Source of the DNA: Pedobacter roseus
Lineage (GTDB): Bacteria > Bacteroidota > Bacteroidia > Sphingobacteriales > Sphingobacteriaceae
Assembly: GCF_014395225.1 (NCBI RefSeq)
Contig: NZ_CP060723.1
Coordinates: 2,170,001 to 2,234,000 of the forward strand
Length of the DNA stretch: 64,000 bases
Direction of reading: 5' to 3'
Part shown: positions 1-64,000 of the stretch, piece by piece
Layout: each line of letters opens with the position of its first letter
Numbering within the stretch: the first letter of the stretch is position 1
Notes under the pieces: model-generated
What the model saw: only the letters and a program-made list of their open reading frames with translations
Told to the model about the DNA's origin: nothing
Database searches by the model: none
Position numbers and translations under genes: made by a program

Positions 1-2
1 AG

Positions 3-686
3 GCAATGGATGCGGCAGGTAAAGACAGTGCTATTGAACATGTGATGAGCGGATTAAATCCGCAGGGATGTCAGGTATACAGTTTTAAAGTGCCTACCTC
101 TAAAGAATATGAACATGATTTTTTATGGAGGCATTATAAAGCCTTGCCTGAACGTGGAAGGATCGGTATCCATAACCGTTCTCATTATGAGAATGTTTTG
201 GTCTGCAAAGTACATCCCGAATATATTTTGAGTGAAAACATTCCGGGTTTTACGGAAGTAAAAAAGGTTAATAAAGATTTTTGGCAACAACGTTATAAAA
301 GCATCAAAAACTTTGAGGATCATTTAACCGCTAACGGAACAGTGATTCTGAAATTCTTTTTAAATGTGAGTAAAGAGGAGCAAAAAGAACGCTTTTTAGA
401 GCGTATAGAGGATCCTACAAAAAACTGGAAATTTTCTTCAGGAGATATTAAGGAAAGGGCTTTGTGGGATAAATATATGGATGCTTATGAAGATGCGATC
501 AATGCAACAAGTACAGAAGAATTACCCTGGCACATTATACCGGCCGATAAAAAATGGTTTGCCCGTTTGGCCATTAGTGAGATTATCGTCGATAAATTAA
601 AAAGTTTAGATCTTAAATTTCCTGTATTGGGTGAAGATGAAACAGCTAAATTGAGTGAAACCAAGAGTATTTTGCTAAGTGAATAA
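3..686 (+). CDS. ppk2: Polyphosphate kinase 2 family protein, 5' end cut by window
   Basis: PPK2 enzymes move phosphate between polyphosphate and nucleotides. The reading frame is already open at the first bases, so the N-terminus lies outside the window. What remains starts at a Walker A-like MDAAGKD loop. It is followed by the PPK2 pattern FLWRHYKALPERGRIGIHNR and SHYENVLV, the family lid and Walker B region, and by FFLNVSKEEQKERFLER. About 226 residues are visible, against roughly 270-300 for a full PPK2, so some 40-70 residues are missing. The gene converges on rnpB with almost no gap. Whether it prefers ADP, GDP or AMP cannot be told from this part. Family assignment is firm; substrate class is not. 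Confidence 0.9.
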   Translation, partial: AMDAAGKDSAIEHVMSGLNPQGCQVYSFKVPTSKEYEHDFLWRHYKALPERGRIGIHNRSHYENVLVCKVHPEYILSENIPGFTEVKKVNKDFWQQRYKSIKNFEDHLTANGTVILKFFLNVSKEEQKERFLERIEDPTKNWKFSSGDIKERALWDKYMDAYEDAINATSTEELPWHIIPADKKWFARLAISEIIVDKLKSLDLKFPVLGEDETAKLSETKSILLSE

Positions 687-690
687 AAAA

Positions 691-1085
691 ATGCAGGTCT
701 ATAAGCCGGGTTCTGTTTCCTGATTGCTCAGGCTTCTATCATTTATCCACTATAAACGTTGCCGTTTATCTCTAACGACCTACCCACTAACATCGGACGG
801 GCAGCCCTTTATCCCGACATAAAGTTGGGATGTTAGCCTATTTGGTCTTTCAACTCCCGGGGTTTACAAACCACTGCAGTCGCCTGCAATGCTCGTGCGC
901 TCTTACCGCACGTTTTCACCCTTACCACAACATAAAGTCGGGGCGGTATATTTTCTGCTGCACTAATCCGTAATTCAGGTTTTCATTCCTGAACCCCTTT
1001 CCGTTAGAAAGCGGGATGCCCTGCGTTGCCCGGACTTTCCTCTCTCCCGGTTTTACCCGAAACAGCGATAGAACAACCTGCATTT
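691..1085 (-). ncRNA. rnpB: RNase P RNA (bacterial class A)
   Basis: This is the catalytic RNA of RNase P, which matures tRNA 5' ends. Read on the minus strand it begins near ATGCAGGTTG and soon shows the conserved GAGGAAAGTCCGGGC block of helix P4/J3-4. It ends with ACAGAACCCGGCTTATAGAC, the conserved 3' block. The first and last about eight bases can pair to form helix P1. The length of about 395 nt fits a class A RNA. Ends are estimated from P1 pairing, so they may be off by a few bases. No protein gene overlaps it. Confidence 0.95.
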
Positions 1086-1089
1086 TGCG

Positions 1090-1121
1090 CAAAGATGGTG
1101 TTTTTATTCAAAAGATCACAA
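1090..1121 (-). promoter_or_regulatory. Probable rnpB promoter
   Basis: On the minus strand there is a TTG (1121-1119), a 21-base spacer and CATCTTTG (1097-1090), close to the Bacteroidota -33 TTTG / -7 TAnnTTTG consensus with one mismatch. It would start transcription near 1085, which is the 5' end expected from the rnpB P1 helix. That agreement is the main support. Confidence 0.4.
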
Positions 1122-1130
1122 TTATGGTTC

Positions 1131-1589
1131 CTATTCATTTGCTAACCTATAGATTTCATCTAGCACTTTTTTCGAAAATCTAAAATTGGTCTGTTGTATT
1201 TTTTGAAAAATGGGTTTTACTGAAGTAAGTACACCAACTTTTTTTGCCTTTAGAATTATGCCTAGTGTACCAGTATAAAGAAGATTTAACCGCTCAGCTG
1301 TTTTTCTGCCTTTACTATCATCTAAAATAAGAAGAGAGTTTTCTGATTCCATCGCTAATGCTATAGCACTTGCTTCACCGGCATCAATATCCAATGAGTT
1401 TTGAAATGAAATGTCGTTTGGATTTCTGATCTCAATCCATTCAGGTAAAGGAGAGCCAAATTCGGCTGCAATTGTATTTGTAGTGACAATTTTTGAAAAA
1501 AGCGACCTTAAAAGGTTAAATTCTCCAATATTTTCTAATAAAATGAAACAGGTTGTATCAGCAATTACAATTTCATAATTTTTCCGCAT
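1131..1589 (-). CDS. PIN-like toxin, DUF3368 family
   Basis: A 152-residue protein of the DUF3368 group, a branch of the PIN ribonuclease fold found in VapC-like toxins. The pattern fits: an early acidic site (VIADTTCFI, D11), a middle acidic stretch DAGEASAIALA (D69 and E72) and a later LILDDSKGR (D95/D96), which together would form the metal-binding site of an RNA-cutting enzyme. It lies directly downstream of the UPF0175 gene and overlaps it by 17 bp, the usual antitoxin-first order. All expected acidic residues are present, so the toxin looks intact. RNA target unknown. Confidence 0.8.
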   Translation of the reverse strand: MRKNYEIVIADTTCFILLENIGEFNLLRSLFSKIVTTNTIAAEFGSPLPEWIEIRNPNDISFQNSLDIDAGEASAIALAMESENSLLILDDSKGRKTAERLNLLYTGTLGIILKAKKVGVLTSVKPIFQKIQQTNFRFSKKVLDEIYRLANE

Positions 1590-1800
1590 CTTTTAATATT
1601 TCTGAAGCGGGATAATTAAGTAATGATACGCCATAATCAGATAGCAATTCTGCAAAGGTACGTTTAGGCAAGTCAACCATAGCTGCAGCCTGACCTAATG
1701 ATAATTTTCCAGATTCGTAGAGTTTTGCTGCAATGAAACGTACGGTATCATGCTCATGTTTGCCTAAGCTATCGGGAACTTGAAGGGTTATCGTTGTCAT
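1573..1800 (-). CDS. UPF0175 family antitoxin
   Basis: A 75-residue protein with the UPF0175 pattern: a short N-terminal strand (TITLQVPDSL), then a helical part with AAKLYESGKLSLGQAAAMVDLPKRTFAELLSDYGVS cut here only as description of residues 25-60, which resembles a small helix-turn-helix. These proteins pair with DUF3368 PIN toxins and are expected to bind the toxin and probably their own promoter. The coding end overlaps the toxin start by 17 bp, implying translational coupling. No partner other than the adjacent PIN gene is needed to explain it. Confidence 0.75.
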   Translation of the reverse strand: MTTITLQVPDSLGKHEHDTVRFIAAKLYESGKLSLGQAAAMVDLPKRTFAELLSDYGVSLLNYPASEILKDAEKL

Positions 1801-1823
1801 ACCCTAAATATACGAAATAATAT

Positions 1824-2246
1824 TTATTTACAATTCTGCAAATCTTTCGAAACCTTTGTATAGGGTACAAATCCTTGCTTATTTCCAAACGAATTGGTTA
1901 CAAAAACCATTACCTGTGCTACGTCAATATCAGCCAGTTCAGGGAAGGCTGGCATTTTTTCTTTGTATTCTTTACCATGAATGATCAACGTTTCATTTGC
2001 TCCGTTTTTAATAAAACATGCCAAACGGGCTTTATTTGACTTTAAAAACACTGAATCGGTTAAAGGCGGTGCAAGCTGACCCAAGCCTTCACCATTTTCA
2101 CCATGGCAATTTTGGCATTTGGCTTTATAAATATCTTTTCCGTTCGACATGTAATTTTGCAGATCAATGGTTTCTTGATTTTGGCAGGAAACAATGATGC
2201 CTATAATAAAAAGGAAAAAGATTGAACTGATGATGTACTTGCGCAT
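1824..2246 (-). CDS. Cytochrome c lipoprotein
   Basis: A small mono-heme c-type cytochrome carried by a lipoprotein signal. The start chosen is the ATG at 2246, giving a membrane-spanning signal that ends in the lipobox IIVSC; an upstream in-frame ATG would extend translation through an intergenic inverted repeat and is rejected. The heme site CQNCH lies at about residues 45-49, and a later methionine in EKMPAFPEL is the probable sixth ligand (class I pattern). It should shuttle electrons on the periplasmic or outer face. It is the last gene of the minus-strand cluster holding SCO1, a YHS protein and a di-heme peroxidase. Confidence 0.88.
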   Translation of the reverse strand: MRKYIISSIFFLFIIGIIVSCQNQETIDLQNYMSNGKDIYKAKCQNCHGENGEGLGQLAPPLTDSVFLKSNKARLACFIKNGANETLIIHGKEYKEKMPAFPELADIDVAQVMVFVTNSFGNKQGFVPYTKVSKDLQNCK

Positions 2247-2265
2247 AGATGTTTTGTTGTGAAAA

Positions 2266-2351
2266 TCGTCATTTCGAGCGGAATGAAATGGAGCCGAGAA
2301 ATCTATAAAGATAGATCTCTCCATTCCACTGCGTTTCAGTCGAGATGACGA
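2266..2351. repeat. Intergenic inverted repeat, GTCATTTCGA type
   Basis: The left end TCGTCATTTCGAG and right end CGAGATGACGA are inverted copies, enclosing GAGAAATCT and AGATCTCTC. Near copies occur at 14209-14284 and, in part, at 21608-21649. It sits between SCO1 and the cytochrome c gene and can fold into a long imperfect hairpin. Confidence 0.85.
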
Positions 2352-2360
2352 CTTAGATTA

Positions 2361-3011
2361 TTACTTTTTATATTCAGCCAATAAAACAGGAATATCCTTT
2401 TTTAATTGCTCTACCTGATCTTCTTTGGTACCATCATAAGCACCGCGGATACGTCTGTCTTTATCAATTAAAACCAAATAGCCTTGGTGGATATAACCAT
2501 CCTTAGCAGTACTGTCTTCGCCAACTGCCACCAAGTAGTTTTTTTCGGCCAAAGTGTACACGCTATCTTTAGTACCATAAAGAAACTGCCACTTCGGACC
2601 ATCAACGCCTAATTTTTGAGCATACTTTTTCAAAACATGAGGTTTATCGTATTTAAAATCAATCGTGTGTGATACAAACATTACATCTGGATTGGTTTTA
2701 AAGTCATTATAAACCGTCATTAAATTGCGGTGCATGGTAGGGCAGATGGTGGTGCAGGAAGTAAAAAAGAAATCGGCCACATAAACTTTACCATCCGTCG
2801 CCTTATTGGTAGTTACAACGCTATCCTGGTTTAAGAAAGACCAATTTGGAATGATTTGATAAACGGTATCGATTTTTTCTACACCAGCAGCATCTTTAAC
2901 GGTTTCGGCATGACGCTCGCCATAAAAAGGAAGTTTTCTCTCTTGTTTACAGGCTGTAAATATAGAAATAGCGATTAGGGATACAGCTAAATAAGCAGTG
3001 ATTTTATTCAT
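2361..3011 (-). CDS. SCO1/SenC copper chaperone
   Basis: SCO proteins are thioredoxin-fold, membrane-anchored copper chaperones that help load the CuA centre of cytochrome oxidase or act as thiol reductases. The copper-binding CxxxC is seen as CTTICP at about residues 86-90, in the setting FFFTSCTTICPTMHRN; the third ligand histidine is in GYIHQGYLVL near residue 176. A lipoprotein signal ends in FTAC at the N-terminus. Length 216 is normal. It is preceded by the degenerate 110-bp repeat array and followed by cytochrome c, consistent with a role in respiratory copper supply. Confidence 0.93.
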   Translation of the reverse strand: MNKITAYLAVSLIAISIFTACKQERKLPFYGERHAETVKDAAGVEKIDTVYQIIPNWSFLNQDSVVTTNKATDGKVYVADFFFTSCTTICPTMHRNLMTVYNDFKTNPDVMFVSHTIDFKYDKPHVLKKYAQKLGVDGPKWQFLYGTKDSVYTLAEKNYLVAVGEDSTAKDGYIHQGYLVLIDKDRRIRGAYDGTKEDQVEQLKKDIPVLLAEYKK

Positions 3012-3060
3012 GATGTTATTTTAAAATGTAAATATACGAGGTAATTTGTCTACGACGTTA

Positions 3061-3385
3061 ATTGTTTCGAAAAGTCTGGAGTCAGATGTCGGAAAGTCCG
3101 AAGTTTGGGCGCTTAAAATGTTTTAGTCTCCATATCTTCTGACCTCGGTCTTCCCGACTCCTAACTTGTTAATTGCTTTTAAGAGTCCGGGGTCAGATGT
3201 CGGAAAGTCGGAGGTTTGGGCAACTAAAATATATGGCTCCATATCTTCTGACCTCGGACTCCCGACTCCTAACTTGTTAATTGTTTCGAAAAGTCTGGGG
3301 TCAGATGTTGGAAAGTCCGAAGTTTGGGCGCTTAAAATGTTTTAGTCTCCATATCTTCTGACCTCGGACACCTGACTCCCGACTT
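3061..3385. repeat. Three tandem copies of a degenerate ~110-bp repeat
   Basis: The unit begins TTGTTTCGAAAAGTC and holds GTCAGATGTCGGAAAGTC, GTTTGGGC, CCATATCTTCTGACCTCGG and CCCGACTCCTAACTTG. Copies start at about 3062, 3173 and 3281, so the periods are 111 and 108 bp. Within each unit, the left GTCAGATGTCGGAAAG and the right CTTCTGACCTCGG/CCCGACTCC parts are imperfect inverted matches, so each copy can fold. The array fills the 371-bp gap between the YHS gene and SCO1; no ORF is credible in it. Confidence 0.9.
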
Positions 3386-3644
3386 ATTTTTTTACGTAAT
3401 TTGCTGGCTCCGCTACGAACTTTTGCTTACAGCTTTCTGAACAAAAATTATAGGTAACTTTATTATAAATCGCCGTTTTTGATACATTAGCTTTAATTTT
3501 CATTTTGCAAACGGGATCTGTTACCACTTTTTTTGCTGAATCAATCAGGTTAGTTTTTGGTACTTCTATTATGGGGTTTGCGTTTGATTTTAGCGCTACC
3601 GTGGTTAATCCAATTAGGATTACTATAAAATTTAATTTTTTCAT
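3384..3644 (-). CDS. Secreted YHS-domain protein
   Basis: An 86-residue protein with an N-terminal signal segment (about residues 1-22) and a YHS/TRASH-like metal-binding domain: DPVCKMKI at about 46-53 and YNFCSESCKQKF at about 66-77. The three cysteines form the usual C-x(n)-C-x3-C set for transition metals, often copper. A stretch of asparagine and lysine links the parts. Its place between SCO1 and the peroxidase cluster supports metal handling in the periplasm. Which metal is bound is not shown by the sequence. Confidence 0.85.
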   Translation of the reverse strand: MKKLNFIVILIGLTTVALKSNANPIIEVPKTNLIDSAKKVVTDPVCKMKIKANVSKTAIYNKVTYNFCSESCKQKFVAEPANYVKK

Positions 3645-3657
3645 TTTGATTTTCTTT

Positions 3658-3732
3658 AAGGTCGGCGGTCGGAAAGACTGAAATTTGGACGGCCTATATC
3701 TTAGAACTCCTGACTTTCCGAGTTCCGACTAT
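3658..3732. repeat. Partial copy of the ~110-bp repeat
   Basis: GGCGGTCGGAAAGACTGAAATTTGG (read in parts) followed by CCTATATCTTAGAACTCCTGAC and GAGTTCCGACT matches the unit of the 3061-3385 array but is shorter and more diverged. It lies between the YHS gene and the next lipoprotein gene. Confidence 0.65.
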
Positions 3733-3734
3733 TA

Positions 3735-4166
3735 TTATTTAACGTTATATATTCTTATCAATGAATCTGATACCCTGGTTACCTTAATATAGCTATCTTC
3801 AACAGCCCTGATTTTGACCATTTCGGATTTGTAATAATCAAGATCTTCCTGGTCCGTTTTTCCTTTAAAATCGTCTTTGAAGAAGTGCATCCAATCCATC
3901 ATTTTTTCATCAGCAGCATTTAATTTTGTAATTAAATCATTGATTTTTTGTTTTTGCAGCAACGAATCCTGAGCAAGTTTAACCTGATCGGAAGTCAAAA
4001 TTTTATCTAACTTCATTTTATTTTTCACTACTTTTTCTCCATCAACCATCAATTTATCATGGATGTTAAGTACTTCCTGGCGTATAGCTTTCGCATCAGG
4101 CTCCGTTTTACAGGAAAAAAGCAGCGCTGTGGCTAAGCTTAACAACAAAATGTTTAGTCTTTTCAT
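3735..4166 (-). CDS. Lipoprotein of unknown function
   Basis: A 143-residue lipoprotein: signal MKRLNILLLSLATALLFSC with lipobox LFSC. The mature part is strongly helical and charged (EVLNIHDKLMVDGEKVVKN, then KMKLDKIL and a run of Lys/Asp/Gln), likely a short coiled coil, ending in a Tyr/Ser-rich tail. The ATG at 4166 is chosen because it puts the signal at the N-terminus; the longer frame would overlap the barrel gene. I do not recognise a family with a known role. It sits directly after the barrel gene and before the YHS gene, so it probably belongs to the same envelope cluster. Confidence 0.75.
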   Translation of the reverse strand: MKRLNILLLSLATALLFSCKTEPDAKAIRQEVLNIHDKLMVDGEKVVKNKMKLDKILTSDQVKLAQDSLLQKQKINDLITKLNAADEKMMDWMHFFKDDFKGKTDQEDLDYYKSEMVKIRAVEDSYIKVTRVSDSLIRIYNVK

Positions 4167-4176
4167 ATTCTTTGAT

Positions 4177-5154
4177 TTAAAAATTATAGGTAATCCCAAC
4201 GTAAACCTTTCCGGCACTCATTGGGTGGTCAGTTTCAGCTTCCCAGATGTTCTTTTGAATACCTGCATTTAGTGCTACATTTTTATAAAAAACATCTACA
4301 CCTGCACCACCCATCAGGTTGTTCATTACGTGCTCTCCGGTTTTTTGACCTTTGTATTTTTCTCCGCCAGAATATTCGTAAAAGAACTGTGCAGAAGGCA
4401 TAACCTGAACATCCTTTCCAATTCTTTGGGTATAAAAAATATTCAGGAAACTGGTTGTACTGTTCGCAATGCCTTCATCACGGCTATTGGTTCCGTTAAC
4501 CTTGTAAGAAGTGTTTAAACTCGCTCCAAATTTGCCCAGACCAACCATATAATTAAGATACACAAAACCATCAGTGCTTCCCGTTCCAGCCTGCATTAGC
4601 GACGAATAGCGGATGCCGGCAGTATTTTTAAAATCATTTTTGCCTGTCGGTAATTTTATACCCGCTCCAGCAATCAGCTGTTGTTTAAAGTTGTCTTCCA
4701 GCTTCTGAACGAGGTGATAACCCGCATATAAATTGATATCGCCAAGGCCAGAAATAGAAGAAGTATAGCCATTATAACGCTCACTGTTAGAAACATAAGG
4801 TAAAATGGCATTAATTTCCAGTTTGCTGTTGATGAAATATTTTCCTCTGATTTCTAAAGAACGGTAAAGCTCGTAATCAGCAGGATTACCTGCATGATTG
4901 GTTATCGGAGAATCCTGACTTCGGGCGGGAATAAAGAAATTTCCCCCATTAGGGAAGAGCGAATGTGATTGCCCCTCATAACCATTAAAAGAACGGTAAC
5001 GGTATAAAAGACTGATACTATTGCGGTTATAATATGGAGTGATTCCCATAAAACAGCCACAAATATCGCAGGCAAAAACCTGGCTGCTGCTGAGTACTAA
5101 AATTAGAATTAATAATTTACGACTCACTGTATAATGTATTTTTGATAAATTCAT
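4177..5154 (-). CDS. Outer-membrane beta-barrel-like protein with CxxCxC N-terminus
   Basis: About 325 residues with a signal segment (KLLILILVLSSSQVFA) and a mature N-terminus ACDICGCFMG. The rest shows alternating hydrophobic and polar residues, many Tyr/Asn/Gly and a C-terminal VYVGITYNF with final aromatic residue, the outer-membrane barrel signature. It overlaps the peroxidase gene by 38 bp from the ATG at 5154; a GTG at 5130 would give a more compact signal peptide and a 14-bp overlap. The three cysteines right after the signal could bind metal. Probably an outer-membrane channel or sensor of the copper cluster; no substrate can be assigned. Confidence 0.75.
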   Translation of the reverse strand: MNLSKIHYTVSRKLLILILVLSSSQVFACDICGCFMGITPYYNRNSISLLYRYRSFNGYEGQSHSLFPNGGNFFIPARSQDSPITNHAGNPADYELYRSLEIRGKYFINSKLEINAILPYVSNSERYNGYTSSISGLGDINLYAGYHLVQKLEDNFKQQLIAGAGIKLPTGKNDFKNTAGIRYSSLMQAGTGSTDGFVYLNYMVGLGKFGASLNTSYKVNGTNSRDEGIANSTTSFLNIFYTQRIGKDVQVMPSAQFFYEYSGGEKYKGQKTGEHVMNNLMGGAGVDVFYKNVALNAGIQKNIWEAETDHPMSAGKVYVGITYNF

Positions 5155-6154
5155 TGTCTGTTAGTGTTTTTAAAAATGCTTTAATCTGCTCTTTTTCTGT
5201 CGAGCTTAAGGGGATGCCATTTTTTAATTGTGCATCCAGATTGGCTGATGCTTTAACGCCAGAATTGTAGTGTTCTATCACCTCATCCAAACTGTAAAAA
5301 CGGCCATCGTGCATGTATGGACTAGTGTATTCAATATTGCGTAAAGTAGGTACGCGGAATTTTCCAAAATCAGATGCTAGGCCTGTAATATGCGATCGCC
5401 CTTCGTCGCTACTTACCAAATCCAAACCATTGCTTCGGTAAGAAAAATCGGTAAAAAAAGGCTCTGCATGGCAGCCGGTGCATTTTTCTTTGAATAGGTT
5501 GTATCCAGCCTGTTCTGTAGGAGTAAAAGAAGTCCCGCTTTCTTTGCGCATCACCTTATCGTATTTTGAATTACCTGAAACCAATACTGCCGTAAATTGC
5601 GTAATCGACTTTAAAATAAGTTGCGAGTTAATTTCTGTTGAACCAAAGGCCTGTTTAAATAAATCGGGATAAGGCGCTGTGTTTTTAAGAAACGCCACGA
5701 TTGTTTGTATATCAGTACCCATTTCGCAGGCATCGGTAATGGCGTTTAATGGCGAAGTTTCGATGTTTTTTACGCCGCCATCCCAAAAGAAAGCTTTTTG
5801 CCAGGCCAGGTTAAAAAGTGGGGGCGTATTCCGCTTTCCCTGACAGTTGTTTACACCATGACTCACTTTATGATCAAGTTGGGTAAAAGCAGCAAACTGC
5901 TGATGGCAGCTTCCGCATGAAACGCTTTTATCGGCCGATAGTCTGGCTTCGTAAAATAATTTCTTGCCCAGTGCAAAACCCGCATTGGTTAATTTATTGT
6001 CTTCGAAATTGTATGCAGGAGCAGGGAAATTAGCCGGAACAGAAAAGGTAATTTTCTTTTCCTCAGGTGTTAGCTCATCTTCATTTTTGCTACAGGCATA
6101 CATCATCGCAATGCTGATTAAAAGCACTGCGATGACGGTTATTTTCCTCAACAT
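5117..6154 (-). CDS. Di-heme cytochrome c peroxidase / MauG-like lipoprotein (MbnH-like)
   Basis: A 345-residue protein with a lipoprotein signal (MMYAC) and two c-heme sites, CGSCH at residues 80-84 and CTGCH at 225-229. Both are placed as in the bacterial cytochrome c peroxidase/MauG family, with RNTPPLFN and FFWDGG between them and PTLRNIEYTSPYMHDG after the second. The gene shares one base with the upstream MbnP-like gene (TAATG), so the two are translationally coupled. In methanobactin systems the MauG-like MbnH modifies a tryptophan of MbnP. The pairing suggests the same relation here. A plain peroxidase is the alternative. Confidence 0.9.
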   Translation of the reverse strand: MLRKITVIAVLLISIAMMYACSKNEDELTPEEKKITFSVPANFPAPAYNFEDNKLTNAGFALGKKLFYEARLSADKSVSCGSCHQQFAAFTQLDHKVSHGVNNCQGKRNTPPLFNLAWQKAFFWDGGVKNIETSPLNAITDACEMGTDIQTIVAFLKNTAPYPDLFKQAFGSTEINSQLILKSITQFTAVLVSGNSKYDKVMRKESGTSFTPTEQAGYNLFKEKCTGCHAEPFFTDFSYRSNGLDLVSSDEGRSHITGLASDFGKFRVPTLRNIEYTSPYMHDGRFYSLDEVIEHYNSGVKASANLDAQLKNGIPLSSTEKEQIKAFLKTLTDNEFIKNTLYSES

Positions 6155-6924
6155 TAATTATGGATGTGATCTAAACGGAATAAACCATTTGCATAATTAT
6201 TGGCTACAATAACAGAATTTGCACCACCCATGGTGAAATTTAAAGTAGCGAAACTGATATCTGTTTTACCTGTAAACAGCGCAGCTGCATTTACAATAAA
6301 GTGCATGTTCGGTTTGCCATCGGTACGTACACGTAGTGGATTTGCCGTATTAATATCTGTAGCAAAAGTTCTGATGGTATTATTCGGATCGGTAACGCCA
6401 CCAATGTGGAAAGTAAGCATATTTCCAGTAGCTGCTGATTGTGGTGAAGTTCCTTCTAGTTTAACGAATATGTAACCGCTGTTCCAGGTCCAGAACATAC
6501 CATTGATTGGATCCAAAGCTCCGGTTTGCGCACCGGCAAAATTACGGGCATAATCTACACCAATGGTATATTCAATCTTCGTATAATCGCCTGTCGGAAC
6601 ATTTTTTAAGGTAATATTTGTCGATTCTGCTTTCGAAGCATCAATTAAAAAATAGCTCTCCGGAATGAGATAAGTCGTTCCATCTGCTTTGCTTAATTTG
6701 ATGTTGCTTACATAATATTTAAATACATTGATTTTAAAATCTTCGCCTTTGGCATTTTTATAAGTAGTGGTATTTAAAACCAACGGACTTCCGTTTACCT
6801 GATTTTCAAACTCGATCGAGAAAGTAGATTTGCTATCTGGAGTAACTTCATCGTTACTTTTTTTACATGAAGATAATATTATAATAGGGCACACCAATGC
6901 CAATAAGTATTGTGATAATTTCAT
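6154..6924 (-). CDS. MbnP-like copper-binding lipoprotein
   Basis: A 256-residue lipoprotein (signal ends ILSSC) matching the MbnP family: FSIEFENQVNGSPL near 35-48, INVFKYYVSNIKL at 65-77, and NGMFWTWNSGYIFVKLEG around 141-158. Trp145 and Trp147 lie in the conserved WxWxxGY block, where family members carry a tryptophan that the partner di-heme enzyme can oxidise. MbnP proteins bind copper outside the cytoplasm. The directly coupled MauG-like gene downstream strongly supports the assignment. No methanobactin precursor or biosynthesis genes are seen here, so it belongs to the wider, non-methanobactin group. Confidence 0.85.
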   Translation of the reverse strand: MKLSQYLLALVCPIIILSSCKKSNDEVTPDSKSTFSIEFENQVNGSPLVLNTTTYKNAKGEDFKINVFKYYVSNIKLSKADGTTYLIPESYFLIDASKAESTNITLKNVPTGDYTKIEYTIGVDYARNFAGAQTGALDPINGMFWTWNSGYIFVKLEGTSPQSAATGNMLTFHIGGVTDPNNTIRTFATDINTANPLRVRTDGKPNMHFIVNAAALFTGKTDISFATLNFTMGGANSVIVANNYANGLFRLDHIHN

Positions 6925-6958
6925 TTTAAGAAAATTGAATAAGTAAAAAATAATTTGC

Positions 6959-7073
6959 TGTCATTCTGAATGCAATGAAGAATCTCTAGCGTCAAGCAGA
7001 AATTAACAGCATAGCAGTGACAGATTGTTGTAGTTCTTATGAAACAGATTCTTCGCTGCGCTCAGAATGACAA
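6959..7073. repeat. Intergenic inverted repeat, TCATTCTGAATG type
   Basis: Ends TGTCATTCTGAATGCAATGA (left) and GCTGCGCTCAGAATGACA (right) are inverted, with AAGAATCT / AGATTCTT inside. Related pieces lie at about 21697-21716 and 55186-55216. It separates the MbnP-like gene from the small gene upstream. Confidence 0.8.
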
Positions 7074-7125
7074 ATAGTCAAAACTGTGCGTTAGCAATGT
7101 CAATACATAGAAACTAAAGATTTAC

Positions 7126-7497
7126 TTAAACCGTTTTCGGTGGATGAAAAATAGAAATCGAAAGATCTTTAACCGGTTTTTCGATATAGAGATTTTCTGA
7201 AGTGATGATAAAATAGGGAAGATGATGATTTAAAGCTACCGTCTGAAACTGAGGTTCGGCTTCGGTAACTCTTTTCAGGTTTTCCTGAGCCTGTTTATTT
7301 TTACCCTCAAGCTCTTTTAGCTTTTTAGCTAAGAAACACTGGCCATCGCAATGGAGTTCAGGATGTTCTTTGTTAATACAGAATACACTCGTAATATACT
7401 CTTTATTCATTTTGTACCCCGAATAAATTGCCAATTGCATAAAACCGTTGGTAACGGTGCATGTAACTAAAAGATATATAAGGAATTTTTTGAACAT
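7126..7497 (-). CDS. Small membrane-anchored protein with HCDGQC motif, unknown role
   Basis: A 123-residue protein with one N-terminal hydrophobic segment (FLIYLLVTCTVTNGFMQLAIY), then YITSVFCINKEHPELHCDGQCFLAKKLKELEGK. The three cysteines and histidine in residues about 39-54 could bind metal or form a disulfide. A charged helix and a short beta-rich tail follow. The same gene type often accompanies metal-related clusters in Bacteroidota, but I cannot name a tested function. It is first in line before the MbnP-like gene, separated by an inverted repeat, so co-transcription is possible but not certain. Confidence 0.65.
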   Translation of the reverse strand: MFKKFLIYLLVTCTVTNGFMQLAIYSGYKMNKEYITSVFCINKEHPELHCDGQCFLAKKLKELEGKNKQAQENLKRVTEAEPQFQTVALNHHLPYFIITSENLYIEKPVKDLSISIFHPPKTV

Positions 7498-7584
7498 TTT
7501 AATTGCGCTGCAAAAGTATTAAAGAATTTGGTTGCAGCAAAGAAAAATAAAAAAGTGGGTGATTTTAAAGTATTAAAAGCGAAG

Positions 7585-7958
7585 TTAAACTTGATATAAG
7601 GTAATGTTTTCTAAGAATTTAAAGTCTTTAAGGTTTAATGTGTAAAGTTCTAAATCATGAAACATTGCTGTAGATGCAATTAAGGCATCTGGAAGATTAA
7701 GATTGTGTGATAAAGAAAATTGCTCCACTAATTTTACTGCTTGTGTGGATATTGGAGAAGAAATAGGTAGAACCACTAAATTATTGATATCTTTTCTGAT
7801 TAACCTTAATTCTTTTTTATTTCTGGCCCCATAAAGTAATTCAGCACAAGTAACATCTGAATTGCAATGCTGTTTTGACCAATGTTTTTAAAAGTTTCGA
7901 TGACGATAGCATTTCCTTTATAAATTTCAATAAAGATGTTTGTATTACACAGAACCAT
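7585..7958 (-). pseudogene. PIN-domain (VapC-like) toxin, single-base frameshift
   Basis: The start ATG at 7958 shares one base with the antitoxin stop. The first part reads MVLCNTNIFIEIYKGNAIVI with the PIN N-terminal pattern and a conserved early site, then runs into a stop after the wrong frame. In the next frame the sequence continues DVTCAELLYGARNKKEL, then LNLPDALIASTAMFHDLELYT to the end at 7585. The span is 374 bases, one short of 125 codons, so a single base is missing near 7855-7860, around AATTCAGATG. Without it the gene would encode about 124 residues with all PIN regions. Real decay and sequence error are both possible. Confidence 0.8.
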
Positions 7959-8167
7959 TATCTTTTCCAAGCTTTATCGCGAAGTTCTTTCGAGTTAACA
8001 TCGTAGTCACTCCAAATGCCTTTGGATAAAGAGAATTCTACTGCTTCAGTTGATTTCTCCGCATTAGTGATTCTTAATTCTGCATCAATATCCCATGATT
8101 TCAAAAAGTTTAGTAAAGCATCAATCTTGCACTGTTCTAAATTGTCTTTTAAGATTATCTCCGTCAT
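7958..8167 (-). CDS. VapB-like antitoxin
   Basis: A 69-residue acidic protein: an N-terminal strand (TEIILKDNLEQCKIDALLNFLKSW), a middle strand (DAELRITN) and a C-terminal tail with GIWSDYDVNSKELRDKAWK typical of antitoxins that wrap a PIN toxin. Its stop shares a base with the toxin start, giving strong coupling. The reading frame is intact although the toxin is frameshifted. DNA binding is likely for this gene type but not evident from a clear motif. Confidence 0.7.
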   Translation of the reverse strand: MTEIILKDNLEQCKIDALLNFLKSWDIDAELRITNAEKSTEAVEFSLSKGIWSDYDVNSKELRDKAWKR

Positions 8168-8419
8168 GATATTATTTTTATTGTAAATATAAGAAATCTA
8201 TTTTTATTGATATTTAAATGCTTCAAAATTCAACATAGATGTTGTTTATTTATTTTTAGCCACGGATTCTCGGACGACACTGAAAAATTTTTCTTATCAT
8301 TTTTTAGCGGCCATTCATCCGTTTTAAGCTGTGTCTCCGTGACAATAAAAACTCAGTGACTATAAATTACCTGCGTTTTTAGTTTAAAGTAAATTTTACT
8401 TATCTTGCCTTACACAAAA

Positions 8420-9160
8420 ATGAAAACTATGAAATTATTTAAAACTATCGCAGTGATGATGGTATTGTCATCATGCGCCAAAAAAGAAGTTCCGGATGTG
8501 CCGCCAACCTTTAGTGATCCAGGTTGGACAAGACTTGAAATTGCTGGTGGGAGAGAAGCCCACGCTGTTTACGGGAATATTGATGATACATTAATGGTAT
8601 CTACTCTTACCGAAATCTATCAAACTACCGATAAGGGCAAGACCTGGAAAAAAACAAAAGTAAATAACCAGCCTATTTATGGTTTTCTATCTGTAAAGGA
8701 TAGCATTTTTGGTCTACAGGCTAACAGCCTGAAAGATAAAGCCAATGAGAAATTGGCAACTTTTAGTCAGTTTTTCAGTTTGGATAAAGGATTTACATGG
8801 GATCGGTGCGCTAAGTATGACATCTCAGAAGAAAGATCCCAAGAATATGCAGTTGTTTTTTTAGACTATCAGACTAAAATAAAGATAAAAGAGAATTTAG
8901 AGCCAATTAATGGAAACCCCAATCATAATTACATTCTAAAAAGTGATATTGAAGTTGTTAAAAATGGATTTTCAGAAATTTTGGAAGTTCCATTTAATAA
9001 TCAGCTTACCAACTTACATCTTGATAAGTTAGGAAGGCTTTATGTTTCTGCAACAAGAGCTATCCATGATAAAAAAACAGGGAAAGCCTTGGCAGCCGAA
9101 AAAAATGAACCCGCAATTATTTACATTTCTAAGAAAAATGTGAGGGAATTAATCGATTAA
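8420..9160 (+). CDS. Lipoprotein with Asp-box (BNR-like) repeats
   Basis: A 246-residue lipoprotein. The ATG at 8420 gives the signal KTIAVMMVLSSCAK with lipobox; the longer frame starts at a weak TTG. Two Asp-box-like motifs are visible, TDKGKTW (about residue 70) and LDKGFTW (about 125), as in beta-propeller proteins related to sialidases and photosynthesis-stability factors. Two boxes are too few for a whole propeller in sequence terms, so the fold may be incomplete or diverged. No enzyme residues can be assigned. Flanked by inverted copies of TTTAGCCACGGA at 8255-8266 and 9193-9204. Confidence 0.7.
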   Translation: MKTMKLFKTIAVMMVLSSCAKKEVPDVPPTFSDPGWTRLEIAGGREAHAVYGNIDDTLMVSTLTEIYQTTDKGKTWKKTKVNNQPIYGFLSVKDSIFGLQANSLKDKANEKLATFSQFFSLDKGFTWDRCAKYDISEERSQEYAVVFLDYQTKIKIKENLEPINGNPNHNYILKSDIEVVKNGFSEILEVPFNNQLTNLHLDKLGRLYVSATRAIHDKKTGKALAAEKNEPAIIYISKKNVRELID

Positions 9161-9223
9161 TAGAAAAAATATTGCTCCGTGTTAATCTGAGTCTCCGTGG
9201 CTAAATATAATACGGTTTAAAAA

Positions 9224-9253
9224 AAACACAGATGAAGACCATTCATCTGTGTT
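9224..9253. terminator. Bidirectional hairpin terminator
   Basis: AAACACAGATGA and TCATCTGTGTTT form a perfect 12-bp stem with a short loop between two converging genes (8420-9160 plus and the phosphohexomutase minus). The A and T ends supply the U-run in either direction. Confidence 0.8.
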
Positions 9254-9306
9254 TATACTTTTTATCTCCCGAATAGCCGGGATAAGTTATGGTTAAAACT
9301 TTCTAA

Positions 9307-11043
9307 CTATGCCTGCAAATCAGCCATTACCGCTTTAATTTTTTCTCCAAGCTGCGCATTAACCGAATCAAAATCTTTTCTATCGGCTAATGGTGCATTC
9401 ACACTGCAATAGAATTTAATTTTGGGCTCCGTACCACTTGGACGTGCAGAAACAATGCTTCCATCTTCAGTAATAAACTGTAAAACATCAGAAGTCGGGT
9501 AATCTAATTTGGTCACTTTTCCTGTAGCTAAATCAGTTTCCTGACTTAATTCGTAATCTTTCAATACCGAAACTTTCGAATCGCCTAATGTTGCTGGAGG
9601 ATTTTCCCTGAATTTAACCATCATGGCTTTAATTTCTTCAGCGCCTGATTTACCTTTTTTGGTCAGCGAAACTAAATCTTCTTTATAAAGGCCATATTCC
9701 ACATACATACCCAACAAGGCATTGTATAAACTTGCGCCTTTATCTTTGTAGTAAGCTGTCATTTCAGAAATGAATGCAGCAGATACCACAGCATCCTTGT
9801 CGCGTACTAAATCGCCGATTAAGTAACCATAACTCTCTTCACCACCACCAATAAAGTATTTTTTACCTTCCAGTTCAGTCATTAACTGACCAATGTATTT
9901 AAATCCTGTTAAGGTATTGTAATAAGTTACATTTTTCTTTTTGGCAATTTCTTCGATTAAGTTAGAGGTTACAATGGTTTTCACAATAAACTGGTTACCA
10001 TCCAATTTACCGTTGTCTTGCCAGGCTGATAACAAGTAATTGATCAATAAACTACCGGTTTGGTTACCGTTAAGCAATACCCATTCGCCATTATTATCTT
10101 TTACTGCAATACCTACACGGTCGGCATCTGGGTCGGTTGCCAAAACTAAATCAGCATCAATTTCCTTTGCCTTGTTCATCGCCAAAGTTAAAGCTTCTTT
10201 TTCCTCCGGATTAGGATAAACTACCGTCGGGAAATTGCCATCTGGTGTACTTTGCTCTTCAACAACGGTTACGTTTGTAAAACCAAACTGCGCTAAAGCT
10301 TTAGGAACCAAGGTAATTCCTGTTCCATGGATTGGAGAATAAACAATTTTTAAATCGTGTTGTCTTTTAATCGCTTCCGGAGAAATAGAAAGTGCTGTAA
10401 TTCCATCTAAGTATAGTTTATCTACATCTTCACCGATTAATTCGATATTCGCTTCAACACGGTCGAATTTAACTTCGTCGATACTTTTAATCTTATTTAC
10501 CTCATCAATCACCAATTTATCATCTGGCGAAGTAAACTGGCCACCATCAGCACCATAAGCCTTATAACCGTTATATTCTTTTGGGTTATGTGAAGCAGTT
10601 AACATTACACCACTTTTGCAGCCAAAATGACGCACCGCGAAAGATAATTCTGGAGTTGGTCTTAAAGCTTTAAAGAAATAAACGTGGATGCCGTTTGCAG
10701 AGAAAACATCTGCAGTAATTTTTGCAAAATAATCAGAATTGTTACGGCTATCGTGAGCAATAGCAACCTTAATTTTTTCGCCAGGATATTTATTGTTTAA
10801 ATAATTTGCAAGGCCCTGAGTGGCGGTACCTATAGTATATTTATTGATCCGGTTAGAACCTGCACCCATAATGCCACGTAAACCACCCGTTCCAAATTCT
10901 AAACTTTTATAAAATGCATCGGTTAATTCGGTAGTTGCATCTTTATCTACAAGGGCCTGTATTTCTGCCTTGGTATTTTCATCGTAATTTCCAGTTAGCC
11001 ATTGGTTAATTGTGGCTTGTGTTGATTGGTCAATTGCCTGCAT
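9307..11043 (-). CDS. Phospho-sugar mutase (phosphoglucomutase/phosphomannomutase)
   Basis: A 578-residue alpha-D-phosphohexomutase that would interconvert hexose 1- and 6-phosphates. The phosphoserine loop TASHNPKEYNGYK is at 149-161 (Ser151), the magnesium site DPDADR at 304-309, the sugar loop GGEESYG near 395, and the phosphate-binding RPSGTEPK near 548. Length fits the long, PgcA-like group found in Bacteroidota and Firmicutes rather than the about 460-residue ManB/GlmM group. It stands alone, divergent from lysC. Glucose is the likely sugar, from family length only. Confidence 0.93.
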   Translation of the reverse strand: MQAIDQSTQATINQWLTGNYDENTKAEIQALVDKDATTELTDAFYKSLEFGTGGLRGIMGAGSNRINKYTIGTATQGLANYLNNKYPGEKIKVAIAHDSRNNSDYFAKITADVFSANGIHVYFFKALRPTPELSFAVRHFGCKSGVMLTASHNPKEYNGYKAYGADGGQFTSPDDKLVIDEVNKIKSIDEVKFDRVEANIELIGEDVDKLYLDGITALSISPEAIKRQHDLKIVYSPIHGTGITLVPKALAQFGFTNVTVVEEQSTPDGNFPTVVYPNPEEKEALTLAMNKAKEIDADLVLATDPDADRVGIAVKDNNGEWVLLNGNQTGSLLINYLLSAWQDNGKLDGNQFIVKTIVTSNLIEEIAKKKNVTYYNTLTGFKYIGQLMTELEGKKYFIGGGEESYGYLIGDLVRDKDAVVSAAFISEMTAYYKDKGASLYNALLGMYVEYGLYKEDLVSLTKKGKSGAEEIKAMMVKFRENPPATLGDSKVSVLKDYELSQETDLATGKVTKLDYPTSDVLQFITEDGSIVSARPSGTEPKIKFYCSVNAPLADRKDFDSVNAQLGEKIKAVMADLQA

Positions 11044-11306
11044 TGAGCTGTTTTTTTTAATTTAATATCTGGTGTTGAACAAATTTTAACGGATGATGTT
11101 TGGTTGAAAGCCATTTATTTCAATTCATCCAAATTTTATTTTGTTGAGGGTGTTGCTTTTAAGCTGCTTTTGTTTAATTTCACGCCCCGATACAATAATA
11201 AAGAAAATCCAGTATTAAAGTGGGGCGATTGTAACTTTTTTAAAATAGTTATAGAACTCGTAAAGTTCCCATCGTTCATCACGGGTAAAAAATAATTAAT
11301 AAATAG

Positions 11307-11354
11307 ATGAAAACATCATGGTTTTTCAGACCACATTGGGATAAAAAAATCTGA
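11307..11354 (+). CDS. Possible 15-residue leader ORF before lysC
   Basis: ATG at 11307 opens MKTSWFFRPHWDKKI and a stop, 35 bases before lysC. It holds two Trp, two Phe and a Lys-Lys pair. Attenuator peptides for aspartokinase would be expected to be rich in Lys, Thr or Ile, which this is only weakly. The rest of the 345-bp gap 11044-11389 shows no other clear element: a longer ORF there lacks protein-like features. This is a weak candidate. Confidence 0.25.
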   Translation: MKTSWFFRPHWDKKI

Positions 11355-11389
11355 TCGCTTCATTACCGTTAAAAACAATAGGCAAGTAA

Positions 11390-12703
11390 ATGAAAATTTT
11401 AAAATTTGGGGGTACTTCTGTAGGTAGTCCTGAGCGTATGACGAAATTGTTGGATATCATTAATCCAAATGAAGAGCAGATTGTAGTATTATCAGCCGTG
11501 TCTGGTACTACAAACAGTTTAGTAGAAATTGCAAATTATTTTTTAGCTGGAGATAAGAAGAAGGGAAGTGAGTGTGTCGAAAATCTATATCAAAAATATA
11601 AAGCTTTTGTTGTTGAATTATTGCCTGCTGCCGAATTTCAGGAACAGGGAAATGAGGTAATCGATTATCATTTCGGTTTCTTAGCAGGATTGGCGAACGA
11701 TATTTTTACTTCAATAGAAGAAAAAGTAGTGTTGGCTCAGGGAGAGCTGTTATCTACAACTTTATACCACATTTATTTAAAATCAATCGGCGTACCTTCG
11801 GTATTGTTGCCTGCTTTAGATTTTATGAAAACGGATGAAGATAACGAACCTGATATTCCGTTTACCACTAAACATTTAACGCCTTTACTGGAACAACATA
11901 AAGACAATAAATTATTCATTACGCAAGGATACATTTGCCGCAACAGTTTTGGCGAGGTAGATAACTTACGCCGTGGTGGTAGTGATTATACGGCTTCATT
12001 ATTAGGTGCTGCAATTCTCGCTGAAGAAGTTCAGATCTGGACGGATATAGACGGTATGCATAACAACGATCCGCGTATTGTTAGAGGTACTAAACCAATT
12101 GCTCAATTATCATTCGATGAAGCAGCTGAGCTGGCTTATTTCGGCGCGAAAATTTTGCACCCTCAATCAGTTTTCCCTGCACAGAAATACAAAATTCCGG
12201 TTCGTTTGTTAAACACGATGGAGCCTTCTGCAGCGGGTACTTTGATTACACACGACAGCGAAAAAGGGAAAATTAAATCAATTGCTGCTAAAGATGGCAT
12301 TACAGCTATCCGTATCCAATCGAGCAGAATGTTGTTGGCTTACGGTTTCTTACGTCGTGTTTTTGAGGTTTTCGAACGTTACAAAACACCGATCGATATG
12401 ATTACCACTTCTGAGGTTGCCGTGTCGTTAACCATTGATGAAACCGCGCATTTGCCACAGATTATCGAAGAACTGGAAAGTTTTGGAACCGTTGAGGTAG
12501 ATACCGATCACAGCATTGTATGCGTGGTGGGCGATTTTGGTTCAGAGAAACATGGTTTTGCCAGCAGGGTTTTAGAAGGCTTAAAGCACATTCCAATCCG
12601 CATGATTTCTTACGGAGGAAGTAACTATAACGTTTCGCTCCTAATATTAAGTGAATACAAAACCGAAGCTTTAAGAAGCCTGCATAACAGGTTATTCGAA
12701 TAA
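11390..12703 (+). CDS. lysC: Aspartate kinase
   Basis: Phosphorylates aspartate, the first step toward lysine, threonine and methionine. The N-terminal KFGGTSVGS (residues 4-12) is the aspartokinase signature; FITQGYICRNSFGEVDNLRRGGSDYTA carries the catalytic core near 188-205, and WTDIDGMHNNDPR near 222-234 is typical. Residues from about 300 form two ACT domains that probably sense an end product such as lysine. At 437 residues it is a monofunctional enzyme, unlike ThrA fusions. It lies beside lysA, with two tiny opposite-strand genes between them, suggesting a lysine-directed isozyme. Confidence 0.95.
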   Translation: MKILKFGGTSVGSPERMTKLLDIINPNEEQIVVLSAVSGTTNSLVEIANYFLAGDKKKGSECVENLYQKYKAFVVELLPAAEFQEQGNEVIDYHFGFLAGLANDIFTSIEEKVVLAQGELLSTTLYHIYLKSIGVPSVLLPALDFMKTDEDNEPDIPFTTKHLTPLLEQHKDNKLFITQGYICRNSFGEVDNLRRGGSDYTASLLGAAILAEEVQIWTDIDGMHNNDPRIVRGTKPIAQLSFDEAAELAYFGAKILHPQSVFPAQKYKIPVRLLNTMEPSAAGTLITHDSEKGKIKSIAAKDGITAIRIQSSRMLLAYGFLRRVFEVFERYKTPIDMITTSEVAVSLTIDETAHLPQIIEELESFGTVEVDTDHSIVCVVGDFGSEKHGFASRVLEGLKHIPIRMISYGGSNYNVSLLILSEYKTEALRSLHNRLFE

Positions 12704-12856
12704 GAGGAAAAAAGCGCCAACAGCTACCAGCAGGCCGATCAGGAAATGAAAAGCCAGAAAACTTGCCGGTAGCAATCCGTTTTTATGTTTTTTGTAAGAA
12801 TTATATAATCCCGCAGAAAGAATAAGGACGATAAATATGGCAGCTGCTATCTTCAT
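12692..12856 (-). CDS. Small membrane protein (54 residues)
   Basis: Opens at an ATG that overlaps the stop of the next upstream minus-strand gene as ATGA, and reads MKIAAAIFIVLILSAGLYNS, a charged KKHKNG loop, then a second hydrophobic segment ending LLVAVGAFFLLFE. Two membrane helices joined by a basic loop are predicted. Its end overlaps the last 12 bases of lysC on the other strand. The ATGA coupling and clean two-helix design support a real gene despite the size. No family recognised. Confidence 0.6.
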   Translation of the reverse strand: MKIAAAIFIVLILSAGLYNSYKKHKNGLLPASFLAFHFLIGLLVAVGAFFLLFE

Positions 12857-13023
12857 TTTTTGATAAATAAGAGGAACAGTACAATGAGAAGTAACACGAT
12901 AAAAAATCGGATTTTTCCGTTGTATTGTTTCCGGGTAATTCTTCCATGCTTTAAATCCAGGTAGTTACCCAAATAAATTAGCGCAAAGAATAAAATTAAA
13001 ATTATAATAAGGAATTTGAACAT
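12853..13023 (-). CDS. Small membrane protein (56 residues), divergent from lysA
   Basis: From ATG at 13023 the protein reads MFKFLIIILILFFALIYLGN, a middle stretch DLKHGRITRKQYNGKIR rich in basic residues, then FFIVLLLIVLFLLFIKK: two membrane helices around a positive loop. The start codon interlocks with that of lysA on the other strand in one CATG. Longer starts upstream would run into lysA. Coupled to the next small gene by ATGA. Function unknown. Confidence 0.6.
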   Translation of the reverse strand: MFKFLIIILILFFALIYLGNYLDLKHGRITRKQYNGKIRFFIVLLLIVLFLLFIKK

Positions 13024-14188
13024 GTTCGCCGATAAAGATATATCAAAGTTTAACAATATAGAAACGCCTTTTTACTACTATGATACCGATCTGTTGCAAA
13101 AAACCTTGCGCACCTGTGCAGATGCAGCGGCTTCGTATCAATTTCATATCCATTATGCACTAAAGGCAAATTTCAATTCGGTGCTGTTAAACCAGATCAA
13201 AGAGATTGGTTTCGGTGCAGATTGTGTGAGTGCAGGTGAGGTAAGAAGAGCAGTTAAAGTAGGTTTTGATAACAAAAAAATCGTTTTTGCCGGAGTAGGT
13301 AAATCTGATAAGGAAATTAATGAAGCCCTGGACCTTGATATTTTCTGCTTTAACGTAGAGTCTATTCAGGAATTAGAGGTACTAAATGAACTGGCCGGTA
13401 AAAAAGGCAAAAACGCTCAGGTGGCTATTCGTATCAATCCTAATGTTGATGCGCATACCCACCACAACATTACCACGGGCTTGGATGAAAATAAATTCGG
13501 GATCAACTCATGGGATTTACCAGAGTGCGCAGAAACGTTAAAAGCTTCACCAAACCTGAAATTTATCGGTATCCACTTTCATATTGGATCTCAAATCACC
13601 AATCTGGATGTATATAAAAACCTTTGTGTGCGTGTAAACGAATTTGCAGCCTGGTTTGAAGATAAAGGGTTTAACCTAAAGGTATTAAATGTTGGTGGTG
13701 GCTTGGGGATTGATTACTACAATCCTGATCACCAGATTCCTGACTTTGAATCTTATTTTAAGATTTTTAATGAGTTTTTGACTGTTAAACCTGGTCAGGA
13801 AGTACATTTTGAATTGGGTAGGGCATTGGTTGGTCAATCAGCTTCATTAATCACCCGTGTATTGTACATTAAAAATGGAAAGAAGAAAAACTTTGTGGTT
13901 TTAGATGCAGGCATGACCGAATTGATGCGTCCGGCATTGTATCAAGCCTATCATAAAATAGAAAATTTATCTCGAATCTCAAATCTTAAATCTCAAACCT
14001 CAGTTAAATACGATATCGTTGGACCGATTTGCGAAAGTACCGATTGCTTTGGTAAAGAAGTAGAGCAACCTGAATCGTTCAGAGGTGATATCTTTGCTAT
14101 CCGCAGTGCTGGAGCTTATGGCGAGGTGATGGCTTCAAAATATAACTTAAGGGACGCGATAAGATCTGTTTATAGTTACGAGGTATAG
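13022..14188 (+). CDS. lysA: Diaminopimelate decarboxylase
   Basis: Last step of lysine synthesis: decarboxylates meso-diaminopimelate with PLP. With the ATG at 13022 the protein has 388 residues. The PLP lysine is Lys48 in HYALKANFN; FIGIHFHIGSQI at about 181-192 and LNVGGGLGIDY at about 224-234 form the barrel's phosphate-binding part; GPICESTDCFGK near 337-348 gives the active-site cysteine of the family. A TTG at 13016 is an alternative start. Located about 320 bp after lysC on the same strand, with the two small minus-strand genes in between. Confidence 0.95.
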   Translation: MFADKDISKFNNIETPFYYYDTDLLQKTLRTCADAAASYQFHIHYALKANFNSVLLNQIKEIGFGADCVSAGEVRRAVKVGFDNKKIVFAGVGKSDKEINEALDLDIFCFNVESIQELEVLNELAGKKGKNAQVAIRINPNVDAHTHHNITTGLDENKFGINSWDLPECAETLKASPNLKFIGIHFHIGSQITNLDVYKNLCVRVNEFAAWFEDKGFNLKVLNVGGGLGIDYYNPDHQIPDFESYFKIFNEFLTVKPGQEVHFELGRALVGQSASLITRVLYIKNGKKKNFVVLDAGMTELMRPALYQAYHKIENLSRISNLKSQTSVKYDIVGPICESTDCFGKEVEQPESFRGDIFAIRSAGAYGEVMASKYNLRDAIRSVYSYEV

Positions 14189-14208
14189 TTAAACTTTTTT
14201 AAATAGGA

Positions 14209-14284
14209 TCGTCATTTCGAACGAAGTGGAGAAATCTGCCTAGATAGATCTCTCCATTTCACTGCGTTTCAATCGAGATGACGA
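14209..14284. repeat. Intergenic inverted repeat, GTCATTTCGA type
   Basis: TCGTCATTTCGAACGAAGTG and, at the right, CAATCGAGATGACGA with GAGAAATCT / AGATCTCTC inside. Same family as 2266-2351, most bases shared. Immediately downstream of lysA; the rest of the gap to 14410 holds no clear element. Confidence 0.85.
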
Positions 14285-14409
14285 TTTTTCTGAAAAAGCC
14301 TTCTCGCAATGACAATCTTGCTTGTATTAAATCGTGTTCATTTACAATCTGAAGATTGACATACGAAATATCACTGGCATTGAAGTATACGCAAGAGATT
14401 TTGAGAATA

Positions 14410-14625
14410 TTATCTTTTATTTTTGGAAGTCACAAACACAATCACGCCTGCTACCAAAATAATACCACCTGCATAAGGAGGCCAATTAACAGATTTTTCT
14501 TTATCTGCAGATATTTGAATGGGACCTGCGTCAACAATTTTTTCTTTTTTGGTATAAGTGAAGCCAGTCCAGATGAGCATAGCAATGCCCACAACGATTA
14601 ATACAATTCCTAATGTTCTGTTCAT
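14410..14625 (-). CDS. Small two-helix membrane protein, DUF3185-like
   Basis: A 71-residue protein with two hydrophobic segments, LGIVLIVVGIAMLIWTGFTY (about 4-24) and YAGGIILVAGVIVFVTSK (about 51-68), joined by a charged, presumably exposed loop. This fits the DUF3185 pattern of small stress-linked membrane proteins. No function is known for the family. It stands alone between lysA and the next lipoprotein gene, on the opposite strand to lysA. Confidence 0.7.
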   Translation of the reverse strand: MNRTLGIVLIVVGIAMLIWTGFTYTKKEKIVDAGPIQISADKEKSVNWPPYAGGIILVAGVIVFVTSKNKR

Positions 14626-14667
14626 AATATTTTATTTCTATCAGAACAGTAGCTGCCGCATTATGTT

Positions 14668-15480
14668 TTATTGAAATGAATAGCCGAAGCTTATTTTTTG
14701 CGCATAATTAACATTATCTGCCAGTTCATAAGAAAGAGAAAATCGCTTGATGTATAAGAAATAATTAAAAACCCAACCAAATGAATTTTTTCCGTTAATT
14801 TCATCATAAGCTTTTACCCCAGATCTGAAACTGTTTGCAAAGTTAGGTGTGCCGCCAAGAAAAAATCTAAATGCGTGCCGTATACCATGGTCATTTCTGG
14901 CTCTCCAGATCACTTCCGTAGATAGTCCTGTTGTCCAAAGTACCTTTCTGTTTGTTACTGCTACATAATCGGGAATAGGATTGCTGTAAACCTCTTGTCT
15001 GAACTTCGTATAATCTCCACCCTCGAAGCTAAGTGCATTTTCGAAGTTGATGTACCTGAAATCTGTGTTGCCATTAGCAGAGGTATTATGAAATCCTGCA
15101 GATAACCGTAAACCAACGCCACTGATGGATTTTTGAAATGATGGAAGATAATTTTTTAAATCTTCTGCCTTGGCATCCTTATCTCCGCCCGTGGCTTTTC
15201 CTACATAACCGAAAATTCCATAAGAAATATTTGATTTTTCGAAGGTATGCGAACGGCTTATATTTGCCATTCCTAATCCGAAATTGGTACCAGTGTTAGG
15301 CGAAGTAGAACCGGCATAACTTGCCGATACAGTGGTTAAGGTTTTAATGGTATCGGCACCCATTGCTTTTGGCATATACCCCATATTGTTACCCAATACA
15401 GCTGGGGTAAGCAAAGATGTGCAGGAAGTAAATGCGGTAAGGAAAAGTAAAGAAGAAAGAGCGATAATTTGATTTTTCAT
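14668..15480 (-). CDS. Lipoprotein, probable outer-membrane beta-barrel, unknown role
   Basis: A 270-residue protein with a signal MKNQIIALSSLLFLTAFTSC (lipobox FTSC). The mature part is rich in Gly, Ser, Tyr and Phe in alternating patterns (VSASYAGS, GLGMANISRSH, ISYGIFGYVG) and ends in ISFGYSFQ with a near-terminal aromatic residue, pointing to a beta-barrel. I recognise no family with a known job. It follows directly on the SRPBCC gene (15 bp gap) and could share its transcript. Confidence 0.65.
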   Translation of the reverse strand: MKNQIIALSSLLFLTAFTSCTSLLTPAVLGNNMGYMPKAMGADTIKTLTTVSASYAGSTSPNTGTNFGLGMANISRSHTFEKSNISYGIFGYVGKATGGDKDAKAEDLKNYLPSFQKSISGVGLRLSAGFHNTSANGNTDFRYINFENALSFEGGDYTKFRQEVYSNPIPDYVAVTNRKVLWTTGLSTEVIWRARNDHGIRHAFRFFLGGTPNFANSFRSGVKAYDEINGKNSFGWVFNYFLYIKRFSLSYELADNVNYAQKISFGYSFQ

Positions 15481-15495
15481 TTGGTTTGTTTTTAT

Positions 15496-15873
15496 TTATT
15501 CGTCAAAAAAATCAACCAGTCCACCTAAAAAATATTCCTGGATACCTTCGGTAAAGTCCTCATAATCTTCATCAGGGATATTAGTTTGCTTAAATTCCAA
15601 TGATGTTCCCTTTTTATCTTCGTGAAGTTTAATGGTTACGATGGAAGGTTCGTTTTCTTCTCCGAAATACCACTGCTGCACAATCTGCTTGCCATAAGTA
15701 AATTCGATGTTTTTACCAGTAATATCTCCATCCCAGAAAGAAAACTCCGTTCCAGGCACTTCTTCAAACTCAACTTCGGCACCAGTCCATAATTTTATGC
15801 TTATGTCTTTGGTGAGTGCTAAATAAACTTCTTCAGGTGGGGCAGGTATGTAGGTGTATTTTTTAAAATCCAT
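15496..15873 (-). CDS. SRPBCC (START/AHSA1-like) domain protein
   Basis: A 125-residue protein with the SRPBCC helix-grip pattern: YIPAPPEEVYLALTKD at the start, VEFEEVPGTEFSFWDGDITGK in the middle, QQWYFGEENEPSIVTIKLHE, and a long C-terminal helix region DYEDFTEGIQEYFLGGL. This fold holds hydrophobic ligands or, in AHSA1, binds Hsp90. Here the family alone does not decide the ligand. It is small and cytoplasmic (no signal). The downstream lipoprotein gene is close. Confidence 0.8.
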   Translation of the reverse strand: MDFKKYTYIPAPPEEVYLALTKDISIKLWTGAEVEFEEVPGTEFSFWDGDITGKNIEFTYGKQIVQQWYFGEENEPSIVTIKLHEDKKGTSLEFKQTNIPDEDYEDFTEGIQEYFLGGLVDFFDE

Positions 15874-15957
15874 AAATATTTTTTGATATAGAGCACAAAG
15901 TTAAGGATGTAATGTGAAAATAAGATTGAATGAAAGTTAATAAAATTAGGATCAGGA

Positions 15958-17148
15958 TTATTTAAAAGCGTTTAATCCAGTTACATCCATTCCCGTAATC
16001 AATAAATGTATATCGTGTGTACCTTCATAAGTTACTACCGACTCGAGGTTCATCATGTGGCGCATAATCGAATATTCACCTGTAATTCCCATTCCACCAA
16101 GCATTTGGCGGGCGTTGCGGGAAATATCCAGTGCAATTTCTACACTATTTCTTTTGGCCATTGAAATTTGTTCTGCCGACGCCCGGTTTTCGCTTTTTAA
16201 TACGCCTAAACGCCAAACCAACAACTGACCTTTTGTAATTTCGGTCACCATTTCGGCCAGTTTCTTTTGCTGTAACTGGAAACCACCAATAGGTCTTCCA
16301 AACTGTACACGTTCTTTCGAGTAGCGCAAAGCAGTATCGTAGCAGTCCATTGCGGCTCCTAAAGCACCCCAGGCAATACCATAACGCGCTTGATTTAAGC
16401 AGCCCAATGGCCCTTTTAATCCGCTGATTTCCGGGAAAATATTTTCTTTTGGCACTTTAACATTGTCAAAAACCAGTTCACCTGTTGCCGAAGCCCTTAA
16501 ACTCCATTTGTTATGTGTTTCCGGAGTCGAAAATCCTTCCATTCCACGTTCTACCACCATTCCTCTGATTTTGCCTGATTCATCTTTTGCCCAAACCACA
16601 GCAATATCCGCAAAGGGTGCATTGCTGATCCACATTTTTGCACCATTTAAAATATAGTGGTTCCCAGCATCTTTGATATTAGTTACCATTCCACCCGGAT
16701 TAGAACCATGATCAGGCTCTGTTAATCCGAAACAGCCCATCATTTCGCCACTAGCAAGTTTAGGGAGGTACTTTTTACGTTGCTCTTCTGTACCATAGGC
16801 ATAAATAGGATACATTACCAACGAGCCCTGAACAGAGGCGGTTGAACGGATACCAGAATCGCCACGCTCAATTTCCTGCATCAAAATTCCATAAGCCGTA
16901 TAATCTAAACCGGCTCCTCCATACTCAACCGGAATGGTTGGTCCAAAAGCACCAATATCAGCTAAACCTTTTATTAAATGTTTTGGGAATTCTGCTCTCT
17001 GAGCATAATCTTCAATAATTGGGCTAACCTCTTTTTTTACCCAATCTCTTGCTGTTGCACGGATTAATTTATGCTCATCGGTTAACAGTTCGTCCAACAA
17101 ATAATAGTCTGGTGCCTCATAAAGGTCTTTTTTTGTTGATTTGCTCAT
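15958..17148 (-). CDS. gcdH: Glutaryl-CoA dehydrogenase-like acyl-CoA dehydrogenase
   Basis: FAD-dependent dehydrogenase of 396 residues that would turn glutaryl-CoA into crotonyl-CoA in lysine/tryptophan breakdown. It matches GCDH specifically: GIRSTASVQGSLVMYPIYAYG (the arginine that binds the glutaryl carboxylate is in IRS, near residue 98), FGLTEPDHGSNPGGM near 137-151, and the catalytic glutamate in YEGTHDIHLLITG near residue 376. Other acyl-CoA dehydrogenases lack this combination. No electron-transfer flavoprotein genes lie nearby. It stands alone, divergent from folB. Confidence 0.88.
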   Translation of the reverse strand: MSKSTKKDLYEAPDYYLLDELLTDEHKLIRATARDWVKKEVSPIIEDYAQRAEFPKHLIKGLADIGAFGPTIPVEYGGAGLDYTAYGILMQEIERGDSGIRSTASVQGSLVMYPIYAYGTEEQRKKYLPKLASGEMMGCFGLTEPDHGSNPGGMVTNIKDAGNHYILNGAKMWISNAPFADIAVVWAKDESGKIRGMVVERGMEGFSTPETHNKWSLRASATGELVFDNVKVPKENIFPEISGLKGPLGCLNQARYGIAWGALGAAMDCYDTALRYSKERVQFGRPIGGFQLQQKKLAEMVTEITKGQLLVWRLGVLKSENRASAEQISMAKRNSVEIALDISRNARQMLGGMGITGEYSIMRHMMNLESVVTYEGTHDIHLLITGMDVTGLNAFK

Positions 17149-17261
17149 GTAATTTCGTGTTATCTGGTTAAGAAATCGCGTTCATTTCAAAGGTAACAAT
17201 TTACGGCAAGGGGCATTATATTCATGAATAAAAATTTAATTTTGCAGCTTACAGAACATAC

Positions 17262-17630
17262 ATGAGCCATTTCAAACAAACAGTAGCTTTAAAAGATGTA
17301 AAATGCTTTGCCCTTCATGGTTATTATTCAGAGGAGCAACTTATTGGAAATCATTTTGTTGTAGATTTAGAAACAGAATTTCTACCACAGGGTTTTGATG
17401 ATGAGCTGGGACAAACCGTTAATTACGAGGACCTGAATTACATCATCCTTGAAGAAATGCAACATACACAAAAACTTTTGGAAACGGTTTTGAAGAATAT
17501 TATTTCAAAAGTGATCGAATTGTATCCTTTTGTAAATACCGTAAACGTGAGCATGAAGAAATTAAATCCTCCTATGCCTGGCCAAATCGGGCATTCTTTT
17601 GTTAAACTAACTTACACATCAGCCAAATAA
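17262..17630 (+). CDS. folB: Dihydroneopterin aldolase
   Basis: Cuts dihydroneopterin to the hydroxymethyl-pterin precursor of folate. 122 residues, the usual size. Seen are CFALHGYYSEEQLIGNHFVVDL (active-site region, Glu near 26), TVNYEDLNYIILEEM and the late VNVSMKKLNPPM with the conserved lysine. A -7-like TAATTTTG lies at 17237-17244, 17 bases before the start. The stop is one base before the next gene, so the two are likely co-transcribed. Confidence 0.93.
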   Translation: MSHFKQTVALKDVKCFALHGYYSEEQLIGNHFVVDLETEFLPQGFDDELGQTVNYEDLNYIILEEMQHTQKLLETVLKNIISKVIELYPFVNTVNVSMKKLNPPMPGQIGHSFVKLTYTSAK

Positions 17631-17631
17631 A

Positions 17632-19056
17632 ATGAATTTTACCAAGATAAATCCTGAAATTTTAGCAGAAATTAAAGCTGCAATAGGAGCAGATAAGGTT
17701 TTTACTGATGCCGAAAGTTTAGAAAATTATAGTCATGATGAAACGGAAGATTTACACTATCAGCCAGAAATCGTAGTGAAACCAAATTCTACGGAGGAGG
17801 TTTCAGCCTTATTAAAAATCTGTAATGCACATCATGTTCCGGTAACGCCACGCGGTGGTGGTACAGGTTTAAGTGGTGCTGCTCTGCCGATTTATGGTGG
17901 CGTTTCCTTATCAATGGAAAAATTTAAAGCCATTATCGATATCGATACCGAGAACTTACAGGCAACGGTTGAGCCGGGTGTAATTACAGAAGAATTTATC
18001 AATGCTGTAGCCGAAAAAGGACTTCTTTATCCGGTTGATCCAAGTAGCAAAGGTTCTTGTTTTATTGGTGGTAATGTGGCACATGGTTCTGGTGGACCAA
18101 GAGTGGTGAAATACGGAACGATACGTGAATATATCCTGAATCTGGAAGTGGTTTTACCTAATGGTGATATCATCTGGACGGGTGCAAATACTTTAAAATA
18201 CGCATCAGGTTATAATTTAACGCAGTTAATGATCGGTTCGGAAGGGACTTTAGGCGTAGTAACTAAAATCGTTACTAAATTATTACCTAAACCAACACAA
18301 TCGGTTCTAATGATGGGCTCTTTCAATACAAATGAAGATGCCTGTGCAGCTGTCTCAGCAATTTTTAGGGCAGGGGTTACGCCATCTGCTTTAGAGTTTA
18401 TGGAAAGGAAAGGCGTGGAGTGGGTAATTAAATTTGACGATATAAAATTCGATTTAAAAGATGATGTTGCTGCATTGTTGATGATAGAATTTGATGGTGA
18501 TGATTTAGATGATATTTTCAAAAACTGCGAAAAAACCAATGTGGTTTTAGAAGAGCACAGCTGTACGGAAGTTTTGTTTGCGGATACTGCTTCTCAAAAA
18601 GAAGAACTTTGGCGGATGCGCAGAACCATGGCAGAATCGGTAAAATCCAATTCTGTATACAAAGAGGAAGATACCGTTGTTCCTCGCGCGGCTTTGCCTA
18701 AATTAATCAGCGGAATAAAAGAAATTGGCACAAAATACGGTTTCGAAAGTGTTTGTTATGGCCACGCCGGTGATGGAAATCTGCATGTAAACATCATTAA
18801 GGCTGGAATGAGCGACGAAGACTGGAAAAACAAACTCAAATTCGGCATTTCCGAAATATTTGAATTAACCACGGCATTAGGCGGTACATTATCCGGTGAA
18901 CATGGCATTGGCCTGGTACAAAAAGAATTTATGCCGATCAAATATTCCGAAATTCACCTCAATTTAATGAGGGGCATTAAAAATGTTTTTGATCCAAATG
19001 GAATATTAAACCCAGGCAAAATTATGCCTGAAGAGCTAAAGAAGTCAAGTTTTTAA
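17632..19056 (+). CDS. FAD-linked oxidase, GlcD / D-lactate dehydrogenase type
   Basis: A 474-residue flavoprotein oxidising a 2-hydroxy acid such as glycolate or D-lactate. The N-terminal FAD_binding_4 domain shows PRGGGTGLSGAALPI (residues about 77-91) and PSSKGSCFIGGNVAHGSGG; the C-terminal FAD-oxidase domain shows CYGHAGDGNLHVN (near 378) and LGGTLSGEHGIGLVQKE (near 421). No GlcE/GlcF partners are next to it, so it probably works as a single-subunit dehydrogenase feeding quinones. Substrate cannot be chosen between glycolate and D-lactate. Confidence 0.88.
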   Translation: MNFTKINPEILAEIKAAIGADKVFTDAESLENYSHDETEDLHYQPEIVVKPNSTEEVSALLKICNAHHVPVTPRGGGTGLSGAALPIYGGVSLSMEKFKAIIDIDTENLQATVEPGVITEEFINAVAEKGLLYPVDPSSKGSCFIGGNVAHGSGGPRVVKYGTIREYILNLEVVLPNGDIIWTGANTLKYASGYNLTQLMIGSEGTLGVVTKIVTKLLPKPTQSVLMMGSFNTNEDACAAVSAIFRAGVTPSALEFMERKGVEWVIKFDDIKFDLKDDVAALLMIEFDGDDLDDIFKNCEKTNVVLEEHSCTEVLFADTASQKEELWRMRRTMAESVKSNSVYKEEDTVVPRAALPKLISGIKEIGTKYGFESVCYGHAGDGNLHVNIIKAGMSDEDWKNKLKFGISEIFELTTALGGTLSGEHGIGLVQKEFMPIKYSEIHLNLMRGIKNVFDPNGILNPGKIMPEELKKSSF

Positions 19057-19067
19057 AACTTGACTTC
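19041..19067. terminator. Bidirectional terminator at converging gene ends
   Basis: GAAGTCAAGTTTT and its inverted copy AAAACTTGACTTC overlap the stop of the oxidase gene and abut the stop of the opposite thioesterase gene. The A/T flanks give a U-run either way. Confidence 0.8.
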
Positions 19068-19553
19068 TTACCCTAGTTGCTCAAAACCCAGCATTTTCTG
19101 TTTTTCTTCTTCTGGAATAGCGGTGGGTTTACCCGTAGCATAATCAACCGCAATGCAAACGGTTTTGCCTTTACTGCAAATTACTTCTTCATTTCCTTTT
19201 AGTTTAACAATCTGATAATCCAGGTCAAAACTGGTATTGCCAATCCTCGATGTTTTCACATGAATGGCGATTTTATCATTCATTACAATCGGTAGAATAT
19301 AATCAAGTTCTGCGTGGGCAATCACGATTCCGGTTTTCTTCCAGTCCCATTTTATAATTTCTTCCCAATATTTGGTTCTGGCAATTTCAAGGTAAGTAAA
19401 ATAGATAGAATTATTTACATGACCCATCATATCGAAATCAATAAAGCGCAAATGGATATTGGTTTTATAGTTGAATTTGTCTGAAAAAGCCTTTATGTCT
19501 GTCAATTTGTCTTTCGATTTAGATTTATTTTGCCAAAATGTCTTAAAAATCAT
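19068..19553 (-). CDS. Acyl-CoA thioesterase (hot-dog fold)
   Basis: A 161-residue hot-dog fold thioesterase. The 4HBT signature is seen as RFIDFDMMGHVNNSIYFTYLEIAR (residues about 37-60), with Asp39 and His46-Val-Asn as the active-site region. A core strand pattern WKKTGIVIAHAELDYILPI follows. The N-terminal about 30 residues are basic and may be a flexible extension. Such enzymes release fatty acids from short- or medium-chain acyl-CoA; substrate not predicted. Confidence 0.85.
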   Translation of the reverse strand: MIFKTFWQNKSKSKDKLTDIKAFSDKFNYKTNIHLRFIDFDMMGHVNNSIYFTYLEIARTKYWEEIIKWDWKKTGIVIAHAELDYILPIVMNDKIAIHVKTSRIGNTSFDLDYQIVKLKGNEEVICSKGKTVCIAVDYATGKPTAIPEEEKQKMLGFEQLG

Positions 19554-19629
19554 AAATATTTGGATTGGTATATAAGTTGAATAGGATGAATTATCAATTT
19601 AAAAATTAAAAAAATAAAGAATAAGCGAT

Positions 19630-20064
19630 ATGACATTAGTAAATTTTAACAACAGAACCCGTAACACAGCTCCTTACTTTAACAATGTTTTTGATTCATT
19701 GTTTAGTGATGCAGTAACTAAAAACAAAATGGTTGATAAATCGCCAAATGTAAACATTCATGAAAATGAAGCTGCGTATGTTATTGAGCTAGCTGCTCCG
19801 GGATTAAAAAAAGAAGATTTTCAGATTAATTTAAAAAAAGACACGCTTTCTGTTTGGGCAGAAGTTAAAAAAGACGAAACCCAGGTAGCTAAAGATTTTA
19901 CACGTAAAGAATTTGATTACAGCTCATTTGCAAGGTCATTTAATTTACCTGATAGTGCCGATGGTGATAACATTACTGCTGAATATAAAGATGGTATTTT
20001 ATCGATCAACATCAGCAAAAAAGACGATGCTAAATTACAACATAAAGAAATTGTAGTATCGTAA
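19630..20064 (+). CDS. Small heat-shock protein (Hsp20/alpha-crystallin)
   Basis: A 144-residue ATP-independent chaperone. The alpha-crystallin domain spans about 36-140: VNIHENEAAYVIELAAPGLKKEDF, KKDTLSVWAEVK, then FNLPDSADGDNITAEYKDGILSINI with the conserved AEYKDGIL block, and a C-terminal KEIVVS. The N-terminal region is rich in Asn, Phe and Asp (FNNVFDSLFSDAV), as usual for oligomer formation. A strong terminator follows. No CIRCE or sigma-32-like box is visible upstream. Confidence 0.93.
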   Translation: MTLVNFNNRTRNTAPYFNNVFDSLFSDAVTKNKMVDKSPNVNIHENEAAYVIELAAPGLKKEDFQINLKKDTLSVWAEVKKDETQVAKDFTRKEFDYSSFARSFNLPDSADGDNITAEYKDGILSINISKKDDAKLQHKEIVVS

Positions 20065-20120
20065 TAAAAATATTCTCATAAGAGGATTTTTCATAATAGT
20101 TTGGTTTAAGTTTAGGTTTT

Positions 20121-20156
20121 ATAAGGTTAATGCCGGATGGCATTAACCTTATTTTG
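20121..20156 (+). terminator. Intrinsic terminator of the small heat-shock gene
   Basis: AAGGTTAATGCC and GGCATTAACCTT form a 12-bp stem with a GGAT-sized loop and a following ATTTTGTTT run on the plus strand. Confidence 0.85.
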
Positions 20157-20167
20157 TTTAGTACCTT

Positions 20168-20253
20168 GGTTCATTGGTCATTACTTCATTTGTGATCAGT
20201 TTTATTTATGGAAATTAGACAATGAAACCAATTTACAATTGAACTAATGAACC
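20168..20253. repeat. CCAATGA-type degenerate intergenic repeat
   Basis: GGTTCATTGGTCATTACTTC on the left and AATGAAACC / CTAATGAACC pieces on the right form loose inverted copies of the motif also seen at 40265-40290 and 52746-52770 (CCAATGACTAATGAACCAATGAAC). Confidence 0.6.
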
Positions 20254-20268
20254 ATTTTCGTACTTTTG
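20239..20268 (+). promoter_or_regulatory. Promoter almost on the start codon
   Basis: TTG (20239-20241), a 19-base spacer and TACTTTTG (20261-20268) match the Bacteroidota -33/-7 boxes exactly. The ATG follows only four bases later, so the transcript would have no or nearly no leader. Confidence 0.6.
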
Positions 20269-20272
20269 CGGC

Positions 20273-21589
20273 ATGGAGAGAGAAATTCTGGATACAAAGC
20301 GTAAAGCACTTAAAATAAACCTTGACCCACGAATTTACGGCACCTTTGCTGAGATAGGAGCGGGACAGGAAGTTTCGAGAAACTTTTTTAATGCTGGCGC
20401 AGCATCCGGAACGGTTGCCAAAACGATGTCGGCTTACGACATGACTTTTAGTGACGCCATTTATGGAGCAGAAAGTAATGGCCGTTATGTAAGTCAGAAC
20501 CGCCTTTTGCAGATGCTCGACCATGAATTTGGCTTGCTTAATGAGCGTTTATCGGGCGAAAAATACGAAAGCCGTACTTTTTTTGCTTTCGCTGATACGG
20601 TTACTACCCTGAATTATAAACGTACAAACGAGCCTCATGGCTGGGTTGGTATTCGTTTTCAGAGCGAACCGGGTGGTTCACCAAATGAGATATTTTTTCA
20701 CGTACGTTTGTTGGATACGGATGTAAATATGCAACAACGTGTTTTGGGAATTATTGGTGTAAACTTACTTTATGCCGCTTTTTACCATTATCAGGATCCA
20801 AAACTAATGGTAGAATCGTTAGCTGATAATTTAACCATCGGATCAGTAGAAATCGACCTGATTTCGGTTAAAGGTCCGGCATTTCCTGAGGTGGATAACA
20901 TCTTGCTTAATCTGTACATGATTATGAAAGATTTTTCTGCAGCGGCCATTTTCGATGCAGATGCTCATCCACGTCAGGCCAAAGATCTTTTATACAAGAA
21001 AGATATCATGATTTTACGTACCAAATATGGTCAGAAATCATTGCCTAACTTTAATTTATTCAATAAAGCTACCGATCAGTTTAAACGTACAAACAAGGTA
21101 GAAGAGGGGAACCTCGCCGTAATGATTGAGGTTCTGTTAACCAACGTTTTAACAGATGGACAAGAAACCCCTGATGATATCGATCTGGAAACAGTAGCTA
21201 AAAGAGCACAGGAAATGTGCGATACGGGTAACATTGTGATCGTATCTAACTTTACACGCCACAATCGTTTAGCGAAATATCTGGCAAGGTGCAAACCTAA
21301 AAGTGTTGGCTTGGCAACAAACATCAACAACTTAAAATTTGTATTCAATTCTAAAAATTTTACGGGCGAAAACTATTCGGGTCAGTTATTAAGCTATGTG
21401 AACGATATGTTTAATACCAATGTGCGGCTATTTGCTTATCCTTTCCTGGATAAAAAAACCAATCAGGTAATTACCACAGCCAATATGCCGGTTACACCAG
21501 AGGCAAAACCTTTATTCGATTTCCTCTTGATAAACGGATATATTACTGATATTAAAGATTATAGCGAGGACGAGGTGAAGACGGTGTAA
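20273..21589 (+). CDS. Conserved protein of unknown function (TonB-independent, cytoplasmic)
   Basis: A 438-residue soluble protein with no signal or membrane segment. Conserved-looking parts are KINLDPRIYGTFAEIGAGQEVSRNFF (17-42), SAYDMTFSDAIYGAESNGRYV (62-82), LLDTDVNMQQRVLGIIGVNLLYAAF (154-178) and DIMILRTKYGQKS (near 245). Proteins like this occur across Bacteroidota and cyanobacteria and are often labelled nicotinate-nucleotide adenylyltransferase, but I see no HxGH nucleotidyltransferase motif, so that label looks unsupported. A near-leaderless promoter precedes it. Function unknown. Confidence 0.75.
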   Translation: MEREILDTKRKALKINLDPRIYGTFAEIGAGQEVSRNFFNAGAASGTVAKTMSAYDMTFSDAIYGAESNGRYVSQNRLLQMLDHEFGLLNERLSGEKYESRTFFAFADTVTTLNYKRTNEPHGWVGIRFQSEPGGSPNEIFFHVRLLDTDVNMQQRVLGIIGVNLLYAAFYHYQDPKLMVESLADNLTIGSVEIDLISVKGPAFPEVDNILLNLYMIMKDFSAAAIFDADAHPRQAKDLLYKKDIMILRTKYGQKSLPNFNLFNKATDQFKRTNKVEEGNLAVMIEVLLTNVLTDGQETPDDIDLETVAKRAQEMCDTGNIVIVSNFTRHNRLAKYLARCKPKSVGLATNINNLKFVFNSKNFTGENYSGQLLSYVNDMFNTNVRLFAYPFLDKKTNQVITTANMPVTPEAKPLFDFLLINGYITDIKDYSEDEVKTV

Positions 21590-21607
21590 ATATTAATCTA
21601 ACAAGCT

Positions 21608-21649
21608 TCGTCATCTCGACCGAAGTGCAACGTAGTGGAGAGATCTATC
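21608..21649. repeat. Partial GTCATTTCGA-type repeat
   Basis: TCGTCATCTCGACCGAAGTG followed by GGAGAGATCTATC matches half of the 14209-14284 element. A weak second piece with ATTCTTTACTGCATTCAGAAT lies at 21698-21718. Confidence 0.7.
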
Positions 21650-21735
21650 AACGCAAATTTTCATCATTAGAAAATTAGAGTCTGCATAATTATTGAGATT
21701 CTTTACTGCATTCAGAATAATAAGAAGAGTTTAGT

Positions 21736-22018
21736 TTATTTATCGCCGTAATGACCAAGTGCTGAGACTATAGTAACGGTAACGATGTTTTCTTCTATTT
21801 TATAGATCAATCTATCTTTCCTGTTGACCTGTCTTGACCAATAACCTGATAAATCAAATTTAAGTCTTTCAGGTTTTCCAATTCCCGTTTCAGGATGCTC
21901 TGATAGTTCTATGAAAATTTGGTTTTATTCGCTTAACTGAAGCTTTGTCTCCGGATTTGTAATGTAATTCTAGATCTTTTTTTGCAAGTCTCTCAATTTC
22001 TATAAAATACTTTCCCAT
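21736..22018 (-). pseudogene. Txe/YoeB-like mRNA interferase, single-base frameshift
   Basis: From ATG at 22018 the frame reads MGKYFIEIERLAKKDLELHY and [12 protein letters not shown], the start of a Txe/YoeB toxin, then leaves frame and stops. One frame over it continues [19 protein letters not shown], then [19 protein letters not shown] and ends [13 protein letters not shown], the exact family C-terminus with the catalytic histidine and tyrosine. The span is 283 bases, one more than 94 codons, so one extra base lies in about 21915-21922, in a run of A, C and A. The antitoxin overlaps its start by 19 bp. Confidence 0.82.
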
Positions 22019-22209
22019 ATATTATTAGGATCTTTAATTCTCGTTACATTGCCTTTTTCTGCACTGGCAGCTCTTGCTTTAATTTTTGCTACAAATTCCG
22101 GATTGTAAGGACTTTCTTCTTCTTTTTGAAAAGAAACATCTAAAGCTTTTAAAACAGCTTCGATTGCAGCTTCTTGTTTTTTGTTTTTAGGATGTGCGAT
22201 TATAGTCAT
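22000..22209 (-). CDS. Antitoxin of a Txe/YoeB-type module (DUF2683-like)
   Basis: A 69-residue protein: TIIAHPKNKKQEAAIEAVLKALDVSF at the N-terminus, then an acidic linker KEEESPYNPEFVAKIKA and a tail AEKGNVTRIKDPNNIWESI. This layout, a folded start plus a toxin-wrapping tail, is common in antitoxins paired with RelE/YoeB toxins in Bacteroidota. Overlap of 19 bp with the toxin gene implies coupling. The antitoxin frame is intact. Confidence 0.75.
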   Translation of the reverse strand: MTIIAHPKNKKQEAAIEAVLKALDVSFQKEEESPYNPEFVAKIKARAASAEKGNVTRIKDPNNIWESIL

Positions 22210-22239
22210 AAAAATTATTGTATAATCAAAAATACGAAA

Positions 22240-22938
22240 TTATTTAGTCAACTTTTCAATTACCTGTTTATAGCTGTCGCTTACCGGCAATTCTTTATCA
22301 TCAATAAATAAAGCATTTTTTCTAATGGATGTTATTTTATTAATATTTACGATATACGATTTATGGATCCTTTCAAAATAAGCGGGCAGTTGTTCTTCTA
22401 TACTTTTCATACTCATACGCACCACCGCGGCTTTTGGACTTGTAGAGGTATGGATCTGGATATAATCTTTAAGTCCTTCTACGTAAGTAAGCTCGTTAAA
22501 ACTAATCTTCATTAAACTGTAGCCCACATTTACAAACATATAATCCTGTTTGGGTAGATTGTTATGTTCTGCTGATTGTTTGAGTTCGTAAAGATCTTTT
22601 GCCTTATTACAGGCCTTCATAAAACGATCGAGCGATACCGGTTTCATTAAATAATCCACCACATCGAGTGCAAAGCCATCCAAAGCATATTGTTTATATG
22701 CCGTAACAATAATTACCATTGGTTTTTTAACCAAACTCTGAATAAATTGTAAACCCGTAATGCCCGGCATCTGGATATCGATAAAAATAAGGTCTATCGA
22801 TTGTTCCTGCATTATTTTATTGGCAGCAAAAGCATCATCACAACTGGCCACCAATTCTAAAAAAGGAATACGGCTAATGTTGTCAGCCAGTAATTGCAGG
22901 GCTAAAGGCTCATCATCAATGGCTAAACATTTTATCAT
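22240..22938 (-). CDS. LytTR-type response regulator
   Basis: A 232-residue regulator with an N-terminal receiver domain (DDEPLALQLLADN at 8-20; phosphorylated Asp in IFIDIQMPG, about 55) and a C-terminal LytTR DNA-binding domain from about 130 (YMFVNVGYSLMKISFNELTYVEGLKDYIQIH). Residues YFERIHKSYIVNINKI are the usual late LytTR block. It overlaps the kinase stop by 4 bp. It closes an efflux operon, so it probably reports envelope or antibiotic stress to the transporter genes. Confidence 0.93.
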   Translation of the reverse strand: MIKCLAIDDEPLALQLLADNISRIPFLELVASCDDAFAANKIMQEQSIDLIFIDIQMPGITGLQFIQSLVKKPMVIIVTAYKQYALDGFALDVVDYLMKPVSLDRFMKACNKAKDLYELKQSAEHNNLPKQDYMFVNVGYSLMKISFNELTYVEGLKDYIQIHTSTSPKAAVVRMSMKSIEEQLPAYFERIHKSYIVNINKITSIRKNALFIDDKELPVSDSYKQVIEKLTK

Positions 22939-24002
22939 ACTGTTAATTTTAAAGTGAGGTAAACATTAAACCAGCCATCTTTTTTCTCAATTTCAAGCTG
23001 ATGTTCTTTGCCATAAAGTAAATTTAACCTTCTGCTTACATTTGCAAGGCCAATGCCCGATGCAGCATCTTTTACCTCAGTCTCATCTTCGCTATATTTA
23101 TTCCTGACAGTAAAGGTTAAAAGTTCGTTTTCTGTTTTTAAATCGACAAAAATCTGTGGTTTTTCGATCATCCCAACACCATGTTTAAAAGCATTTTCAA
23201 TAAACGGGATCAGTAACATGGGTTCAATCTCATCAAACTCACTTTCGATATCAATGTTCGTTTCTATAACTACTTTTTTGCCGAAACGCTGTTTTTGCAA
23301 ATCAATATAAGCCTGCAGGTACTCGGTTTCGGTTTTGATTGATACTTTTTCTTCATCGGTTTCATAAAGCATATATTGCATCAAACCGGATAATTTCATC
23401 ACCGTTGGCTCTAATTCATTGCTTTTAAGCCTTACCAGTGCTACAATATTATTTAAAACATTAAAAATAAAGTGTGGACTGATCTGTGAACGTAAAAATG
23501 AAAGTTCTGTTTTCATGTTTTCTTGTTCGCGTTGCAAAGCTCTTTTCTCCTCGTTAATCCTGTCTGAGATCATGGTAAAGGCGGTACTGGCGGCAATGGT
23601 TAATAAAAATGTAGGTGTATTAAACCAAAGTGTACGGCCAAGGTTGAAATCAAAATCGGGCAGTAAAATTCTGAATAATATAGAGTGAATGGTAATGGCT
23701 AAAAGTAAACAGCCAATAAACGATAAGCCATACCACAAATATTTCTTTCTGTAAAAAAATGATGGAATTAAAACCTTATGATTTAAATAAAATATAGCAA
23801 TCCAATAAAAGTAACTGATGAAATTTAAGCGCAGGAACTGGTTTTCTTCGTAACTGCTTAGCGGGTGAGGAGGACGGCTTCGGTTAACATTAATAATATA
23901 AGGCAAAGTGATCAAAACCACCCATACCAGAATATGCAGGGTAATTTTTATCCACTTTTTGGAGAAATTAATCGTCATTATTTTTTCTTTGGCGCTTTGC
24001 AT
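22935..24002 (-). CDS. LytS-type sensor histidine kinase
   Basis: Four membrane helices in the first about 150 residues (e.g. WIKITLHILVWVVLITLPYI, GLSFIGCLLLAITIHSILF), then a His_kinase domain with SFLRSQISPHFIFNVLNNIVAL as the phosphorylated-histidine box and MLLIPFIENAFKHG as the N box, then GIGLANVSRRLNLLY as the G box. The start is unsure: GTG 24041, ATG 24002 and ATG 23978 are possible; 24002 is chosen. It overlaps the regulator by ATGA. Senses an unknown membrane signal; the efflux operon upstream is its likely output. Confidence 0.88.
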   Translation of the reverse strand: MQSAKEKIMTINFSKKWIKITLHILVWVVLITLPYIINVNRSRPPHPLSSYEENQFLRLNFISYFYWIAIFYLNHKVLIPSFFYRKKYLWYGLSFIGCLLLAITIHSILFRILLPDFDFNLGRTLWFNTPTFLLTIAASTAFTMISDRINEEKRALQREQENMKTELSFLRSQISPHFIFNVLNNIVALVRLKSNELEPTVMKLSGLMQYMLYETDEEKVSIKTETEYLQAYIDLQKQRFGKKVVIETNIDIESEFDEIEPMLLIPFIENAFKHGVGMIEKPQIFVDLKTENELLTFTVRNKYSEDETEVKDAASGIGLANVSRRLNLLYGKEHQLEIEKKDGWFNVYLTLKLTV

Positions 24003-24129
24003 CGCTAAGTTATTATTAATTATGTTTTTACGCTTTGTCACGCTGAATTAATTTCAGGGATTATGTTAAAATGCTTTAAGATCCCCGCCTGCTCGGGGAT
24101 GACGAGCGCGCTAGCCCTAGTGCTGATCG

Positions 24130-25353
24130 CTATTCGTATCTTAATGCATCAATCGGATCTAAATTAGATGCCTTTTTTGCTGGATAATATCCAAAGAAAA
24201 CACCTGTGATGGCACATACAACAAAGGAAATAATGATCGAAGATTCTGCAATTAAGATGGGCCAGTTTAAGAAATAGGAGATGAGATATGCTGAACTTAC
24301 CCCCAATATCACGCCGATAATTCCGCCTGTGATACTGATTAAAATGGCCTCTATTAAAAACTGCATTAAAACATCTTGTCCGCGGGCACCAATCGACATG
24401 CGTAAACCAATTTCGCGGGTACGTTCGGTAACCGAAACATACATAATATTCATAATCCCTATACCGCCAATAAATAGTGATATACCAGCAATAGCAGTTA
24501 AAAGAACGGTAAGCATACTGCTTGTAGAACTAATGGTACTGATTAATTCAGCCTGTGTACGTACCTGAAAGTCGTCGGTTTCTGCCGCGGTTAACCTGTG
24601 GCTTTCTCTTATGGCATCCGAAATTTCGGTTGTGGCAGCTGCGCTCGAAGCTTCAGTTGTTGCAGAAGCATAAATACTTTGTAAATAATTGGTCGCCGTA
24701 ATTCTTTTTTGTACGGTGGTGAAAGGAGCAAGGATAATATCATCCTGATCCTGACCAAAATTACTCTGTCCTTTAGGCTCTAAAATACCGATTACCTGAA
24801 AAGGGATATTTTTAAACCTGATGATCTGCCCGATCGGATTGCTTCCGTCAGGAAATAAATTATCAATTACGGTTTTACCCAACAGACAAACCTTGGCGAA
24901 GCTTTTTACATCATTTTCAGAAAAAAGAATCCCATCCTGAAGTTTTAACTGGCGGATATTCAAATAATCAGGACTTACCCCGGTAATGGTGGTTGGCCAG
25001 TTATAACCACCTTTAATGGCCTGTCCGCTGGTAGAGACCACTGGAGATAAACCGTTTATATTTTTAGATTGCAACTTTTGAATTGCTGTAATATCTTCCA
25101 ATTTTAAAGTCTGAATGCTGCTTCCCTGCAAACGCACACCACCAGGTTCATTGCTTTGGGGCATTATGGTAATCATATTAGAACCCATTCCTGATAATGA
25201 AGACCTGATACTTTGTTTTGAACCTTCACCAATCGCCATCATGGCAATTACCGCGGCCACCCCGATAATGATACCGAGCATGGTTAAAAAAGCACGTAGC
25301 TTATTTCTTTTTAATGCCCTGAAGGCAATCTTTAATAAATTTATAATGCTCAT
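24130..25353 (-). CDS. ABC transporter permease (MacB/FtsX type)
   Basis: A 407-residue permease. The N-terminal helix (LRAFLTMLGIIIGVAAVIAMMAIG) is followed by a large periplasmic domain, about 45-270, then three C-terminal helices (MLTVLLTAIAGISLFIGGIGIMNIMYVSVTERTREIGLRM region from about 283, then a helix near 345 and one near 375). The motif SVTERTREIGLR is typical of MacB. The ATP-binding part is a separate gene just upstream, unlike E. coli MacB where both are fused. Works with the adaptor and TolC-like genes of the same operon. Confidence 0.93.
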   Translation of the reverse strand: MSIINLLKIAFRALKRNKLRAFLTMLGIIIGVAAVIAMMAIGEGSKQSIRSSLSGMGSNMITIMPQSNEPGGVRLQGSSIQTLKLEDITAIQKLQSKNINGLSPVVSTSGQAIKGGYNWPTTITGVSPDYLNIRQLKLQDGILFSENDVKSFAKVCLLGKTVIDNLFPDGSNPIGQIIRFKNIPFQVIGILEPKGQSNFGQDQDDIILAPFTTVQKRITATNYLQSIYASATTEASSAAATTEISDAIRESHRLTAAETDDFQVRTQAELISTISSTSSMLTVLLTAIAGISLFIGGIGIMNIMYVSVTERTREIGLRMSIGARGQDVLMQFLIEAILISITGGIIGVILGVSSAYLISYFLNWPILIAESSIIISFVVCAITGVFFGYYPAKKASNLDPIDALRYE

Positions 25354-25365
25354 GATCTTTTCAAA

Positions 25366-26112
25366 TTAGTAATCGTCAGATTCTGGTAAATTGGCAAGTG
25401 CCTCTCTGGCCGAACGTTGATTTTGGTTAATGCTGTCCTTTTGGATTTTTCCATCGCGAAGCATAATCGTTCTGGTGCTAAAAGAAGCGATATCAGGCTC
25501 GTGTGTAACGAAAACGATTGTTTTTCCTTCTGCATTCAATTCCTGCATCAAAGCCATAATCTCATAAGAGGTTCGGGTATCCAGGTTTCCTGTAGCTTCA
25601 TCTGCCAAAATCATCACCGGGTGATTAACTAAAGCCCGGGCGATGGCTACACGCTGTTGCTGACCACCAGAAAGCTGACTTGGGGTATGATCAAAACGTT
25701 CAGCAAGTTTTACCGATTCGAGCGATTTAATGGCCCTTTCTTTGCGTTCTTCAGCCGTAATGGTTTTATTGTAGAATAAGGGCAATTCAACATTTTCCAG
25801 TGCCGATGTTCTGGGCAACAAGTTATAAGCCTGGAAAACAAAGCCGATTTTGGTATTGCGCAAACCAGCCAGTTCATCACGGTTTAAGCTTTTAACATCA
25901 ACACCATCAAGCAGATAACTGCCCTCAGTAGGCTTATCTAAACAACCCAGAATGTTTAAAAGCGTCGTTTTACCCGAACCACTACTGCCCATAATGGTTA
26001 CAAATTCGCCGGCCTTGATATCAAAAGTGATGCCTTTTAAAGCCCTAACAGTTTGATCTCCCATTACAAACTCACGTTTTAAATCGTGTATATCTAATAT
26101 CTTCTGTTCCAT
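25366..26112 (-). CDS. ABC transporter ATP-binding protein (MacB type)
   Basis: A 248-residue ATPase. Walker A is GSSGSGKTT (about 42-50), Q-loop in FVFQAYNLL, signature LSGGQQQRVAIARAL (about 142), and Walker B VMILADEATGNLD (about 164). This set is that of lipoprotein/macrolide-type exporters (MacB, LolD). The end has a short basic tail, NQNQRSAREALANLPE. One base overlaps the adaptor gene upstream and a 12-bp gap separates it from the permease gene. Confidence 0.93.
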   Translation of the reverse strand: MEQKILDIHDLKREFVMGDQTVRALKGITFDIKAGEFVTIMGSSGSGKTTLLNILGCLDKPTEGSYLLDGVDVKSLNRDELAGLRNTKIGFVFQAYNLLPRTSALENVELPLFYNKTITAEERKERAIKSLESVKLAERFDHTPSQLSGGQQQRVAIARALVNHPVMILADEATGNLDTRTSYEIMALMQELNAEGKTIVFVTHEPDIASFSTRTIMLRDGKIQKDSINQNQRSAREALANLPESDDY

Positions 26113-27305
26113 TATTTCCTTCTGTTACCGCCTGGGCGTTTTGGCATAAAAGGACTAGATTGACCTTGTGCTGCCGCCTGACTTTTACCCATGCTTTGTG
26201 AACCTGTAATTACTACATCTGCCGCTGCTAATCCTGATAAAACTTCAACATGTGTATTGTCGTTTATACCAGTTTTAATTTTCTTCTGCACCAGCTCTTT
26301 CGGGCTTTTTTGTACCCAAACATAAGCTTCATCGGCGCCGGCCGGTTTTCTGTCTGGATTAACCCAGGTCATTTGATATTTACCAGCTAAAGTTGAATCC
26401 GGAGCAAATTTTATAGCTTTGGTAGGGATCAGCAGTGCATTGTTTACCTCTTTTGTGAAGATGGTGATGTTTGCTGTCATACCGGGTTTTAACTTATTTG
26501 CATCATTTGAAGTATTAATAATGGTTTTATAGGTAACTACATTTGATGAAATGGACGGACTTAACCTGATCTCCTGAATGGTTCCTTTAAATGTATCGTT
26601 TAGAAAGGCATCAACAGTAAATGTTGCTCTTTCTCCTTTTGAAATATCGCCTACATCTGCCTCATCTACAGAGGCTTCAACTTGCATTTTGGTAAGGTCT
26701 TTCGCAATACTGAAAATGGTTGGTGTGCTAAAGCTTGCCGCTACGGTTGTTCCTTCACTAACACTTCTCGAAAGCACGGTTCCATCAATGGGAGAGTAAA
26801 TACTGGCCAGTGACAGGTTCTTTTGAGCAGAAGCAAGTTGAGCCTTAATGCTGTTAACAGATGCTTTTGAAGCATTATAGGTATATAGTGCATTATCATA
26901 ATCTGCTTTGCTTACCGCACCAACTTTATACAAATTACTTTGACGGCTGAAATTGCCCTGCTGGTAAACCAATGCACTTTGAGCGCTAACCAGGTTGGCC
27001 TGATATTGGTTTACAGTCGCTTCAAACAAGGTTTTATCCAATTCGGCAAGCAGCTGTCCTTTTTTAACCTTCGAGTTAAAATCGGCATAAAGCGTTTTAA
27101 TGGTTCCCGAAACCTGGGTACCTACAGCCACCGTATCAACCGGTTGCACTTTACCTGTGGCGGTAACATTTTCTGAAATATAACCCATTTTAGGTTTTTC
27201 GGTTTCGAGAACAACCACCTGTTCTTTTTTACGCAGCGCGAAGTACCAAACCGCAAACAATGCAACTGCGATACCGATGATAATAAATATTGTTTTCTTT
27301 TTCAT
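26112..27305 (-). CDS. Periplasmic adaptor subunit (MacA/HlyD family)
   Basis: A 397-residue membrane-fusion protein. One N-terminal anchor helix (IFIIIGIAVALFAVWYFAL) is followed by the lipoyl half KPKMGYISENVTATGKVQPVD and its later half, a helical hairpin (VNQYQANLVSAQSALVYQQG), and a beta-barrel domain from about 210 (KDLTKMQVEASVDEADVGDI). It bridges the inner-membrane ABC pair to the TolC-like channel. The C-terminal tail is Gly/Pro/Arg-rich. Overlaps the ATPase gene by one base. Confidence 0.93.
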   Translation of the reverse strand: MKKKTIFIIIGIAVALFAVWYFALRKKEQVVVLETEKPKMGYISENVTATGKVQPVDTVAVGTQVSGTIKTLYADFNSKVKKGQLLAELDKTLFEATVNQYQANLVSAQSALVYQQGNFSRQSNLYKVGAVSKADYDNALYTYNASKASVNSIKAQLASAQKNLSLASIYSPIDGTVLSRSVSEGTTVAASFSTPTIFSIAKDLTKMQVEASVDEADVGDISKGERATFTVDAFLNDTFKGTIQEIRLSPSISSNVVTYKTIINTSNDANKLKPGMTANITIFTKEVNNALLIPTKAIKFAPDSTLAGKYQMTWVNPDRKPAGADEAYVWVQKSPKELVQKKIKTGINDNTHVEVLSGLAAADVVITGSQSMGKSQAAAQGQSSPFMPKRPGGNRRK

Positions 27306-27350
27306 GATTCAAATATTAAGTAGACTAGGCGGTAGCCATCATCATGTATT

Positions 27351-28646
27351 TTAGTTAGTAATAGGAACTCCTGTATAAAAATTATAGATTTTAGTGTAGA
27401 GGCTTGCTGTATATTTTGCCTGAACAAATGCCTGTAATGCCTGCACATATAAGTTTTTCTGTTGCAGGTTTTCTACAATGTTGTTGGTACCTTCTTTTAA
27501 AGCCGCATTCGAAATGCGCAAAGCCTCGCCAGTATAGTTAAACTGCTCTTGTGCAGCGGCATACTGGCTGTTTGCATTTTGTACGTTGATGTATGCACGT
27601 TCTACATTTTGTGTCAATGTTGTTTTGGCATCTAAAAGTGATAAACGGGCCTGCTCAATACCAATGTTTGCCTTAGCAACATTTGTTTTGGTGACTTTTC
27701 TATCAAAAATCGGAATGGAAAGTGTCAACCCTAAGTTTTGATAAAAACTATTATTTAACTGGTATCCATAACCTCCAATATTATTATTGTTATAGCCCGT
27801 ATTTAGCGATCCGCCTAAACTCAGTGTAGGGCGTAAGGTTGATTTGGCCTTTGCCAGTTCAGTGGTTTGAAGCTGGATATTCAATTCACCGCTTTTAATT
27901 TCCGGACGGGTGCGTAATGCCTGATCTTGTGCTGAAGCCAAATTATTCAATGCAGGGGCTACTGCAACGGTATCAGTTGTACTTACTTCAAAAGGCGTAG
28001 CTGTAGGAATTTGTAACAGTTGTTTTAAGGTTAAAATATTCTGCTGTAAAGTATTCTGCGCTGTAACCAAAGTATATTTATCATTGGCATAAGTAGCCTG
28101 CAACTGCAACAGATCTTTTTTGGCAATGGTTCCAAATTTAAATTGCTGTTCTGATTGTTTAACCTGGGCTTCGCTGGTGGTTAGAAGATCTTTTAAATAG
28201 GTGATATTTTCTCTGGCTAACAGAATATTCAGATAAGCCTGGGTGATGGAGATGGTAATATCGTTTTTAGCTGCTTCTACCGATAGATTTGCAGTTTGCA
28301 GGCTAAGTTCTTTAGACTTGATGTCATTTTTTAAATAACTTCCATTGTAAAGCGTCATATCAGAACTTAAGCCAAAACCACTGGTATTTTGCAAACCGGA
28401 TTTATAATTGGTGATGGCTTGTGAAACATTTCCCGATAAATTTGGGAGTACAGCGGCTTTTGAAGCAATTAAGTTTTGCTCAGCCGTTTGAGAACTCAGC
28501 TTTAAGGTATTGATGCTGATGTTTTTTTCTTTGGCGTACCCGATAGCCGTTTTCAGATCCCAAATTTGTGGGATATCCTGAGCTTTGGTTTTGAAGCCCG
28601 CACCAAGCAAAATGAGTACGACAATATATTTAATGTATCTGCTCAT
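27351..28646 (-). CDS. TolC-like outer-membrane channel
   Basis: A 431-residue outer-membrane efflux protein with a signal (YIVVLILLGAGFKTKAQ). Two OEP repeats form the coiled helices: SINTLKLSSQTAEQNLIASKAAVLPNL (about 45) and TLRPTLSLGGSLNTGY (about 265), with QFKFGTIAKKDLLQLQATYAND between and EALRISNAALKEGTNNIVENLQQKN at the end, as in TolC. It is the first gene of the efflux operon. A TATTTTTG -7-like box lies at 28690-28683 before it; no good -33 box was found. The gap 28647-28941 shows nothing else. Confidence 0.93.
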   Translation of the reverse strand: MSRYIKYIVVLILLGAGFKTKAQDIPQIWDLKTAIGYAKEKNISINTLKLSSQTAEQNLIASKAAVLPNLSGNVSQAITNYKSGLQNTSGFGLSSDMTLYNGSYLKNDIKSKELSLQTANLSVEAAKNDITISITQAYLNILLARENITYLKDLLTTSEAQVKQSEQQFKFGTIAKKDLLQLQATYANDKYTLVTAQNTLQQNILTLKQLLQIPTATPFEVSTTDTVAVAPALNNLASAQDQALRTRPEIKSGELNIQLQTTELAKAKSTLRPTLSLGGSLNTGYNNNNIGGYGYQLNNSFYQNLGLTLSIPIFDRKVTKTNVAKANIGIEQARLSLLDAKTTLTQNVERAYINVQNANSQYAAAQEQFNYTGEALRISNAALKEGTNNIVENLQQKNLYVQALQAFVQAKYTASLYTKIYNFYTGVPITN

Positions 28647-28941
28647 GGCGAATAAATTTTGTGTCTATAGAACTATTGAACACAAAAATATATCCGATTA
28701 AGGCCACATTTTAACAATTGAGACCAATGCAGAGAATACTGCGACGAAAGGTTAAAACTTTGAGATCAGTTGAAATCGGACTTTAACCAAGAAGTAGGAC
28801 ACTTTGTGTTTTTGGACAAAAAATAACACACATGCCTTAGATATTTTCAGGTGAGTTAGGTTGTGAAAAAAATAATTGAACCACCTGAGAACTATGCGCA
28901 CCAAAAAGATACAATTGTTTTTGTGCCTTCGTGGTCAAAAA

Positions 28942-30168
28942 TTAATGCGCTATAACAGCCGAACCGGAAGATGCTTCAACCTCACTGGTGATAAACCTTC
29001 TACCAATTAACAAACAAAATAATGCGATAAAAGCTGCAGCTGTCATTACCAATGGCATCGGTACAACTGAATGTTCACTAAATAAACTTACCATTACAGA
29101 GGCTAGGGCACCCAATCCCATCTGCAAGGCACCCATTAACGCAGATGCACTGCCTGCATTTTTGGTAAAAGGTGCGAGTGATAAAGCAGCGGCATTTGGG
29201 TTTATTAATCCTAAGCAGGCCAGAAACAACGCAATAAAACCTATTGTAGAATACAAGTTCAACCAGTTATTTAATGCGAAAATCAAGAAAATCAAACTGA
29301 AAACACATTGTGCAATTAATGCCCAGGTTACAATCTTTTTGCTCGTAAACCATTTTAAAATCAGGCTATTCACCTGACTTGAGCCTATAAATGCTACCGA
29401 TAACAAGGCGAAAATCCAGCCATAACCTGTTTTACTTACTTCATAAATCTTCATAAATACCTGAGGGGAAGAAGATACATAAGCAAATAAACCCGAAAAC
29501 GTGATGGAACTGATTAGTGCGTAGGTATAAAATTGAGGTTCTTTTAAAACGGTGTAAAAATTGGTTAAAATAGGTTTTGGTTTTAAAGAGTAGCCTGGAT
29601 CAGGCTTATAACTTTCCGGTAATTTAAAAATAGAGGCCAGAAGCATTAAAACCGCCATCAAACCTAAAAACACGAATACATATTTCCAGCCTAATGCCGA
29701 AATTAAATAACCACCTGCTGTTGGCGCGAGCATAGGTGAAACAGCAATTACCAGCATTAATGATGCAAATACCTTAGGACTTTCTTCTACAGAGAACAAA
29801 TCCCTAACCATTGCTACCGAAGCTACTGCTGTAGCACAGCTCCCGATGGCCTGTACAAAACGTAAAACAATCAATTGATTTACATCGGTTACAGCCAAGC
29901 ATAAAAAAGAAGCAAAAATATACAGCGCTAAACCAAAGTATAAAGGTTTTTTTCTCCCAAATTTATCCAAAAGCGGGCCGTACAATAACTGACCAGCAGA
30001 AATCCCGATAAAAAAACTTGATAAAGAAAGCGCTACGGTAGATTCTGTGCTTTTTAAATCCTTTGCAATATCCACAAAACCAGGCAGGTACATATCAATT
30101 GAAAAGGGACCAAGCGCGGCCAGTGAGCCCAAAATAAGGATCAAGAAAAAGTGTTGTTTTTTAGCCAT
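28942..30168 (-). CDS. Bcr/CflA-family multidrug exporter
   Basis: A 408-residue major-facilitator protein with 12 predicted helices. The Bcr/CflA type is shown by LGSLAALGPFSIDMYLPGF near the start, LSSFFIGISAGQLLYGPLLDKFGRKKPLY (motif A) and PTAGGYLI (motif C). Such proteins push out drugs such as bicyclomycin or chloramphenicol, or sometimes cysteine and sulfonamides, in exchange for protons. The start at 30168 gives a short charged N-terminus before helix 1; a longer frame runs to 30195. Confidence 0.9.
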   Translation of the reverse strand: MAKKQHFFLILILGSLAALGPFSIDMYLPGFVDIAKDLKSTESTVALSLSSFFIGISAGQLLYGPLLDKFGRKKPLYFGLALYIFASFLCLAVTDVNQLIVLRFVQAIGSCATAVASVAMVRDLFSVEESPKVFASLMLVIAVSPMLAPTAGGYLISALGWKYVFVFLGLMAVLMLLASIFKLPESYKPDPGYSLKPKPILTNFYTVLKEPQFYTYALISSITFSGLFAYVSSSPQVFMKIYEVSKTGYGWIFALLSVAFIGSSQVNSLILKWFTSKKIVTWALIAQCVFSLIFLIFALNNWLNLYSTIGFIALFLACLGLINPNAAALSLAPFTKNAGSASALMGALQMGLGALASVMVSLFSEHSVVPMPLVMTAAAFIALFCLLIGRRFITSEVEASSGSAVIAH

Positions 30169-30370
30169 GAAGTTAACCAGAATTTGATGGCGCAAAGATT
30201 GGGAGATTTAAGTTCTTAACCTATTTTTAGCGTCGAGCGATTGTAAAAATCATCATTTTATGTTGAACTAATTTTACATTAGGGCAGATGCGTAATCTTT
30301 GTGTTATCAATGCTAAAAATAGAAGCCTCTTTATGCTAAAATCTGCGATTTATTTTTAGATTTATACTCT

Positions 30371-31141
30371 ATGACTTTTAAGACGAAAGAAAGCCGTTTA
30401 CTACTCATTCTGGGTAGCTTTTTTGTGGCCAATGCCATATTATCAGAGTTTATCGGGGTTAAATTATTCAGCGTAGAAGAAACGCTGGGCATTAAAAAGT
30501 TTGACATTAACCTTCTTGGTGTTCCTAATTTGTCATTTGTGATGTCTGCCGGTGTATTAACCTGGCCGATTATTTTCATCATGACCGATATAATAAATGA
30601 ATATTTTGGTGTAAAACAAGTCCGCTTTCTGTCTGTCCTTACCTCAATTTTAATCGCTTTTGCTTTTTTGGTGGTATGGGGATCGATGCATTTAAGTGCT
30701 GCTGATTTTTGGGTACACCAGAATATAAATGGGGAAGACCTGAATATGAACAATGCTTTCGCCGGGATTTTTGGTCAGGGGATGTGGATTATTGTAGGTT
30801 CCATCACTGCATTTATTATTGGACAACTGGCGGATGTTTTGATTTTCCACCGGATTAAAAAAATTACCGGAGAACGAGCATTATGGTTGCGTGCAACTGG
30901 CTCAACATTGGTATCACAATTGATCGACAGTTTTGTGGTGATTTTTATTGCCTTTTATTTAAACCCACAATACCATTACATCTGGAAAATGGTCGCCGCA
31001 ATCGGTTTGGTTAATTATACTTATAAATTTATTGTCGCCATTTTAATGACGCCAATTTTATATGTAGTACATGCCATTATAGACGGTTATTTAGGAAAAG
31101 ACCTTGCCCACAAACTGATTAAAATGGCAGGTAGGGGATAA
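30371..31141 (+). CDS. yhhQ: Queuosine precursor transporter
   Basis: A 256-residue membrane protein of the YhhQ/vut_1 family that imports preQ0 or preQ1 for queuosine modification of tRNA. Visible are FFVANAILSEFIGVKLFSV (helix 1), TWPIIFIMTDIINEYFGVKQVRF (about 64-86, the family's TDxxNExxG motif) and ATGSTLVSQLIDSFVVIFIAFYL (about 178-200). Seven or more helices are predicted. No queuosine biosynthesis gene lies nearby and no preQ1 riboswitch could be recognised in the 175-bp gap upstream. Confidence 0.92.
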   Translation: MTFKTKESRLLLILGSFFVANAILSEFIGVKLFSVEETLGIKKFDINLLGVPNLSFVMSAGVLTWPIIFIMTDIINEYFGVKQVRFLSVLTSILIAFAFLVVWGSMHLSAADFWVHQNINGEDLNMNNAFAGIFGQGMWIIVGSITAFIIGQLADVLIFHRIKKITGERALWLRATGSTLVSQLIDSFVVIFIAFYLNPQYHYIWKMVAAIGLVNYTYKFIVAILMTPILYVVHAIIDGYLGKDLAHKLIKMAGRG

Positions 31142-31162
31142 TTTAACCAAATAATATAAAAT

Positions 31163-31612
31163 ATGAGATTAAACATTTTAATGCTCTTTGCTGTGCTTTC
31201 GTTATTGGCTTGTGCCAATAAAAACGAAGATAAAAAAGACCTTGATATTCAGGGTACGTGGCAATTGATTTCGGCTACCACTATTGATAAAGGAAAAAGT
31301 GAAACCACTGATTATTCAGGAAAACTGAAGATGATCAAGCTATTTAATAACAGCCATTTTGCTTTTCTGAAACATAGTCTTGATGCAAAAGATACGACCA
31401 GTTTTGATGCAGGTGGAGGAACTTTTGTTTTAAAAGGCGATGATTATACCGAGCACCTGGAGTATTATAAAAACAAAAACTGGGAAGGCAAATCCTTTAA
31501 TTTTAAACTGGCCATTCATCAGGATACTTTAATCCAAAAAGGAGTTGAAAAAGTAGAAGCCGCAGGGGTTGATCGTGTGATTATAGAGAAATACATCAAG
31601 GTAAAATCTTAA
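31163..31612 (+). CDS. Lipocalin-like lipoprotein
   Basis: A 149-residue lipoprotein with signal ILMLFAVLSLLAC. The mature part begins DLDIQGTWQLISATTI, a lipocalin-like start, followed by strands such as KLKMIKLFNNSHFAFLKHS and SFDAGGGTFVLKGDDYTEHLEYY. These small barrels bind hydrophobic ligands in some relatives; none is assigned here. Downstream of yhhQ by 21 bp and probably co-transcribed with it. The intergenic stretch 31613-31701 carries the next gene's promoter. Confidence 0.75.
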   Translation: MRLNILMLFAVLSLLACANKNEDKKDLDIQGTWQLISATTIDKGKSETTDYSGKLKMIKLFNNSHFAFLKHSLDAKDTTSFDAGGGTFVLKGDDYTEHLEYYKNKNWEGKSFNFKLAIHQDTLIQKGVEKVEAAGVDRVIIEKYIKVKS

Positions 31613-31665
31613 GACAACTTATTTTACTTCATTTTATCTTACATTGTTTATAAAAAGAACATTTA

Positions 31666-31697
31666 TTTGTTCTGATATAAAACATTTCTTATATTTG
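31666..31697 (+). promoter_or_regulatory. Consensus promoter of the HTH-Panacea gene
   Basis: TTTG (31666-31669), a 20-base spacer and TATATTTG (31690-31697) match the Bacteroidota -33/-7 consensus perfectly. The ATG follows only four bases after the box, so the mRNA is predicted to be leaderless. Confidence 0.75.
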
Positions 31698-31701
31698 AGG
31701 T

Positions 31702-32502
31702 ATGGGAAATGAGCTTTCGAAAAAAGAAATAGGTGAGCGTATTATAAATCTGCGTTTAAAAAAAGGATTTTCTCAGGATGATCTTGCAAAAAGTATTGGC
31801 ATTTCGCGTCCATCACTAACACAGATAGAGTTGGGCAATAGAGGAATCAGTTTCAGTGAAATGCAAAAACTATCGGTTGTTTTGAGCTTTTCTCTGGATG
31901 ACTTTGTATCTGAAAAATTTTACAACAAGCAGCATTTAGAACTTCCGTATGAAGCAGAGGAAAATATTTCTGAAGAGCGTATTTCTGTACCTACATTAAA
32001 TATAATTAAGTTTAAAAATATTTTGCTTTACATATTGGAGCGTTGTTCTGGCAAACCCAATGTAGGCGAAACAGTACTGTATAAATTGCTTTATTTCTCT
32101 GATTTCAATTATTACGAATTATACGAGGAACATTTAACTGGTGCCAATTATAAAAAACTTCCTTACGGTCCCGTTCCTCAAAAACTGGATGCAATTATCG
32201 ATCAGATGATTGAGCTTAAACAGCTTGAAAAAATCAAAACAGATTATAAAGGCTTTCCTCAAAAGCGATTTATACCATTAGAAAAAGCAGATTTAACAAG
32301 GCTCAAAGCCAGCGAAAAGGATGTAATTGATAAAGTAATCGATCAGATGAGCGATTGGTCTGCCAATGCTATAAGCGATTATTCACATAAAGATTTGCCT
32401 TGGGAAGTAACAGAGATCGGCAACGATATCAGTTACAATTTGGCTTTTTATCGCGAGTTGCCTTATTCGGTAAGGGTTTATGATGAGGAAGAAAATGATT
32501 GA
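31702..32502 (+). CDS. HTH-XRE / Panacea (SocA-like) antitoxin
   Basis: A 266-residue fusion. Residues about 10-65 form an XRE helix-turn-helix (RIINLRLKKGFSQDDLAKSI, then SRPSLTQIELGNRGIS). From about 95 a Panacea/DUF4065 domain follows: LYILERCSGKPNVGETVLYKLLYFSDFNYYELYEEHLTGANYKKLPYGPVP, the SocA-type KLLYFxD and GxxYxxxxYGPVP pattern. In known cases this domain neutralises very different toxins, and SocA is a proteolysis adaptor. The toxin gene starts just two bases after the stop. Its own HTH should bind the leaderless promoter. Confidence 0.88.
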   Translation: MGNELSKKEIGERIINLRLKKGFSQDDLAKSIGISRPSLTQIELGNRGISFSEMQKLSVVLSFSLDDFVSEKFYNKQHLELPYEAEENISEERISVPTLNIIKFKNILLYILERCSGKPNVGETVLYKLLYFSDFNYYELYEEHLTGANYKKLPYGPVPQKLDAIIDQMIELKQLEKIKTDYKGFPQKRFIPLEKADLTRLKASEKDVIDKVIDQMSDWSANAISDYSHKDLPWEVTEIGNDISYNLAFYRELPYSVRVYDEEEND

Positions 32503-32504
32503 TT

Positions 32505-32849
32505 ATGGTATTTGACTCATTAAACGAATTTGATAAAGACCTTAAAAAACTTTTAAAGCGATACCGTAGCCTGCATTCTGATTTAGAAGATATTAAAATC
32601 ATTTTAAGGGTAAAACCTGATGAACGGAATCCTTTTAGTTTTCGGATAGATAATTTAGGTATTAACACCTGTGTAATTAAGATTAAGAAAATAACCTGCG
32701 ATAGTTTAAAAGGGAAAGGAGTAAATACAGGCTTGAGATTAATTTATGCCTATTTTGCAGAAGAAAAGAAAATCATATTTATTGAACTTTACCATAAAAC
32801 CGATAAGGCCAACGAAGATAAAGACAGGATTTTAGCACATTTTAAATAA
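32505..32849 (+). CDS. RelE-fold toxin partner of the Panacea antitoxin
   Basis: A 114-residue basic protein from the ATG at 32505; a TTG at 32499 would overlap the antitoxin stop. It starts with FDSLNEFDKDLKKLLKRYRSL, a RelE-like helix, and ends with GLRLIYAYFAEEKKIIFIELYHKTDKANEDKDRILAHFK; the IELYHKxDKxNED ending is typical of RelE/ParE-like proteins. Conserved Arg and Tyr could serve an mRNA-cleaving active site, but the exact activity (ribosome-dependent RNase or other) is not clear. Position and size support a toxin. A strong terminator follows. Confidence 0.72.
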   Translation: MVFDSLNEFDKDLKKLLKRYRSLHSDLEDIKIILRVKPDERNPFSFRIDNLGINTCVIKIKKITCDSLKGKGVNTGLRLIYAYFAEEKKIIFIELYHKTDKANEDKDRILAHFK

Positions 32850-32854
32850 AGGCA

Positions 32855-32879
32855 AAAGGTCGGACTCGCTCCGACCTTT
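32855..32879. terminator. Bidirectional terminator
   Basis: AAAGGTCGGA and TCCGACCTTT form a 10-bp stem around CTCGC, between the plus-strand toxin gene and the minus-strand homoserine dehydrogenase gene. Confidence 0.85.
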
Positions 32880-32925
32880 ATACTTAACAACAAAACAAAT
32901 AAAAAAAATAACCTTAAAAAATAAA

Positions 32926-34170
32926 TTATAGGCTTGCCAATTCTGCGGCAAAAACATTTTCACTCAATTGCTCTTGTTTGTAAATCTGTCTGCCGGTATA
33001 GGCAACAAAAACAGATTGATCTAAAAGCAAATCACGGTTTTTAATCAAACTTTCTAACTTAACGGTTCCAACCACATATTTATAGCTGCTGGCCGCATAA
33101 CGCTCGCTGATGTTATCAAATTCCAATAAAGTAATCAGATCTTCATCTGCATAGCGCAAATAAACTTCTAAAAGAATTTCTTCTGTATGTTTTACCCCGT
33201 TTTCTGAATGGTATTTTTTATACTCATAACGGTAATCGTAACGTAAAGCCGCAATATCAGATAGTACAGCTGCACCAGTAGGGTGACCACCGGCACCTTT
33301 ACCATAAAAGAACTGTTTATCTGCAAAAGCCGCCTGAACTGCAACTGCATTATACTCGTTTTCTACGTTGTAAAGAAAATCATCTTTAGCAACCAGTTTT
33401 GGCAATACGTAAGTCACAATGTCTTTTGTGTTTACTTTACGTGCTGTAGGTACCAACTTAATTTTAAAATTTTTCTCACGGGCATATTTAATATCATGCT
33501 GAGAAAGGTTCTGTATACCAATGTTTAAAATAGCATCAGGATTTACAAATAAACCATAAGCATGCGCGGTAGCAATAGCCAGTTTGTATTTCGGATCATA
33601 ACCTCCCACATCCAAAATGGGGTCGGTTTCTGCAAAACCTAAATCCTGTGCCTCTTTTAATGCTGAATCGTAACTTTGGTTTTCATTAAATATTTTCGAA
33701 AGGATATAATTAGATGATCCGTTAAAAATACCACTCAGGGCATGGAACAATTCATTGTCGTAATACTCTTCCAGGTTACGGATAATTGGAATACTGCCGC
33801 AAACTGCGCCCTCGTATAAAAGGGAAGTACCATGTTCCTGCTGCAAATCAACCAATTCCTTTAAATGTGTCGCGATCATTTTTTTATTCGCCGAGACTAC
33901 ATTTTTCCCATTTTTTAAGGCTGTAGTTACAATTTCGTATGCAGCATCAGCATCATTGATCAATTCTACAATGGTATTGATCTCTGTGTTATTTAATATT
34001 TCGTTACGATCAGTTGTAAACAGGTCTTTGTTTAAAGTACGTTTCTTCCTTGGATCTTTTATCGCAATTTTGATAATCTCCAGGTTCAGGTTCTGGCTTT
34101 GGATAATATCCAATAAGCCTTGTCCTACAACCCCGAAACCAAATAAACCGATTTTTAAATTCTTACTCAT
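32926..34170 (-). CDS. hom: Homoserine dehydrogenase
   Basis: Reduces aspartate semialdehyde to homoserine, the branch point to methionine and threonine. From ATG 34170 the protein has 414 residues. The NAD(P)-binding start LKIGLFGFGVVGQGLLDII is followed by VVSANKKMIATHL, the catalytic-domain block YEGAVCGSIPIIRNLEEYYDNE and LSGIFNGSSNYIL (near 135), and EAQDLGFAETDPILDVGGYDPKYKLAI with the catalytic lysine. A C-terminal ACT-like part follows. Last gene of the metY-metX-hom unit, so homoserine supply is tied to methionine synthesis. Confidence 0.94.
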   Translation of the reverse strand: MSKNLKIGLFGFGVVGQGLLDIIQSQNLNLEIIKIAIKDPRKKRTLNKDLFTTDRNEILNNTEINTIVELINDADAAYEIVTTALKNGKNVVSANKKMIATHLKELVDLQQEHGTSLLYEGAVCGSIPIIRNLEEYYDNELFHALSGIFNGSSNYILSKIFNENQSYDSALKEAQDLGFAETDPILDVGGYDPKYKLAIATAHAYGLFVNPDAILNIGIQNLSQHDIKYAREKNFKIKLVPTARKVNTKDIVTYVLPKLVAKDDFLYNVENEYNAVAVQAAFADKQFFYGKGAGGHPTGAAVLSDIAALRYDYRYEYKKYHSENGVKHTEEILLEVYLRYADEDLITLLEFDNISERYAASSYKYVVGTVKLESLIKNRDLLLDQSVFVAYTGRQIYKQEQLSENVFAAELASL

Positions 34171-34296
34171 TGTTATTTTGTGATTACACAGATAGGAGGA
34201 TTGCACCGATACTAACTGTTCTTATTTTTGTAATTTGTTTTAAATTTTGTTTAGACATCCAATTCCTTACCTTCCGCCTTTATACCCTCAACCTCT

Positions 34297-35394
34297 CTAG
34301 GCAGTATGCTGCAATTTGATGATCTTTTTATCCCGACTTTCCTTGATAAAATTTCCGATTACATTGGTCAGGGCATCTGTTTCGATCAGGAAACCATCAT
34401 GTCCATAATCAGAATGTAAAGCGGTAAATTCTGCTCTGGTAATATGATCAGCTAGATACTTTTGTTCTGATAGTGGAAATAAAACATCGTTTTCAATACC
34501 GATTACCAAGGTATTTGCGGTGATCAGTTTCAAAGCATCAGCAATACTTTTGCGGTTTCGGCCAACATTGTGGCTATCCATTGCTTTCGTTAAATAATAA
34601 TAGCTATATGCATTAAAACGGTTAATCAGCTTTTCTCCCTGGTAATTCTGGTAAGAAGAAGAGCGGAAATTATCGGTTTTATCATTTACACTTTCTACCT
34701 GGGTACTTCCATAAGCGCTATAGGTTCTGTAACTTAATAGTGCAATGCTTCGTGCCGTTTTTAAACCTTTGCTGCCACCATTGGGTTGGTTTGCGTAAAA
34801 AGTTCTGTCGGTAGTAATGGCCAAACGCTGACTTTCGTTAAACGCGATACCCCATGGAGAATGGGCTGCATTAGTCGCAATTAAAATCAGGTTTTCGATT
34901 TTATTGGGTTCCGAAATGCTCCACTCAACAGCTTGTTGTCCGCCTAATGAACCACCAATTAACAGTTTTATATAATCGATGCCCAAATGAGTAGCTAACA
35001 ACTGGTGTGCCGAAACCATATCGCGTATGGTAAACTGCGGAAACGAAAGGTAATAAGGCAGGCCATTTACCGGATTGGTATTCAGCGGACTTGTACTTCC
35101 ATAATGAGAACCCAAAACATTTGCACAAACTATATAATGCTCCTCTGGATTGAACAAGGCATTTTCACCGAATAAACCTTCCCACCATTCAAAGACATCC
35201 GCATTAGCCGTAAGCGCGTGGCAAACCCAGATTACATTATCTTTATTGGCATTTAATTTACCATAAGTTTGATAGGCAATCTGCAGGTTGCGGATTTTTT
35301 TTCCGCTTTCTAATTTAAATTGTTTATTATAACTATATGTTGACGCAAAATTTCCCGAAGTAGATTTTACATTATCTTTTTTACTGTTGTGCAT
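34297..35394 (-). CDS. metX: Homoserine O-acetyltransferase
   Basis: Transfers acetyl from acetyl-CoA to homoserine. A 365-residue alpha/beta hydrolase fold: nucleophile Ser149 in GGSLGGQQ, the late Asp in IENDVLFPLS (near 312) and His in SDYGHDGFLIE (near 341) form the catalytic triad. The start has RNLQIAYQTYGKLN and VCHALTANADV (oxyanion region near 57). The loop GGSLGGQ differs slightly from the common GGSMGGM. Product O-acetylhomoserine is used by the metY product encoded directly upstream (44 bp gap). Confidence 0.94.
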   Translation of the reverse strand: MHNSKKDNVKSTSGNFASTYSYNKQFKLESGKKIRNLQIAYQTYGKLNANKDNVIWVCHALTANADVFEWWEGLFGENALFNPEEHYIVCANVLGSHYGSTSPLNTNPVNGLPYYLSFPQFTIRDMVSAHQLLATHLGIDYIKLLIGGSLGGQQAVEWSISEPNKIENLILIATNAAHSPWGIAFNESQRLAITTDRTFYANQPNGGSKGLKTARSIALLSYRTYSAYGSTQVESVNDKTDNFRSSSYQNYQGEKLINRFNAYSYYYLTKAMDSHNVGRNRKSIADALKLITANTLVIGIENDVLFPLSEQKYLADHITRAEFTALHSDYGHDGFLIETDALTNVIGNFIKESRDKKIIKLQHTA

Positions 35395-35438
35395 TTTGTA
35401 ATGTTGTTGTTGTTAAAAAGCCCTTAATGGGGCAGAAT

Positions 35439-36809
<1,371 letters not shown>

Positions 36810-36827
36810 TTAGGTTGATCCTAAAAC

Positions 36828-36864
36828 CTGGCAGGGCGTATCCCGATTTCTCGGGACCTTCCAG
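36828..36864 (-). terminator. Strong leader hairpin before metY (possible attenuator)
   Basis: On the minus strand CTGGAAGG and CCTGCCAG form the outer stem and TCCCGA/TCGGGA the inner one, followed by TTTTAGG. It lies between the Cys-rich ORF and metY. The U-run is short, so it may be a terminator or a translational block. Confidence 0.5.
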
Positions 36865-36896
36865 TTTGAAAGAAACAAAAAAGGAAGATTTTTAAA

Positions 36897-37025
36897 TTAC
36901 TGTATGCAACAGCACATACAAGTAACCGCACGCATATCGCAACAAATAAAAGAAATAGAAAATTGTTCTACTTTTTTCGGTTTTGCACTGGGCTCGCTTG
37001 GCGATTGAAGATTTAATGTTTTCAT
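36897..37025 (-). CDS. 42-residue cysteine-rich leader ORF between SAM riboswitch and metY
   Basis: ATG at 37025 lies about nine bases after the riboswitch's last helix. The frame reads MKTLNLQSPSEPSAKPKKVE, a Phe/Ser/Ile middle, and ends CCDMRAVTCMCCCIQ before TAA at 36897. Six cysteines fall in the last 15 residues, including a run of three. No known family is recognised. The cysteine clump at the end, placed ahead of a hairpin and a sulfide-assimilation operon, is what a cysteine-sensing leader peptide would look like. A small metal- or sulfur-binding peptide is the alternative. Translation is not shown. Confidence 0.55.
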   Translation of the reverse strand: MKTLNLQSPSEPSAKPKKVEQFSISFICCDMRAVTCMCCCIQ

Positions 37026-37033
37026 CAGTTCTA

Positions 37034-37143
37034 ATTTATATCTCCGAACAACACCTTGTTATCCGGTCAGGAATTGGCACCTTCTCTTTCTGAGGGTTGC
37101 CAGTGGGTCATCGAGCCAGTCTCTCGCCACTTCTTTATAAATC
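37034..37143 (-). promoter_or_regulatory. SAM-I (S-box) riboswitch
   Basis: On the minus strand the conserved S-box core is clear: GAGAGACTGGCTCGATGACC, CACTGGCAACCCTC, GAGAAGGTGCCAATTCCTG. P1 is formed by TTTATA near 37141 and TATAAA near 37035. High S-adenosylmethionine should turn down the downstream metY-metX-hom genes; the ATG of the Cys-rich ORF is the first start codon after the aptamer. A plus-strand frame over this stretch is a shadow. Confidence 0.93.
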
Positions 37144-37356
37144 AACCCGTGAAGATTGACTTTTATTTAGCTTTCTGCCAAATAATATTTCAAATGTCTG
37201 AATTTAATTTTAATCCACAAAATAAAATTTTGATTTTAAATTAACTTCCTATAAATGAACTTCTTATTTTTATCTTAAGTTTATCGTTAAAAACTTTTAA
37301 TATAAAATTAACGCTTAATATTCTAAGTTTGTGCATCCTATCTAAATCGTAACTTC

Positions 37357-38370
37357 ATGAAAAACACAAAATCCCTATGTTTAGGGCTATTATTTATAGT
37401 AGCAGGCTTAAACAATGTAAACGCTCAATTTGGAGGTTTAAAAGACAAATTATTAAAAGTGGGTACGGCCCAGGGTGCTAAAGCTTTAGGCGTAGATAAG
37501 TTTTTAAAACAGCCTGCTGCCATTACCACCAGTTTTGAAGATGTAAACAGGGAAGGCGAAAAAATGCCAGACTTTATTACTTCTTTAAAATTAAAAGCTC
37601 AGCCTTTATATTTATTACCTAAAAACCCTGAAGGTGGTTTCGTGCTCTGCGAAGGTCTTTATGAGATGACCAATAAAAGTTATTGTTTAAAGGCCGGAAC
37701 TTTTGCGCCATCAAAAGGAGATGGTTACATGTTTGCCCCGGTTTTAGGCCCGAAAGAAGAAATTGTGGTTTCTATTTTAAAGAGTGCCGAAAAACACCCT
37801 GAAGTAGAACAGCACGACATACAAGCGCTACTCTGGACCATTATTGCCAGAACAAAATTTGCCGATTATAACGGACAGGTTAAAGTAACCGCCATTAAAC
37901 TATTAACACCTAAACAACTTACACAATTAGAAGGTGGTGCCCTGGGTATTTTACCTTTTGATGTGATGGAAAAAGCCAAAGATCAATTGCCATCAGGCGT
38001 GAGGGCAGTTTTCGAGGCAGAGAATAATATTCGCCAATTGGTAGCTTCAGGCAATTATACTTACGCCGACATGGAAAAATATGCCATTGTTGCCGGCATG
38101 GCGCCACCAAGGAGCGATGTACCAAGTGGTATCTGGACGAAACATCCTGACGGCTATTATTTACGTTATTTTCCTTCAGGATATTCGATTACCAAAGTTC
38201 AGATTTATGTGCCAAAAGAATTGTTGGCCAATGGAACAAAACTTATTTATGATGCTGCAGGAGATATTGCTTGTCCCGCCAATACAGGATCGCAACGTTT
38301 GGCACAGACCAATGAGCCATTGGAGGCAAATTATTCGTTAAAGTTGACTACGGTTTGTAATCCTAAGTAA
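37357..38370 (+). CDS. Secreted protein of unknown function
   Basis: A 337-residue protein with an N-terminal signal (SLCLGLLFIVAGLNNVNAQ). The mature part carries GGLKDKLLKVGTAQGAKALGVDKFL, an amphipathic start, then FEDVNREGEKMPDF and a long mixed region with GGFVLCEGLYEMTNKSYCLKAGT and GGALGILPFDVMEKAK. Two cysteines (in VLCEG and SYCLK) and two near the end may pair. No family recognised. It is divergent from the metY leader, alone, with a terminator after it. Confidence 0.75.
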   Translation: MKNTKSLCLGLLFIVAGLNNVNAQFGGLKDKLLKVGTAQGAKALGVDKFLKQPAAITTSFEDVNREGEKMPDFITSLKLKAQPLYLLPKNPEGGFVLCEGLYEMTNKSYCLKAGTFAPSKGDGYMFAPVLGPKEEIVVSILKSAEKHPEVEQHDIQALLWTIIARTKFADYNGQVKVTAIKLLTPKQLTQLEGGALGILPFDVMEKAKDQLPSGVRAVFEAENNIRQLVASGNYTYADMEKYAIVAGMAPPRSDVPSGIWTKHPDGYYLRYFPSGYSITKVQIYVPKELLANGTKLIYDAAGDIACPANTGSQRLAQTNEPLEANYSLKLTTVCNPK

Positions 38371-38377
38371 GTTTTAA

Positions 38378-38408
38378 GGCCTCGCAGGTTTTTAAAAACT
38401 GCGAGGTC
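38378..38408. terminator. CCTCGCAGGT-type hairpin, bidirectional terminator
   Basis: GGCCTCGCAGGTTTTT and AAAAACTGCGAGGTC form a long stem between two converging genes. The same stem sequence makes the split inverted repeat at 45198-45278. Confidence 0.8.
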
Positions 38409-38416
38409 TAATTAAA

Positions 38417-39532
38417 TTAACCCAGTGCCTGCTCTAAATCGGCAATAATATCATCTACATGCTCTAATCCTACTGAAATGCGGAGCAAATTTTTAGGTGT
38501 TTTGCTATCAGGCCCTTCAACCGAATAACGGTGTTCAATTAAACTCTCTACACCACCTAAACTCGTTGCCTGTGCAAATAGTTGAACTTTATTTACCACT
38601 TTATGAGCAGCTTCTACGTCGCCCTTAACTAAAAACGACATCATTCCACTAAAATCTTTCATCTGTTTTTTGGCAATTGCATGCTGTGGGTGACTTTCCA
38701 ACCCGGGATAAAACACAGCTTCTACATTAGGATGTCCGTTTAAATAGTCGGCTACTTTTTTTCCGTTTTCGCAATGGCCTTTCATGCGGTAGGCCAGGGT
38801 TTTAATGCTACGGGTTAATAAAAAGCAATCGAAAGGAGAGGGCACCGCGCCGCCAGTTTGCTGTATATTTTTGATGCGATCCCATAATTCATCTTTTTTG
38901 GCCGTAATTAAAATCCCACCAAGTACATCACTATGACCACCTAAATATTTGGTACTGCTGTGCATTACCATATCAGCGCCTAATAAAATCGGATTCTGTA
39001 AAATCGGAGAAGCAAAGGTGCTGTCGCAAACCAAAATGATATTTTTAGCTTTAGCAATTTTGGCAATTTCTTCAATATCTGTAACCTTAAGCAAAGGGTT
39101 TGAGGGCGTTTCAATCCAGATCAACTGCGTATTCGGTTTAATACTGTTCTCTATCAGTTTTAAATCGGTTTGATCGACAAAATCGAACGCTAAACTTTCG
39201 TTAAAAATGGTAAGCAATTGTTTTTTTATCCCCCAGTACATGTCGTCAGGTGCAATAATATGGCTACCAGGTTTTAATGCCTGGAACATGGCCAATCCAC
39301 AGGTATTGCCTGATGAAAAGGCCGCTGCATCTTCACCATATTCTAATTTAGCTACAGTGTTTTCTAAAGCAGACCGGTTTGGATTACTTACCCTGCTATA
39401 CATGTGCCCACCCGGGTAACCTCCGTCTTCGCCCCGAAAAAAAGTTGTGCTCAGATTAAGTGGTGGCGTAACATCACCTGTGGCTGTTTTTATAAGATTA
39501 GAGGCGTGAATAGCAAGGGTTTCGGGTTTCAT
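38417..39532 (-). CDS. Cystathionine gamma-synthase/lyase family PLP enzyme
   Basis: A 371-residue trans-sulfuration enzyme. Motifs: LAIHASNLIKTATGDVTPPLNLSTTF (5-30), YSRVSNPNRSALENTVAKLEYGEDAAAFSSG (44-74), catalytic lysine in HSSTKYLGGHSDVLGG (about 190-205). It lacks the long insertion of MetY, so it makes or cleaves cystathionine. Whether it is MetB, MetC or a lyase cannot be told from these motifs. It is not in the metY operon and no riboswitch precedes it. Confidence 0.88.
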   Translation of the reverse strand: MKPETLAIHASNLIKTATGDVTPPLNLSTTFFRGEDGGYPGGHMYSRVSNPNRSALENTVAKLEYGEDAAAFSSGNTCGLAMFQALKPGSHIIAPDDMYWGIKKQLLTIFNESLAFDFVDQTDLKLIENSIKPNTQLIWIETPSNPLLKVTDIEEIAKIAKAKNIILVCDSTFASPILQNPILLGADMVMHSSTKYLGGHSDVLGGILITAKKDELWDRIKNIQQTGGAVPSPFDCFLLTRSIKTLAYRMKGHCENGKKVADYLNGHPNVEAVFYPGLESHPQHAIAKKQMKDFSGMMSFLVKGDVEAAHKVVNKVQLFAQATSLGGVESLIEHRYSVEGPDSKTPKNLLRISVGLEHVDDIIADLEQALG

Positions 39533-39655
39533 GATTATGGGTGTTAAACGAAATAATTTTAGGATGCAATTTAATAATTTGCCGCTAATTTAAGGTTCGT
39601 TATGGTTTTGGCAAGATTTATGTAACAAGTTTGTCGAAATTTAATTAAACAAAAG

Positions 39656-40150
39656 ATGAAAAGATTATTTATAGCTATCGCAATAGCATGTTCTACTTTA
39701 GTAATGTTACAAAGTTGTAATACCGCAAAAAGGGTAACTGCTGGTGTTACGGGTAGCAGAGGTACAGTTGTTCGCGACTGGGTAGTAAGTAATGTAGCTT
39801 TAGAAGGTTTACCTGATGGCGCCGTACAAGGCTTATTTGGCGAAAAATCTTACAAATGTTTTCAAGGCAGTACATGGAACTTAACCAATAGCGGTAATGG
39901 TTCTTACACTTTACCAGCATCAAGCGCTTGTGGTTCGGTAATGCAGACTATTTTCTGGTCAGCTGCGCCTAAAGATCAGACTTTCCAGTTTAAAAAAATC
40001 TATGAAGGTGATAAAGCTAAAAACGTAACAGAAGGTTACCGTTTAGTATTAACTGATCTTTCAAGCACACAGATGATTTTAAAATCACCTATCGAATTCG
40101 GTGGCAAAACTGCAAACATCGTTTTAACGTTTGTGCCTGCAGCAAGATAG
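39656..40150 (+). CDS. Lipocalin-like small lipoprotein
   Basis: A 164-residue lipoprotein with signal FIAIAIACSTLVMLQSC. The mature part reads RDWVVSNVALEGLPDGAVQGLFGEKSYKCFQGSTWNLTNSGNGSYTL, then ACGSVMQTIFWSAAPKDQTFQFKKI and strands to the end, a lipocalin-like barrel outline. Two cysteines (YKCFQ, SACGS) likely form a disulfide. Common in Bacteroidota outer membranes; ligand unknown. A clear terminator follows. Confidence 0.75.
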   Translation: MKRLFIAIAIACSTLVMLQSCNTAKRVTAGVTGSRGTVVRDWVVSNVALEGLPDGAVQGLFGEKSYKCFQGSTWNLTNSGNGSYTLPASSACGSVMQTIFWSAAPKDQTFQFKKIYEGDKAKNVTEGYRLVLTDLSSTQMILKSPIEFGGKTANIVLTFVPAAR

Positions 40151-40185
40151 TGAGATGAAAAATATCAACCTGTGAAAAACATATA

Positions 40186-40212
40186 AAGCACTTCTGCAAA
40201 GAGGTGCTTTTT
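40186..40212 (+). terminator. Intrinsic terminator
   Basis: AAGCACTTC and GAGGTGCTT stem with loop TGCAAA, followed by TTTTTTG, downstream of the small lipoprotein gene. Confidence 0.85.
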
Positions 40213-40264
40213 TGTTTGATGATCATTAACCATTTGTTCGGTTGATTGCTAGGTGCGGGAGCCT

Positions 40265-40290
40265 CACCAATGACTAATGAACCAATGAAC
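40265..40290. repeat. CCAATGA-type degenerate intergenic repeat
   Basis: ACCAATGACTAATGAACC and CAATGAAC. Same motif as 52746-52770 and inverted pieces at 20168-20253. Confidence 0.65.
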
Positions 40291-40372
40291 TATTCTACTA
40301 ATCTTTGTTTGTTACAAGAAAATGATTTTCAAATCACCTCATTATTGTATTTTTGTTCAAAATAAATCAGGA

Positions 40373-41566
40373 ATGAATACAACTGAGCAAGTTGAAAAAA
40401 TATTAGCTGATACCAATTTATCAACTGAATTACAAAACATAGCACACAAAGTTCTTCACGGAGAGCGCATTACATTTGATGAAGGTGTGCATCTTTACGA
40501 ACATGCCGAACTAGGTTACCTGGGGGTTCTCGCAAATTACATCCGTGAGAAAAAACACGGCGATAAAACTTATTTTAATCGCAATTTCCATTTAGAACCA
40601 ACCAATCTTTGTGTTTACGACTGCAAATTCTGCTCGTATTCGCGTTTAATCAAACAAAAAGAGGAAGGCTGGGCTTTAACCATGGAGCAAATGCTCGATA
40701 TTGTTAAAAAATACGATGGAGAACTGGTAACGGAAGTGCATATCGTTGGAGGCGTGCTTCCACAATATGATGTGGCATTTTATTCGGCATTGTTTACCGC
40801 GATTAAACAACATCGCCCTGATTTGCATGTAAAAGCATTAACACCTGTAGAGTATCACTATATTTTCAAAAAAGCTAAAATCGATTACGCAACAGGTATG
40901 CGTTTAATGAAAGAAGCCGGATTGGAATCAATACCAGGTGGTGGTGCAGAGATTTTCCATCCAGAAATCAGGGAGCAGATTGCCAAAGATAAATGTACTG
41001 GTCAGCAGTGGTTGGATATACATGAAGAATGGCACAAATTAGGTATGCGTAGTAATGCGACCATGCTATACGGGCATATTGAAAAATACTGGCACCGCGT
41101 AGATCACATGGAGAAACTTCGTGAACTGCAGGACCGTACCGGTGGTTTCCAGACTTTTATACCCTTAAAATTCAGAAATCAGCATAACCAGATGAGTAAT
41201 GTGCCTGAAACTTCAGTAATTGAAGATTTAAGAAATTATGCCATTGCCCGTATCTATATGGATAACTTCGATCACATTAAAGCTTATTGGGCAATGATCA
41301 GTCGCGAAACCGCTCAGTTATCTTTAAATTATGGTGTGGATGATATCGACGGTACTTTGGATGATACCACAAAAATATATTCAATGGCCGGTGCAGAAGA
41401 ACAGACGCCTGCAATGAGCACTAAAGAACTGGTTAATCTGATTAAACAGGTTGGTAGAAAGGCGATAGAACGCGATACACTATATAATGTGGTTACCGAT
41501 TTTGAAGGTGTAGTTTTCGAAGAAGAGAAGAAACCGCAATATTATAAATTACCAGTGGTGAATTAA
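40373..41566 (+). CDS. mqnE: Aminofutalosine synthase (radical SAM)
   Basis: Joins enolpyruvyl-benzoate to SAM in the futalosine route to menaquinone. From ATG 40373 the protein has 397 residues. The radical SAM cluster site is CVYDCKFCSYS (about 71-81), C-x3-C-x2-C, followed by EVHIVGGVLPQYDVAFY and GGGAEIFHPEIREQI, typical of MqnE and CofH relatives. The nearby mqnA gene settles MqnE over CofH. An earlier in-frame start would lie in the upstream repeat region. Confidence 0.93.
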   Translation: MNTTEQVEKILADTNLSTELQNIAHKVLHGERITFDEGVHLYEHAELGYLGVLANYIREKKHGDKTYFNRNFHLEPTNLCVYDCKFCSYSRLIKQKEEGWALTMEQMLDIVKKYDGELVTEVHIVGGVLPQYDVAFYSALFTAIKQHRPDLHVKALTPVEYHYIFKKAKIDYATGMRLMKEAGLESIPGGGAEIFHPEIREQIAKDKCTGQQWLDIHEEWHKLGMRSNATMLYGHIEKYWHRVDHMEKLRELQDRTGGFQTFIPLKFRNQHNQMSNVPETSVIEDLRNYAIARIYMDNFDHIKAYWAMISRETAQLSLNYGVDDIDGTLDDTTKIYSMAGAEEQTPAMSTKELVNLIKQVGRKAIERDTLYNVVTDFEGVVFEEEKKPQYYKLPVVN

Positions 41567-41664
41567 GGATTGAATTAGAGAATGACCGAATGAGTGAATG
41601 AGGATATTGAGCGTTAAATTTAACATTCAATAACTCAAAAATCTCTCATTCAATAATTAATTAG

Positions 41665-42288
41665 ATGAAGGAAATATACATCATACGCCACGGCGAAACG
41701 GAACTTAACAGAAAAGGCATAGTACAGGGCAGAGGTATAAATTCTGACTTAAATGATTTAGGCAGGGCACAAGCGGAGGCTTTTTACCAGACTTACAAAG
41801 ACATTCCTTTTGATAAGATATACACTTCGGATTTAAAACGTACCTGGCAAACGGTTCAGAAGTTTATTGATTCGGAATTGCCTTGGGAAAAACTTTCGGG
41901 CTTAGATGAGTTGGCCTGGGGTGTTTGGGAAGGAAAACCGAATACCGAAGATGCACGGGATGCTTTCCGTGAGATGTTACAGAGCTGGGAGAATGGCGAT
42001 TATACCGCTCATTTTGATGGTGGTGAAAGCGTACAGGATGTTTATGAACGTTTAAAACAACCCATGGAAGTTTTAATGACGCGGCCAGAAGAAAAAACTG
42101 TGCTGATTTGTATGCACGGCAGGGCAATGCGAGTTTTTCTATGCTTATTATTGGGGAAGCCATTGAGCGAAATGACCGAATTCCCACATCAGAATACTGT
42201 GCTTTATAAAATGGGTTTCGAAAACGGGAAATTTACTGTTCTCGAATTTAACAGTGCCGTCCATTTAGACGGTTTAGTAATTGAATAA
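41665..42288 (+). CDS. Histidine phosphatase superfamily protein
   Basis: A 207-residue enzyme of the phosphoglycerate-mutase fold. The RHGE motif is IIRHGETELNRKGIVQGRG (residues 6-24, His8), the second conserved arginine in TSDLKRTWQTV, and the late histidine in LICMHGRAMRVF (near 150). It most resembles broad phosphatases rather than glycolytic mutase. It lies between mqnE and mqnA with short gaps, so it may remove a phosphate in or beside menaquinone synthesis, but no such step is known for it. Confidence 0.88.
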   Translation: MKEIYIIRHGETELNRKGIVQGRGINSDLNDLGRAQAEAFYQTYKDIPFDKIYTSDLKRTWQTVQKFIDSELPWEKLSGLDELAWGVWEGKPNTEDARDAFREMLQSWENGDYTAHFDGGESVQDVYERLKQPMEVLMTRPEEKTVLICMHGRAMRVFLCLLLGKPLSEMTEFPHQNTVLYKMGFENGKFTVLEFNSAVHLDGLVIE

Positions 42289-42327
42289 TACGCTTATCGC
42301 CAAACGCGAAGCGCAAAATATAACACC

Positions 42328-43053
42328 TTGAATAAGATTAAAATATCGGCTGTTGCTTACACCAACACCAAAGCTTTTATATACGGATTAGAACATTCGG
42401 ACATTATAAATAAAATTGATTTAAGTTTAGATATCCCTTCAGATTGCGCAGCCAAAGTAATTAACGGTCAGGCTGATATCGGGTTAATGCCTGTTGCAGC
42501 AATTCCTTTGGTTCCCAACGCTAACATCGTAGCAGATTACTGCATCGGCAGCGATGGAGGTGTAAATTCTGTATTCATTTTTAGTGAAGTTCCGGCGGCC
42601 GAAATTAAAACGATAAGGCTTGATGCCCATTCGCGCACCTCTAATAATTTAGCCAAAGTATTATTAAAATTCTATTGGAAAAAAGAAGTGGAGTTTACTA
42701 CCGATCCCACTGCAAAAACAGATGCTTTTGTTTTAATAGGAGACAGGACATTTGGTAAAAAGGATGATTTTGCTTATGCTTATGATATGGGTGAGGAGTG
42801 GAAAAACTTTACCGGTTTGCCATTTATGTACGCAGCCTGGGTGGCTAATAAAGAAATCTCTCAGGAATTTAAGACCGAATTTAATAAGGCTTTAAAATTT
42901 GGCCTGGATCATAGAAAGGAAGTATTAGAGGAGTTACCAGCATCGCCAAATTTCGATCTGGAAGACTATTTGTATCATAAACTTCAGTTTGATGTAACTG
43001 ACGACCGTAAAAAGGCATTGAATTTGTTTTTAGGGTATATTGAGCAGTTGTAA
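42328..43053 (+). CDS. mqnA: Chorismate dehydratase (futalosine pathway)
   Basis: Turns chorismate into 3-enolpyruvylbenzoate, the first futalosine-route step. The protein of 241 residues begins KIKISAVAYTNTKAFIYGL, the MqnA start, and shows CAAKVINGQADIGLMPVAAIP (about 36-56) and TRLDAHSRTSNNLAKVLLK-like residues near 95-115. The frame opens with TTG at 42328; no ATG or GTG lies at a fitting place and the first 10 residues match the family, so TTG is preferred. Just 39 bp after the phosphatase gene. Confidence 0.9.
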   Translation: MNKIKISAVAYTNTKAFIYGLEHSDIINKIDLSLDIPSDCAAKVINGQADIGLMPVAAIPLVPNANIVADYCIGSDGGVNSVFIFSEVPAAEIKTIRLDAHSRTSNNLAKVLLKFYWKKEVEFTTDPTAKTDAFVLIGDRTFGKKDDFAYAYDMGEEWKNFTGLPFMYAAWVANKEISQEFKTEFNKALKFGLDHRKEVLEELPASPNFDLEDYLYHKLQFDVTDDRKKALNLFLGYIEQL

Positions 43054-43108
43054 AATAGAATCGCTTTTTACAGAATCAAATCCTAAATTAGCCTAAAATC
43101 CATTTTTA

Positions 43109-43885
43109 ATGTTAGATGAATTAGAGATTATTCCTGTTGATTTGTTGGCACCCTATTCTTCGCAGGTTAATGATGATTTACAGGAGAAATGGGATCAATT
43201 ACAGGATGCAGAATTATCTACAAATGAATTTAGTTTTTACACATCAGTAGCATCAGTTTATTCAAGCAAAATAGAGGGCGAGGATATAGAACTTGATTCT
43301 TATATCAAACATAAAAGGTTTGGTATTGAGTTTTTACCTGATTACACAAAAAAAATCGACGATTTATATTCCGCATACGATTTTGCCAAAGTTAATCAGA
43401 TCAAAACCGACAATATTGCGAAGGCCCATCAATTATTGAGTAAACACATTGTGGCCAAAAATTATCAAGGGAAGTTTAGAAACCACAATATGTATGTTTC
43501 TACCCCTGATGGGCGTATAGAATATGTAGCCGTATCTCCAATAAAACTTGCCGAAGAAATGGAAAAATTACACCACGATTTAACTTTATTGTTAAAGGCA
43601 AGATTAAATATTAAAGAAATCTTCTTTTTTGCTTCCATGATCCATTTGGTATTTGTGAAAATCCATCCTTTTAATGATGGAAACGGCCGCACAGGTAGAT
43701 TGTTGGAAAAATGGTTTCTATCTGAAAAACTAGGTGATAAGGCGTGGTTTGTTCAATCAGAGAAGATGTATTATGAAAATCATCAAACCTATTATCAAAA
43801 CTTAAGGGTTTTAGGTTTAGAATATGAAGAATTGGATTATACAAAAGCATTATCCTTTTTATTGATGTTGCCCAAGGCATTATGA
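43109..43885 (+). CDS. Fic-family AMP-transferase
   Basis: Fic enzymes attach AMP or similar groups to target proteins. The catalytic motif HPFNDGNGRTGR is complete at 186-197, and an inhibitory SSKIEG motif sits at 52-57, before the Fic core, as in class II Fic proteins where it blocks ATP. A flap segment NHNMYVSTPDG lies near 125-135. So it is probably kept off until relieved. A second gene is coupled by ATGA. No FicA/FicT pair is seen, so this is an auto-inhibited Fic. Confidence 0.92.
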   Translation: MLDELEIIPVDLLAPYSSQVNDDLQEKWDQLQDAELSTNEFSFYTSVASVYSSKIEGEDIELDSYIKHKRFGIEFLPDYTKKIDDLYSAYDFAKVNQIKTDNIAKAHQLLSKHIVAKNYQGKFRNHNMYVSTPDGRIEYVAVSPIKLAEEMEKLHHDLTLLLKARLNIKEIFFFASMIHLVFVKIHPFNDGNGRTGRLLEKWFLSEKLGDKAWFVQSEKMYYENHQTYYQNLRVLGLEYEELDYTKALSFLLMLPKAL

Positions 43886-44487
43886 TTAAACAGATCAAAA
43901 GGAAAAAATGCCTTGCAAAGTATCCAATATTTCCGCTTAGAACATATAATGAGGATATTGAAGATTATGATTATTTCTATCCAGATACTTTTTCAAGTTA
44001 TATTTTAATACTGAAATCGAAAAGCTACAAAAAGCTCCTAAATAATTTAGGAAAACAACTTTCAGATCTCTGTGCTGGTTTAAAATCAGGTAGTTTGATT
44101 TTCCTTGGTGATGAAAAGTTGGCATGGAGGTTTCGTGAAGGGAAATATAAGAATTTTAAAAAAGGAATGGAGTATTTTGCTAATCAGGGTATTAAGAAAA
44201 CATTTTCTGGTGGTTTAGCCGTTGGTACAGATGATATGGTTGAATTTGTTAAATACCTTACCGACCTGACAGCAGTTAATGGATTTATACAATATGTTCA
44301 TTTTATTAATGAATCTCAAAACATCATCGGCTCAATTTGCAATTATGGGGATATTCATATTACTACAATGAATAAAGATGGCAATGAGCTGCTTATACAA
44401 GCTGTTTCAAATACAAAATTTGAATTTGTAAATGGAAAATGTTATTCGCAATTCTATATTAAAGATAGAAGGCCAACATCGTTTTAA
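43882..44487 (+). CDS. Unknown protein coupled to the Fic gene
   Basis: A 201-residue cytoplasmic protein with a Lys/Arg-rich start, then PIFPLRTYNEDIEDYDYFYPDTFSSYILILKSKSY, and SLIFLGDEKLAWRFREGKYKNFKK in the middle, with a Gly/Thr/Asp stretch FSGGLAVGTDDMVEFVKYL. No signal or membrane segment. I recognise no family. Its ATG overlaps the Fic stop as ATGA, so translation of the two is linked; it may be a target, an inhibitor or an adaptor of the Fic protein. That is inference from position only. Confidence 0.65.
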   Translation: MIKQIKRKKCLAKYPIFPLRTYNEDIEDYDYFYPDTFSSYILILKSKSYKKLLNNLGKQLSDLCAGLKSGSLIFLGDEKLAWRFREGKYKNFKKGMEYFANQGIKKTFSGGLAVGTDDMVEFVKYLTDLTAVNGFIQYVHFINESQNIIGSICNYGDIHITTMNKDGNELLIQAVSNTKFEFVNGKCYSQFYIKDRRPTSF

Positions 44488-44492
44488 AAATA

Positions 44493-44520
44493 AAAAAGCA
44501 ACCTGATCAGATTGCTTTTT
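44493..44520. terminator. Intrinsic terminator after the Fic pair
   Basis: AAAAAGCAA and TTGCTTTTT form the stem, with a palindromic TGATCA in the loop region, between the unknown gene and the opposite HPF-like gene. Confidence 0.75.
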
Positions 44521-44563
44521 GTTATCGTTATGCTGAAATTGTTTCAGCATCTAGTAGTATGCT

Positions 44564-44878
44564 TTAATGACTTTTCATTTTCCCAGCCACTTTTTCAAGT
44601 GTACTTTTTAATTTGGTCAATGCACCGGTGATGGCCAAATCATAAGTATTTCCAAGGTTAGAAACCGCAATAGGTTCTTTGCCGGTAATCCTGGCTTCTA
44701 ATAAACATCTTTTATCATCTAAGCCATCTTTGCTGCCATTCTCATCAGATAAATGAACTTCCAGGCGTGTAATTAAATCACTATATCTGCTCAAACCTTC
44801 GCTTAATTGGGTTTGGATTTTTTCGTCGTACTCCTGGTGTATGGTTAAATTTTTGTCGGTGTTCAGTTGGATCGTCAT
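44564..44878 (-). CDS. HPF/RaiA-like ribosome-associated protein
   Basis: A 104-residue protein with the HPF/RaiA layout: TIQLNTDKNLTIHQEYDEKIQTQLSEGLSRYSDLITRLEVHLSD, then KRCLLEARITGKEPIAVS and a final helix ITGALTKLKSTLEKVAGKM. Such proteins dock in the small ribosomal subunit in stationary phase or store ribosomes as dimers. It is a short form, lacking the long tail of HPF-long. Residues for rRNA contact are plausible but not checked. Confidence 0.75.
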   Translation of the reverse strand: MTIQLNTDKNLTIHQEYDEKIQTQLSEGLSRYSDLITRLEVHLSDENGSKDGLDDKRCLLEARITGKEPIAVSNLGNTYDLAITGALTKLKSTLEKVAGKMKSH

Positions 44879-45197
44879 AATTAAAAAATTAGGTTAAATT
44901 TATATTAGGTTAACACATGAGTGAGGTTAATTGTTTCTATGGGTTAACTGGTTAATCGTATAAATTGGTTAAGTGTTTAAGTACGAGAAAGATTATGCAA
45001 ATTGGTTAAAACAGTCCATTGTTTATAAACCTGATTGAAATGAAAAGCCCGTAAGTGAGGAACGAGCGCGGACTTGTAATGAAAAGCAGGACTGTTATTC
45101 CCAAAATGTACCAAACCCTGATTTTCAAAATAATATGGACCACCTATGTCACCTGAGTACATTTAAGTATCGGTTGGCTTCATTATTATCTTTAGCC

Positions 45198-45278
45198 AGA
45201 CCTCGCAGGTATAATTCGGGGTATATGTGTTTAGCTACCTCATTGAGGGCTACGCGATTTTGGAAACCTGCGAGGTCT
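45198..45278. repeat. CCTCGCAGGT-type split inverted repeat
   Basis: AGACCTCGCAGGT (45198-45210) and ACCTGCGAGGTCT (45266-45278) are perfect inverted copies, 55 bases apart. The short form at 38378-38408 has the same stem. Otherwise the 405-bp gap 44879-45283 shows no gene I can support. Confidence 0.85.
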
Positions 45279-45283
45279 GATTT

Positions 45284-46021
45284 TTACTTACTAATTAACA
45301 AAAATACCACAGCGGCCAGTATCGATCCGATAATCGGGCCAACAATAGGTACCCATGCATACCCCCAATCGCTGCTACCTTTGCCTTTCATCGGGATTAA
45401 TGAGTGAACAATCCTGGGGCCTAAATCCCTTGCCGGGTTGATGGCATATCCTGTTGTTCCGCCTAAAGCCAAACCAATTACCCATACTAAAAAGGCTACT
45501 GGAATAGCACCCATCGAGCCTAAGCCAATAGGCATTACTGTTTCTTTTGTGCCCATACTGGCATCTGTAAAGTGAAAAATCACAAATATGAGTACAAAAG
45601 TCCCAATAATTTCTGAAGCGAGATTTGATAATTTATTTCTAATGGCTGGCGATGTAGCAAAAGGCGCCGCTTTTAAACCTGCATCATCCGTTGCATCGAA
45701 ATGATCTTTGTAAATAATCCAGACCAAAAAAGAACCCGTCATTGCGCCAGCGAGTTGTGCGAGGATATAATAGGGTACCAAGGTCCAGCTAAAGCCTTTT
45801 CCAATAGCCAAACCTAACGTTACAATGGGGTTTAAATGTGCGCCACTGTATGGTCCGGCCACCACTACGCCTACGAAAACGGCAAGTGCCCAGGCGGTTG
45901 TAATGACAATCCAACCACTGTTATTGCCTTTTGTACCCTTTAACACTACATTCGCTACCACACCATTTCCTAAGAGCATCATTAGTGCGGTACCAATAAA
46001 TTCTGCGAGATATACGTTCAT
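45284..46021 (-). CDS. glpF: Glycerol uptake facilitator (aquaglyceroporin)
   Basis: A 245-residue MIP-family channel with six helices. The first selectivity loop reads GAHLNPIVTLGLA (NPI instead of NPA) and the second GYAINPARDLGPR with the Asp that marks glycerol channels. It lies right after glpK (28 bp). So it probably lets glycerol in for GlpK. The NPI variant is unusual but occurs in some Bacteroidota. Confidence 0.92.
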   Translation of the reverse strand: MNVYLAEFIGTALMMLLGNGVVANVVLKGTKGNNSGWIVITTAWALAVFVGVVVAGPYSGAHLNPIVTLGLAIGKGFSWTLVPYYILAQLAGAMTGSFLVWIIYKDHFDATDDAGLKAAPFATSPAIRNKLSNLASEIIGTFVLIFVIFHFTDASMGTKETVMPIGLGSMGAIPVAFLVWVIGLALGGTTGYAINPARDLGPRIVHSLIPMKGKGSSDWGYAWVPIVGPIIGSILAAVVFLLISK

Positions 46022-46049
46022 AACAATTAAAATCTTATCAATTTCCTAA

Positions 46050-47576
<1,527 letters not shown>

Positions 47577-49145
47577 TTATTTTATAGGTTGATGATAAAG
47601 GTAACCATCGGCTAATTTATTAAAAGTTTCAATCTGTTCGGTTTCCCAGTTTTCACCTGCCGATAATTCTTTGGCCAGGAGCAAGGCTACCCTCGGTGCC
47701 ATATCTTTTGCAGCCTGGGCATCAATAAATAATATCCTCAGCCTTCTGCTTAAAATATCTTCTACAGTTTCGGCCATTTCATTCCTTGCAGACCAAACTA
47801 CTTCTGCTTGGGTAAAAGGGAAAGATGAATGTAACTGCTGCCCAAGAGTAGGATCTTGTTTGATTAAAGCCTCGATTTTATCACGGTCTGATCCATATAT
47901 CGATAAATGATGATCTTCTTCGATCATTTGGCTGCCATGGATGCTGAGATTTTCGGTTACGCATGCTTTCGGTTCTAAACCAGCCTGCTTAATGGCTAAA
48001 TCAACGGTTTCTTCAGCCATGCGACGATAAGTGGTCCATTTTCCACCAGTTATGGTGATTAATCCCTTTGCCGAAACAATCAGTTTATGATCCCTGCTGA
48101 TTTCTTTTGTACTGTTTCCATCGCCGCTTGTTGGTGCTGCCAATGGCCGTAAACCAGAGAACACACTTAATATATCTTTTTCCAGGGGTTTGCGGTTAAA
48201 ATAAGTTGCCGCAGTACCCATAATAAAATCAACTTCTTCTTTCAAAGCCCTGGGTTCGAGGCTGTGTTCATCTAATGGGGTATCGGTGGTGCCTACCAAT
48301 AAATGTTCGTGCCAGGGAACCGCAAATAATACACGCCCATCAGAAGTTTTAGGGATCATTAAAGCCGATTCGCTGTTTAAAAAGCTTTTTTCCAATACCA
48401 CATGTACACCCTGACTAGGGCGAACCATCTTTTTCGAATCGGGATTGTTCATGTGCAGGATGTCATCTACAAACACACCCGTTGCATTAATCACTACTTT
48501 GCCTTTAAACTGTACTTTTAAACCTGTTATGGAATCTTCCGTTTCGATCCCTGTAATGGTTTCGCCATCTTTTAATAAACCAGTTACTTTGGTATAACTT
48601 AATAATGAAGCACCTTTTTCGATAGCGGTTTGAGCGATATTGATGGCTAAACGGGCATCATCAAACTTTCCGTCATAATACCTGATGCTGCCTTTTAAAC
48701 CTTTTGCTTTAATGCCCGGCATCATGGCCAGTGTTTCTGCCTTAGAGAAATATTTAGATTTTCCGAAACTGTATTTTCCTGCCAGCCAATCGTACAGGGT
48801 AAGTCCGGTTAAATATTTAATAATGGAAAACCAATCGTAGCAGGGGATGAGGAACGCTTCTTTATGTACCAGGTGTTTAGCGTTCTGTTGTAATAATCCA
48901 CGTTCTTTAAGGGCGTGTCTCACAAGGCCAATATCTCCCTGGGCCAGGTAGCGTACGCCTCCGTGTACCAGTTTTGTGCTGCGGCTTGATGTTCCTTTTG
49001 CATAATCAGCCTGCTCAACCAGTAAAGTTTTATAACCCCGACTGGCCGCATCAAGTGCTGTGCCTAAGCCAGTTGCCCCGCCACCAATGATGATCAGGTC
49101 CCAATTTATGTTTTCTGCTAGGAGCGGCTGATGTAATCTTTTCAT
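47577..49145 (-). CDS. glpD: Glycerol-3-phosphate dehydrogenase (FAD, quinone-linked)
   Basis: Oxidises glycerol-3-phosphate to DHAP at the membrane and feeds electrons to quinone. 522 residues: FAD loop IIIGGGATGLGTALDAASRG (18-37), STKLVHGGVRYLAQGD (about 55-70), and ITGGKWTTYRRMAEETVDLA (near 370). C-terminal DAO domain as in GlpD. First gene of the operon; the three ACG-type direct repeats at 49166-49193 lie just in front of it. Confidence 0.94.
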   Translation of the reverse strand: MKRLHQPLLAENINWDLIIIGGGATGLGTALDAASRGYKTLLVEQADYAKGTSSRSTKLVHGGVRYLAQGDIGLVRHALKERGLLQQNAKHLVHKEAFLIPCYDWFSIIKYLTGLTLYDWLAGKYSFGKSKYFSKAETLAMMPGIKAKGLKGSIRYYDGKFDDARLAINIAQTAIEKGASLLSYTKVTGLLKDGETITGIETEDSITGLKVQFKGKVVINATGVFVDDILHMNNPDSKKMVRPSQGVHVVLEKSFLNSESALMIPKTSDGRVLFAVPWHEHLLVGTTDTPLDEHSLEPRALKEEVDFIMGTAATYFNRKPLEKDILSVFSGLRPLAAPTSGDGNSTKEISRDHKLIVSAKGLITITGGKWTTYRRMAEETVDLAIKQAGLEPKACVTENLSIHGSQMIEEDHHLSIYGSDRDKIEALIKQDPTLGQQLHSSFPFTQAEVVWSARNEMAETVEDILSRRLRILFIDAQAAKDMAPRVALLLAKELSAGENWETEQIETFNKLADGYLYHQPIK

Positions 49146-49165
49146 TTTTATGTTTAAAAGTAATA

Positions 49166-49193
49166 AAACGAAACAATACGCAATTATACGAAA
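49166..49193. promoter_or_regulatory. Three direct repeats at 10-bp steps, putative glp operator
   Basis: AAACGAAA (49166), ATACGCAA (49176) and ATACGAAA (49186) recur every 10 bp in the gap between glpD and the DeoR-type gene. One helical turn per step puts all copies on one DNA face, as expected for a cooperative repressor. Confidence 0.5.
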
Positions 49194-49273
49194 TCATAAT
49201 CGGAATAATATAATATCTCTGTTAAAAATTTATTAATTATTTGTTCAAAATATTTTAAAGAATGTTTTTATTG

Positions 49274-49296
49274 CTAATTTGCAGCCTGCAAATTAG
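49274..49296. promoter_or_regulatory. Perfect 10+3+10 palindrome before the DeoR-type gene
   Basis: Arms CTAATTTGCA and TGCAAATTAG around GCC, seven bases before the ATG at 49304. Could be an operator or, in the mRNA, a hairpin close to the start. Confidence 0.55.
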
Positions 49297-49303
49297 ATAT
49301 ATT

Positions 49304-50068
49304 ATGATGAATTTGGCTGAGAGGCACCAGTTTATTTTAAGTCGCCTGCAACGTGATCAGTACATCAACGTAGTGGATTTATGTAAGGAACTGAAAGTGT
49401 CGTCGGTAACAATAAGAAAGGACTTAAAACTACTTGAAGATAAAAGCCTTTTGTTTAGGACCCATGGTGGGGCTACTGTAAATAATCCGTATACGGTAGA
49501 CCGTCCGGTTAATGAGAAAGAGAAAATACAATCTACCGAGAAGAACAAAATCGGGATGGCTGCTGCCGCATTGCTAAACGATAATGATTCTATTGTGATT
49601 GCATCAGGTACTACAGTTCTTTATTTTGCTAAGAACATTGCACCAGCAACAAACTTAACCGTTGTTACTTCTGCATTAAATGTGGCTTTGGAATTGATGC
49701 GTGAGCCGAGTATTGAAGTGATACAATTGGGCGGTTTGCTTAGAAAAAGTTCCTCATCTGTAATGGGCGCTTATGCGGAACAGGTTTTACAGGATTTTTA
49801 TTTTAATAAGTTGTTTTTAGGGGTAGATGGGATTGATCTTGATTTCGGATTAACCACCACAAATGCCATGGAGGCACATTTAAACCGTAAAATGATTGGC
49901 GCTTCACAAAAGACAATTGTACTGGCCGACTCGACCAAATTTGGAAAAAGAGGCTTCGGAAAGATATGCGGATTAGAAGAAATTGACCATATTATCACTG
50001 ATAAAGGAATTTCTGAACAAATTGTAAAACATTTAGAGGGCTTGGGTGTTACTGTTACTATCGTGTAG
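49304..50068 (+). CDS. glpR: DeoR-family regulator, probably GlpR
   Basis: A 254-residue regulator. The N-terminal DeoR helix-turn-helix is AERHQFILSRLQRDQYINVVDLCKELKVSSVTIRKDLKLLE (about 4-45), followed by the RTHGGA link (about 54-59) and a sugar-phosphate sensor domain with NDNDSIVIASGTTVLYFAK and VLADSTKFGKRGFGKI near 215. Starts at ATG 49304 or the adjacent ATG 49307; the longer frame from 49262 would cover the palindrome. It faces the glp operon, so glycerol-3-phosphate is the likely inducer; that is inferred from position. Confidence 0.88.
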   Translation: MMNLAERHQFILSRLQRDQYINVVDLCKELKVSSVTIRKDLKLLEDKSLLFRTHGGATVNNPYTVDRPVNEKEKIQSTEKNKIGMAAAALLNDNDSIVIASGTTVLYFAKNIAPATNLTVVTSALNVALELMREPSIEVIQLGGLLRKSSSSVMGAYAEQVLQDFYFNKLFLGVDGIDLDFGLTTTNAMEAHLNRKMIGASQKTIVLADSTKFGKRGFGKICGLEEIDHIITDKGISEQIVKHLEGLGVTVTIV

Positions 50069-50111
50069 CGCATTCCACGCGAACGGTACATCCCAAACAT
50101 ATAATTTGAAC

Positions 50112-50501
50112 ATGGAAAAAAAACGAATACACATTTTAGAAGACGATCAGGAAATCAGAAACGTGATTGAAATCCTGTTAAAGGAAGAGGGTTTTGAATT
50201 ACAGCTTTCCTCATCATTTGCAGAGCTGAAGAAAAATATCCAGGATGCAATGCCTGATCTTTTCTTGTTAGATGTAATGTTACCCGATGGAAACGGAGCA
50301 GAAATCTGCGAAGATTTAAAAACTGACATTTTTACCAAACACATCCCGATTATTGTAATGTCTGCACAGAACAATAGCGAACAAAAAGCGATCGATGCAT
50401 TTGCAGATGATTACATCAGCAAACCTTTCGACATTTACGATGTTTTGGAACGCATTAATGCGCAGTTAAAAAGAAGTTCGGAAAACAGGACTAAAGTTTA
50501 A
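50112..50501 (+). CDS. Single-domain response regulator
   Basis: A 129-residue receiver domain with no output domain. Asp pair LEDDQEIRN (near 9), phosphorylated Asp54 in FLLDVMLPDG, Ser/Thr in VMSAQNN and Lys in YISKPFDIYD. The ATG at 50112 gives the normal receiver start; the frame from 50046 would overlap the regulator gene. Works as a phosphate shuttle or protein-binding switch. No kinase is nearby. Confidence 0.9.
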   Translation: MEKKRIHILEDDQEIRNVIEILLKEEGFELQLSSSFAELKKNIQDAMPDLFLLDVMLPDGNGAEICEDLKTDIFTKHIPIIVMSAQNNSEQKAIDAFADDYISKPFDIYDVLERINAQLKRSSENRTKV

Positions 50502-50517
50502 TAAAAACAGGATATAA

Positions 50518-50554
50518 AAAAAGAGAGAAGCTTAACCGGCTTCTCTCTTTTTTT
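50518..50554 (+). terminator. Intrinsic terminator
   Basis: AGAGAGAAGC and GCTTCTCTCT stem followed by TTTTTT. Also useful for the opposite gene at 50569 because of the A-run on the left. Confidence 0.85.
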
Positions 50555-50568
50555 GGACTAGGATTTTT

Positions 50569-51582
50569 CTAGTATTCGATTACTACTTTACCAATGGTTT
50601 TACCACTTTCCAATAAACGGTGGGCTTCTTTTAAATTTTCTACCGTAAATCCTTTCAGGGTTTGGTTTAGTGTAGTTTTAAGTGTGCCAGTGTCCAATAA
50701 CTTAGCCAGTTCATTTAAAATATGATGTTGCTGTTCTATATCTTCAGTTTGATACATTGAGCGGGTGTACATCAGTTCCCACGAAAAGGTAACGCTCTTG
50801 TTTTTTAATTTATTTAGGGCAACAGGAGTGGCTGAGCCAGTTATCGATACGATGTGGCCCTGCGGTTTAATCAGTTCTACCAGGTCATCCCAATAGCTGT
50901 TCAGGTCTACAAAATCGAGTATAAAATCCACTTCCTTAAAACCTGCGGCACGTACTTCTTCAACCAGGTTTTTATGATCCACTACCACATCTGCTCCCAT
51001 GGCTTTACACCATTCTTTTGTTTCTGGTCGTGAGGCTGTGGTAATCACTTTTAAGCCGCTTATTTTTTTCGCCAGCTGTATGGCAATGGAACCAACACCG
51101 CCTGCACCACCAATAATCAGGATGCTTTTTCCTTTATCTTTTTGATTGTTGATGCGGATGCGGTCGTAAAGTGATTCCCAGGCTGTAAGTGCGGTTAATG
51201 GCATGGCTGCAGCTTCAGCGTCAGTTAATGATGTGGGTTTTAAACCAACTATACGTTCATCAATCAATTGGTATTCGGCGTTCGAGCCGCTTCGGGTTAA
51301 ATCACCGGCATAATATACTTCATCTCCGGCTTTAAAAAAGGTTACGCCCTCACCAACGGCTTCAACTGTTCCAACGGCATCCCAGCCAATTACTTTGGGT
51401 GTTTCCAGTGTAGTGTCTTTCGCGCTGTTCTGGCGGATTTTATAATCAACCGGATTTACGCTGATGGCCTTTATTTTTACGAGCAGGTCGCGTCCTTTTG
51501 GCTCCGGAACAGGTGTTTCAAATGCGATAAAACTTTCGTTTTCGTTTATTGGGAGTGAGGTTTTAAATCCTATGGCTTTCAT
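50569..51582 (-). CDS. Zinc-independent quinone oxidoreductase-like MDR enzyme
   Basis: A 337-residue medium-chain reductase. Start PEPKGRDLLVKIKAISVNPVDYKIR, GWDAVGTVEAVGEGV and the NADPH-binding LIIGGAGGVGSIAIQLAKK (near 153-171) are those of the ZADH/quinone-oxidoreductase branch. The zinc-binding Cys/His set of alcohol dehydrogenases is not seen. Likely reduces quinones or enones. The AraC-type gene is divergent from it and is a likely regulator. Confidence 0.9.
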   Translation of the reverse strand: MKAIGFKTSLPINENESFIAFETPVPEPKGRDLLVKIKAISVNPVDYKIRQNSAKDTTLETPKVIGWDAVGTVEAVGEGVTFFKAGDEVYYAGDLTRSGSNAEYQLIDERIVGLKPTSLTDAEAAAMPLTALTAWESLYDRIRINNQKDKGKSILIIGGAGGVGSIAIQLAKKISGLKVITTASRPETKEWCKAMGADVVVDHKNLVEEVRAAGFKEVDFILDFVDLNSYWDDLVELIKPQGHIVSITGSATPVALNKLKNKSVTFSWELMYTRSMYQTEDIEQQHHILNELAKLLDTGTLKTTLNQTLKGFTVENLKEAHRLLESGKTIGKVVIEY

Positions 51583-51705
51583 TGCTGATGAATTTTTTAA
51601 TTAAAGATATTGTTTTTTTATATAGCAAATATAAACCGATATAGTTTTATAAAACAGTATAAATTTGCTTTTAATTGGTAAATTTGCGCTTTAATTTGAT
51701 GTGAG

Positions 51706-52545
51706 ATGATTAGCGAAACATTGTACGAACCTTATGAGATTGTTTACAAAAAGTTAGATGAATGCCCAAAATATGGCCATAAACACCTGTTTTTTGAGTT
51801 GATATACATCCTCTCCGGTACAGGCAAACAATGCATCAATAACAATAAATTCGATTATCGTGCAGGGCACATGTTTTTGATCACGCCTGAAGATTGCCAT
51901 TCATTTGAAATAGAAACAACTACCGAATTTTTCTTTCTGCGCTTTGGAAATGTGTACCTCCGCTCAAAGGATTTTCGTACAGATGATGTAAAAAGACTAG
52001 AATATATTCTTCAAAATGCCAGTCACCAACCGGGTTGTATCCTCAAAAATTTTTCGGATAAACCATTGGTTAAATCGCTTATAGAGGCCATGATTGCTGA
52101 ATACGTTAACCGCGATCTTTACAACAAAGAGTTAATAACCAAAATGGTGGATACGATGATTGTGCTGGTGGCCCGTAATATTGCCAAATACCTGCCAGCC
52201 AGTATTAAGGAAGACTCGGAACAAAAAACGCTGGCGCTCTTAAACTACATACAGGCCAATATTTATAGTCCGGAGAAACTAAGGGCCGAAAAGCTAAGCG
52301 TTGAATTCGGCATTTCGGAAAACTATTTTGGAAAGTATTTTAAAAAACAGACCAATGAAACCCTACAACAATATATTGCCAATTTAAGGATTAAACTGAT
52401 AGAGGCACGCTTACATTTCAGCGATATGCGGATCAATGAAATTGCATTTGAACTCGGTTTTACTGATGAAAGCCACTTAAACAAGTTTTTTAAATCGCAA
52501 AAGGGAATGAGCCTTAAAGCATTCAGGAGTTCGGTTGCGAGTTGA
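51706..52545 (+). CDS. AraC-family regulator with cupin-like sensor
   Basis: A 279-residue regulator. N-terminal cupin-like part FELIYILSGTGKQCINNNKFDYRAGHMFLITPEDCHSFEI (about 28-67), then C-terminal AraC helix-turn-helix pair LRAEKLSVEFGISENYFGKYFKKQTNETLQQYIANLRIKLI (from about 187) and ARLHFSDMRINEIAFELGFTDESHLNKFFKSQKGMS. Divergent from the oxidoreductase gene with a 123-bp gap, which suggests it controls that gene. Signal unknown. Confidence 0.9.
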   Translation: MISETLYEPYEIVYKKLDECPKYGHKHLFFELIYILSGTGKQCINNNKFDYRAGHMFLITPEDCHSFEIETTTEFFFLRFGNVYLRSKDFRTDDVKRLEYILQNASHQPGCILKNFSDKPLVKSLIEAMIAEYVNRDLYNKELITKMVDTMIVLVARNIAKYLPASIKEDSEQKTLALLNYIQANIYSPEKLRAEKLSVEFGISENYFGKYFKKQTNETLQQYIANLRIKLIEARLHFSDMRINEIAFELGFTDESHLNKFFKSQKGMSLKAFRSSVAS

Positions 52546-52745
52546 TTAAAAAGTGATCGCGCTCTTTTTTTAGTTTGAGCCTTATTATCACCACATCCAT
52601 TAAATCAAGGTAGTTTTGCTGTAGATTATTTGGTTTTTCCGTTATATCTGCAATCATTTTTATATCAAAAAAACATGTTACATTCCTTCCATATTCCCGT
52701 TTTGGGCCTTGTTACTGCATTGATATGCTTTTAAATTAACCAATT

Positions 52746-52770
52746 AACCAATGACTAATGACCAATGAAC
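52746..52770. repeat. CCAATGA-type degenerate intergenic repeat
   Basis: AACCAATGACTAATGACC followed by AATGAAC. Third location of this motif in the window. The gap 52546-52775 otherwise contains a dubious 44-codon minus frame. Confidence 0.65.
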
Positions 52771-52775
52771 ATTAA

Positions 52776-53750
52776 TCATCTATCTTTATTATACTTCCCC
52801 CTGTAATCTAAAGGGGATAAGCCGGTATATTTCCTGAACACTTCACGGAATGCTTTAACATCTGCATAACCCACCTCGTACATTACCTCGTTTATTGTTT
52901 TACGGCTGGTTTCGAAGGCTTTTTTTGCTATTTCGATTTTAACCCGTTGCGCATATTCAATAGGAGTGTTCCCGGTTGCTTTGATAAACCTTCTGTCGAA
53001 ATTCCTGCGGCCAACATTGAATTTTGAAGAGAGGTCGCTGATGGTGATTTTTTCTTCCAGATTGTGTTCGATGTAGTTTTGGGCCTGTTTCACAATCTCA
53101 TCTTCATGTTTTTTCTGACCATTAAAAATGGTGAACTCCGATTGCGTGCTGCGGTCGATCTCGATCTGGAACACTTTGGAGCAATAAATAGCGGTTTGCC
53201 TGTCGTAGTATTTTTCGATCAGGTATAAAATCAGGTTTAAAAAGGAGTAAGCCCCGCCATTGGTGTAAATTCCGTTTTCGTCGGTAATTAAATGATCCGT
53301 TTGCAAATTGATTTTGGGGAACATCACGCGAAAATTTTCAGCAACCGACCAGTGTGTGGAACAAACCTTTCCATCTAACAAACCGGACGCTGCAAGGAGA
53401 AACGTACCGGTACAGATGGTGGCAATTTCAGCACCCAGTTGATGCTGTTGCTGCAGCCAGGTAACCAAAGCTTCATTTTCTTTCAGCGCAAGTTCATAAT
53501 TGTGGTTGAGGGAGGGTACAATAATCAGGTTAGTTTTCGCAATTTCTGCAATCGTAGTATGTGGCTTAACCGAAAACAGACCCGCATTAAAATCTACCTG
53601 TTCTGAAACCCCCGCCAGCTGGATGTTGAACAGCTCCTGTTTTGTATTGTTTTTCCAGTACAGGTTTGCCCTCGAGAAAATCTCGTAGGTTCCGGTAATG
53701 CTACTCAAATTATTCTCTCCATTGGGTACGATAATCGTCAGGTTTTTCAT
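52776..53750 (-). CDS. GlxA-type AraC regulator (DJ-1/PfpI plus HTH)
   Basis: A 324-residue regulator. The first about 190 residues form a DJ-1/PfpI-like domain with IATICTGTFLLAASGLLDGKVCSTHW (about 108-133; Cys in ICTG at the nucleophile elbow) and a late NGGAYSFLNLILYLIE. The C-terminal AraC domain includes EEKITISDLSSKFNVGRRNFDRRFIKATGNTPIEY and YEVGYADVKAFREVFRKYTGLSPLDYR. Targets unknown. It is divergent from the lipoprotein SRPBCC gene and may regulate it. Confidence 0.9.
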   Translation of the reverse strand: MKNLTIIVPNGENNLSSITGTYEIFSRANLYWKNNTKQELFNIQLAGVSEQVDFNAGLFSVKPHTTIAEIAKTNLIIVPSLNHNYELALKENEALVTWLQQQHQLGAEIATICTGTFLLAASGLLDGKVCSTHWSVAENFRVMFPKINLQTDHLITDENGIYTNGGAYSFLNLILYLIEKYYDRQTAIYCSKVFQIEIDRSTQSEFTIFNGQKKHEDEIVKQAQNYIEHNLEEKITISDLSSKFNVGRRNFDRRFIKATGNTPIEYAQRVKIEIAKKAFETSRKTINEVMYEVGYADVKAFREVFRKYTGLSPLDYRGKYNKDR

Positions 53751-53910
53751 GGCTGTTTATTTACCCAAAGATAAGGGATACTGTTGTCCAAATCAACCCA
53801 CTAAATTGTCTATTTAACACCCTAACAAATTATAAAATCCTCTATTACTTTGTCTATCAGCTAAAAAAGATGTTCATTGATTTTAGCTTCTGCCTCAAAA
53901 ACTGAAAGAA

Positions 53911-54528
53911 ATGAAAATAAAATTAACAATTGCACCGCTTGTATTAGCAGCACTGCTCAGCTGCCAAAACCCGACAGGGAAACCTGTCCAACAAAAAGAA
54001 TTAACAGAAACTACTCACCTAAAAAAAACAATTATGAACAACAAAGACTATACCACACAGATTGTGGTAAAGAAAGATCCCCAAACAGCATTTGAGGCCA
54101 TCCAAAACTTCAGGGGCTGGTGGTCGGAAGAAATTCAGGGCCAAAGCGATGTGCTTAACGAATCCTTCTTTTACCATTATAAAGATGTGCATTTGTGCAA
54201 ACTGAAACTTATCGAAAAAAATCCCGGTCAAAAACTCGTTTATCTGGTACTGGATAACCAGTTCAATTTTGTGAAAGATAAAACAGAATGGATTGGGACG
54301 AAGCTGATTTTTGAATTAATGCCGGAAGGTGAGCAAACCAAAATTGTATTTACACACGAGGGTTTGGTACCCGAATATGAGTGTTACAAAGTTTGCCATG
54401 ATGCATGGACTGGCTACATTCAAGGCAGCCTGAAAAATTTTATTGAAACAGGAAAAGGAAAACCCAATGGCAAAGAAGGCGGCCTTAACGCAGAACTTGT
54501 TAAAAAATGGGGGTTACCAGATAAATAA
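53911..54528 (+). CDS. SRPBCC-domain protein with N-terminal lipoprotein signal
   Basis: A 205-residue protein: lipoprotein signal MKIKLTIAPLVLAALLSC, a linker to about 41, then an SRPBCC (START-like) domain IVVKKDPQTAFEAIQNFRGWWSEEIQG and a middle KTEWIGTKLIFELMPEGEQTKIVFTHEGLVPEYEC. The domain is a close paralogue of the next gene's product, which has no signal. An internal ATG at 54034 (MNNKDYTTQ) would give the same cytoplasmic form, so the signal may belong to a fusion or to an overextended start. Function likely ligand binding; ligand unknown. Confidence 0.75.
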   Translation: MKIKLTIAPLVLAALLSCQNPTGKPVQQKELTETTHLKKTIMNNKDYTTQIVVKKDPQTAFEAIQNFRGWWSEEIQGQSDVLNESFFYHYKDVHLCKLKLIEKNPGQKLVYLVLDNQFNFVKDKTEWIGTKLIFELMPEGEQTKIVFTHEGLVPEYECYKVCHDAWTGYIQGSLKNFIETGKGKPNGKEGGLNAELVKKWGLPDK

Positions 54529-54575
54529 TAGGTGCACCAATATTGGGAAAACATTGATCAGTTTATTGAAATAAA

Positions 54576-55019
54576 ATGGAACAGCAAAAAGACTATAACA
54601 CTTCAATTGTGGTTGATAAATCTGCGGAAGAAGTATTTAATGACATCAATCAGGTTAGCGAGTGGTGGCAGGGAGAAATTAAGGGAGACACCAGGGAAGT
54701 GAATGATGAATTTACCTATCAAATGGGCGACGTTCATTTTTCTAAACAAAAAGTGATCGAATCGCTACCTGGAAAAAAAGTGGTGTGGCTGGTTACAGAT
54801 AGCGAAATCAATTTTGTGACTGATAAAAAGGAGTGGGTAGATACGAAAATCGTATTTGAGATCAGTCCTGAAGGAGACAAAACAAGGTTAACTTTCACCC
54901 ATCAGGGACTTCTGCCAGCGATCGAATGTTATGGAGGATGTTCAATCGCCTGGGAAAGTTTAATTAAAAAAAGCCTGTTCAGTTATATTCAAACCGGCAA
55001 AGGCGTGGCGGTGTTTTAA
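54576..55019 (+). CDS. SRPBCC-domain protein (AHSA1-like), paralogue of upstream gene
   Basis: A 147-residue cytoplasmic protein starting MEQQKDYNTSIVVDKSAEEV, with EVNDEFTYQMGDVHFSKQKVIESLPGKKVVWLV and a late ISPEGDKTRLTFTHQGLLPAIECYGGCS. It aligns along its whole length with the domain of the upstream gene. A tandem duplication is likely, with the copies about 45% alike by eye. Short spacing (47 bp) suggests one transcript. Confidence 0.82.
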   Translation: MEQQKDYNTSIVVDKSAEEVFNDINQVSEWWQGEIKGDTREVNDEFTYQMGDVHFSKQKVIESLPGKKVVWLVTDSEINFVTDKKEWVDTKIVFEISPEGDKTRLTFTHQGLLPAIECYGGCSIAWESLIKKSLFSYIQTGKGVAVF

Positions 55020-55080
55020 AATCTGCGGTAATCTGTGTGATCGGCGGGAGAACCTTTCGTTTGATTTTTTCCCGCAGATT
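55020..55080. repeat. AATCTGCGG-type inverted repeat
   Basis: Ends AATCTGCGG and CCCGCAGATT are inverted, with GGCGGGAGAAC inside. It follows immediately on the second SRPBCC gene and may terminate it. A further stem, GGAAGAATT/AATTCTTCC, lies at 55252-55275. Between 55081 and 55648 no credible gene was found; a TTCGACTACGCTCAG piece at about 55188-55202 is one more repeat fragment. Confidence 0.75.
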
Positions 55081-55251
55081 TAAATGGATTGAAAAAAACA
55101 ACTTACTAATCATGAGCGAGTGGAAGGGTTTTACCATATAACATTATATTTTATATGGTTAACAATTAATGTTTAATCAAAAAAGGTCTTCGACTACGCT
55201 CAGACTGACAAAACGAGTATATTAAGATTGGATTTTATGGAAACAAAAAAG

Positions 55252-55275
55252 GGAAGAATTATTGCTAATTCTTCC
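55252..55275. terminator. Possible hairpin terminator in a gene-free stretch
   Basis: GGAAGAATT and AATTCTTCC with a six-base loop, followed by TTTCATTT on the plus strand and preceded by an A-run. No gene is seen that would need it. Confidence 0.35.
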
Positions 55276-55648
55276 TTTCATTTGATGCGGAAAGCGAGGG
55301 AACTGTACCCTGCCCCATAATCTTGCTCTATATGGTTTTGAAGACACATCTGATAACCGACTCACCGACCTTTTCCTTAGTTGCAGATGCTATGAAATAA
55401 AGATTTGAATTAAAATTTAAATTCAAATTATAGCCCGTAGTGGTTAAGAATCATTTTTGCCGAAGTGACTAGCCATGGCTATGTGAATAAACTTGGAATA
55501 ATGCTATTGCTTTGTTTTATGTTGTTGATTTTCAGTGTTTTTATTTATTTAAAAGTGATGAGTATCAGTTTTCCCTCTGTCGCTCCTCACAAAAATTGGA
55601 TGTAGAACAGGGTAGGTTTGACCAACAGTTAAATCTAATAAACCTGCT

Positions 55649-56266
55649 ATGAAAACAATCCAAATATTCCAGAAAAAAATCAAACCTATTCTACTATTAT
55701 TGATGTTCTCGCCGCTAGCGACAGTAGCGCAAACCGCCTATCAGCTTACGCAATCAGGTAGCAGTTCAGTAAAGGTAACAGGTACATCCAATGTGCACGA
55801 TTGGTCGATGACATCCAAACAGTTCGAAAGCACGGGTACTTTTAACTTCAATTCTCTTGGTGAAATGACAGCTGTAACGGCCCTGAAATTTACCCTGGCG
55901 ATAAAGAGCCTTAAGAGTGGTAAATCTGCTATGGATGAGCGCACCTATAAAACACTTAACGCAACTGAGTTTCCTAAAATAAGCTATAGGCTCAACTTTG
56001 CAACAGTTACTATCGTGCAGGCAAACCGGTATTCCATCCAAACAACAGGGATCCTGACCATTGCAGGTAAAACACAGAGTTTTTCGATGAAAGTTATGGC
56101 TTTAGTAAATGCCGACGGTTCAATCAGTTGTCACGGCAGCGAAAACTTGATGCTCACTGATTATGGCATTGAACCGCCAAGTTTTATGCTGGGTGCCATG
56201 AAAGTGGGGAATAATCTCGTTATCCATTTTGAATTCGATTATGCTAAAGTTTCATCAGCAAAATAA
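55649..56266 (+). CDS. YceI-family protein
   Basis: A 205-residue periplasmic protein (signal ILLLLMFSPLATVAQ) of the YceI fold, a lipocalin-like barrel that can hold isoprenoid quinones or similar chains. Seen are VTGTSNVHDWSMTSKQFE (about 43-60), LKFTLAIKSLKSGKSAMDERTYKTLNATEFPKISYRL and a late FSMKVMALVNADGSI. YceI genes often lie with cytochrome b561, as here. It heads the redox cluster. A second YceI-like gene follows the barrel gene. Confidence 0.88.
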   Translation: MKTIQIFQKKIKPILLLLMFSPLATVAQTAYQLTQSGSSSVKVTGTSNVHDWSMTSKQFESTGTFNFNSLGEMTAVTALKFTLAIKSLKSGKSAMDERTYKTLNATEFPKISYRLNFATVTIVQANRYSIQTTGILTIAGKTQSFSMKVMALVNADGSISCHGSENLMLTDYGIEPPSFMLGAMKVGNNLVIHFEFDYAKVSSAK

Positions 56267-56291
56267 TAACCCATCTATTAAACAGAAGATC

Positions 56292-57608
56292 ATGAAAAAT
56301 AAATTTACCCTGGTTTCAGTACTTATCGTAGCACTCGCAAGTTTATATGGAATTAAGGTGCATGCACAGGTTGCTAATCTGAGGCCTTATGACAAATCCG
56401 GTATTAATGTGTTTGAGGCACCCAAAGATAGCAATGCCGTATTCAATAAAATAAAGGTTCAGTTTGGTGCAGGCTTTACCCAGTCATTCCAGGGGCTGAA
56501 GCATGAAAACCTATCGGGTGGACTCTATAAAATTACGCCAGGTTTCAATACCGCAAATGCCAATCTTTTTATGGACGTACAGCTCGCTGATGGGATCAGG
56601 CTTAACCTCACAAGCTATCTTTCTTCTCGTCACCACAACGAAACCTGGGTAAAAGGCGGATATATCCAGTTTGACAAGTTGCCATTTAAGGGTAAAATTT
56701 GGGATGATATCATGTCGGTAACCACTATCAAAATCGGACACATGGAAATCAATTACGGCGATCAGCATTTTCGTAGGTCTGATGGAGGGCAAACAATCTA
56801 TAATCCTTTTATTGAAAATTACATCATGGATGGCTTTACCACTGAGATAGGCGGAGAATTTTTAGTGAGAAAAAATTCGCTGTTTGGTTTAATCGGCGTT
56901 TCCAATGGGATGATCAAAGGTAACATCGACAGTCTGATCGCAACCCCGCAGGATGCAAACGTGCATAAATCGCCAGCCGTTTATATAAAGGGTGGTTTCG
57001 ATAAACAGTTGAACAGCGATTTGAGGGTACGTTTGGCCGCTTCTTATTACAGCAATAATAGTTCGGGTGGACAGACGCTATATGGTGGCGACCGTACGGG
57101 TTCAAATTATTTTATGGTATTGGAAAAAGTCGGTGCTGTTAGTACCACCAATGCTTTTTCAGGCCGTTTTAATCCTGGTTTTACCAAAAAAGTAAATGCC
57201 TTTCAGCTAAACGGATTTATAAAATTACAGGGACTGGAACTTTTTGCAACTTATGAAAACGCGAAAGGCAGATCAAAAACTGAGACTGATAGCAGGGGAG
57301 CGGAGCAGATGGCCATAGATGCCGTGTATAGGTTTGGCAAGACAGAGAATTTCTTTATCGGTGCAAAATATAATGTGGTTAGGGCTGCAATGGCAGATGT
57401 TGCGGCGGCAGGAACAACTCCTGCAATCGTTTACAGCGGTGATGTAAAAATAGACCGTATTGCTTTTGCCGCAGGCTGGTTTATGACCAAAAATATATTG
57501 TTAAAAGGCGAGTACGTAAGCCAGAAGTATAAAAATTTTCCACTCACAGATTTTCGTAGCGGTGGAAAATTCAAAGGTTATGTGATCCAGGCTATTGTGG
57601 GCTTTTAG
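56292..57608 (+). CDS. Outer-membrane beta-barrel protein (porin-like)
   Basis: A 438-residue barrel with signal LVSVLIVALASLYGIKVHAQ. Alternating strand pattern throughout, e.g. VQFGAGFTQSFQGLKHE, FMDVQLADGIRLNLTSYLSS and IGAKYNVVRAAMADV, ending GYVIQAIVGF with a final Phe. The ATG at 56292 is chosen since the longer frame from 56229 starts inside the YceI gene. Probably a porin or scaffold for the redox cluster. Substrate unknown. Confidence 0.85.
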   Translation: MKNKFTLVSVLIVALASLYGIKVHAQVANLRPYDKSGINVFEAPKDSNAVFNKIKVQFGAGFTQSFQGLKHENLSGGLYKITPGFNTANANLFMDVQLADGIRLNLTSYLSSRHHNETWVKGGYIQFDKLPFKGKIWDDIMSVTTIKIGHMEINYGDQHFRRSDGGQTIYNPFIENYIMDGFTTEIGGEFLVRKNSLFGLIGVSNGMIKGNIDSLIATPQDANVHKSPAVYIKGGFDKQLNSDLRVRLAASYYSNNSSGGQTLYGGDRTGSNYFMVLEKVGAVSTTNAFSGRFNPGFTKKVNAFQLNGFIKLQGLELFATYENAKGRSKTETDSRGAEQMAIDAVYRFGKTENFFIGAKYNVVRAAMADVAAAGTTPAIVYSGDVKIDRIAFAAGWFMTKNILLKGEYVSQKYKNFPLTDFRSGGKFKGYVIQAIVGF

Positions 57609-57622
57609 CCTATAAACCTCTA

Positions 57623-57645
57623 GGCAGGAGCAATCTGTTCCTGCC
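57623..57645 (+). terminator. Hairpin between barrel and second YceI gene
   Basis: GGCAGGA and TCCTGCC with loop GCAATCTGT, followed by TTTAAAAAA. It is inside an otherwise close-packed set, so it may lower expression of later genes rather than end the operon fully. Confidence 0.55.
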
Positions 57646-57661
57646 TTTAAAAAAAAATAAA

Positions 57662-58249
57662 ATGAAAACGCTGATCACAGCCCTGATTTTTTTGCTAACC
57701 AGCATGTTGCCAGCTGATAAAACCAAAAGTACTTCCCGATGGGTAGTGAGTGGAAACAGTATGTTGACTGTTAATGGAAGGACTAATATTAACAGGTTTT
57801 CCTGTGCAATCGTGCGTTACCCAAAAAGCGATACGATTCTGATTTCGAAGGATAAAACAGATCATATAATGCTTTCCGGAACTTTAAACCTTGAGGTAAA
57901 GGATTTTGATTGTAGCAATACAATGATGACTAAACAGTTATTGAACACCCTTCAGCAGAGTAAATTTCCAACCCTTAAGATCAAATTCCTTTCTTTAAAA
58001 GAAATCCCTTCGGTAGGTCAGCGTAATTTTGTCAAAGGTGATGTCGAGATTACCCTTTCAGGGATATTAAAGAGATTTGAAATCTGTTATGAGGTAAATG
58101 TTAAACAGGGCTTAATGGAGCTGACTGGACAACAGGCAATCAATTTTTCAGATTTTAATCTGATCCCTCCAAAAAAAGTGGGCAGGCTCATTCAGGCAAA
58201 AAACCAGCTTGTGGTGGTTTTTTTCTTGAAAATGGAAAAGGTAGGCTAA
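57662..58249 (+). CDS. YceI-like protein
   Basis: A 195-residue secreted protein (signal LITALIFLLTSMLPA). YceI-like parts are SGNSMLTVNGRTNINRFSC, LNLEVKDFDCSNTMMTKQLLNTLQQSKFPTLKIKFLSL and EITLSGILKRFEICYEVNV. Less conserved than the first YceI gene. Two to three cysteines (FSC, DCS, ICY) could pair. Probably a second carrier or structural partner in the redox cluster. Confidence 0.8.
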   Translation: MKTLITALIFLLTSMLPADKTKSTSRWVVSGNSMLTVNGRTNINRFSCAIVRYPKSDTILISKDKTDHIMLSGTLNLEVKDFDCSNTMMTKQLLNTLQQSKFPTLKIKFLSLKEIPSVGQRNFVKGDVEITLSGILKRFEICYEVNVKQGLMELTGQQAINFSDFNLIPPKKVGRLIQAKNQLVVVFFLKMEKVG

Positions 58250-58449
58250 TTTAGGTTGATATACCGGGTATTGATTATAAAGTATTTTATGTCTTTATCA
58301 AAGATCGATTCTCGTAAATCTTTGTGTCAACAAATCAGGTTGGCATACCCTACAAGTACTTACACCCCGAATAATCCATTGCATCGACTAAAGGAAATAC
58401 CATTTAGATTTGTCGGGAGATACATGCTGTTTTTGATGTTTTTTTCAAA

Positions 58450-58484
58450 CTTCAAAATGTCTTCAGTATCTTATAACATATTTG
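58450..58484 (+). promoter_or_regulatory. Direct-repeat operator and -7 box before the OmpR-type gene
   Basis: CTTCAAAATGTCTTCAG (58450-58466) holds two CTTCA copies 11 bp apart, the spacing of OmpR-type sites. Ten bases later comes CATATTTG (58477-58484), a one-mismatch -7 box. The same motif with the same ten-base spacing occurs at 61164-61198. Confidence 0.55.
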
Positions 58485-58490
58485 CCAATC

Positions 58491-59168
58491 ATGAAGATCC
58501 TCATTATTGAAGACGAGCCCGGCCTGCAGCGCAGCATAGCCCAATACCTTATGGCTGAGGGTAATCTCTGCAGTGTGGCTTTAAACTATGCCCAGGCACT
58601 TGAACGGCTTGACATGTATGAGTACGATTGTGTATTACTGGACCTAACCCTTCCCGACGGAGAAGGACTTCAGATACTGAATTACCTAAAAAGGGTGAAC
58701 AGGGCTGAAGGCGTGATTATTATTTCGGCAAGAAATTCCATTGATCAAAAAATAGAAGGCTTGAGCCTTGGCGCGGATGATTATCTGATCAAACCCTTTC
58801 ACCTCTCTGAGCTTAATGCCCGAATCCTTGCAGTGGTGCGCAGAAAGAGTGCGCAGGGCGACCGTCATATCGAATTTAATGAGATCAGGATTGATCTTGA
58901 TGCTAAGGAGGTGCTTGTGAACGGCAAAGTGGTATACATGACAAAAAAAGAATTCGATCTGTTGCTTTATTTTGTTTCCAATAAAGGTAAGGTGATCTCG
59001 AAATCTGCCGCTGTAGAGCATATCTGGGGCGATGATTCTGATATGGCAGATAGCTTTGATTTTATCTACACCCACATCAAGAACATTAGAAAAAAGCTGA
59101 TTGATGGAGGAAGCAAAGATTATTTTCAATCAGTGTATGGAGTTGGATATAAATTTATAAGCTCATGA
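58491..59168 (+). CDS. OmpR-family response regulator
   Basis: A 225-residue regulator: receiver domain with IIEDEPGLQRS (5-15), phosphorylated Asp51 in VLLDLTLPDGEG and Lys in DDYLIKPFHLSEL; C-terminal winged helix with IRIDLDAKEVLVNGKVVYMTKKEFDLLLYFVSNKGKVISKSAAVEHIWGD (about 130-180). The ATG at 58491 is used; the frame from 58482 begins with TTG. Overlaps the kinase gene by 4 bp. Probably controls the redox cluster it sits in. Confidence 0.93.
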   Translation: MKILIIEDEPGLQRSIAQYLMAEGNLCSVALNYAQALERLDMYEYDCVLLDLTLPDGEGLQILNYLKRVNRAEGVIIISARNSIDQKIEGLSLGADDYLIKPFHLSELNARILAVVRRKSAQGDRHIEFNEIRIDLDAKEVLVNGKVVYMTKKEFDLLLYFVSNKGKVISKSAAVEHIWGDDSDMADSFDFIYTHIKNIRKKLIDGGSKDYFQSVYGVGYKFISS

Positions 59169-60418
59169 AGCTCTTTACACGATATAACCGGATCCTGATG
59201 ATCATCAGTCTTTTCGGGCTGCTGCTCATCGGCTTTCTTTTTTACCAGATGCTCGCTTACTATCTTGATCAACAGATCGACCACGACCTGGTAGAGGAGA
59301 TTATGGAAGTAAAAGAATATTCTGAAAAGGGAAACTTTTATCAGCCGCACGAATTTGAGGACCTGATTGTTCAGTATAAAAAAATAGCTAAAGCTTATCC
59401 TTCCAGCAGTTACGCAGATACGGTATTTTACAATCCGGTAAAGCACCGTACGGAGAGCGCAAGATATCTTAAAACAGAACTGGAACTTAATGAGCAACCT
59501 TACCAGATTTTGGTCATCGCATCGAAATTTGAACGGCAGGAACAGATCAGGAATATCTGTTTGATTATCCTGATACCTGTTATGTTACTTTTTGCGCTGG
59601 TTCTTATGGTTAACCGGATTTTGCTCAAAAAGATCTGGACACCTTTTGAGCAACTTTTGAAGAATATTACTGCATTTAATATCAACCATGACCAGCCTTA
59701 TGAACCAGTTGATATGCCTGTTGAAGAATTCAGGCAGCTTAACAGCGTATTGGTGGAACTTTCGGGAAAAGTAAAATCTGATTATAATGAAATCAAGCTA
59801 TTTACCGAAAATGCATCGCACGAGATGATGACGCCGTTAGCCGTAATCAATTCGAAACTTGATAATATGCTCCAATCAAATGTTCTGGGCAAAGAAGATG
59901 GCGAAACCCTGGTTGAACTATATAAGGCTACTTCACGTTTGACCAAGCTTAATCAATCGCTTTTGCTTCTGGTTAAAATTGACAACAATTTACTCCAGGA
60001 TAACGAACAGATTAGCCTGAAATTACTGATAGAAGAAAAGGCTGTTTATTTTCAGGAGCTTATCTCTGAACGGCATATAACGCTCGATATGGTGTTAGCA
60101 GAAATAACCACATCTGCAAGCCGGCAACTGCTGGAAATATTGATCAACAACTTATTTAGCAATGTCATCAGGCACAACTACGATGGAGGGAAAATTGAGA
60201 TCAGCCTTGATGCCGAAAAAATTGTATTTGCCAACACTGGCCATAATCCGGCACTCGATCCTGATAAAATATTCGATCGGTTTTATAAGGACCATGCCTC
60301 TGAAGGTACAGGTTTGGGGCTTGCCATTCTCAAACAGATCTGCAACCGACAGCAGTATCTGCTTGATTATTTCTATCGTCAGGACCTGCACACATTTACG
60401 ATTGTATTTAATCATTAA
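59165..60418 (+). CDS. Sensor histidine kinase
   Basis: A 417-residue kinase with membrane helices at about 11-30 and 131-153 and a periplasmic domain of about 100 residues between them. The phosphorylated-His box is FTENASHEMMTPLAVINSKLDNM (about 215), N box LLEILINNLFSNVIRHN (near 320), and G box GTGLGLAILKQICNRQQ (near 380). ATG overlaps the regulator stop. What the outer domain senses is unknown; the neighbouring redox genes suggest redox or flavin state. Confidence 0.92.
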   Translation: MKLFTRYNRILMIISLFGLLLIGFLFYQMLAYYLDQQIDHDLVEEIMEVKEYSEKGNFYQPHEFEDLIVQYKKIAKAYPSSSYADTVFYNPVKHRTESARYLKTELELNEQPYQILVIASKFERQEQIRNICLIILIPVMLLFALVLMVNRILLKKIWTPFEQLLKNITAFNINHDQPYEPVDMPVEEFRQLNSVLVELSGKVKSDYNEIKLFTENASHEMMTPLAVINSKLDNMLQSNVLGKEDGETLVELYKATSRLTKLNQSLLLLVKIDNNLLQDNEQISLKLLIEEKAVYFQELISERHITLDMVLAEITTSASRQLLEILINNLFSNVIRHNYDGGKIEISLDAEKIVFANTGHNPALDPDKIFDRFYKDHASEGTGLGLAILKQICNRQQYLLDYFYRQDLHTFTIVFNH

Positions 60419-60426
60419 TTTTTTTT

Positions 60427-61097
60427 ATGGCCATTATCGCACCTTTCAATCAGGAAATCGGAGAGATCAAAAAAGGAAAAAAATATGCCTCAACTACACG
60501 TTTCTGGCATTGGATAAATTTCATTGTGATTGCAGGATCACTCCTTACCGTGCTCATTAACTCCACACTTTTCGACCGTGCACAGCGTAGTTTTGTAAAA
60601 GGAGAATTGGTGAATGCAGGTGCCACTGTAAACGATAAGCAGGCAGCTGCGGTAGCCCATGGCCTTGAAGATCAGGTATGGGGATACACATTTATTTCGG
60701 TTATGCCCTTGCTGCACTTTTTCTTTTCAGGCTAATCGCCGAATTCTTCCTGCCTGCTGAACAAAAACTATTGCCCAAACTCAAAAAAGCTTACCGCGCT
60801 TATTTTATCTTGAAAAAGGAAAGGGAAATGGCGAAGCACGAACTGGTGGTAAAGGGCTTATATCTCATCTTTTATCTGTTGCTGTTAACGATGGTTGTTA
60901 CTGGTTTGCTATTGGCTTTTGAAGATTATACGAACATCCCTGAAAACCTCAACCACAGCATAAAGGAATTCCACGGCTTTTGTATGTACCTCATACTGGG
61001 CTTTATTATTCTTCACCTGGCAGGGGTGTTCCTGGCCGAGCGACAGGAAGGAAAAGGAATTGTTTCGGATATGATCAACGGAGGGGATGATAAATAA
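60427..61097 (+). pseudogene. Cytochrome b561-type protein with a single-base frameshift
   Basis: The first frame reads ASTTRFWHWINFIVIAGSLLTVLINSTLF, a first helix with heme-ligand His, up to GLEDQVWG. The second frame goes on IHIYFGYALAALFLFRLIAEFF and ends with FHGFCMYLILGFIILHLAGVFLAE, helices of the same b-type cytochrome. The switch is in a GGGG run near 60676-60680. The span, 671 bases, is one short of 224 codons. Restored, it would be a 223-residue four-helix di-heme b561 that passes electrons across the membrane. Run-length error in sequencing is a real option. Confidence 0.8.
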
Positions 61098-61163
61098 AAA
61101 TGAGTTGTTTCCAATTGATTTGAAGCCATTATTAACAAATATTTAACAGATTTATTGATGTAA

Positions 61164-61198
61164 CTTCAGAATGTCTTCAGATTTTGTCAATAGTTTTG
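61164..61198 (+). promoter_or_regulatory. Direct-repeat operator and -7 box before the Rieske gene
   Basis: CTTCAGAATGTCTTCAG (61164-61180), ten bases, then TAGTTTTG (61191-61198), a full-match -7 box. It differs from the 58450 site by one base of 17 with identical spacing. The predicted leader to the Rieske gene would be about 185 nt; no other element is seen in 61098-61388. Confidence 0.55.
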
Positions 61199-61388
61199 TT
61201 ACAAGAAGTCAATCTCGTATCCAAATTTCCGGATAATTAGATAACTAAAGAACACGGAGCCCTAATGCTTTTTTATAGATAGAATTTTACAAATATTTTT
61301 CAGGCTTGCTCATCGATACCAAATGGTTATCTATCGGCACATTGGCTGAATATTTTATTGAATTGCTCATTTTAACTATAAAAAGAGT

Positions 61389-61814
61389 ATGGACAGAAAA
61401 GATTTCCTTAACAGTATCGGGATGAGTGCCGCGGCTTTTGCCCTGATTAATTGCCTAGGTTGTAAGAAAACTGATGGCAATAGCTCTTCAGATACATCAG
61501 GTCCTACAGGGGTGAATTTTACGCTCGATTTAAGCCAGGCTGCCAATGCCGTACTGCTAAACAATGGCGGGTCTTTGGTGTCGAACGGGGTCATTGTAGC
61601 AAAGACCCAAGCCGGGGCTTATATTGCTGTGCAACGTTCATGTACACACGAAAGCTACACGCTAACTTATCAGGCGGTAAATAGCCGCTTTTACTGCCCA
61701 AACCATGGTGCAACCTTCTCTGAAGGCGGTACTGTTACAAATGGTCCGGCATCACGTGCATTAACCGTTTACAATACCCAGCTTACGGGTACTTCTTTAA
61801 AAGTTTATTCTTAA
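61389..61814 (+). CDS. Rieske [2Fe-2S] lipoprotein
   Basis: A 141-residue protein with an N-terminal KDFLNSIGMSAAAFALINCLGC signal, lipobox like. The Rieske cluster motifs are SCTHES (about 84-89, Cys-x-His) and FYCPNHGATF (about 103-112, Cys-x2-His). Such clusters pass electrons at high potential. It starts the second half of the redox cluster and sits after the putative operator. It is free-standing, not part of a bc1 complex. Confidence 0.92.
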   Translation: MDRKDFLNSIGMSAAAFALINCLGCKKTDGNSSSDTSGPTGVNFTLDLSQAANAVLLNNGGSLVSNGVIVAKTQAGAYIAVQRSCTHESYTLTYQAVNSRFYCPNHGATFSEGGTVTNGPASRALTVYNTQLTGTSLKVYS

Positions 61815-61820
61815 CCGATT

Positions 61821-62249
61821 ATGAAACTACTATTAGTTGCCCTTTTTGGGTTGTTTGCTCTTCCTGCATTATGGATGGGGAATTTTTCTGAAGCGCAGAA
61901 GGAAGCTAAAGCTACGCAAAAACAGATTTTGATCAATTTTTCGGGTTCCGATTGGTGTGGCCCATGTATCCGCCTGCGTAAAGAGATTTTGGAATCTGAA
62001 ACATTTGAACAATATGCAGCTGCCAATCTGTTGCTTGTTAGGGCAGATTTTCCAAGGCAGAAGAAGAACCAGCTTCCCAAAGAGCAGATCAAGCTCAACG
62101 AATCATTGGCAGAAGCCTATAATAAAGATGGGAAGTTTCCCTATACCGTTCTGGTAGACGAAAATGGAAAGGTGCTCAAAACCTGGGATGGCTTTCCAGA
62201 TGAAACGCCACAGGCTTTTGTATCCGAAATTGATAAACTAAAAAAATAA
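61821..62249 (+). CDS. Thioredoxin-fold protein with signal peptide
   Basis: A 142-residue secreted thioredoxin-like protein (hydrophobic start LLLVALFGLFALPALW). The redox motif WCGPC is at about 49-53 in GSDWCGPCIRLRKEIL, with the cis-proline region FPYTVLVDENG. It probably keeps thiols reduced in cytochrome or flavoprotein partners of the cluster. Six bases after the Rieske gene. Confidence 0.9.
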   Translation: MKLLLVALFGLFALPALWMGNFSEAQKEAKATQKQILINFSGSDWCGPCIRLRKEILESETFEQYAAANLLLVRADFPRQKKNQLPKEQIKLNESLAEAYNKDGKFPYTVLVDENGKVLKTWDGFPDETPQAFVSEIDKLKK

Positions 62250-62256
62250 GCTAAAA

Positions 62257-63189
62257 ATGGCTAAACCTGTTTCTGTAAACCGGGTACTAAAGCTCATGGG
62301 CAACCGCTTTGAGTTTACGGTGATCGCTGAAAACGAGCAGGCGGGCAATGCTGCAGTTGATGCTGCTATTGCTGAAGTGAGAAGAATAGAATATCTGCTG
62401 ACTACTTTCAGCAACCTTAGTCAGACCAGTCTGATCAATGAAAACGCGGGCCTAAAGCCTGTAAAAGTAGATGATGAAGTGATCAGTCTTATCGAACGCT
62501 CCATCAGGATATCAGAAATTACCGATGGTGCATTCGACATCAGTTATGGATCTATAGATAAGCGGCTCTGGAACTTTGATCCCAATATGACCAGCCTGCC
62601 TGATGAAGAAACCGCAATGGCTTCTGTTGGGCTGATCGATTACCGGAATGTGATTCTGAATAAGGATAAATCAACTGTATTTCTGAAAAATAGGGGCATG
62701 CGTATTGGTTTTGGCGGAATTGGGAAAGGATACGCGGCTGATAAGGCGAAGATTGTGCTGCAAAAGCTAGGCATTAAAAGTGGAATTGTGAATGCAGCTG
62801 GCGACCTGGTTACCTGGGGAACCCAGGCTAATGGTGGTCCCTGGACAGTAGGTATTGCAGATCCTGAACAAACCGACAGACCATTTTCTGCACTGAAGAT
62901 CAGTGATATGGCCATTGCCACTTCGGGCAGTTATGAAAAATATGTGACGATAAATGGCAAGCGCTATTCGCATACAATAGACCCTAAGACCGGACTTCCG
63001 GTAAGCGGCGTGAAGAGTGTGAGTATCATCTGCCCCAGTGCCGAGCTGGCTGATGCACTGGCAACACCGGTTGTAGTGATGGGTGTAAAGGTTGGCCTCG
63101 AGCTGATTAACCAGATTAAACAAGTGGCCTGTATTGTTATTGATGATAATGACAGGGTTTTTACCTCAAACAATATTAATGTAATATAA
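62257..63189 (+). CDS. apbE: FAD:protein FMN transferase
   Basis: ApbE links FMN covalently to a Thr or Ser of exported proteins. 310 residues with MGNRFEFTVIAENE at the start, GAFDISYGSI (near 91-100), MRIGFGGIGKGYAADKAK (near 149-166), NAAGDLVTWG and HTIDPKTGLPV (near 240-250), the flavin- and metal-binding set. No clear signal peptide is visible at the start, which is unusual because ApbE acts outside the cytoplasm; a missing N-terminal part or different sorting are options. Neighbours suggest its target is encoded close by. Confidence 0.92.
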   Translation: MAKPVSVNRVLKLMGNRFEFTVIAENEQAGNAAVDAAIAEVRRIEYLLTTFSNLSQTSLINENAGLKPVKVDDEVISLIERSIRISEITDGAFDISYGSIDKRLWNFDPNMTSLPDEETAMASVGLIDYRNVILNKDKSTVFLKNRGMRIGFGGIGKGYAADKAKIVLQKLGIKSGIVNAAGDLVTWGTQANGGPWTVGIADPEQTDRPFSALKISDMAIATSGSYEKYVTINGKRYSHTIDPKTGLPVSGVKSVSIICPSAELADALATPVVVMGVKVGLELINQIKQVACIVIDDNDRVFTSNNINVI

Positions 63190-63191
63190 AT

Positions 63192-63422
63192 ATGAAAAGT
63201 TCAAGAACATTTTTCTTCCTGTCTATCTCGGCATTTTCGATCATTGGTATGCTGAGCGCCTGTAGTAGTGTGAAACCTTATCAAAAAAGTAAACTCAATG
63301 ATGCCGATATGATCCTTTCGGCCCGAAAGGCCCAGAAATTTGAACAGAGTTTTCAGCTTTACCGGGAAGGTGCTTCAGGTGCAAACGGGGGCAAAAGCGG
63401 TGGTGGTTGCGGATGTAATTAA
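63192..63422 (+). CDS. DUF4266 lipoprotein
   Basis: A 76-residue lipoprotein: signal FFLSISAFSIIGMLSAC, then VKPYQKSKLNDADMIL, RKAQKFEQSFQLYREGASG and a Gly/Cys end GGGCGCN. This is the DUF4266 pattern, found beside ApbE and DUF3570 genes in flavinylation-linked clusters. The two end cysteines may hold a cofactor or metal. Starts three bases after apbE. Confidence 0.9.
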   Translation: MKSSRTFFFLSISAFSIIGMLSACSSVKPYQKSKLNDADMILSARKAQKFEQSFQLYREGASGANGGKSGGGCGCN

Positions 63423-63436
63423 CGGGCTATAAGAAA

Positions 63437-64000
63437 ATGAGAAAAATATATCTTCATGTGCTTTTCATGTACTTCGGTATATTGAGCACCTATGCACAAA
63501 CCAGACCCGAACCCGCAAAGGTAGACAGCAGTAAATACCAGTCGCGCAAGTTAAAAATAGACGAGATTAATCTCGTTTCTGCCTATTATCATCAAGATGG
63601 TAACAACTCTGCGGTAACAGGTGGTATCGGCACCGAAAAACTGAGTGATTTTGCCAATACCATCGATCTGCAGATGTCTAAGTTTAATAAAAGAGGTAAA
63701 AAAAACACTTTCATTTTTGAGCTTGGTGTAGATCATTATACTTCGGCCTCTTCTGATAAAATCGATCCGAGCACCATTTCTTCGGCATCTTCTGCTGATA
63801 CCCGTATTTATCCATCGTTAAACTGGACCCATTCAAATGAAGAAACAGGGAACTCCTTTGGTTTTACAGGATCTTATTCAACGGAGTTCGATTATCAGTC
63901 GATGGGTGCTGCTTTTAACCTTACACGTTTATCAAAAGATAAAAATACGCAGTTTGATTTCAAACTTCAGGCCTTCCTGGATCAATGGACGGTGATCCTG
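63437..64000 (+). CDS. DUF3570 protein, 3' end cut by window
   Basis: The open frame from ATG 63437 runs to the last base. A signal (YLHVLFMYFGILSTYAQ) is followed by strands such as LKIDEINLVSAYYHQDGNNSAVTGGIGTEKL and NTFIFELGVDHYTSASS with IDPSTISSAS. This is the start of DUF3570, a large outer-membrane-like protein paired with DUF4266 and ApbE. About 188 residues are visible of an expected 400 or so. It is probably an outer-membrane part of the redox system. Confidence 0.88.
   Translation, partial: MRKIYLHVLFMYFGILSTYAQTRPEPAKVDSSKYQSRKLKIDEINLVSAYYHQDGNNSAVTGGIGTEKLSDFANTIDLQMSKFNKRGKKNTFIFELGVDHYTSASSDKIDPSTISSASSADTRIYPSLNWTHSNEETGNSFGFTGSYSTEFDYQSMGAAFNLTRLSKDKNTQFDFKLQAFLDQWTVIL

Follow-up and report, generated by a model that had tools for sequence, protein, structure and literature searches.

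A SAM riboswitch and a tiny cysteine-rich ORF ahead of metY form a conserved leader resembling a two-input gauge of sulfur amino acids

Riboswitch and leader-peptide control are usually regarded as alternatives. The metY leader of Pedobacter roseus raises the question of whether both may act within one mRNA. We analyzed a 64,000-nucleotide stretch (the window) of its 6.33 Mb genome; all features of the locus lie on the minus strand. A full-length match to the SAM-I (S-box) riboswitch aptamer was found at 37143-37033 (Rfam RF00162; 75.7 bits against a gathering score of 44.4; E 5.6e-16), which bears out the S-box that the original prediction had placed upstream of metY. A leader ORF of 42 codons (uORF; 37025-36897 in the ORF list; MKTLNLQSPSEPSAKPKKVEQFSISFICCDMRAVTCMCCCIQ) ends in TCMCCCIQ-stop and, just as predicted, carries six Cys in its last 15 codons, including a run of three; its ATG lies 7 nt past the aptamer by the Rfam bounds, not the nine bases given earlier. 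The 42-aa peptide matched no family in NCBIfam or Pfam.

Three stems are located at the end of the uORF and behind it. Hairpin P0 (36901..36920) is made of the Cys codons themselves (TGTATG / CATACA), and stem P2 (36858..36887), with a U-rich loop, pairs CTTCC (36887-36883) with GGAAG (36862-36858) directly past the uORF stop. Hairpin P3 (36841..36856) pairs TCCCG (36856-36852) with CGGGA (36845-36841) and is followed by a conserved TACGC. About 70 more bases separate the stems from the start of metY at 36770. The gene, encoding O-acetylhomoserine/O-acetylserine sulfhydrylase (35439..36770; TIGR01326, 677.5 bits, cut-off 495.1), has its closest named relative in Pedobacter sp. Leaf216 (95% identical). 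As for the predicted order metY-metX-hom, metY was confirmed and a metX-like homoserine O-acetyltransferase comes next (34297..35394; TIGR01392, 344.7 bits, below the cut-off of 500), while the hom-like homoserine dehydrogenase ORF (32926..34206 in the ORF list) was named by eye. Elsewhere in the window, a bacterial class A RNase P RNA lies at 686-1084 on the minus strand (Rfam, 266 bits).

In the family search, metY was matched in 166 of 201 genomes, and 90 leaders were scored, comprising 30 loci and 60 further leaders taken by coordinates. The S-box core was recognized by pattern in 84 of them, and the other six also had no Rfam match. In 71 of the 84, the ORF opened by the first ATG past the aptamer has three or more Cys among its last 12 residues; in L055 and L081, the Cys-tailed ORF opens from the next ATG instead. 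A class-wide metY search matched 60 of 296 genomes, and the wider set added 25 class-wide loci, 30 leaders, and 10 family leaders, so that 151 were scored with four duplicates left out. An S-box with its closing stem was found by pattern in 118 leaders. We applied to these the rule that the first ORF past the aptamer has at least three Cys among its last 12 residues. As a result, 93 of the 118 carried a Cys-tailed ORF, against 0.26 expected from 100 dinucleotide shuffles per leader. A Cys-rich uORF ahead of metY is therefore present beyond chance, and these leaders have what is expected of a leader peptide, a short ORF at a conserved place in which codons for the sensed amino acid abound. Ten of the 25 S-box leaders failing the rule belong to a Sphingobacterium-like genus (g16). 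Five more leaders were dropped, the pattern having missed the stem (L027, L034, L123, L156, and L157), and a Cys-tailed ORF lies nearby in all five. The remaining 28 leaders had no S-box by pattern, one of which (L125) has an S-box by Rfam far upstream; a Cys-tailed ORF was found within 500 nt in seven and was absent in 21. The uORF is thus not universal, which we count against the two-sensor model developed below.

A scan of named genomes, accepting a Cys-tailed ORF from any ATG up to 130 nt from the aptamer core and including one locus with just 140 nt of upstream sequence, detected the S-box by pattern in 77 of 80 loci and both parts in 68, although its loci overlap the other leader set, so that the scan is not an independent test. 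Both parts were found in Pedobacter (Sphingobacteriales), in Mucilaginibacter, and in Hymenobacter and Chryseolinea (Cytophagales). The check that had been suggested, a search of relatives' metY leaders for an ORF with a Cys clump, thus gave a positive answer, since frame, position, and clump recur in Sphingobacteriales, Cytophagales, and further families. Two leaders (L319 and L325) have their S-box and Cys uORF some 580-760 nt ahead of metY, with space for an intervening gene. The combination of a SAM riboswitch and a tiny Cys-rich ORF before metY is a conserved layout in many soil and water bacteria and looks like a two-input sulfur amino acid gauge.

The most economical reading of this layout is a two-sensor mRNA leader, in which SAM probably controls whether the uORF is translated and charged Cys-tRNA determines how ribosomes come to its end. 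The bacterial group of the host mostly does not use Shine-Dalgarno sequences, and attenuation has been little studied there. The closing stem P1 of the window aptamer has its 3' strand roughly between -15 and -8 relative to the uORF ATG, within the ribosome landing zone, and for this reason SAM binding should block uORF translation. The uORF starts are A-rich around -12/-13, and AAA is the second codon in 61 of 93 leaders. In Flavobacterium johnsoniae, A at -3, -6, -12, and -13 raises initiation and structure lowers it, as reported in PMC6847099. Because P1 overlaps -12/-13 of the window uORF and structure hinders initiation, closing of P1 should shut the uORF; the spacing and the positions of PMC6847099 place the closing stem inside the ribosome-binding zone, as for a riboswitch-controlled uORF. 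Two observations count against the model here: A at -3 occurs in only 44% of the 93 uORFs, and the window uORF has C rather than A at this position.

The S-box metY leader seems to have a SAM-I aptamer without an expression platform of its own, and no separate platform was seen in the gap that precedes the uORF (7 nt in the window), nor in the form of a terminator. We also surveyed S-boxes in the same genus, examining 31 of 46 from 13 genomes with genes named by eye. A uORF follows closely behind all six metY S-boxes; all ten metH S-boxes had no such ORF and, as measured by the script, were 126-172 nt away from the gene. Seven S-boxes before TonB-receptor genes had a different short ORF with RMR or RMC, and the remaining eight had neither type.

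We consider it unlikely that the two elements are independent switches, with the S-box acting on metY otherwise, through RNA decay or long-range pairing, the Cys uORF acting separately, and their adjacency reflecting history rather than coupling. Each part does occur by itself, as this explanation would have it. An S-box without a Cys uORF was found in L093, L127, L131, L133, L138, and L139, and a Cys-rich uORF without an S-box in L134, L146, L155, L334, L335, and L340. In L093, the S-box ends at 766 and the ATG of metY itself is at 777, ten bases past the aptamer, with no uORF, an arrangement that we count in favor of the two-sensor model. Against independence speak the spacing, the uORF ATG of 78 of the 93 leaders lying 7-16 nt past an ATAA-type landmark in P1, and the missing separate platform.

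The S-box-free relatives bear on the two-sensor leader from another side. In some families, the Cys uORF has no S-box by Rfam, and the leader ORFs are often both Met- and Cys-rich, at times in tandem. Among the last 20 residues, Met reaches 21% in 15 ORFs of this sort and 9.5% in 92 S-box leaders (Mann-Whitney p 9.5e-7), in a test that ignores kinship and with the 15 ORFs hand-picked for Cys from 11 loci in five families, eight of them from one family. Three S-box-free metY leaders (L340, L155, and L146) combine Met/Cys-rich ORFs with strong intrinsic terminators; L340 and L155 have two in tandem, with two ORFs and strong terminators in L340. In the same families, no such ORF was found in the S-box-free L337, L338, L158, and L164, and L336, in one of these families, has both S-box and Cys uORF. 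We also considered an antitermination pairing in L155, where the uORF end and the terminator loop share a 9-nt complement that 2 of 300 shuffles reach; it was set aside as only suggestive, since the terminator persists when the stalled state is folded to minimum energy. Tentatively, the expression platform of the SAM riboswitch may be the point where a Cys-sensing leader ORF begins, and the two would serve metY as an AND-type gauge, reading SAM and Cys-tRNA, of old origin and wide distribution in the class; some S-box-less lineages may have handed the methionine input to Met codons in the same kind of leader ORF, with aptamer and codon reading swapped.

The uORF peptide itself is conserved in a particular manner. 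Its body diverges completely between genera, and what is kept is the start near the aptamer, a short length of mostly 25-60 codons, and a Cys run ahead of the stop, the position in which polycysteine leader ORFs have it. The tails read CMCCCI/M in Pedobacter, CICMCCCC in Mucilaginibacter, RMRMCCCCACCC in Hymenobacter daecheongensis, and CMCCCCACCC in Chryseolinea serpens. The last 12 codons of 111 leaders contain 284 TGT and 210 TGC; as both are used, the amino acid is kept and not a single DNA word. Among 17 same-genus sequences, pN/pS was 0.74 in the body (codons 2-36) and 0.68 over the full ORF, the shifted-frame controls giving 0.92 and 0.79, and the tail was nearly invariant even at silent sites (pS 0.060). 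Two points here count against the two-sensor model, namely the little purifying selection on the body and, within the genus, the conservation of the clump as DNA too and not solely as protein. The original prediction was to fall if neither frame nor Cys codons were conserved in relatives; clump, frame, and place are kept, although the body is hardly constrained. The coding constraint on the body being weak, the case rests on the Cys clump, the frame, and the place.

A further point against the model is the Sphingobacterium-like genus, in which S-box and uORF are kept but the Cys rule is passed in just 2 of 12 leaders. The uORF ends exactly in RMR-stop in eight of these (L084, L094, L174, L175, and L180-L183), at the same place as the Cys run elsewhere. 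This would suit an arrest peptide, whose nascent chain ending in RMR, RMC, or CMCCC stalls the ribosome chemically (for example, through Met, Cys, or redox state) rather than through a shortage of Cys-tRNA, so that Cys enrichment is one form of an arrest motif. RMRM ahead of the Cys run in several Hymenobacter leaders, and the RMR or RMC of the seven second-type S-box leaders before TonB-receptor genes, agree with it. Runs of Cys codons behind a body of free sequence have instead the look of tRNA-sensing leader peptides, and we regard chemical arrest as improbable.

The stems were evaluated in 34 same-genus leaders, including that of the window. P0 was paired in 97.0% of cells with a double change in two of six pairs, and P2, nearly invariant, in 98.8% with a double change in one of five. 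In P3, four of five pairs have double changes; the hairpin predicted ahead of metY is thus real. Taken together, P0, P2, and P3 were paired in 97.0% of cells (91.9% shuffled; 29-54% in slid structures), with 33 double-change cells, mostly located in P3, against 8.9 shuffled (0 of 500 shuffles as high) and seven pairs with a double change against 4.1 (6 of 500), statistics that are tilted in the structure's favor, as it was derived from the same 34 sequences. Of the leaders read, those of genus g1 alone had the GGAAGG...TACGC segment, and P2/P3 as a second aptamer was discarded, no Rfam match reaching the gathering score. The stems that other genera form at this place are different ones and share no P2/P3 sequence, which we again count against the two-sensor model. 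That the Cys codons are a mere by-product of the RNA structure P0 in an untranslated ORF is highly improbable: the clump, nearly invariant as DNA in the window's genus, does form P0, and the body pN/pS is near the shifted-frame controls, but across genera DNA and structure change while in-frame Cys before the stop persists in both codons, and the place and small size of the ORF are kept.

The terminator scans separated the two kinds of leader. A first scan flagged 9 of 111 leaders; in a stricter scan for intrinsic terminators with shuffles, the S-box Cys-uORF leaders showed no excess (1 of 93 against 0.9 expected), whereas the S-box-free relatives gave 4 of 11 against 0.2. An intrinsic terminator in the window leader was accordingly rejected, its CTGG/CCAG extension before TTTT (36864-36823) not being kept in relatives, and with 1 of 93 we do not file the S-box leaders as classical attenuators. 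The pyrimidine excess behind the uORF stop, measured by base composition, is small, and a role for Rho is weakly supported by so mild an excess.

The two-sensor leader would work as follows. With SAM bound, P1 would close over the uORF start and block its translation. With SAM low, ribosomes would translate the uORF and reach the Cys codon run just ahead of the stop. If charged Cys-tRNA is plentiful, they would finish the uORF and leave; if it is scarce, they would stall at the run and alter the folding or shielding of the P0, P2, and P3 segment. S-boxes normally switch met genes off. Given this and the terminators found in some S-box-free leaders rich in Met and Cys, stalling most likely turns metY on, which would happen when SAM and Cys are both short. 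Window-type leaders lack a U-tract terminator, so the last stage of control is probably Rho-type termination or some other route without a terminator, which may also be translational. The original interpretation, an S-box with a Cys leader ORF, is supported, and we infer the joint sensing from the arrangement of the parts.

We also looked for similar leaders elsewhere in the genome. A short-ORF pattern with MCCC gave 10 matches against four in the reversed control; beyond metY, L185, L187, and L193, the other six are unlike such leaders. By eye, L185 (near C1:1105389) has a poly-Cys uORF, MNFNFIPNQLTAKQMMCCCCKTQ, and a plain intrinsic terminator before a sulfite-reductase-like gene, with an Rrf2-like regulator upstream; L187 (near C1:1628716) and L193 (near C1:6086326) have MCCC-tailed short ORFs before a PhyH-like dioxygenase gene and a TonB receptor, respectively. 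A search with TGYTGYTGYTGY gave 105 matches against 18 reversed; 4 of the 30 inspected lie near the end of short ORFs, two being L185 and L187. Upstream of a cysE-cysK-like pair, named by eye, no ORF with three Cys in its tail was found in the 665 nt scanned. A second S-box (L001; C1:2881646-2884752, minus) is followed by a U-tract terminator-like hairpin, a 24-codon ORF ending in FRMRTPC-stop that overlaps another such hairpin, and a TonB-receptor-like gene; L194-L199 have an RMR/RMC ORF at the matching position. In genome G484, an S-box lies shortly ahead of a gene that is cysteine-desulfurase-like by eye (L210).

Riboswitch and leader peptide thus appear physically coupled in one conserved leader. 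The natural series of leaders (S-box with Cys uORF, S-box only, and Met/Cys uORF with terminator) makes the coupling logic directly testable, and the survey yields a list of small leader ORFs linked to sulfur metabolism. Both parts are of known kinds, and no description of a SAM riboswitch combined with a Cys leader peptide was found in the open-licence literature searched; the accessible parts of PMC6429828 and PMC9971707 do not describe an S-box with a Cys uORF. Leader-peptide attenuation has been noted in general terms for Flavobacterium psychrophilum and Bacteroides thetaiotaomicron.

Several known systems resemble the metY leader in part. Actinobacterial cys operons have polycysteine leader ORFs with the run near the stop and no conserved terminator, for which Rho was proposed as a weak prediction (Seliverstov 2005, PMC1262725). 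The Pedobacter-type ORF is likewise short, with a Cys run near the stop and no conserved terminator; unlike those leaders, which precede cys operons or cbs, it follows a SAM aptamer, precedes metY, and belongs to a different phylum. The mycobacterial Cys leader ORF is leaderless, and translational attenuation was reported for it (Canestrari 2020, as cited in PMC9031893 and PMC13236596); the window uORF stands instead behind a 111-nt aptamer, presumably away from the transcript start. The Cys-codon uORF uORFC-8-2 before cysS of Rhodobacterales, with proposed ribosome-mediated attenuation (PMC8632094), also has tandem Cys codons within a stem; it differs from the metY leader in ending in an apparent intrinsic terminator, and the available text mentions no riboswitch. 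In the ppe2 leader of Mycobacterium tuberculosis, a B12 riboswitch acts first on a uORF that is translated and that the following gene requires, with reinitiation reported (PMC11260477); the proposed model shares the uORF as first target of a riboswitch, although the ppe2 ligand is B12 rather than SAM and the accessible text describes no amino-acid codon run. Compared with an ordinary SAM-I riboswitch (RF00162), the aptamer of the metY leader matches fully, and the start of the Cys leader ORF seems to serve as its expression platform.
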